This document shows, piece after piece, positions 1-22,108 of a stretch of 22,108 nucleotides of DNA (its first letter is position 1; every line of letters starts with the position of its first letter). The notes under the pieces were generated by a model. It ran no database searches. It had not been told where the DNA came from and saw nothing but the letters and a program-made list of their open reading frames with translations. Source of the stretch: a virus. The stretch covers positions 1-22,108 of IMG/VR virus record IMGVR_UViG_3300027608_002410. One strand, written 5' to 3'. Made by a program: the position numbers and the translations under genes.

Positions 1-914
1 TCCGCGACGCGCTGGAACTCGCTCGGGTGCTGGAGAACAAGGCGGCGTATGCGGATGCCGTGGAGAAGCTGCGGATGGGTCAGCAGGCCATGTTCACCGA
101 GATGGCGGAGATCCGGCATCAGGTAGCCTTGGAGAAGGTGCCCTACGTGGTGGAGCACGTCTCGGATGCGGTGGAGAGCGGTCCGGTCGTGCTGTTCGCG
201 CATCATCGGGACGTGGTGGCCGCGCTGGTCGCCGGGCTGCGTGAGCAGGGGCGGCGGGTGGTGTCGCTGGTCGGCGGCATATCCGACGAGGACAAGCAGG
301 CGGCGGTGGACGACTTCCAGAGCGGGGCCGCGGACGTGTTCGTGGGGAACCTGAAGGCCGCGGGCGTCGGAATCACGCTGGTGCGCTCCTCGCATGTCGT
401 GTTTTGCGAACTGGATTGGGTGCCCGCGAACATGAGTCAGGCCGAGGATCGGTGCCACCGCATAGGACAGCGGGACTCGGTGCTGGTGCAGCACATCGTT
501 CTGGAGGGGTCGCTCGACCAGATCATGGCGAAGGCTTTGGTCAGGAAGCAGGACGTGGCCGACAAGGCGCTGGATGATCCGACCACCGCAGCAGAGGCGC
601 AAGAACCTGTGGAGACCGTGACGATCATTGCAAAGGACGCGGAGGATGATCGCCCAGAGCGCAGGTCAGTAAGCACGGAGAAGCCTAGTCGGGACTATTC
701 AGCCGACGAGATCCGCCGACTACTCGCGGGTCTTCAGACGCTTGCGGCGATGTGCGACGGCGCTCACTCGGTCGATGGGAGCGGCTTTAACAAGTGCGAC
801 AGCCAATTTGGCAAGGGGCTGTCGAGGCAATCCACGCTTTCGCATCGTCAGGCCGCAGTTGCGGAGCGGTTGTGCCGGAAGTATCGGAGGCAGATCGGGG
901 ACGTTCTTGCTTGA
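1..914 (+). CDS. SNF2-family DNA helicase, C-terminal part (cut by window edge)
   Basis: The frame is open to the left edge, so the N-terminal ATPase lobe (Walker A and B) lies outside the window. What remains is the second RecA-like lobe. It holds helicase motif IV (VVLFAHH), motif V (LKAAGVGITL) and a textbook motif VI (QAEDRCHRIGQ), the Arg-finger signature of SNF2/SMARCAL1-type translocases. After an acidic linker comes a C-terminal segment with GSGFNKCDSQFGKGL and then a basic KYRRQ stretch. I read that segment as a C-terminal extension of the kind found on phage SNF2 proteins. SNF2 proteins use ATP to translocate on double-stranded DNA and remodel forks or protein-DNA complexes. It is the only gene here, with its small neighbour, on the + strand, and it converges on the early operon. 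Family assignment is firm; the exact role in the phage is inferred. Confidence 0.9.
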   Translation, partial: RDALELARVLENKAAYADAVEKLRMGQQAMFTEMAEIRHQVALEKVPYVVEHVSDAVESGPVVLFAHHRDVVAALVAGLREQGRRVVSLVGGISDEDKQAAVDDFQSGAADVFVGNLKAAGVGITLVRSSHVVFCELDWVPANMSQAEDRCHRIGQRDSVLVQHIVLEGSLDQIMAKALVRKQDVADKALDDPTTAAEAQEPVETVTIIAKDAEDDRPERRSVSTEKPSRDYSADEIRRLLAGLQTLAAMCDGAHSVDGSGFNKCDSQFGKGLSRQSTLSHRQAAVAERLCRKYRRQIGDVLA

Positions 915-945
915 CTATCAGGACGAAAACGCCTTTACTCCACAC

Positions 946-1365
946 ATGACACCACCAGATCCCGAGCCAATCTTCACCGCAGAACATCGCGCAGTCATGG
1001 CAATGCTGGGGAAGCGCGGAGGCCGCTCCCGTAGCAAGGCAAAACTCGACGCCATCCGAAAAAACGGATCCATGCCAGTGCGGCCCGGTAGCCTTCCTCG
1101 CGGCGGACTTGGAGTGAAACTGGCTCGGGAACGCAGGCTGGCGATGGAGGCGGCGGGCCTCATTGAGACGCAGCCGCCGAATCGCGACAACCCTGTGGTT
1201 CAGTGCGTGCGTCGGTGCGGGTTCCGTATGGCGATCAGCAATGAGATGTCCGAGGTGTTTCACAAAGGGCAGGGCATCAAGTGGACGTGCCCGCGGTGCA
1301 AGGCACCGAACCTCGCCAAACCGTACCGGCGACTGCCGAAGATCAAGTTTCAACCTCCGGTGTAA
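946..1365 (+). CDS. Small zinc-ribbon protein, unknown function
   Basis: This 139-residue protein begins 31 bases after the SNF2 stop, probably in the same transcript. Its N-terminal third is basic (GKRGGRSRSKAKLDAIRKNG). The C-terminal half holds a CVRRCGF knuckle and, about 28 residues later, CPRC: a four-cysteine zinc ribbon. A DNA- or RNA-binding role is plausible from the basic patch plus zinc ribbon, but no specific function can be assigned. The ATG at 946 is preferred; a TTG at 907 in the same frame would overlap the helicase stop. There is no Shine-Dalgarno sequence before either. An intrinsic terminator follows 24 bases after the stop codon. Confidence 0.7.
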   Translation: MTPPDPEPIFTAEHRAVMAMLGKRGGRSRSKAKLDAIRKNGSMPVRPGSLPRGGLGVKLARERRLAMEAAGLIETQPPNRDNPVVQCVRRCGFRMAISNEMSEVFHKGQGIKWTCPRCKAPNLAKPYRRLPKIKFQPPV

Positions 1366-1369
1366 GATT

Positions 1370-1642
1370 TCAGGGCTGTTGCTGCTCGCCGCCATCGGGA
1401 TTCGTTCCGATGGCGGTTTCTTTTTGCACCCTTGCAATGTGTTTGCAAGCAAGGGCCGCGATGCTTTTTACAGCGCGAGAAGGTTCAATGCGGCACTCAA
1501 AGTGGCGGCAGTTGCAACGCCCAAACGGGAAATCGGAGTCCGTGAGATCCACCAGATAGTCGAGGTCGTCGCTGCTCTCGCTCGGGCACCAGTAGAGGCC
1601 GATGCCGTATTGGCGGATCGGTCGGTTGTAACGCGGAGTCAC
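1370..1642 (-). CDS. SWIM-type zinc-finger small protein
   Basis: This 90-residue protein has a CxC...CxH zinc-binding pattern typical of SWIM domains: GRCNCRHFECR near residue 45, then ACKHIARVQ about 20 residues later. The segment before it, YLVDLTDSDFPF, looks like a folded strand-rich core. SWIM fingers bind DNA or mediate protein contacts; the role here is unknown. The start chosen is GTG at 1642, which overlaps the TGA stop of the HNH gene (GTGA), matching the other junctions of this operon. An upstream in-frame start at 1720 would lie well inside the HNH gene. It is the last gene of the early operon and ends only four bases from the stop of the convergent + strand gene. Its last residues are encoded across the opposing terminator hairpin. 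Confidence 0.65.
   Translation of the reverse strand: MTPRYNRPIRQYGIGLYWCPSESSDDLDYLVDLTDSDFPFGRCNCRHFECRIEPSRAVKSIAALACKHIARVQKETAIGTNPDGGEQQQP
1389..1425 (+). terminator. Intrinsic terminator of the + strand SNF2 transcript
   Basis: A perfect 10-bp inverted repeat, CCGCCATCGG / CCGATGGCGG, with an 8-base loop is followed directly by TTTCTTTTT. The U-tract lies on the right side only, so it terminates rightward transcription from the helicase and zinc-ribbon genes. The hairpin lies inside the 3' end of the SWIM-protein gene on the opposite strand. Confidence 0.9.
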
Positions 1643-2061
1643 AAGGCGAGGCCCAGCTTGCGAGCGTTCTTCATGTCCTCGTGGATCTCGGTGTGGCATT
1701 TCCGGCACACTGCGGCCCACGTCTCAATACGGTTCAGATTCGGCCCTCGGCCTTGCATGTGGTGGACATCAGTGCTTTTGGCGCGATTTACCCGCCGCGG
1801 ATGCAGCATCCTGCACGCTTCGCAATCGGGATGAGATGTCAGGAAATTCGCACGCAGAGTGGAATACTCCTTGTTCTCTTTGGTGCGCTTTTCGGACATT
1901 GGCGCGATGCGTGTTCTGGGTTTTGGAGAACGCGGAGTCCACTTGGTCGGCCCAAACGCAATGAATCTTCCTCCATGCTTTCTGCCCTTTGGGCATTTCC
2001 ATGTTACAAGCGCATGGTCGATCCGCGCCTTACGGCAATGCTGGCACTTGACTGAGATCAT
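1639..2061 (-). CDS. HNH endonuclease with N-terminal zinc ribbon
   Basis: A 140-residue protein. The N-terminus has a CQHC knuckle (residues 6-9) and a further Cys at 23 followed by GRKHGGRF. The C-terminal half is a recognisable HNH nuclease: HPDCEAC, then STDVHHMQGR (His100/His101), an Asn near 108-110, and VCRKCHTEIHE (CxxCH...H, residues 119-127). HNH enzymes cut DNA using one metal ion. In phages they act as homing nucleases, or as packaging partners of terminase; this one sits at the tail of a replication/recombination operon. The start at 2061 overlaps the upstream TGA by four bases (ATGA). A longer start at 2157 adds residues with no resemblance to the family. Confidence 0.85.
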   Translation of the reverse strand: MISVKCQHCRKARIDHALVTWKCPKGRKHGGRFIAFGPTKWTPRSPKPRTRIAPMSEKRTKENKEYSTLRANFLTSHPDCEACRMLHPRRVNRAKSTDVHHMQGRGPNLNRIETWAAVCRKCHTEIHEDMKNARKLGLAL

Positions 2062-2411
2062 CGAAAATCGAGCCAGAAAGCAAGCCTGTTGGCAATACGA
2101 CGCGGCAACAGGAACATAATCATGGACTGGCGAGCGAGCGCAAGGTTGTCGTGGCAATGGAGCGAGAGTCGGTAGAGTTGTGCGCTAGTGCGGAGCCGGT
2201 GCCACCAGCCTCGGGATCCATTAGCCACAAGGAACGCCCGCAGTTGCTCCTGCCTTTCCTTCTGGATGTTCGCCTTGGCGATGCGGGCCAACAGAAAGCC
2301 CTTGTGCGATTTGATGCAGGCCACTTCTCCGTGTCCCGGTATTCTAAACAACTCAATTCGATACGAAGGAGCACTCGATTCGCAACCGCACTCACATTCA
2401 AAGGTTCTCAT
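2058..2411 (-). CDS. Small Cys-rich protein, unknown function
   Basis: This 117-residue protein opens with FECECGCESS, a dense Cys cluster that could bind zinc. It continues with a basic, helix-prone middle (LLARIAKANIQKERQEQLRAF) and an Arg/Leu-rich C-terminus. I do not recognise a family. Its ATG overlaps the TGA of the RusA-like gene (ATGA), and its own TGA overlaps the HNH start. Both junctions support it as a real, translationally coupled gene. Confidence 0.6.
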   Translation of the reverse strand: MRTFECECGCESSAPSYRIELFRIPGHGEVACIKSHKGFLLARIAKANIQKERQEQLRAFLVANGSRGWWHRLRTSAQLYRLSLHCHDNLALARQSMIMFLLPRRIANRLAFWLDFR

Positions 2412-2790
2412 GGGTAGGTTATTTTAATTTTAGTGTGTTCCGTTTCGCCCGCCTCGGTTTTGCGCTGGCTAACTTCAATTTTCGTTTGACCCGGCTCGTC
2501 TGAATGTAGGAGTCCAGCGTATCGGCAGCAGTCCACATGGTATTTCTCCGCGAGGTTGTCTTCGTCGAGCAATCGCTTTCGCACGCTCGTAACGCAGACA
2601 AGAACTCGGCTTGAATCGACTTCTTTAGCTTCGCCCGCTCCCAATGCCCTAACGCAAGGAGCGCGTTCCAGCTTGGTAATCGACCCGGTATCAGGATTTC
2701 GATGGACTCCGACATTAGGGGGAGATTGTAGAGCAGGTTTGCGGTGCATGGCGAGCAGAATATGCTGCGGAAGCGGAATGTTTGGGTCAC
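2408..2790 (-). CDS. RusA-like Holliday-junction resolvase, split between two frames (-1 shift)
   Basis: RusA enzymes cut Holliday junctions as dimers using a cluster of acidic residues. The N-terminal half is in one frame: ATG at 2715 gives IEILIPGRLPSWNALL and HWERAKLKK, the usual RusA opening. The catalytic half is in the -1 frame: VTSVRKRLLDEDNLAEKY then CCRYAGLLHSDEPGQTKIEV, with the DxDN motif, the following Lys and a later SDEP. The frame change must fall at roughly 2590-2650. Gene boundaries agree with one split gene: GTG at 2790 overlaps the upstream TGA, and the second-frame TGA at 2408 overlaps the next ATG, like all other junctions in the operon. No canonical slippery heptamer is visible; the nearest is A-AAG-AAG at about 2620-2626. 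It could be a programmed frameshift, a broken gene or a sequencing error. The true N-terminus may be ATG 2715 rather than GTG 2790. Confidence 0.75.
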
Positions 2791-3017
2791 GAAGGCTGCT
2801 CATCAGTTTGTGTTGTCTTGGTGGTGCTTTTTCCTACCTCAAGGAGTGCTGCCGCCAGCATATCCCGGCAGTTACGCAGCTTGGCCGTGCCTTCCTGCGC
2901 CTCGCGAAGCAGCACGCGTGCAAACGGCGCATCGGAGCGGCTCAACAAGAAGCACGCGGCGTTGGCGGCGAGCACGGCGTCGTGCAGCGACCTGCGTGTC
3001 GGGTCGATGCTGCTCAT
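2787..3017 (-). CDS. Small hypothetical protein
   Basis: This 76-residue protein is probably mostly helical. The middle reads SLHDAVLAANAACFLLSRSD and LLREAQEGTAKLRNCRDMLAAALLEVGK, and the tail is Thr/Gln-rich and likely disordered. No family recognised. It is held in place by four-base overlaps on both sides (ATG with the upstream TGA at 3014-3017, TGA with the GTG of the RusA-like gene at 2787-2790), which is the main reason to accept it. Confidence 0.6.
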   Translation of the reverse strand: MSSIDPTRRSLHDAVLAANAACFLLSRSDAPFARVLLREAQEGTAKLRNCRDMLAAALLEVGKSTTKTTQTDEQPS

Positions 3018-3568
3018 TCGGCTCTGCCTCCCCTTGCGCGAAACTCAGCGGCGATCCGCTTCACTTCGGCTCTTGCACGGGCGTCCTCCTCCAGTTGCTC
3101 CTGTGTAGGCTTGCTCGCGGAGGCGGGCGCGGTGGCCGGGTTCCAAACGGCGTCTTTCCGCTTGCGCCTGTCCGCCCATTCCCTCGCTTTGTCCAGTTCG
3201 CCGGGGAAGTGGCGGCACAAGGTCAGGATCGAAGTTCGGCAGAAATTCGGCTCCTTCTTCCGCTCGACTTTGTAGAACTCGGAGACTTCGGCCACGCTTT
3301 CCGCGTCCATGCCAGCTTTGATCGCGTCTTTGAGCGCACGGATCTCGTCGTCCATCCACGGAGTGGTCGGCTTACGCCGGAACAACGCGGCAACAGCAAG
3401 CGAACACGGCGTGGTGGGAAGGTTGTTTTTCTTGGATGCAGGACGCGGAACGGCGGACTCGTCGCATTCCTCGATGCGGATGCCTTCAACTCCGGTGATG
3501 CCGAGCACCAACCGCAGTCGTTTCTTCGCCCCGGCGGGACCGATGCAAGTGATGGTGTAGCGGGTCAT
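3014..3568 (-). CDS. Conserved-looking phage protein, unknown function
   Basis: A protein of 184 residues. The N-terminus (MTRYTITCIGPAGAKKRLRL) looks like a short beta segment. A basic linker leads to a helical core, TPWMDDEIRALKDAIKAG, followed by VSEFYKVERKKEPNFCRTSI and LTLCRHFPGELDKAREW. The C-terminus is a charged, Ala/Glu/Arg-rich helix. The core resembles uncharacterised proteins of phage replication regions, but I cannot name a function. It is coupled by ATGA overlaps to the UvrD-type helicase upstream and the small hypothetical protein downstream. Confidence 0.65.
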   Translation of the reverse strand: MTRYTITCIGPAGAKKRLRLVLGITGVEGIRIEECDESAVPRPASKKNNLPTTPCSLAVAALFRRKPTTPWMDDEIRALKDAIKAGMDAESVAEVSEFYKVERKKEPNFCRTSILTLCRHFPGELDKAREWADRRKRKDAVWNPATAPASASKPTQEQLEEDARARAEVKRIAAEFRARGGRAE

Positions 3569-5184
3569 AGCCCAGCCTCCGCGATGAATCGGCTCGGAAC
3601 AAATGGTTTCGGGGATCCAAACAAAGGCTTTCGGAACATCGACGCCGAAATGCGGAGCCTCATGCGGGCGCGGGTAAAGGCAACGAACGCGAGACGGCGC
3701 TCCTCCTCAATGTCGGTGTCCTTCCGCAGCATTGGAAAGATTCCCTCCTCCATGCCGATCACAAACACCGCATCGTATTCGCGACCCTTGCTGCCGTGCG
3801 CTGTGGCGACGGTGACTCCACCGCCGCGGTGCTCCTCCCACTGGTCCCGGTTCCACAGATCATGCAGCAGGTCGGCCACTGTGGCGGGTTGGCTTTCAAT
3901 GAGCCTTCCCTGCACGGTTTCAATGGTTTCTGTCCCAATGCCTTTCATGGAGAGGAACTGCGGCACGGTCTCGGGAGTGACGGAGAAGCCGTGCGGAACG
4001 ATCTTGGCTACCTCGGGAAGCGTGGACTTAGCTGCGAGAGCGCGGCCCTTCATGGCGTTCACTTCGTGTTCGTGCTTGGTAAGCAGCAGATACTTCTCCG
4101 TCAGAATCGTGGATTCCGAATCGACTAACAGACCAATCAACGCAAGGGTGGCGCTCCATTCCTTCAAGTTGGGTATGCGCGGAGGCTCGTGGATTGGAAT
4201 ACCCGCATCGCGCAGGACATCCCGAGCATCGTTGACCAGCCAGTTCATTCGGGCGAGCACGGCGATTTCGGAGGGCGGAGTCCCGGTGGCGATGTCGTCT
4301 GATATGGCGTTGAGCAGCCAGCGGTGTTCGGCGTGGGGATTCTGCTTGAAGTTGACCGAGACAATGCCCGCAAGAGAAGACACGGGACGAATCCATTTCT
4401 CAATGCGATGGGTGTTGTGCGAGATCAATTTGTTGGCCGCGTCCGCAATCTCCAGATTACACCGGAAGCAATCTTCCAAGGTTAGAATCGTGGTGCCGGG
4501 GTTGTCTGCGTGGGCGACGAACAGCGCGGGGCGTCCGCCGCGAAAGCTGAAAATGCTTTGGTCAGGATCCCCCACAAGGAACGTGTTCTGGGCTGGAAAC
4601 TTTTGGATGATCTGCCAGTCGATGTCCCCGGAGTCCTGAACCTCGTCCACATAAAGGTCGGTGATGGCCCATTCGTCCCGCACAACCTCGTTGGCAAGCA
4701 AGCGCAGGCCGTGCGTCAGGATCGTGTCGTAGTCGATCATGTTCTCGCGCTTGATGCGGAAGCCGTATTCCGCCCAAATCTGTTGCGCGTCCAGCCCGTC
4801 CTTCTCCATCAGCTTCTTCTCACTGAGCTTCTTAAAGCCCATCTCGTTGCGGATGGATAGCAGCATTCGGGCTCTGGTGTCCTCGTCCACCAGCCCAATC
4901 CCGCCTCGGCGGTAGCCGATCATGTGGCCGTGCTTCTGGAGCAGACCGAACATAAACCTGTGGATAGTGCCGACGAACCGTGGCTGGATCGGCAGCAGCC
5001 TTTTCCTCATCTCATTGGCCCCGGTGTTGGTGAAGGTGATGCAGACGATCTCCTTGGCTGGCGTTCCCCGGTGACGGATGCGCTCGACCAGCGTGGCGGT
5101 CTTCCCGCTGCCGGGACCAGCGATGACGGCGATTTGGGGAGAATCGCAGTTGATGACGGCGATTTGTTGCTCGGTGGAGTTCAT
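3565..5184 (-). CDS. UvrD/Rep-type SF1A DNA helicase
   Basis: A 539-residue 3'-5' helicase-type protein with the SF1A motifs in order. It has a Q-motif-like start (NSTEQQIAV), Walker A AGPGSGKT (residues 22-29), motif Ia ITFTNTGANEMRKRL, motif II YVDEVQDSGDID (near 175), motif III FLVGDPDQSIFSFRGG (near 205), motif V VATAHGSKGREYDAVFVIG (near 455) and motif VI ERRLAFVAFTRARMRL. UvrD and Rep are about 670-720 residues, so this is a compact version with reduced 1B/2B insertions. It would unwind DNA during phage replication, recombination or repair. It overlaps both neighbours by four bases. All catalytic motifs are intact. Confidence 0.95.
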   Translation of the reverse strand: MNSTEQQIAVINCDSPQIAVIAGPGSGKTATLVERIRHRGTPAKEIVCITFTNTGANEMRKRLLPIQPRFVGTIHRFMFGLLQKHGHMIGYRRGGIGLVDEDTRARMLLSIRNEMGFKKLSEKKLMEKDGLDAQQIWAEYGFRIKRENMIDYDTILTHGLRLLANEVVRDEWAITDLYVDEVQDSGDIDWQIIQKFPAQNTFLVGDPDQSIFSFRGGRPALFVAHADNPGTTILTLEDCFRCNLEIADAANKLISHNTHRIEKWIRPVSSLAGIVSVNFKQNPHAEHRWLLNAISDDIATGTPPSEIAVLARMNWLVNDARDVLRDAGIPIHEPPRIPNLKEWSATLALIGLLVDSESTILTEKYLLLTKHEHEVNAMKGRALAAKSTLPEVAKIVPHGFSVTPETVPQFLSMKGIGTETIETVQGRLIESQPATVADLLHDLWNRDQWEEHRGGGVTVATAHGSKGREYDAVFVIGMEEGIFPMLRKDTDIEEERRLAFVAFTRARMRLRISASMFRKPLFGSPKPFVPSRFIAEAGL

Positions 5185-5675
5185 GCTTCCCCTCCTTCGT
5201 CGTCCATCTTATCGAAGAAATTGCTGCTGATCCCTAGCGTTTTCTTCATCACGCGGTAGGTCTCGATGCTCGATGCGGCGCGAGATCTGGCCTCCCGCTC
5301 GGTTCGCTCGATATACTCTTGGGCCTCACCTATTTCAGAAGGAAGGAAATACCCGTTCGTGTCCGACAAGATTGGTATCTTGTGATTGATTCTGAGGTTG
5401 CGAATAACCTGTCTCACTTGGCGCACCGTGGTTTCCGTGGTGCTTGAAAGAAGGTGCTCCTCTTTCTTGTGACATTCCATCCACTTGTGGCTGCTGGCGA
5501 TCTCCAGTTGGGTGATTGCGATCCTGTCTGCCCAGAGGGATTCAATCAGGAATAGCACCGCGCTCTCGGAGTCGTTCATCTTGCCGAGTTGGCGGGCCAC
5601 CACAATCATCGCCCTTACTCCGTCCACGATGTTTCCGTCCGGTTCTCCGAGCGGAAGTTCGGGTTGTTCGCTCAT
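5181..5675 (-). CDS. Winged-helix-like DNA-binding protein (tentative)
   Basis: A protein of 164 residues. The N-terminus is acidic. The central part, TETTVRQVRQVIRNLRINHK followed by IPILSDTNGYFLPSE, has the form of a recognition helix plus a beta wing ending in an aromatic GYF, a pattern seen in phage winged-helix regulators. The C-terminus is a charged helix (EYIERTEREARSRA) with a very acidic end. It lies between the Rad50-like and UvrD-like genes, overlapping both by four bases. It may be a replication accessory factor or regulator; this is an inference from local pattern only. Confidence 0.65.
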   Translation of the reverse strand: MSEQPELPLGEPDGNIVDGVRAMIVVARQLGKMNDSESAVLFLIESLWADRIAITQLEIASSHKWMECHKKEEHLLSSTTETTVRQVRQVIRNLRINHKIPILSDTNGYFLPSEIGEAQEYIERTEREARSRAASSIETYRVMKKTLGISSNFFDKMDDEGGEA

Positions 5676-7639
5676 AGCGCGATCTGTTGCCAGCCTTCGT
5701 AAGTGGTGTCGCGCACGTCAATGGCGATCACCTGATCCAGAATCCCCTCCTCGACGCACTTCCGCAGATCCTCCAGCACGATCTTGGTGTTGGCCGCGTC
5801 GATGCGTGCCAGTTCGTCCAGCAGCACAATCTTCAGCGGAAACTTGGCACTGAGAGCGGCGGCGATCCCTATGTCGCACAGTGCCTTTTCGGTGCCGCTG
5901 AAGGTGGAGCGGGTGATAAACTTCGCGTCCTTCCATCGCCCGATCTGGCCGTCGTGGTAGGCGAGCGGAGTGAGCAGCGCGTCCCCGGCCACCTTGTTTG
6001 CCACCGTCATCATCCCGCCAAACGCGGCGTCAATGATCTCTTGTTGGACGGTTTTGATCTCCTTGCCGATGGCCTTGATGCAGGCGACGTGCGCGGCTGC
6101 GGATGTGTGCTCCAGCGCGGCTTGTGCGGCCCGAGCGAGATCCTGCTGAAGATCCTTGGCTGTGTCTCGCTGTTTTCGCAGGGAAACAAGTTCGGCGTGC
6201 AAGAGTTTGAGGCGTTCCCCAGCAGCGTGGACACTCTCTGGATCCACGGACTCGTTTCCTCCTTGCAGGTCTAGCAGCGATACGTTGGCCGCAGCCCTTG
6301 TTTCAAGGTCCATCTTCCATCCAGTTTCTAGTGACCGGATTTGCTCGCGAACAGCGGAGAGCGGACGTTGCGCTGCAACTTCTCGCTTAAACTTGTTCAT
6401 CGCCTCAATGTAGGCGGCGTTCTGTTGATCGTACTGACTCTTGATGGCTTTGTAAGCGTCGGTCGCAGTTTGCTTGCGCTCGGTGGCCGCAGAGATGGTT
6501 TTGTTCCAGTGCTCCTCAAGAATTGTTTTCCACCCTTTGCCCTTGCTCTTGCAAAACGGGCAGCACTCGATCCCGGTCAATTTCCCGAGTTCAATTTCAG
6601 CGGCGTGGAGTGCCTCGGAGGAAGTGTCCATCTCCTTTTTAATCTTTATCGCCTCCTCGTAGCTCTTTTTGGCGATGGTGTCGGATGGCGGAACAAGTCC
6701 GGCGTTGTCACCAGCGGCAATGCTCAGTTCTTTTTCTTTTTCCGCCAGTTCTCCGATCTCCCTCTGCCAGTTTCGGGCAGGAGTGTTCACGGTAGCGGCT
6801 AGGCGGCTCCTCAGATCGTTGGTGGAGGCGGACTGCTTGGCGGTGGCCGCAAGTGCGGCGTGCTCACGAACGACCTGCTCATGCTCTACGGAAACGACAG
6901 CAATGCGCCGATCCAGCCCAGTCAGCGTCTCGGCGCTGCACTCGCCCTCGCGGAGCTTTAGTTCGGTCAGAATCCGCACGGCACCTGCGGAGTCTTTAGC
7001 CCGGCGGTTCCATTTTGTAAACCCGAGCGCAAGATCTCCGGTGTCCTTGTCGGTCAGGGCGTTAATCCCAACCACCGGGTCGTTCAGTTTGTTTCTGCAC
7101 ACGCTGATCCACTCCTGCTTGGAAGCCTCGATCTCCTCGGTATGCTCGCCAATCTTTAGTGCTTGAAGGCGGGCCACAACGCCACTCTGGGTGACGGTGC
7201 TGGGTATCGGGCAGTTGCGGAACACAAACTGGATCTTCTCCGCGTCGGTGAGCGCAAAGTAGTCGCTGGTGTTGAACAATGGCGTGGACTCTACAACGGC
7301 AAGTTCATCTGCGTCAAAATCGCTCTCGACCGATGACTTTACGCTGTCTTTTTCGAGCCAGAACCGTCGCGAAATCTTTGCTCCGGTTTCGAGTTCGATG
7401 CCGACAGACATGCTTGAACCTTCAGCCAATTCAAACGCATCCTTTGCGCGGCCTCCGAGTTCAGGGAGTTTGCCGCATAACGCCAGACGTATCGCGTCCA
7501 TGCGAGAGGTTTTACCGGCAAAGTTCCGACCGTTGATAATGACGCACTGGCTGAGTTGGTGCGTGAAAGACTGCCCTTTAAGGGCTTGGGCTTGGAGCGT
7601 GGTGATCATTGGGGTTTTAAGCAGATAGCTCCATTTCAA
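5672..7639 (-). CDS. Rad50/SbcC-like SMC-type ATPase
   Basis: A protein of 655 residues with ABC/SMC-type ATPase ends and a long coiled-coil middle. Walker A is GRNFAGKTSRMDAIRLAL near residue 37. The zinc-hook motif ECCPFCKSKGKGW is near residue 358, at mid-coil. The C-terminal signature FSGTEKALCDIG is near 580 and Walker B LKIVLLDELARIDAA near 600. Rad50-type proteins pair with an Mre11/SbcD nuclease to process DNA ends; no such nuclease is visible in the window. The start is ambiguous: TTG at 7639 overlaps the upstream TGA (TTGA), in line with the operon pattern, while ATG at 7609 gives the more typical opening MITTLQAQALKGQSF. It is shorter than E. coli SbcC (about 1,050 residues) because of a short coiled coil. 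Confidence 0.88.
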   Translation of the reverse strand: MKWSYLLKTPMITTLQAQALKGQSFTHQLSQCVIINGRNFAGKTSRMDAIRLALCGKLPELGGRAKDAFELAEGSSMSVGIELETGAKISRRFWLEKDSVKSSVESDFDADELAVVESTPLFNTSDYFALTDAEKIQFVFRNCPIPSTVTQSGVVARLQALKIGEHTEEIEASKQEWISVCRNKLNDPVVGINALTDKDTGDLALGFTKWNRRAKDSAGAVRILTELKLREGECSAETLTGLDRRIAVVSVEHEQVVREHAALAATAKQSASTNDLRSRLAATVNTPARNWQREIGELAEKEKELSIAAGDNAGLVPPSDTIAKKSYEEAIKIKKEMDTSSEALHAAEIELGKLTGIECCPFCKSKGKGWKTILEEHWNKTISAATERKQTATDAYKAIKSQYDQQNAAYIEAMNKFKREVAAQRPLSAVREQIRSLETGWKMDLETRAAANVSLLDLQGGNESVDPESVHAAGERLKLLHAELVSLRKQRDTAKDLQQDLARAAQAALEHTSAAAHVACIKAIGKEIKTVQQEIIDAAFGGMMTVANKVAGDALLTPLAYHDGQIGRWKDAKFITRSTFSGTEKALCDIGIAAALSAKFPLKIVLLDELARIDAANTKIVLEDLRKCVEEGILDQVIAIDVRDTTYEGWQQIAL

Positions 7640-8295
7640 TACGGAATGTCATCGTCTTCCGCAGATTCCTGATCGAACTGTGGCAGCGGTGCGGCGGGTT
7701 TAGAGCGGGCGGGCGGAAGCGCGGCCCCGGTTCCTTTTTGGTATGCCGCTGGTAGGGAATCAAATCCACCGTCCCGGTCGCACGCTATGAACAGCGTGCT
7801 TGTGATGGCCTGCCTCTCGGCGGGCGTCAATTCCCCGGTGTTCTGCTCAAACGCCTCAACTGCCCTACGGATCGTGGCGAGGCCGACGCATTTCTGCATC
7901 AGTTTCCGCTTAAACCGAGCCAGACCAGCCAGATCGTCCGTTCCGGCAGTGCTTGTTGCACGAACCGGTGCCCTACCACTTTGAGCGGAAGGAGCAGACT
8001 GTCGGGGCGCAGGTTTCTGATGTCCTTGCGGGCTTTCTGCCATAACGACATCGAGGGCTGCGTTGTCCCGAGATCCGGTAGCGGTGATGGTGGCAAACTG
8101 CCCCTTCAAATCGCGCAGGGCGTCCTCACAGGCTTGGTTTTCGAGGGTGAGTTGATGCTCGTTCCCGTCGTGCTTGAAGCACACGTAATACGTGCCCTTT
8201 TTGAATTTGCTTTCAAGAACGTCGCTGGTCATCTCGACCGTTACCGGACTCTCCTTGACGAGTTCCGAGTGATATACTGTCTTTTTTTCAAACAT
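7636..8295 (-). CDS. SSB-like single-stranded DNA-binding protein (tentative)
   Basis: A protein of 219 residues. The N-terminal 90 residues are strand-rich (KKGTYYVCFKHDGNEHQLTL, GQFATITATGS) and could form an OB-like fold. Then come a Pro/Ser/Ala-rich linker, a helical region (LARFKRKLMQKCVGLATI) and an acidic tail ending EDDDIPY. Bacterial SSBs end in DDDIPF, the peptide that recruits partner proteins, and this tail matches it except for the last aromatic residue. As first gene of an operon coding Rad50-like, UvrD-like and RusA-like proteins, an SSB role fits well. The N-terminus itself is not recognisable as a classical SSB. A CCAA-repeat leader lies 11 bases before the ATG in place of a Shine-Dalgarno sequence. 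Confidence 0.6.
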   Translation of the reverse strand: MFEKKTVYHSELVKESPVTVEMTSDVLESKFKKGTYYVCFKHDGNEHQLTLENQACEDALRDLKGQFATITATGSRDNAALDVVMAESPQGHQKPAPRQSAPSAQSGRAPVRATSTAGTDDLAGLARFKRKLMQKCVGLATIRRAVEAFEQNTGELTPAERQAITSTLFIACDRDGGFDSLPAAYQKGTGAALPPARSKPAAPLPQFDQESAEDDDIPY

Positions 8296-8306
8296 AATAT
8301 GATGGC

Positions 8307-8320
8307 TGGTTGGTTGGTTG
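8307..8320 (-). repeat. CCAA tetranucleotide repeat in the SSB-gene leader
   Basis: On the transcribed strand the leader reads CAACCAACCAACCA, about three and a half CCAA units, ending 11 bases before the ATG at 8295. A longer version of the same repeat lies in the same place before the major capsid gene. Confidence 0.85.
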
Positions 8321-8335
8321 ATTTATTGCTCCGCC

Positions 8336-8364
8336 AGCATTGACCGTGACCCCGCGGGCGTCAA
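8336..8364 (-). promoter_or_regulatory. Candidate early-operon promoter
   Basis: Reading leftward, TTGACG (8364-8359) is a good -35 box. After 17 bases comes AATGCT (8341-8336), a poor -10 match (3 of 6). A start about seven bases later would give a leader of roughly 35 bases carrying the CCAA repeat. The position between the late terminator and the first early gene is right, but the weak -10 keeps this tentative. Confidence 0.25.
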
Positions 8365-8373
8365 GCCGTTTTT

Positions 8374-8390
8374 ACCAAAAAAGTTTTGGT
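8374..8390. promoter_or_regulatory. Perfect palindrome upstream of the candidate early promoter (possible operator)
   Basis: ACCAAAA-AAG-TTTTGGT: perfect 7-bp arms around a 3-base centre, ending about 10 bases upstream of the candidate -35 box. It has no following U-tract in either direction, so it is not a plain terminator. Size and symmetry suit a dimeric DNA-binding protein; no such protein is identified here. Confidence 0.35.
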
Positions 8391-8443
8391 TCAATGTTTT
8401 GGGTGCGGAGAGAGGGAGGGGAATTTGAAATCCATTTGGAGCA

Positions 8444-8455
8444 GCGTTTCAACGC
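8444..8455. promoter_or_regulatory. Second short palindrome in the early/late boundary
   Basis: GCGTT-TC-AACGC, perfect 5-bp arms, in the same 196-base gene-free stretch. It could be another protein-binding site. On its own a 10-base match is weak evidence. Confidence 0.25.
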
Positions 8456-8477
8456 GGGGCGCAAGTTGATGCGCCAC

Positions 8478-8526
8478 AAAAAAACGTGCAGTCAGGGCGC
8501 AACGGCGCGGACGGAAACAATGCACG
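8478..8526 (-). terminator. Probable terminator of the late operon
   Basis: On the - strand, CGTGCA and TGCACG (from 8526-8521 and 8490-8485) pair around a 30-base loop that holds a small inner hairpin (GCGC-CGTT-GCGC), and seven T residues follow at once (8484-8478). The stop codon of the 129-residue virion protein lies within the loop. The outer stem is only six pairs, so efficiency is uncertain. Confidence 0.5.
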
Positions 8527-8881
8527 AGTTGCCAAGTGCGGTTCCGGCCCGAGCACCCCACGTCGTAATCGCATTGTTTGGCACCAACGCAATGCCGCCG
8601 CCGATGCTGCTGCTGCCCGCCGCCAGTCTCATGCAATAGGTTGCGCCGTTGTCGCTTGAAATATCTACGAAATTCGTGGTGTCGAGGTTTTGCAGCATGA
8701 AAACGCCGGGAGTGTTGCCGATGTCGCCAAAGACCAGCGCCTCAAAGGTTGTGCCGATGCTCTGAGTGCTGTCGCTGCATTGCGAGCCGCTAATAGTCTT
8801 TTGTGTCGTTGCGGAGGCAGTAACCCGAGCGAGCGATTTCAAAAATTGAAATGTCCCAGAAAATGTAAATTCGTTAGGCAT
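8492..8881 (-). CDS. Small virion-associated protein (tentative)
   Basis: A protein of 129 residues, Gly/Ser/Thr-rich and probably all beta: FTFSGTFQFLKSLARVTAS, FEALVFGDIGNTPGVFMLQN, NFVDISSDNGATYCMRLAAG and a C-terminal strand (CIVSVRAVA). The central part resembles small structural proteins placed near tail genes in phages, but no specific family is certain. It is the last gene of the late operon, followed by a probable terminator. Two oppositely oriented copies of a 13-bp element flank its start codon. A consensus -35 box (TTGACA) lies upstream at 8915-8910 but has no good -10 partner. Confidence 0.6.
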   Translation of the reverse strand: MPNEFTFSGTFQFLKSLARVTASATTQKTISGSQCSDSTQSIGTTFEALVFGDIGNTPGVFMLQNLDTTNFVDISSDNGATYCMRLAAGSSSIGGGIALVPNNAITTWGARAGTALGNSCIVSVRAVAP

Positions 8882-8934
8882 GTGAGGAGTTTGGTTTTTG
8901 CGGTTACGATGTCAAGAACAGTTCAATTTTTGAA
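8838..8934. repeat. 13-bp inverted repeat pair around the start of the small virion gene
   Basis: TTCAAAAATTGAA at 8838-8850 and its exact reverse complement TTCAATTTTTGAA at 8922-8934. Each copy is also a near-palindrome (TTCAA/TTGAA around three bases). The right copy lies just after the glycosyltransferase stop and the left one inside the next gene, so in RNA they could pair and put the start codon at 8881 in the loop. They could equally be two protein-binding sites. Confidence 0.6.
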
Positions 8935-8938
8935 TGCC

Positions 8939-9685
8939 TCAGAAAGGCGGTGGGTATAGGTTTACCGGGAGCAGCGGTTTGCTGCGGGAGGCAAGTTTGA
9001 TACGCCAGAAATTCAAGTGCGACTCCATGTTTCCTGTTGGGGTATGGTGATTTATGGTTTCGTGCTTGGAAAGATGATCGTGGCCGATGCGATTCCAATG
9101 ATAAGAATGGGTGCCTTGGAATTTTCGCTTGTCAAAGTATGAATTGGAGGCAATCCAACTATCGGAAGCAAGCACTGTGTCTGCCGGAAAGTTTTTGTAG
9201 CACCAATCAACTTCAGCCGGGGTGAGTCGCTCGAAAAGCGAAGTTGCCCATCCGCAGCAGGTTAGCTCCTTAGTCACATCATCCTCGTAGTGCATGATGT
9301 AATTTTGTCCACAGACCTGTAACGGCAATTCGTTGCGCTCGTTTACGTTGTTCCATGCCGCTACCATTTGCGTTATGTGATGCGGATCAATCCAATCGTC
9401 GTCGTCCAAAATTGTCCAGCAATCAGTTCGCACCATTTTCATGTTCACGATATGCTGATAGACCGGGCGTGTGTAAACGTCCTCGTCGTTGACTACTTCG
9501 ATGCGAAGTCGGTGCGAGTCCGGGATGTTGAGCAACTGAAGCGGCGTCGGATGTCGGTTGATTATGAGCAACCGCGCAAACTGGTAATTTTGATCTATAA
9601 ACGAGCGGATAGCGCGGGCGATGGTGTCGCGCCCGATGGTTTCCATAATGATGGTTACGGTTGGGTTGATTATGTGTGTTCGCAT
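8939..9685 (-). CDS. GT-A fold glycosyltransferase (family 2-like)
   Basis: A 248-residue protein with the layout of a family-2-type glycosyltransferase. The N-terminal nucleotide-binding strand (TVTIIMETIGRDTIARAIRS, residues 10-29) is followed by FIDQNY, where many GT2 enzymes have SxxxQ. The metal/sugar-nucleotide DxD site is WTILDDDDWIDP (Asp94-97). A later segment, PADTVLASDSWIASNSYFDK, suits the acceptor side. No membrane segment is visible, so it would be soluble. It starts four bases after the stop of a tail gene ending in Gly-Pro-Thr repeats, so the likely acceptor is that protein or another virion component; this is inferred from position. Its base composition is more AT-rich than the head genes. 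Confidence 0.85.
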   Translation of the reverse strand: MRTHIINPTVTIIMETIGRDTIARAIRSFIDQNYQFARLLIINRHPTPLQLLNIPDSHRLRIEVVNDEDVYTRPVYQHIVNMKMVRTDCWTILDDDDWIDPHHITQMVAAWNNVNERNELPLQVCGQNYIMHYEDDVTKELTCCGWATSLFERLTPAEVDWCYKNFPADTVLASDSWIASNSYFDKRKFQGTHSYHWNRIGHDHLSKHETINHHTPTGNMESHLNFWRIKLASRSKPLLPVNLYPPPF

Positions 9686-9689
9686 TATT

Positions 9690-10439
9690 TTAATAATAGC
9701 AATAGCATTCGCCGGTAGGTCCGGTGGGACCGGTAGGTCCGGTGGGACCGGTAGGTCCGGTGGGACCGGTAGGTCCGGTGGGACCGGTAGGTCCGGTGCC
9801 TGCCGTCCACGCCCAATTCGGCACCAGCCCCCAAATCAAATCTCCGGCAGACGTTGCTTTGCGAGCTTTTTGCAAATGCGTATTGGTAAGCTGGTCGATA
9901 CGAAGACTTGGTTTAAAGTCTGGAAAATCGCCCGGATCGGGGAACGGCGCATTCTCCATTGCGTTGACCACGCTTTTATTAGTTTGAACCGCACGAACGT
10001 ACGCAATAGGTTGCCTCCAGATATTGCTTACTCCAGCAGTGTTGGTGTGCATTGAGTTTCCCCAACTCGCGCCCCATTTTAGCTCTGGGCCTGCGGTAAG
10101 ATTTCCGGCAAAACTAAAAGTCATTTCCAACCAAACCCAATCACCGCTAGTCAAAGTCATTTTGTTGTCAATATCCGTGATCGGCGCGGTCAGCGTAAGG
10201 TTGCCTTCGTCGAGGAATATCCAACCGCGCCGAACGTAAGCGTAAATAGAAGTTAGTGCGCTTGAAGTATATCCATCGATATATACCTCAAAAGGATGCA
10301 GCTTAAGTCTTGCCGGTATGTCCAGCCCGGCGTCTGGGGTTCGGTCATTAGAATTGCTATCAGGCGTTGCGTTTGCGTCTGGCGATCTAGTTGGAACAAC
10401 CTTGCGGATTTGCTCTATTGTAGCATTAAGGTCTTCCAT
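9690..10439 (-). CDS. Tail/virion protein with collagen-like (Gly-Pro-Thr)9 C-terminus
   Basis: A protein of 249 residues. The first 45 residues are polar and probably flexible. Residues about 45-170 look like a beta-rich globular domain ([48 protein letters not shown]). A Pro/Asp-rich hinge and a Trp-rich patch ([11 protein letters not shown]) lead to nine GPT triplets and a short end, GECYCYY. GPT triplets form collagen-type triple helices, so the protein is probably a trimer, and the two closing Cys residues could lock the chains. In Bacillus BclA the Thr of GPT repeats carry sugars. The ATG overlaps the stop of the 715-residue gene (TAATG). A glycosyltransferase gene follows four bases after the stop. 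Confidence 0.8.
9714..9794 (-). repeat. 18-bp tandem repeat encoding the GPT collagen-like tail
   Basis: Four and a half copies of an 18-bp unit, each encoding Gly-Pro-Thr twice with alternating codons (GGT CCC ACC, then GGA CCT ACC). The copies are identical at the DNA level, so the array is recent or kept uniform by recombination, and its length is likely to vary between isolates. Confidence 0.95.
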
Positions 10440-12586
10440 TAGAACGTCGTTGCTTGAATCTTAGTCATTCGCCAAAGGTTATATTTCCAGTATTCAACAT
10501 CGGCGGAAAGCGTCACAAATCTTCCGGCATAACCGGATGCTGACGGCTCAGTGTCGCCCCACGCAATAGTTTCATTGATCCAAGGCCATTTAGGGTTTTC
10601 CGTTCCGGTGGTAAACGCGTGGCTTACCGCATTGGTTAATACTCCTGTTTCTCTAATGGCTGGAATAAAAAAGAAATCTTGAATTAGGTCAATAACACCG
10701 GGGTTTTCTAGTGTTATGAAACTTTGCGCCGCCTGCATTTCTGTTTGTGAACCATAAGTTTTGGTTCGTGTCATTTTTACTTCACGCGTTTTTCCGGTTC
10801 GTTTGTTCCAAACAATGTTTACACTCGGAGTTCCGTCGCGAGATACGGCGCTGTTTAGAGCAGCACCGTAAATTAGCGGTGGTGCGCTCATACTGCCGGT
10901 TGGGTAATCTACTACCGAAATGGAACTCGCATCACCACCAAAAGAAGTGGTGATCTTGGTGCCGTGAACGGATGAAATTGGTTGATAGGAAATTTCAGTT
11001 CCGGCTGTTTGGGCAATTGGAAAGGAAGGGGTTGCAATAATTTGCATTTTAATGCTAACAGGCGCACCTGTTTCTCCGTCCACTTCAGCGCGAGTAAATT
11101 CCGCTCCGGGTAGCGCACGAGTCTTGGTAATTTTGTATCGCAACGGTCCTGTGTTTTGTCCGCTGTATGGTTCGCTCGTAATAATTTTCAACCCGCCATC
11201 AATAGTTTCTCCTTCGGTGATATTGGAAGCAACATCAAGTTGGCGTTTGATCGTAAACACCGACCCATCGCGGTCAATCTCAGGTTCAGAAATAATTTCG
11301 GGGCCGGGATAAGCAAACGTCTGCACTTTCTTCTCAAGCAGCACGTTGTTGAGCGGTCTGTATGTAGTCTCTGTAACTACATTTGAAGATGCCGTCAGCG
11401 TTGCTTCAACACTACTACCAGCAATGATTTGCAACGTAGTTTGAACTGCTCCGCGTTGAATATCGTAATCATCTGCCGTTCTTAATGGCGCAGGCACCGT
11501 CCATGTTTCGGTGGTTTTTTTCCGGTGAAATTGAGTTACGGCTTCGTAACGAATGTCGGTTACGGTAGTGCCAACAACGGTTAAGCCTCCGGGGCTAGTG
11601 GTGTCAGCAACAAGTTGCACTTGTTGGTCCACGGCTCCGCGTTCGTTGTCGTAGAAATCATTGATCTGAATTGGGTAGGCTGGATTTCCTGCGCTGCCCG
11701 TTCCGTCGCTGTTGGTCTCTTCGATTTGCGTGCAAATTACAGAGGATTCGTCTAGCGCCTCAAAGGTTGTTTTAACCGTGGCCGTAAGGGTAGCGACCTG
11801 CGTGCTGGGATTCGCCAACACTGTTTTGCGTTGAATCTTAATTGCCCCAAACCTCTCATCGTATCGGGAGTTTGAAACCAACGGGCCGGGCAACTCCATC
11901 CAAACGCGAGTGATGTCAAAGAACAAATTTCCTAAATCCCCTTCACTTGGTTTGGACTCCTGCTTTATTAGATAAGCGGACTGCGACTGAATTGCCGCAG
12001 TTACAGTCCCGTTCCCGTGGCTTACGGTGACTGTCGGAGCGACCGTGTATCCGGATCCGCCGTTGGTCAGTAGAACGCCGACAATGGATCCGTCGCGAAT
12101 TTGAACCTTTCCCGCAGCGCCAGTGCCGTTTCCGCCGCTGAAAGCGAGCGTCGGTGCAGTGGAGTAGCCGCTCCCGGCGGAGGTTACGGTCAGGCCGGTG
12201 ACGACTTTTAACGTCGTCCCCTCGGTCAGCGGGGTGTCGGTCGCGGAAACGTAATTTCGGATGAAGATCGGAGCAGTCGATGCTTCGGAGGTGTACTTCT
12301 TGGAAATGTTGTATGCTTCCTGTCCGGTGCGCGTTGTTGTCGCCCAGATACGTCGCACCCACTGCTGAGTCCCTGTCCCCTCAATCTCCTTCTCCACTAA
12401 GAGCCGGAGATTGGTAAATCCTTTCCGTGGGGTGCCAATGTAGATCGGGGTGTAGCTGGAGTCCACGAGGACATCCTCCACCATCATCAGATCCTCCACG
12501 TTTTCTGTAGGGAATTGCGTGTGCGGTCGAGTCAGCCGGTCTTGCGGCTTGCCTGCTCCAAGATCCCGAGAGCCGCCGTAGTTCAT
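10439..12586 (-). CDS. Large virion structural protein, probably tail
   Basis: A 715-residue beta-rich protein. Near residues 135-195 are two copies of a Gly-rich motif often met in phage tail proteins: [20 protein letters not shown] and [20 protein letters not shown]. The rest is a series of strands with repeating layouts such as [16 protein letters not shown] and [16 protein letters not shown], each followed by a TxVTxxxY element, which suggests several related domains. The C-terminus is aromatic ([19 protein letters not shown]). It lies between the probable adaptor (ATGA overlap at 12583-12586) and the collagen-like tail protein, so a tail tube, hub or baseplate-like role is likely. GC content falls clearly within the gene, near 11950. 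Confidence 0.75.
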
Positions 12587-13602
12587 CGAAACAGCCTCCT
12601 GCCTCGGTTTGTGCCACGGAAACTGTTGTTCGGGTTCTGGGCGTTGCCGCTTTTGGTGTCAGGCCGCAGATCGCCTAGCGAAGCAACCGCTTCCTCGGCG
12701 TGCTTCACAATCAATTCTTTACCGCTCAGATTGTTGAACCGACCATCCGCCGCGATGATCCTGCGGGCAACTCGCTTGAGATACATGAGCGGAAACGGAA
12801 GGTAAATGGACGTGTTCGGATCGGTCGTGTGATCCCCGTTGTCGATGTCGGCGGTTGTCCATGTAGGCGGTCCGATAGACGCCTCCCATGTGATTGGCAC
12901 GGCCAAAGACGGCATCGGGTTTACGCGCAGATACATGGTGTAGGCTTCGTTCTGCCGGTTGCTTGTGTCCACAAAGTAGCTCGACGGGGTGGCGATCTGC
13001 TTGTTGAAGGTGTTGCTCTGGAGAAATCCGGCGGGCCGGGTGTGTGGGGTCACAACATCCACTAATCCGCACTCCTGAAGGAATGTTTGTCGGTCGGCAC
13101 AATGAGACAGATCCCCGTATCCGGGAAGTCGCACGGGCGCAAACACGGAGCCGATTACGTCGCTGCCGGTAACAACCGCATCCGTGAATGGGATGCAATC
13201 CGCATAGACGACTGCGCTCACTGTGCCGGTTCCTCCCATATAGGGGCGGACAAGCACGTTCTGGTAAGCAATTTCGTTGTCAGCCGAGTCGCCGCTAATT
13301 CGGATGGTGCATCCTTCCATCCATCCCGACCATGTGGTGATGGTTGCCGCTGTTGAGAATTGTGTGACCGCTACGGAAACAGTGGTCGGGGCGTGGAGAT
13401 AGTATCCGAAGTTCTTCCTGAACAGGTTGGACGGTGCCTCTCCCCAGATTTCGATGTTCGCTTCGTTGAGCGCGTTGATAACCGCTTGAAGATCCCCGGT
13501 GCTTGGACCGCGAGTGCTCACGTTGTCCGCAGAGTCAGCCGGGGTCAGGGTGGTAATCCCGAAGTCCCGCAGCAGTTCAATAGCTAAAGTTTGGACGGTC
13601 AT
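12583..13602 (-). CDS. Virion protein, possible head-tail adaptor
   Basis: A protein of 339 residues. The N-terminal helical region (VQTLAIELLRDFGI, then GDLQAVINALNEANIEIWG) is followed by a long beta region (TTWSGWMEGCTIRISGDSAD, YMGGTGTVSAVVYADCIPF) and a C-terminal helical tail after LPFPLMYLKRVARRIIAADG, ending with basic residues ([11 protein letters not shown]). Helix-start-plus-beta layouts occur in head-tail connector and adaptor proteins, and the place just after the capsid block fits, but no family was recognised with certainty. Its ATG follows a 76-base gap that contains a strong hairpin. Confidence 0.65.
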   Translation of the reverse strand: MTVQTLAIELLRDFGITTLTPADSADNVSTRGPSTGDLQAVINALNEANIEIWGEAPSNLFRKNFGYYLHAPTTVSVAVTQFSTAATITTWSGWMEGCTIRISGDSADNEIAYQNVLVRPYMGGTGTVSAVVYADCIPFTDAVVTGSDVIGSVFAPVRLPGYGDLSHCADRQTFLQECGLVDVVTPHTRPAGFLQSNTFNKQIATPSSYFVDTSNRQNEAYTMYLRVNPMPSLAVPITWEASIGPPTWTTADIDNGDHTTDPNTSIYLPFPLMYLKRVARRIIAADGRFNNLSGKELIVKHAEEAVASLGDLRPDTKSGNAQNPNNSFRGTNRGRRLFR

Positions 13603-13620
13603 GGTCGGTGTTTACAGTGA

Positions 13621-13657
13621 GAACGGCGACAGCGCCTGCAAAGCTCCGTCGCCGTTC
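13621..13657. other. Strong hairpin between the HeH/SAP-like and adaptor genes
   Basis: GAACGGCGAC and GTCGCCGTTC form a perfect 10-bp stem around a 17-base loop whose AGC/GCT can pair further. There is no T-run on the downstream side for leftward transcription, so it is not a classical terminator. It could be an RNA-processing or stability element, since it lies in the whole gap before the adaptor start at 13602. Confidence 0.6.
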
Positions 13658-13678
13658 AGTCTCAAAAAATTGTGGCCC

Positions 13679-14185
13679 TTATGCCGGGGCCAGTTCCGGC
13701 GTTTCGAGCATCCGAAGCAGGTCATCCTTGGTGGCGGACGTGGGGATGGTGATGCCGCGCTCCTTGCACATCGCCCGAAGCTCACGCACGCCTTTAGGGG
13801 CAAGGGAACCCGGATTCGTTGGCAGCGTGCTGAACGGGTCTTCCGCTCGGACTACCGGAGCCAGCGGCGTCTCAGCCACCGCAAGGCGCTTGATCTCGGC
13901 GTGGGCTGCGGCAAGTTCGCCTTCCAGCCGGGCGGTATGCTCGCCAGCAGCAGACTCTGTGACTACTACCGCAGGGAGCCATTGCGGGAGTTCGCGCCCG
14001 GTCAGCTTGGAGATGTCGGGCAGGATCGTGTTGTGCCATTCGTCCAGATCAAACGGCGGCGTTTCGTGCCGCTGCGTCTTCTCGTTGTACACGGCCCGGC
14101 AGTAAATCTTTCCGCTCCGGCCCTGAAGCGAGGGCATGGACGGACGGGGCGAGTGATACAGACAGAGGGTGATCTGGATTTTCAT
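13679..14185 (-). CDS. HeH/SAP-like domain protein next to the capsid gene
   Basis: A protein of 168 residues. The N-terminus starts with a strand and a basic loop (KIQITLCLYHS, GKIYCRAVYNEKTQR), then a Trp-containing segment, a helix (AAHAEIKRLAVAE) and a Pro-rich linker. The last 35 residues, GVRELRAMCKERGITIP then TSATKDDLLRMLE, have the helix-extension-helix pattern of HeH/SAP/LEM-type domains, which bind DNA or proteins. The place between major capsid and adaptor is typical for small head-completion or DNA-gripping proteins; this is a positional inference. The gene follows the terminator-like hairpin after the capsid gene. Confidence 0.65.
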   Translation of the reverse strand: MKIQITLCLYHSPRPSMPSLQGRSGKIYCRAVYNEKTQRHETPPFDLDEWHNTILPDISKLTGRELPQWLPAVVVTESAAGEHTARLEGELAAAHAEIKRLAVAETPLAPVVRAEDPFSTLPTNPGSLAPKGVRELRAMCKERGITIPTSATKDDLLRMLETPELAPA

Positions 14186-14189
14186 AGAT

Positions 14190-14225
14190 AAAAGCTGGGC
14201 CGCGGGAGGAGTTGCCTCCCGCGGC
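14190..14225 (-). terminator. Terminator after the major capsid gene
   Basis: Leftward, GCCGCGGGAGG-CAACT-CCTCCCGCGGC is a perfect 11-bp GC-rich stem with a 5-base loop, followed by CCAGC and then TTTT. It lies 17 bases after the capsid stop. Such partial terminators after the capsid gene let phages make more capsid than downstream proteins. The U-tract is short and set off by five bases, so read-through is expected. Confidence 0.7.
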
Positions 14226-14241
14226 TCAGAGTTGGTTTTGA

Positions 14242-15921
14242 TTACGTTACGACAGGCGCACCGTCAATCGGGATCGCGCTGTTGACAACGACGAAGCCGG
14301 GGCAAACGCCGTCCGAACGCTCGATGAGGGCTGCACCCCAGACCGCTTCCGCGCCGATGGCGTGGTCGAGATCATGGTTGCGGTGCTCCTCGGTGCGCCG
14401 TCCCATCTGCGGGGAGATGCGGGAACCGTTGATGGAGCCGACGCCGCAGATGATCGCTTCCCGCCCAAAGGCGATGGAGCGGCCAACCGGCACGCCGAGA
14501 ACATTGCACTCCACAACGAGATCGCCAGCAAGAAACTGGCCGTCCGTGGTTTCCCCGGTGAGGCCGGTCGAGATGCCGTTGGTGAGCAGGATGTTGCGTC
14601 CGGAGTTTGCAGCATACTGGAAGATGCCGTATTTTCCGTTGTTCGCACCAGACTGACCGATGATCATCACGTAGCGGGCACTGGATCCCGCGGCAATGGT
14701 GTTGCCGTTGTGATAGGTCCAAGGCGCGTTGGAGAAGTAGCGCGTGAACTCGGGATACGGACTGAGGGCCGCGGCGTTGATGCCGTAGCCTCCGCCGATT
14801 GCCACCCCGGTTGCCGTTGTGGCGGTGCCGGTAGCGTCATAGTAACGAGCCGTAGCAGTGGTGTTCGTGAAGGCGACGCCGGAGCGGTTCGCCCATGTGC
14901 TGCCACTGCCCCACGTCAGGGTTGGAAGGTTCGCCGCCAAGTAGGTGCGAGGCGAGAGAAGCGATCCGATGGGACCGGCGTTGCCGTGATCTTTCTGGAA
15001 CCAGCGGTAAAGACCGATGCCGCTCCACTCGGAGTAGTTCCCCTTGAAGATTGGGTTTTCGGTGCCGCGAACGCCAGCGTAAGACTGAGCCTGAAGATAC
15101 GCGCTCTCGTAGTCCAAATGGCTCAAGCCATGATGGGTGCCAAAGAACATGTATTTTTCAGTGCGCGAGCCGCCGCTATCTTTCGGGCCGAGCGCCATTG
15201 GAAGCGCCCCGATGCCGGAGAGCTTGTTGCGGACGGTGGTGATGGTCGGAGTATCGACGTAGTGCGCCGTCTTAATGGTGGCGACAGTGCTGGGGCCAGC
15301 CGCCGTAAACGCATTGTTGCGGGCGGTAGCGTCAGCCTTTTCGATCATCAGACGAATCATGTCGTCGTTGCGTTTCTGGGCGTGCAACTGGCGCAGGCCG
15401 TCCACGATCATGGAGTCGAGGCGACCGCCGATCATGGTTTCGTCGCGGGCGATGGACTGGAAGCCCACACCGAACCACTGGCGTCCGATCTTCACTTGGA
15501 ACACGGATGCTTGGATCTTCTGCTCGTTGCCGATACGATCAGCCGAGCCTTGGGAGCCGGGACCGCCGAATCCACCATACGTGGTGATGTTGATGGTGTT
15601 GCCAGCGATTTTTTCAGTGTCGGTGATCTTGACGATGGCCTTTCCGCCGTCGCCCTCACCCATAAACCCGTCTGCAAACGGGTTTTCTCCATACATAGCT
15701 TCGGCACCAAGGACAACCTTGCGGCTCCACAGTTCCTCTTCGATCTTTGCATCCTGATCGGTTAGGTTGGCCTTGGTAGTGGCGTTAATTGCGGGGTAAG
15801 ACGCTCCGAGAACGGGCGTCACGAATGATGCGAAAGCAACTGCAAAAGCGACCGGCCAAGAAATGACCGAGAGCGCCGAAGCAACCGCTAACGCGAGACT
15901 GAGATGAAGTTTGTTTTTCAT
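14242..15921 (-). CDS. Major capsid protein, N4 gp56-like, with a hydrophobic N-terminus
   Basis: A 559-residue protein. After the N-terminus, the region LTDQDAKIEEELWSRKVVLG, then GDGGKAIVKITDTEKIAGNT, INITTYGGFGGPGSQG and DRIGNEQKI with VFQVKIGRQWFGV matches the N4-gp56-type (HK97-fold) major capsid layout: a loading element, then a diagnostic low-friction stress segment and a spine helix (GLRQLHAQKRNDDMIRLMIE). Position after a scaffold gene and before a terminator agrees. The first 40 residues are unexpected: MKNK, then about 34 mostly hydrophobic residues (LALAVASALSVISWPVAFAV) and VLGAS, like a signal peptide or membrane anchor. A GTG at 15822 would skip this part, but the CCAA leader 14 bases before ATG 15921 favours the long form. 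Not seen: any cleavage proof. Confidence 0.8.
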   Translation of the reverse strand: MKNKLHLSLALAVASALSVISWPVAFAVAFASFVTPVLGASYPAINATTKANLTDQDAKIEEELWSRKVVLGAEAMYGENPFADGFMGEGDGGKAIVKITDTEKIAGNTINITTYGGFGGPGSQGSADRIGNEQKIQASVFQVKIGRQWFGVGFQSIARDETMIGGRLDSMIVDGLRQLHAQKRNDDMIRLMIEKADATARNNAFTAAGPSTVATIKTAHYVDTPTITTVRNKLSGIGALPMALGPKDSGGSRTEKYMFFGTHHGLSHLDYESAYLQAQSYAGVRGTENPIFKGNYSEWSGIGLYRWFQKDHGNAGPIGSLLSPRTYLAANLPTLTWGSGSTWANRSGVAFTNTTATARYYDATGTATTATGVAIGGGYGINAAALSPYPEFTRYFSNAPWTYHNGNTIAAGSSARYVMIIGQSGANNGKYGIFQYAANSGRNILLTNGISTGLTGETTDGQFLAGDLVVECNVLGVPVGRSIAFGREAIICGVGSINGSRISPQMGRRTEEHRNHDLDHAIGAEAVWGAALIERSDGVCPGFVVVNSAIPIDGAPVVT

Positions 15922-15935
15922 AAGTAAGTTTCTAG

Positions 15936-15959
15936 TTGGTTGGTTGGTTGGTTGGTTGG
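15936..15959 (-). repeat. (CCAA)6 tetranucleotide repeat in the capsid-gene leader
   Basis: Six perfect CCAA units on the transcribed strand, ending 14 bases before the ATG at 15921. No Shine-Dalgarno sequence is present. A shorter copy lies at a similar distance before the SSB-like gene. Tetranucleotide arrays of this size can change in copy number by strand slippage. Confidence 0.95.
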
Positions 15960-15998
15960 TTTGCCTAAATCCCAAGTCTCCTGCTGCTGTCGCTTTGC

Positions 15999-17090
15999 CT
16001 AGTGACGCAGGACGTATCCGGTGCTCCGATGTGTCGGTAAAATTGACTCAATGGTTGCCAGATTGAAGCTGTCAGGTGAACTAAGGTCGAGGGCTTTTTT
16101 TGCCGAAGCATTGGCAAACGGTGCGCTTGCTGCTCCCCCGGCGGGCGTTACCTTCCTCTGCCCCTGCTGCGGTGCTGCCGCTTCCCGATACGCGGGAGCG
16201 GAGTCCATGAGTGCGGATAGTTCCAAGGCAACAGTCGTACCCCTTTCCGAGGCTCGCCTATGGGCGACTCGGGCTGCTGCCGTTTGGGCAACAAACAAGG
16301 GTGCGTCTTTGGTGGAGAGCACGGCACGATTTGGATGGTTTGGCGTTTCTCGGATCTCGCTTATCAAGCCTTGGATTTCCTGACCCAGTTCCGTTTCCGG
16401 ATTTTTGGAATCAGGGAACATTCCCTTGGCTTGGTCGATTGCTTGCAACCTTTCGGCCCTGAAATTCGCCTCGCCGTCAGCTTGGGCTTGCGCCATTGCG
16501 TCGGTGATTTGCCTTTTCAAGGCAGCTAGTTCGCTGATCCTCTTTTGCTTGGAGAGAAGTTCGTCCACTCCAAGTGATCTCGCCAGTTCATCTTCACTCG
16601 CAGTCGCTTCAGCCAGTTCGGCCTCAATCTCCGCAAGTTCCGTGTCCGGATCCGGCGGTGGTGGGTTGGCCCTGATGGCTTCAGCTTGTCGCTGTTCGAC
16701 AAGCTCAATGCGCTCCTTCAGCGTCGGAACATCTTCGCCAGCGTCTCTGAGAATCTTGCCAAGGGCGATAGCCTCTTGTTCGATGTCGGAGAACTGCGCG
16801 GTGGTTACGCGATTCGGGAGAACCCGTGATCTTTCCGTTTCGTACGGAGGCTTTTCGCCTTCCGTTTGATCCGGTTCATCGGTGGGTTCTGGTTCTGCGT
16901 GTGGCGGGGTTTTCCCCTGTGTCGGCCCGTCCATGCCAAGCCGGGCGATCATCTCGTCCAGCTTCTCAAGCGGGGTGTCGGTTAGTGGTGGCAATCCGCC
17001 ACTCTGTTCCACCGGGGATGGTGCCGGTGGATTTGCTGGAGGCGGAGTTTGAGCGGCAGTTTCGGCCTGCTCTGAAGATGAAGTAGTCAT
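15999..17090 (-). CDS. Capsid scaffolding protein
   Basis: A 363-residue, acidic, Pro-rich and coiled-coil protein directly upstream of the major capsid gene, the usual place and composition of a phage scaffold. The N-terminal 90 residues are Pro/Thr/Glu-rich and disordered (QTPPPANPPAPSPVEQSGG). The middle is long helix with coiled-coil character (PTLKERIELVEQRQAEAIRA, ELAEIEAELAEATASEDEL, LLSKQKRISELAALKRQI). The end is Ala-rich, with a short C-terminal helix that would contact the capsid protein. Scaffolds guide assembly of the empty shell and then leave. No protease motif is visible in it. Assignment rests on composition and place, not on sequence identity. Confidence 0.75.
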   Translation of the reverse strand: MTTSSSEQAETAAQTPPPANPPAPSPVEQSGGLPPLTDTPLEKLDEMIARLGMDGPTQGKTPPHAEPEPTDEPDQTEGEKPPYETERSRVLPNRVTTAQFSDIEQEAIALGKILRDAGEDVPTLKERIELVEQRQAEAIRANPPPPDPDTELAEIEAELAEATASEDELARSLGVDELLSKQKRISELAALKRQITDAMAQAQADGEANFRAERLQAIDQAKGMFPDSKNPETELGQEIQGLISEIRETPNHPNRAVLSTKDAPLFVAQTAAARVAHRRASERGTTVALELSALMDSAPAYREAAAPQQGQRKVTPAGGAASAPFANASAKKALDLSSPDSFNLATIESILPTHRSTGYVLRH

Positions 17091-17108
17091 CGGTGATTGG
17101 CGTGGACT

Positions 17109-17309
17109 CTATTTGTGCGGTGGATGTCCAGATTTTTTTTGAGAAATTTTGTAGGGCACTTTGCGCCAGTCGTTTTTAGCATCTGTGCTTTGCCCTCGGC
17201 CTGACAGAAAATGGTTCATCCGCTGGCGCATTTCCCGAGCGTTGAGGTGCCCGTATCCTCCGGAGCCTAACGCCTCTGCTTCTGAGTTGCTTTTGTTTTC
17301 TTGCTCCAT
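17109..17309 (-). CDS. Small hypothetical protein before the scaffold
   Basis: 66 residues, charged and polar: an acidic N-terminus (EQENKSNSEAEALGSGG), a short helix (NAREMRQRMNHFLSG) and a basic end (KISQKKSGHPPHK). No family recognised. It fills the space between the 183-residue protein and the scaffold gene (gaps of 24 and 18 bases) in the same direction. It could be a small head protein. Confidence 0.5.
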   Translation of the reverse strand: MEQENKSNSEAEALGSGGYGHLNAREMRQRMNHFLSGRGQSTDAKNDWRKVPYKISQKKSGHPPHK

Positions 17310-17333
17310 TGCTTTAATTACAATCGAGTCGCT

Positions 17334-17885
17334 TCATTCCGCCGTCCAGATCTCCGTCTGTCGTTTCAGAGGTGAAGGAAATTCCAATTTGTTGTCGGTG
17401 AAACTACGTTCCCGGAAAACTACGTGGTTTGTTGGCTGCACTGTAAGATGGTCGCTGTCGAGCCGCACAAAACTGAACTCTTTGGCTTGCTCAGGATAGG
17501 CTGAAAAACCGTCACCCACTGGCGACACGGAGAATAGATACTCCCCTATATGTTGCTTGCGGTTTGCCATGACCTTACACTCCAGCCCTCGCAAGAAGGT
17601 GTATTCCGTTGCCGACCAATCCCATCCGTAGCAATCCCATGTCTGAGCATCGCGTTCCGTCCATTTTCCTTGCGGCTTACTGCTGAACGCAATAGCGTGA
17701 GCGGGAATGTTGCGGTAGATCGCACCCGATTCAAGCATCACGGTGCAACCCCAAACGCGACCCGGATAACAAACCAGCCCATACCAGACAGCGGGGATGT
17801 AGCCGCACGGTTTTTTGTGGGTGTGTCGCGAATCCACCCAGACGTAAAGGTGGCGCGGAATTTCGCCTGTGAGCGTATTCCTCAT
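17334..17885 (-). CDS. Conserved-looking phage protein of the head region, unknown function
   Basis: A 183-residue beta-rich protein with many aromatic residues: HLYVWVDSRHTHKKPCGYIP, AVWYGLVCYPGRVWGCTVML, WDCYGWDWSATEYTFLRGL and a C-terminal part with VGDGFSAYPEQAKEFSFVRL. It resembles proteins found between lysis and head genes in related phages, but no function is known to me. It starts nine bases after the endolysin stop, with an A-rich stretch instead of a Shine-Dalgarno sequence. Confidence 0.65.
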   Translation of the reverse strand: MRNTLTGEIPRHLYVWVDSRHTHKKPCGYIPAVWYGLVCYPGRVWGCTVMLESGAIYRNIPAHAIAFSSKPQGKWTERDAQTWDCYGWDWSATEYTFLRGLECKVMANRKQHIGEYLFSVSPVGDGFSAYPEQAKEFSFVRLDSDHLTVQPTNHVVFRERSFTDNKLEFPSPLKRQTEIWTAE

Positions 17886-17894
17886 TTTGATTTG

Positions 17895-18380
17895 TTACAC
17901 ATGCAACCTGATGCGGGTTTTGATGCTGTCCAAAGAACGAGACTTCTCAAACACGCCGCCGCCCTCACGCGAACCCGCTGCGTCGGTATTTCCCTCGATT
18001 GTGCGAATGCGACCAGCCTCTGGTCCTCGCACGCAAACGCCAATGTGGGAAAACTTGAAGATCACGATGTCGCCGGGCTGAATATCAGAACCGGGACCGC
18101 GCATCGTTTCGGTGCTGCTGTCCTGCTTCAAACTCCAGTTTTCAAAGTCCCACGCGCCAGCCGTTTTAGGTCGAGCAAAGGTGTATGCGCCGCCCTCCTT
18201 GGTCATGGCCTCTCGGACCAACCAGCAGACAAATGCAGCGCACCACGGCCAAGCCTCGGTTGATGGCAGGTTGGTTGCGGCCTTGTATTCATTCACACGA
18301 GGTCCACAGTTGCTTCCGTTGATCTCCTCAACGCCAACTTCTTTTTTTGCTAGTTCAACGATGGTTTTTGCAAGGCTCAT
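17895..18380 (-). CDS. CHAP/NlpC-P60-like endolysin
   Basis: A 161-residue peptidoglycan hydrolase of the cysteine-peptidase type. The catalytic Cys47 is in WPWCAAFVCWLVREA, the His112 in GDIVIFKFSHIGVCV, and the third polar residue is Glu129 or Asn131 in TIEGNTDAA. The whole chain is the catalytic domain; there is no separate cell-wall-binding domain and no signal peptide, so it depends on a holin to reach the wall. CHAP enzymes cut peptide cross-links in peptidoglycan. The ATG overlaps the upstream holin-like stop (ATGA). It belongs to the lysis cluster with the holin, spanin and TM/coiled-coil proteins just upstream. Confidence 0.88.
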   Translation of the reverse strand: MSLAKTIVELAKKEVGVEEINGSNCGPRVNEYKAATNLPSTEAWPWCAAFVCWLVREAMTKEGGAYTFARPKTAGAWDFENWSLKQDSSTETMRGPGSDIQPGDIVIFKFSHIGVCVRGPEAGRIRTIEGNTDAAGSREGGGVFEKSRSLDSIKTRIRLHV

Positions 18381-18616
18381 TCGGTTGGTGGTGTTGGTTT
18401 CTCAGTTGTTTTCTGCGCGGCTTTGATGCCCACAAGCGAGCCAGCAAAGCCTATCACGGTAAGGGATATGTCTTTTAGATGCGGAAACCAGATGCACGCG
18501 GCAAGGAACGCTGGAACCACGATGCAGACCGTCCAGACCATCACCAGTCGCATGGACGAGTTGTTGCCGTTGTCTTCTCGGAAGAATCCAGCAATCCAGT
18601 TAAAGATTGGTTTCAA
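18377..18616 (-). CDS. Probable holin (two TM segments)
   Basis: A 79-residue protein with two hydrophobic segments: about residues 23-44 (LVMVWTVCIVVPAFLAACIW) and 50-66 (ISLTVIGFAGSLVGIKA), separated by a short turn, with a polar C-terminal tail rich in Lys, Thr and Pro. An amphipathic Trp/Phe-rich N-terminus (FNWIAGFFRED) precedes them. This is the size and layout of a class II-type phage holin, which forms holes in the inner membrane for the endolysin coded next (ATGA overlap). The start is TTG at 18616, overlapping the upstream TGA (TTGA); the next ATG would lose the conserved N-terminal segment. Confidence 0.72.
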   Translation of the reverse strand: MKPIFNWIAGFFREDNGNNSSMRLVMVWTVCIVVPAFLAACIWFPHLKDISLTVIGFAGSLVGIKAAQKTTEKPTPPTE

Positions 18617-19125
18617 AAGAATTTCAGCAGAGGGATGGATTGTCTAAAATACACAAGTGCAACGATGGACGCAACTGTCGCCGAAAACGCCCACCACCAC
18701 CTCCATGCCCACGTCCGCCACGCCTCGGCCCCCGCGATCTCGACCGACACCTTGTCCTGAGCAGTCGCGATGGCAACCTCCATTCCAGAAATGGTAAGCC
18801 GCAAGTCTTCATTCGTTCCACGTAAAGAATCCGTCTCGCTCGTCGCGATGCGAAGGGAAAGAAGCAGATTCGCCGTGTCGCCGTCTGGCCTTGTCGCGTT
18901 GAGTTTCTTTGCCGTTGCCGTTGCCTCGTCCACGCTTCCCTTTAGTCTCCCAATGCTTCCGGCCTGTTGTTCTACGAGCTTGCCAGCTTGCTCCGTCTTC
19001 TTCGTCATAGGCTCCATAATCTTGCGGGCTTTTGTTGGTGCGCTTTGGCATGATGTCAGGAGGATTAGGGAAACTATCAAATTCCGCGCTGTTAATAGCA
19101 GGCTAATAGTTTGCAACAGTTTCAT
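18613..19125 (-). CDS. Probable unimolecular spanin (lipoprotein with C-terminal TM)
   Basis: A 170-residue protein with two membrane signals. At the N-terminus a hydrophobic stretch (LIVSLILLTSC) ends in a lipobox LTSC with Cys26 as lipid site and Gln at +2, which favours the outer membrane. At the C-terminus a Trp-rich interface (WRTWAWRWWW) leads into a membrane helix (AFSATVASIVALVYF). The part between is helical and coiled-coil-like (KKTEQAGKLVEQQAGSIGRL). A lipoprotein N-terminus plus C-terminal inner-membrane helix is the layout of unimolecular spanins such as T1 gp11, which join inner and outer membranes in the last lysis step. This implies a Gram-negative-type host. An alternative is an ordinary lipoprotein with a membrane helix. 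Confidence 0.65.
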   Translation of the reverse strand: MKLLQTISLLLTARNLIVSLILLTSCQSAPTKARKIMEPMTKKTEQAGKLVEQQAGSIGRLKGSVDEATATAKKLNATRPDGDTANLLLSLRIATSETDSLRGTNEDLRLTISGMEVAIATAQDKVSVEIAGAEAWRTWAWRWWWAFSATVASIVALVYFRQSIPLLKFF

Positions 19126-19141
19126 TACCCAATAAGCAAGA

Positions 19142-19197
19142 CCAGCTTTGTCGTGAAGATTGAGAGATCAAAACTGGTTGTCTCTCATTTTAGCTGG
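19142..19197. other. Nested stem structure in the spanin leader
   Basis: CCAGCT (19142-19147) can pair with AGCTGG (19192-19197), and inside it TGAGAGA (19161-19167) pairs with TCTCTCA (19181-19187). The nested structure fills much of the 101-base gap before the spanin start and ends 16 bases from the ATG at 19125. Only four T residues follow the inner stem on the + strand and none on the - strand, so a regulatory or processing role is more likely than termination. Confidence 0.5.
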
Positions 19198-19226
19198 ATT
19201 GTGAAACGCAAATCTCATTTCTCCAC

Positions 19227-19526
19227 CTACTGCGCTGCTTCCTTGAGCGGACGACCTGCCGCCTCTCGCCTGTCCCATCCGCCGCCGTAAAACATTCGCA
19301 GCACCTTCTCGTTCATGCTCTCCAGCTTTGCGTTCAATTCGGTCTGCTGTGTTTGCATGTTCTTGAAGTCCCGGCCCATGTCATGGACTTGCCAGCAACC
19401 GCCCACAAGGGACGTGATGCCCAAGGCGATGAGCGGAGCAAGCACCATCCGAATAAACGCGAAACACCTCTCCGCGATAATGCGAATGTCGTTCAGTTCT
19501 TGATTTTGATTTGGTTCGTTGCTCAT
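19227..19526 (-). CDS. Small membrane protein with coiled coil (lysis accessory, tentative)
   Basis: 99 residues. After a polar N-terminus comes one hydrophobic segment (FIRMVLAPLIALGITSLVGG, residues about 25-46), then a coiled-coil region (DFKNMQTQQTELNAKLESMN) and a basic/Gly end. One N-terminal membrane helix followed by coiled coil is the layout of an inner-membrane spanin or of small holin-associated proteins. Its place in the lysis group, overlapping the Ala-rich gene by four bases (ATGA), supports a lysis role, but with a unimolecular spanin next door its exact job is open. Confidence 0.6.
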   Translation of the reverse strand: MSNEPNQNQELNDIRIIAERCFAFIRMVLAPLIALGITSLVGGCWQVHDMGRDFKNMQTQQTELNAKLESMNEKVLRMFYGGGWDRREAAGRPLKEAAQ

Positions 19527-20125
19527 GGTTTCAAAGCGGCGAGCTTTGCGGCGGCTGCTGTGACTGCGGTTTGCGCGGTAGCAAGGTCGGCTTCCAGCTT
19601 TGCCTTGCGTGCCGTGGAGGTATGGGCGTAAGCCGCAACCAGCACCTTGCCCAGTGCGTCGAGGTCGCCTTTTGCGTGTGCCTCTTGGCCTGCCTGCACT
19701 AGAGCGTCGAGTCGGTTGTGGACGGCGCGTCCTTCGGCTTCTACGGCGGCAGCTAGGTCAGCGGCGTGCTGTGCTTCTAGCTCGGTGATAGCGGCGGCGT
19801 GCTTTGTCGCAACGGATTTGATCTCGTCCCAAGCCTCAGTGTCTTGGGTTGCAAGTTGCGCGTCTTTGACGGCGATGGCTTCGGCGTGGCTAGCGGCTAG
19901 CTCGGCAAGCTCGGAGGCGTGGGACTCAGAGGCGGCTTTGCGCGTTGCGTCTGTTTCGGCGGCTTGGTTGGCGAGTGCGGCAGCGTGCTGGTCCCTTAGC
20001 GCGGCGAGGCTGGTTCCTTCTTCGCGCACCAGCGTTTCGATCCGGCCACGGAGCTGGCTAAGGTGAGCTTCGATGTCCGGCCAGAGTTCTCCGGCGGCGG
20101 CTTGCAGTTGTTCAAGTGTTTTCAT
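19523..20125 (-). CDS. Alanine-rich coiled-coil protein downstream of the tail fibre
   Basis: 200 residues, more than a quarter alanine and almost fully helical. A loosely repeated motif with a His-Ala pair recurs through the middle: DQHAAALANQ, ASHAEAIAVK, TKHAAAITEL, AQHAADLAAA. This suggests a long coiled coil. The C-terminal end (LEADLATAQTAVTAAAAKLA) continues the helix. It starts four bases after the tail-fibre stop, so it could be a fibre-assembly chaperone, a second fibre component or a tail spacer; none of these is proven. No membrane segment. Confidence 0.65.
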   Translation of the reverse strand: MKTLEQLQAAAGELWPDIEAHLSQLRGRIETLVREEGTSLAALRDQHAAALANQAAETDATRKAASESHASELAELAASHAEAIAVKDAQLATQDTEAWDEIKSVATKHAAAITELEAQHAADLAAAVEAEGRAVHNRLDALVQAGQEAHAKGDLDALGKVLVAAYAHTSTARKAKLEADLATAQTAVTAAAAKLAALKP

Positions 20126-20129
20126 GTGA

Positions 20130-22108
20130 TTATTGTTCGTCGATGGAAATCCAAAGCACGGCGATGTTTCCGGCGTAGGCGTCCGCGATTCCGTTTCGTT
20201 TCAGCCAAAGCGAAAGAAAGGTTGCCCCGGCGGTGATATTCCACTGCTGGGACGTGAATTTTTGCGGATAAGGCTGAGTCGCCGGTCCCGCTTGATTGAG
20301 ATTCTGCACAGGCGACCCGCCTCCCGCGCCCCAACCCGGCCCCGCCATGCTATTGGTCGCGCCGTCGATGGCGGTGGTTTTCCAGTCTAGGCCAACATCG
20401 AAGTTCACGTTGTCCGTGGATGATGCGCTGCCGACAAATACCACCGTGACTTTAGCGGAGCGACCGGCCCATTCCGCTGGGTCGAGCAGAATTTGAAATG
20501 TGGTATCCGCCGCGTTAGGCATATAAGCGCCCTGAAATGTGCTGCCCAACGCAGTGAAGCTGGGAAACCCCCCGCTGTTGTAGAGCAGAATGTCGCTGGC
20601 CGAAATATACGTGCGCTTTTTCGTGGCTATCCCGCCGACCGCGTTGGTGGCTAGCGCCAATGCCGTAGCAACGCCAGTTCCCAGCCCGCTGATACCAGTA
20701 GCCACAGGCAAGCCAGTGCAGCTTGTCAAGGTGCCGCTTGACGGTGTGCCGAGAACAGGAGTGGTCAGCGCCATGCTCGTAGCTGTGGTTCCGCTCGGAA
20801 GAGCCAGAACGCCAGTTACGCTGGTGTTAATTGTTGCGCTTCCGCTAGTGCTGCCGCGAAGAACCACGCTGCCGCCTGTGCCGCCATTTACTCCGAGAGT
20901 TGCACTGCTTGTTCCCGTCAGCGTCGTAAAAGCGCCAGTGTTTGGCGTAGTGCCGATGGGTCCCGGTGTGGTCAGCGCGGTGGCGATGTCTGCCGAGGCT
21001 ATCGCACGATAGGCAGGTGCGCCTGTTGTCGCCGTTGCGAACAACGCCTGCGTGGCGGTTGCGCTGGTGGCTGCTGTCACTACTACGGTGCCGGATAGGT
21101 TAGGGAGCGCGATGGACTTGTTCGTGCCGCTTGCCGCGCCAGTGAATGTTGTGCGCGTTCCGGTGACTCCTAGCTCAATGCTGCCAGTGCCTGTGGTGTT
21201 TATGGAGCCGCCGCCGCCGCTGGTGTTAATGTTGCCGCCATAAGTGGTGTCGATGTATCCGCCGCCTGTGGTGCTGATGTATCCGCCGTTGAAGCCGGTG
21301 TTTATGGAGCCGCCACCTTCGCGGGTGTCGATGTTGCCGCCGGGGGACGCACCGCCCCCCGATGTGTTGATGGAACCACCATTGCCACCGAAAGTTCCTG
21401 ATCCGCTAGTGTTGATGCTGCCTCCATTAGCCACATCGCCGCTAGTATCTATGTTGCCTCCACTGCCACCTTCATATGGGCCTCTCGTGTCTATGTAGCC
21501 TCCCTGACCCTCATCGCTGCTGGTGTTGATAAACCCGCCGGGGTACCAGCCTGATACGCTTTTAGTAGTAATGCTTCCACCGGGAAGTCCCGTAGAATGA
21601 CCAGCCGTGTCGATGCTGCCGCCGTTAGCGGAGGTGTTAATGCTGCCCTCCATCGTGAGCGTGCCAGAGCCTCCCGCTGAGATCGTGATGCCATTGATAC
21701 TAGTCGCCGTGGCTGCTCCCAGCACCGGAGCAACAAACGTCTTGTTTGTGATTCCAGCCAGTGTGTTGGTCTGGTCAAGGACTGTCTTGCCTTCGATTGA
21801 AAGCACGCCGCTGCTAGCCGTTAAAGTGTTTGCCGTAGCATGGCCCAGTTCGATGCTGCCAACTCCGATTGCGGTAGTGGTAGATGCTGTGATACCAGAA
21901 ACAGGGAGCCCAGTGCAGTTTGTTAACGTGCCGCTTGATGGAGTGCCAAGTATTGGAGTTACAAGCGTCGGCGTGTTGGTCATCACTACGTTGCCAGTGC
22001 CGCTGGTAGAAAGCACTTGTGGCACACCGTTGCTTGCTGTGCTGCGGCCCAGCACTTTTACGCCTGCGCTTGCGTCAATGTTTAGCCCTAGATTTGTAAT
22101 CCCTTGGA
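20130..22108 (-). CDS. Tail fibre/receptor-binding protein, N-terminus cut by window edge
   Basis: More than 650 residues, open to the right edge (the frame runs on as far as the last base), so the N-terminal virion-attachment part is missing. The chain is Gly/Ser/Thr-rich. Two segments carry the phage-fibre motif TPVLGTPSSGTLTSCTGLP (one reads TPILGTPSSGTLTNCTGLP). Between them is an array of GG-x-I-(N/D)-T repeats, probably a beta-solenoid shaft. The C-terminal 160 residues (from KKRTYISASDILLYNSGG) are a different, non-repetitive beta domain with aromatic patches, the likely receptor-binding head. The Ala-rich coiled-coil gene follows after four bases. Fibre function is clear from the repeats; the receptor is unknown. 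Confidence 0.85.
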   Translation of the reverse strand, partial: QGITNLGLNIDASAGVKVLGRSTASNGVPQVLSTSGTGNVVMTNTPTLVTPILGTPSSGTLTNCTGLPVSGITASTTTAIGVGSIELGHATANTLTASSGVLSIEGKTVLDQTNTLAGITNKTFVAPVLGAATATSINGITISAGGSGTLTMEGSINTSANGGSIDTAGHSTGLPGGSITTKSVSGWYPGGFINTSSDEGQGGYIDTRGPYEGGSGGNIDTSGDVANGGSINTSGSGTFGGNGGSINTSGGGASPGGNIDTREGGGSINTGFNGGYISTTGGGYIDTTYGGNINTSGGGGSINTTGTGSIELGVTGTRTTFTGAASGTNKSIALPNLSGTVVVTAATSATATQALFATATTGAPAYRAIASADIATALTTPGPIGTTPNTGAFTTLTGTSSATLGVNGGTGGSVVLRGSTSGSATINTSVTGVLALPSGTTATSMALTTPVLGTPSSGTLTSCTGLPVATGISGLGTGVATALALATNAVGGIATKKRTYISASDILLYNSGGFPSFTALGSTFQGAYMPNAADTTFQILLDPAEWAGRSAKVTVVFVGSASSTDNVNFDVGLDWKTTAIDGATNSMAGPGWGAGGGSPVQNLNQAGPATQPYPQKFTSQQWNITAGATFLSLWLKRNGIADAYAGNIAVLWISIDEQ
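21186..21655 (-). repeat. GG-x-I-(N/D)-T coding repeat array in the tail fibre
   Basis: The array holds about 14 irregularly spaced copies of a six-residue core: GGSINT, GGNIDT, GGYIDT, GGFINT, GGSIDT, GGSITT, GGYIST, GGNINT and one EGSINT. Gaps of about 3-13 residues rich in Gly, Ser and Tyr separate them. The DNA core is degenerate (for example GGAGGCAGCATCAACAC-like variants), so it is protein-level selection more than fresh duplication. Spacing suits turns of a beta-solenoid. Confidence 0.85.

What the first reader, a model, noticed from the sequence alone, without database searches (positions are those of the whole stretch)
9714..10439. Collagen-like GPT tail coded next to a glycosyltransferase
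The tail protein ends in nine Gly-Pro-Thr triplets and CYCYY, and the next gene, four bases on, is a GT-A glycosyltransferase. GPT repeats in Bacillus BclA are O-glycosylated on Thr. This pair therefore looks like a phage that builds a trimeric, sugar-coated fibre, with a possible cysteine lock at the end. A dedicated phage enzyme for this would be unusual.
Basis: partly seen in the sequence, partly recalled or inferred. Interest (0 to 1): 0.6.

Follow-up and report, generated by a model that had tools for sequence, protein, structure and literature searches.

The report
Phage collagen-like protein with glycosyltransferase cassette
This phage carries a gene for a collagen-like particle protein ending in Gly-Pro-Thr repeats, directly followed by a sugar-attaching enzyme gene; the pair stays together across several phage backgrounds, and the enzyme recurs beside an unrelated repeat-bearing protein, so it probably sugar-coats the threonines, though no chemistry has been shown.

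Summary
In detail: window 9690-10439(-) encodes 249 aa ending TAG-T-(GPT)9-GECYCYY; four bases on, 8939-9685(-) encodes a soluble GT-A/GT2 glycosyltransferase (PF00535, DDDD motif). In nine distinct viral contigs including the window's, the enzyme directly follows the same repeat protein (one of these GTs is cut off by a contig end); in one the stop and start codons overlap. Genes outside this three-gene cassette mostly differ between backgrounds. A distant 149-kb phage contig (L036) has a 54%-identical enzyme domain, fused to a second GT related to Che8 gp108, beside an unrelated protein with about 30 Gly-X-Y triplets, mostly GPT. No enzyme relative without repeats was found. Thr (or Ser) fills the Y position in 132 of 137 triplets although all four Thr codons are used. 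In 80 other viral GPT loci, glycosyltransferases and 2OG-Fe(II) oxygenases are enriched just downstream, not upstream. The cysteine lock is private to this lineage. Best reading: a virion collagen-like stalk O-glycosylated on Thr by its own phage enzyme (confidence 0.7, no biochemistry). The ingredients are each known; joining them in a mobile phage cassette appears to be a new variant.

The parts
9690..10439 (-). 249-aa virion-type protein: N-domain (aa 1-212, no known family) plus C-terminal (GPT)9 collagen-like tract and GECYCYY end
   Evidence: ORF; repeats; conserved N-domain in relatives; Pfam Collagen 18.2 bits, below cut-off
9712..9798 (-). perfect 18-bp tandem array encoding the GPT triplets
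   Evidence: Tandem Repeats Finder; codon comparison
9690..9710 (-). lineage-specific ECYCYY C-terminus and stop; not conserved
   Evidence: relatives end in PSGS, ATGP, PSGP, ASGF, PSGF, PSGL
8939..9685 (-). 248-aa GT-A/GT2 glycosyltransferase, no transmembrane-looking segment by eye, invariant DDDD at aa 94-97
   Evidence: PF00535 E 3.1e-5 above cut-off; alignment A6; Foldseek to AvpGT, SpsA, TarP with a low-confidence model
10439..12586 (-). 715-aa protein upstream; its C-terminal ~290 aa is shared with 363-403-aa proteins at the same place in relatives (third cassette gene)
   Evidence: all-against-all; PHROG head closure/virion structural hits to its N-terminal third
14242..15975 (-). major capsid protein (Phage_capsid_3), marks the structural operon
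   Evidence: PF13252 E 1.8e-5, phrog_334 major head protein

Best explanation
A late-operon cassette makes a virion protein whose C-terminal Gly-Pro/Ala-Thr tract forms, or is meant to form, a trimeric collagen-like stalk, and its own cytosolic GT2 enzyme O-glycosylates the Thr residues in the Y position before the virion is released, using a host nucleotide sugar. Shown: the gene pair, its conservation in several genomic backgrounds, re-use of the enzyme beside an unrelated GPT carrier, near-invariance of Thr/Ser in Y despite synonymous codon drift, a GT2 profile match with an intact DxD-type motif. Inferred: co-translation (stop/start overlap in L004, 4-bp gap here), Thr as acceptor, glycosylation before or during trimerisation, and that the sugars stabilise the helix (as glycosylated Thr does in Riftia cuticle collagen) and/or coat the fibre.
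For: Nine distinct contigs (window/L002 counted once) carry the GT relative directly behind the GPT/GAT gene; in L007/L025 the GT runs off the contig. L036, a 148,872-bp contig with no detectable window capsid, has a 54%-identical GT domain behind a 534-aa protein with no similarity to the window carrier outside the repeats. Window and the L003/L004/L006/L008/L009 group share only the three cassette genes in the sequence held. Y position Thr 126 and Ser 6 of 137 triplets, codons ACC 39, ACT 37, ACA 29, ACG 21; X is Pro 101, Ala 29. GT under purifying selection: window v relatives dN 0.15-0.23 against dS above 1. In L036 the GT is fused to a domain 36% identical to Che8 gp108 and 40% to Gordonia phage Mareelih gp91, and Che8 glycosylates its virion (PMC12363180). 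Base rate in 80 other GPT loci: GT in the first two downstream ORFs of 8 of 55 loci, upstream 0 of 61, Fisher p 0.0019. Glycosylated Thr stabilises a natural collagen (PMC11766948, PMC6953826).
Against: No biochemistry. The GT relatives are few and mostly one clade, and pattern-based searches could miss GT relatives without repeats. Thr is the commonest Y residue of bacterial collagens anyway (about 32-48%, PMC8968730), and most viral GPT loci sampled have no GT within two genes, so GPT does not need one. The sequence similarity of the window GT itself to the Che8 enzymes is marginal (E 0.009).
Confidence: 0.7

Rival explanations
1. The GT modifies the host surface (LPS, capsule or other glycan receptor), so that fibre and receptor-masking enzyme move together as an adsorption/superinfection-exclusion module.
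For: GT genes near tail-fibre genes are commonly read this way (e.g. pelagimyophages, PMC7029224). The GT C-terminal half is mosaic between otherwise mostly 93-100% identical cassettes (L004 v L006), as expected for glycan diversification.
Against: Short enzyme with no obvious membrane anchor, at the end of a structural module, overlapping stop/start with the repeat gene in L004; the only element shared with the distant L036 phage's carrier is the GPT tract, not a receptor-binding domain.
Confidence: 0.14
2. The GT glycosylates a different virion protein (for example the capsid or the carrier's N-domain) and the GPT neighbour is incidental.
For: In Che8, Corndog and Myrna the acceptors are capsid and tail tube proteins, not collagen (PMC12363180, PMC12619734).
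Against: The capsid is not shared between backgrounds (window v L021 24%; not found in L036), nor is the N-domain with L036; the GPT tract is the only common candidate seen.
Confidence: 0.1
3. DNA or nucleotide glycosylation enzyme, unrelated to the repeat protein.
For: Some phage GTs act on DNA (cited in PMC10202952 and PMC12619734).
Against: Position at the end of a structural cassette, co-mobility with repeat genes, no base-hypermodification genes recognised in the families searched here (not every ORF was scanned).
Confidence: 0.03

Closest known systems
Mycobacteriophage virion glycosylation (Che8 gp108-110, Corndog gp38, Myrna; Freeman et al. 2023, as cited in PMC12363180)
   Same: Phage-encoded GTs act on the phage's own virion proteins; the L036 fusion contains a domain homologous to Che8 gp108.
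   Different: Acceptors there are capsid and tail tube proteins and in Che8 the GTs lie at the far end of the genome, not beside the acceptor gene; here the GT is coupled to a collagen-like carrier, and the window GT itself is only marginally similar.
Bacillus BclA exosporium collagen glycosylation
   Same: GPT-rich Gly-X-Y region with Thr as likely O-glycan acceptor.
   Different: Spore protein with other N- and C-domains; enzymes are of the bacterium, not a phage; no direct sequence comparison was run.
Mimivirus L230 (collagen lysyl hydroxylase/glucosyltransferase, PMC9614988)
   Same: Virus encodes its own enzyme that glycosylates collagen-like viral proteins.
   Different: GT25/PLOD type acting on hydroxylysine in a eukaryotic virus; here GT2, Lys-free repeats, tailed phage.
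Riftia cuticle collagen (PMC11766948, PMC6953826)
   Same: Glycosylated Thr in the Y position stabilises a triple helix.
   Different: Animal collagen; only an analogy of mechanism.
E. coli O157 prophage collagen-like proteins EPclA/B (PMC3368898)
   Same: Collagen-like segments in phage fibre proteins.
   Different: GPK/GPQ-type triplets and unglycosylated when recombinant; stability ascribed to Pro content, charge and trimerisation domains.

Membership tests
GT2 / GT-A glycosyltransferase (PF00535) | Profile match above curated cut-off | tested here: met
   24.4 bits v cut-off 23.3, E 3.1e-5; L036 C-domain 27.3 bits; L021 GT only 16.4, below cut-off
GT2 / GT-A glycosyltransferase (PF00535) | DxD-type metal/nucleotide-sugar motif conserved | tested here: met
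   DDDD 94-97 invariant in all members aligned
GT2 / GT-A glycosyltransferase (PF00535) | GT-A fold | tested here: inconclusive
   Model pLDDT 48.5; Foldseek still ranks AvpGT, SpsA, TarP first, E about 1e-4
Collagen (PF01391) | Profile match above curated cut-off | tested here: not met
   Window protein 18.2 bits v 27.2, tract only 9-10 triplets; the L036 carrier passes at 52.3. Called collagen-like, not a Pfam Collagen member
Collagen (PF01391) | Uninterrupted Gly-X-Y run | tested here: met
   10 triplets at aa 216-245; 11-24 in other cassette relatives, 34 in the L036 carrier
Collagen (PF01391) | Forms a triple helix | not testable with these tools
   Carrier model pLDDT 42.4, no trimer prediction offered
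Virion-glycosylating phage GTs (Che8 type) | Sequence homology to Che8 enzymes | tested here: inconclusive
   Window GT v gp108 E 0.009; but L036 N-half v gp108 36% over 185 aa, E 7.6e-25
Virion-glycosylating phage GTs (Che8 type) | Glycan found on a virion protein | not testable with these tools
   Needs mass spectrometry
BclA family | GPT-rich tract with Thr in Y | tested here: met
BclA family | Globular C-terminal domain after the collagen region | tested here: not met
   Only GECYCYY follows the repeat; no Pfam match outside the repeat

The most novel reading that the evidence does not exclude
Phages commonly run their own collagen maturation: collagen-like fibre genes are followed by modifying enzymes (GT2, GT25/PLOD-like, 2OG-Fe(II) oxygenases, methyltransferases) that move with the repeats as cassettes, and Thr glycosylation replaces hydroxyproline in stabilising the triple helix; the window holds a minimal two-gene form.
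Probability: 0.4. Interest if true: 0.75.

Novelty: new variant of a known kind. Interest (0 to 1): 0.6.

Why it matters
It would give a compact, bacterial-virus-encoded system for O-glycosylating collagen-like repeats, testable with two genes, and would explain how phages keep hydroxyproline-free GPT and GAT stalks stable. It also suggests that many GTs filed as 'auxiliary metabolic' or 'O-antigen' genes next to fibres act on the phage's own fibre.

Tried and rejected
Cysteine lock: rejected as a general feature. Homologues in isolated phages: none for either window protein. Homologue in bacterial genomes: only a distant Nocardioides GT2, 27% over part, so no prophage copy was found. AlphaFold models of GT and carrier were low confidence (48.5, 42.4), so the N-domain fold was not searched and the GT fold result is only indicative. 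PDB sequence search gave only marginal hits. Family search for PF13252 across the relatives' contigs rang nowhere, controls included, so it was not used. Rfam: nothing. Whether GT allele and GPT v GAT repeat type correlate was looked at by eye and no clean link was seen. The complementary-strand ORF with GPV repeats (9724-9987 +) is just the reverse reading of the repeat.

Full report
What is there. The window is a 22,108-bp viral metagenome fragment; contig L002 is identical over the 16.6 kb compared and longer. On the minus strand a structural module runs from a major capsid protein (14242-15975, PF13252 and phrog_334) through a 339-aa and a 715-aa protein to the 249-aa repeat protein (9690-10439), the glycosyltransferase (8939-9685) and a 129-aa protein (8492-8881). 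The repeat protein has a 212-aa N-domain without a family and a C-terminal (GPT)9 tract; the DNA there is a perfect 18-bp tandem repeat. The GT matches Glycos_transf_2 just above cut-off. No Shine-Dalgarno-like sequence is evident in the bases just before its ATG (read), and in L004 the repeat gene's stop overlaps the GT's ATG (ATGA), which suggests translational coupling (inference).

Do repeats and enzyme travel together? Separate searches with carrier and enzyme reached the same contigs. Counting window/L002 once, nine distinct contigs carry the carrier with the GT directly behind it; in L007/L025 the GT is cut by the contig end, and the cassettes of L005, L006 and L007 look identical, so they are not independent. 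The carriers' tails differ: pure GPT (window 9, L005/L006/L007 10, L021 23) or mixed GPT/GAT (L003, L004, L008, L009), nearly all with Thr in Y. L021 shows a GT at 71% but a carrier N-domain at only 57%: the enzyme is the better conserved partner. The genes around differ: between the window and the L003/L004/L006/L008/L009 group only three genes are shared in the loci held (C-terminal part of the 715-aa protein, carrier, GT), so the cassette appears to be mobile. The MCP of the window is 24% identical to that of L021 and was not detected in the contigs of L036 and L005.

The independent case. The distant relative L036 (148,872-bp contig) has a 469-aa GT whose C-terminal half is 54% identical to the window enzyme. 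Its upstream neighbour is a 534-aa protein with 34 Gly-X-Y triplets, mostly GPT, passing the Pfam Collagen cut-off, and with no similarity to the window carrier outside the repeats. The N-terminal half of that GT is homologous to Che8 gp108 (36%) and to Mareelih gp91 (40%). Che8 virions are glycosylated by phage-encoded GTs, gp110 being named as essential for capsid glycosylation (PMC12363180; the primary paper is not held). A methyltransferase gene follows. So the enzyme family is tied to the repeat, not to one carrier.

Selection on Thr. Over eight carriers, Y is Thr in 126 and Ser in 6 of 137 triplets, while X alternates Pro (101) and Ala (29) and all four Thr codons are used. The hydroxyl residue is held while codons drift and X varies. 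Against over-reading: Thr is also the commonest Y residue in bacterial collagens generally (32-48%, PMC8968730); 92% is well above that.

Base rate. Among the first two same-strand ORFs of 120 aa or more downstream (93 ORFs, 55 loci) Pfam found GT2 in 7, a GT25-PLOD protein in 1, and 2OG-Fe(II) oxygenase in 10; among 92 upstream ORFs (ORFs of 800 aa or more left out) no GT and one oxygenase. GT by locus: 8/55 v 0/61, Fisher p 0.0019. These GT2s are mostly another subfamily (about 350 aa, several with TPR repeats), also found in the annotated phage DSL-LC01 in the same run of genes as two collagen genes. Most GPT loci still have no GT within two genes, so the association is real but partial.

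Mechanism. Shown: gene architecture, linkage, conservation, motif. From the literature: glycosylated Thr can stabilise a triple helix (Riftia; PMC11766948, PMC6953826) and phages can glycosylate their virions. Inferred: the GT works in the cytosol on nascent or unassembled carrier, using a host donor; the sugar stabilises or coats the stalk. The GT C-terminal half is mosaic between L004 and L006 (56-70% DNA identity against 93-100% in most of the flanks), hinting that sugar or acceptor choice varies between sister phages.

The cysteine end is found only in the window/L002 lineage; the others end in short tails such as PSGS, PSGP, ASGF or ATGP, so a lock is at most a private trait.

Limits. No biochemistry; the GT clade is small; the homology searches use short peptide patterns and may miss members; the structure models were weak.

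Noticed in passing
L038:2798-7196: A 7.2-kb viral contig has a GPT carrier with a run of 118 Gly-X-Y triplets followed by a 2OG-Fe(II) oxygenase and a 607-aa GT25 + PLOD-GT + 2OG-oxygenase protein, i.e. a procollagen lysyl hydroxylase/glycosyltransferase-like enzyme resembling mimivirus L230.
   Followed up: partly
A7: first downstream ORFs of L038-L117: 2OG-Fe(II) oxygenases (possible prolyl hydroxylases) occur in 10 of 93 ORFs downstream of viral GPT genes but 1 of 92 upstream.
   Followed up: partly
L004:9148-9448 v L006: The C-terminal half of the GT is a different allele (56-70% DNA identity) in cassettes that are otherwise mostly 93-100% identical, a mosaic exchange.
   Followed up: partly
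L036:6781-7344; L098:7245-7823; L105:2637-4250: Methyltransferases next to, or fused with, the GT near GPT genes; possible sugar methylation.
   Followed up: no
L158:4433-6004 (phage DSL-LC01): A gene annotated tryptophan halogenase lies between the collagen genes and the GT.
   Followed up: no
window 20130-22106 (-): Second repeat-rich, fibre-like protein with many GGSINTSG-type units.
   Followed up: no
window 17334-17885 (-): Protein matching phrog_3704, annotated ferredoxin (E 4e-18), in the structural half of the contig.
   Followed up: no
L003:9672-10142, L005:6970-7563, L009:10161-10373: A conserved stretch reading ...SLQTRTKSGPVIRRVSPPRLRQYACTH... recurs downstream of the cassette; no Rfam match in L003, L006, L009.
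   Followed up: partly
L021:7567-12687 (-): 1706-aa protein with weak sigma-70 region 2 and 4 matches.
   Followed up: no
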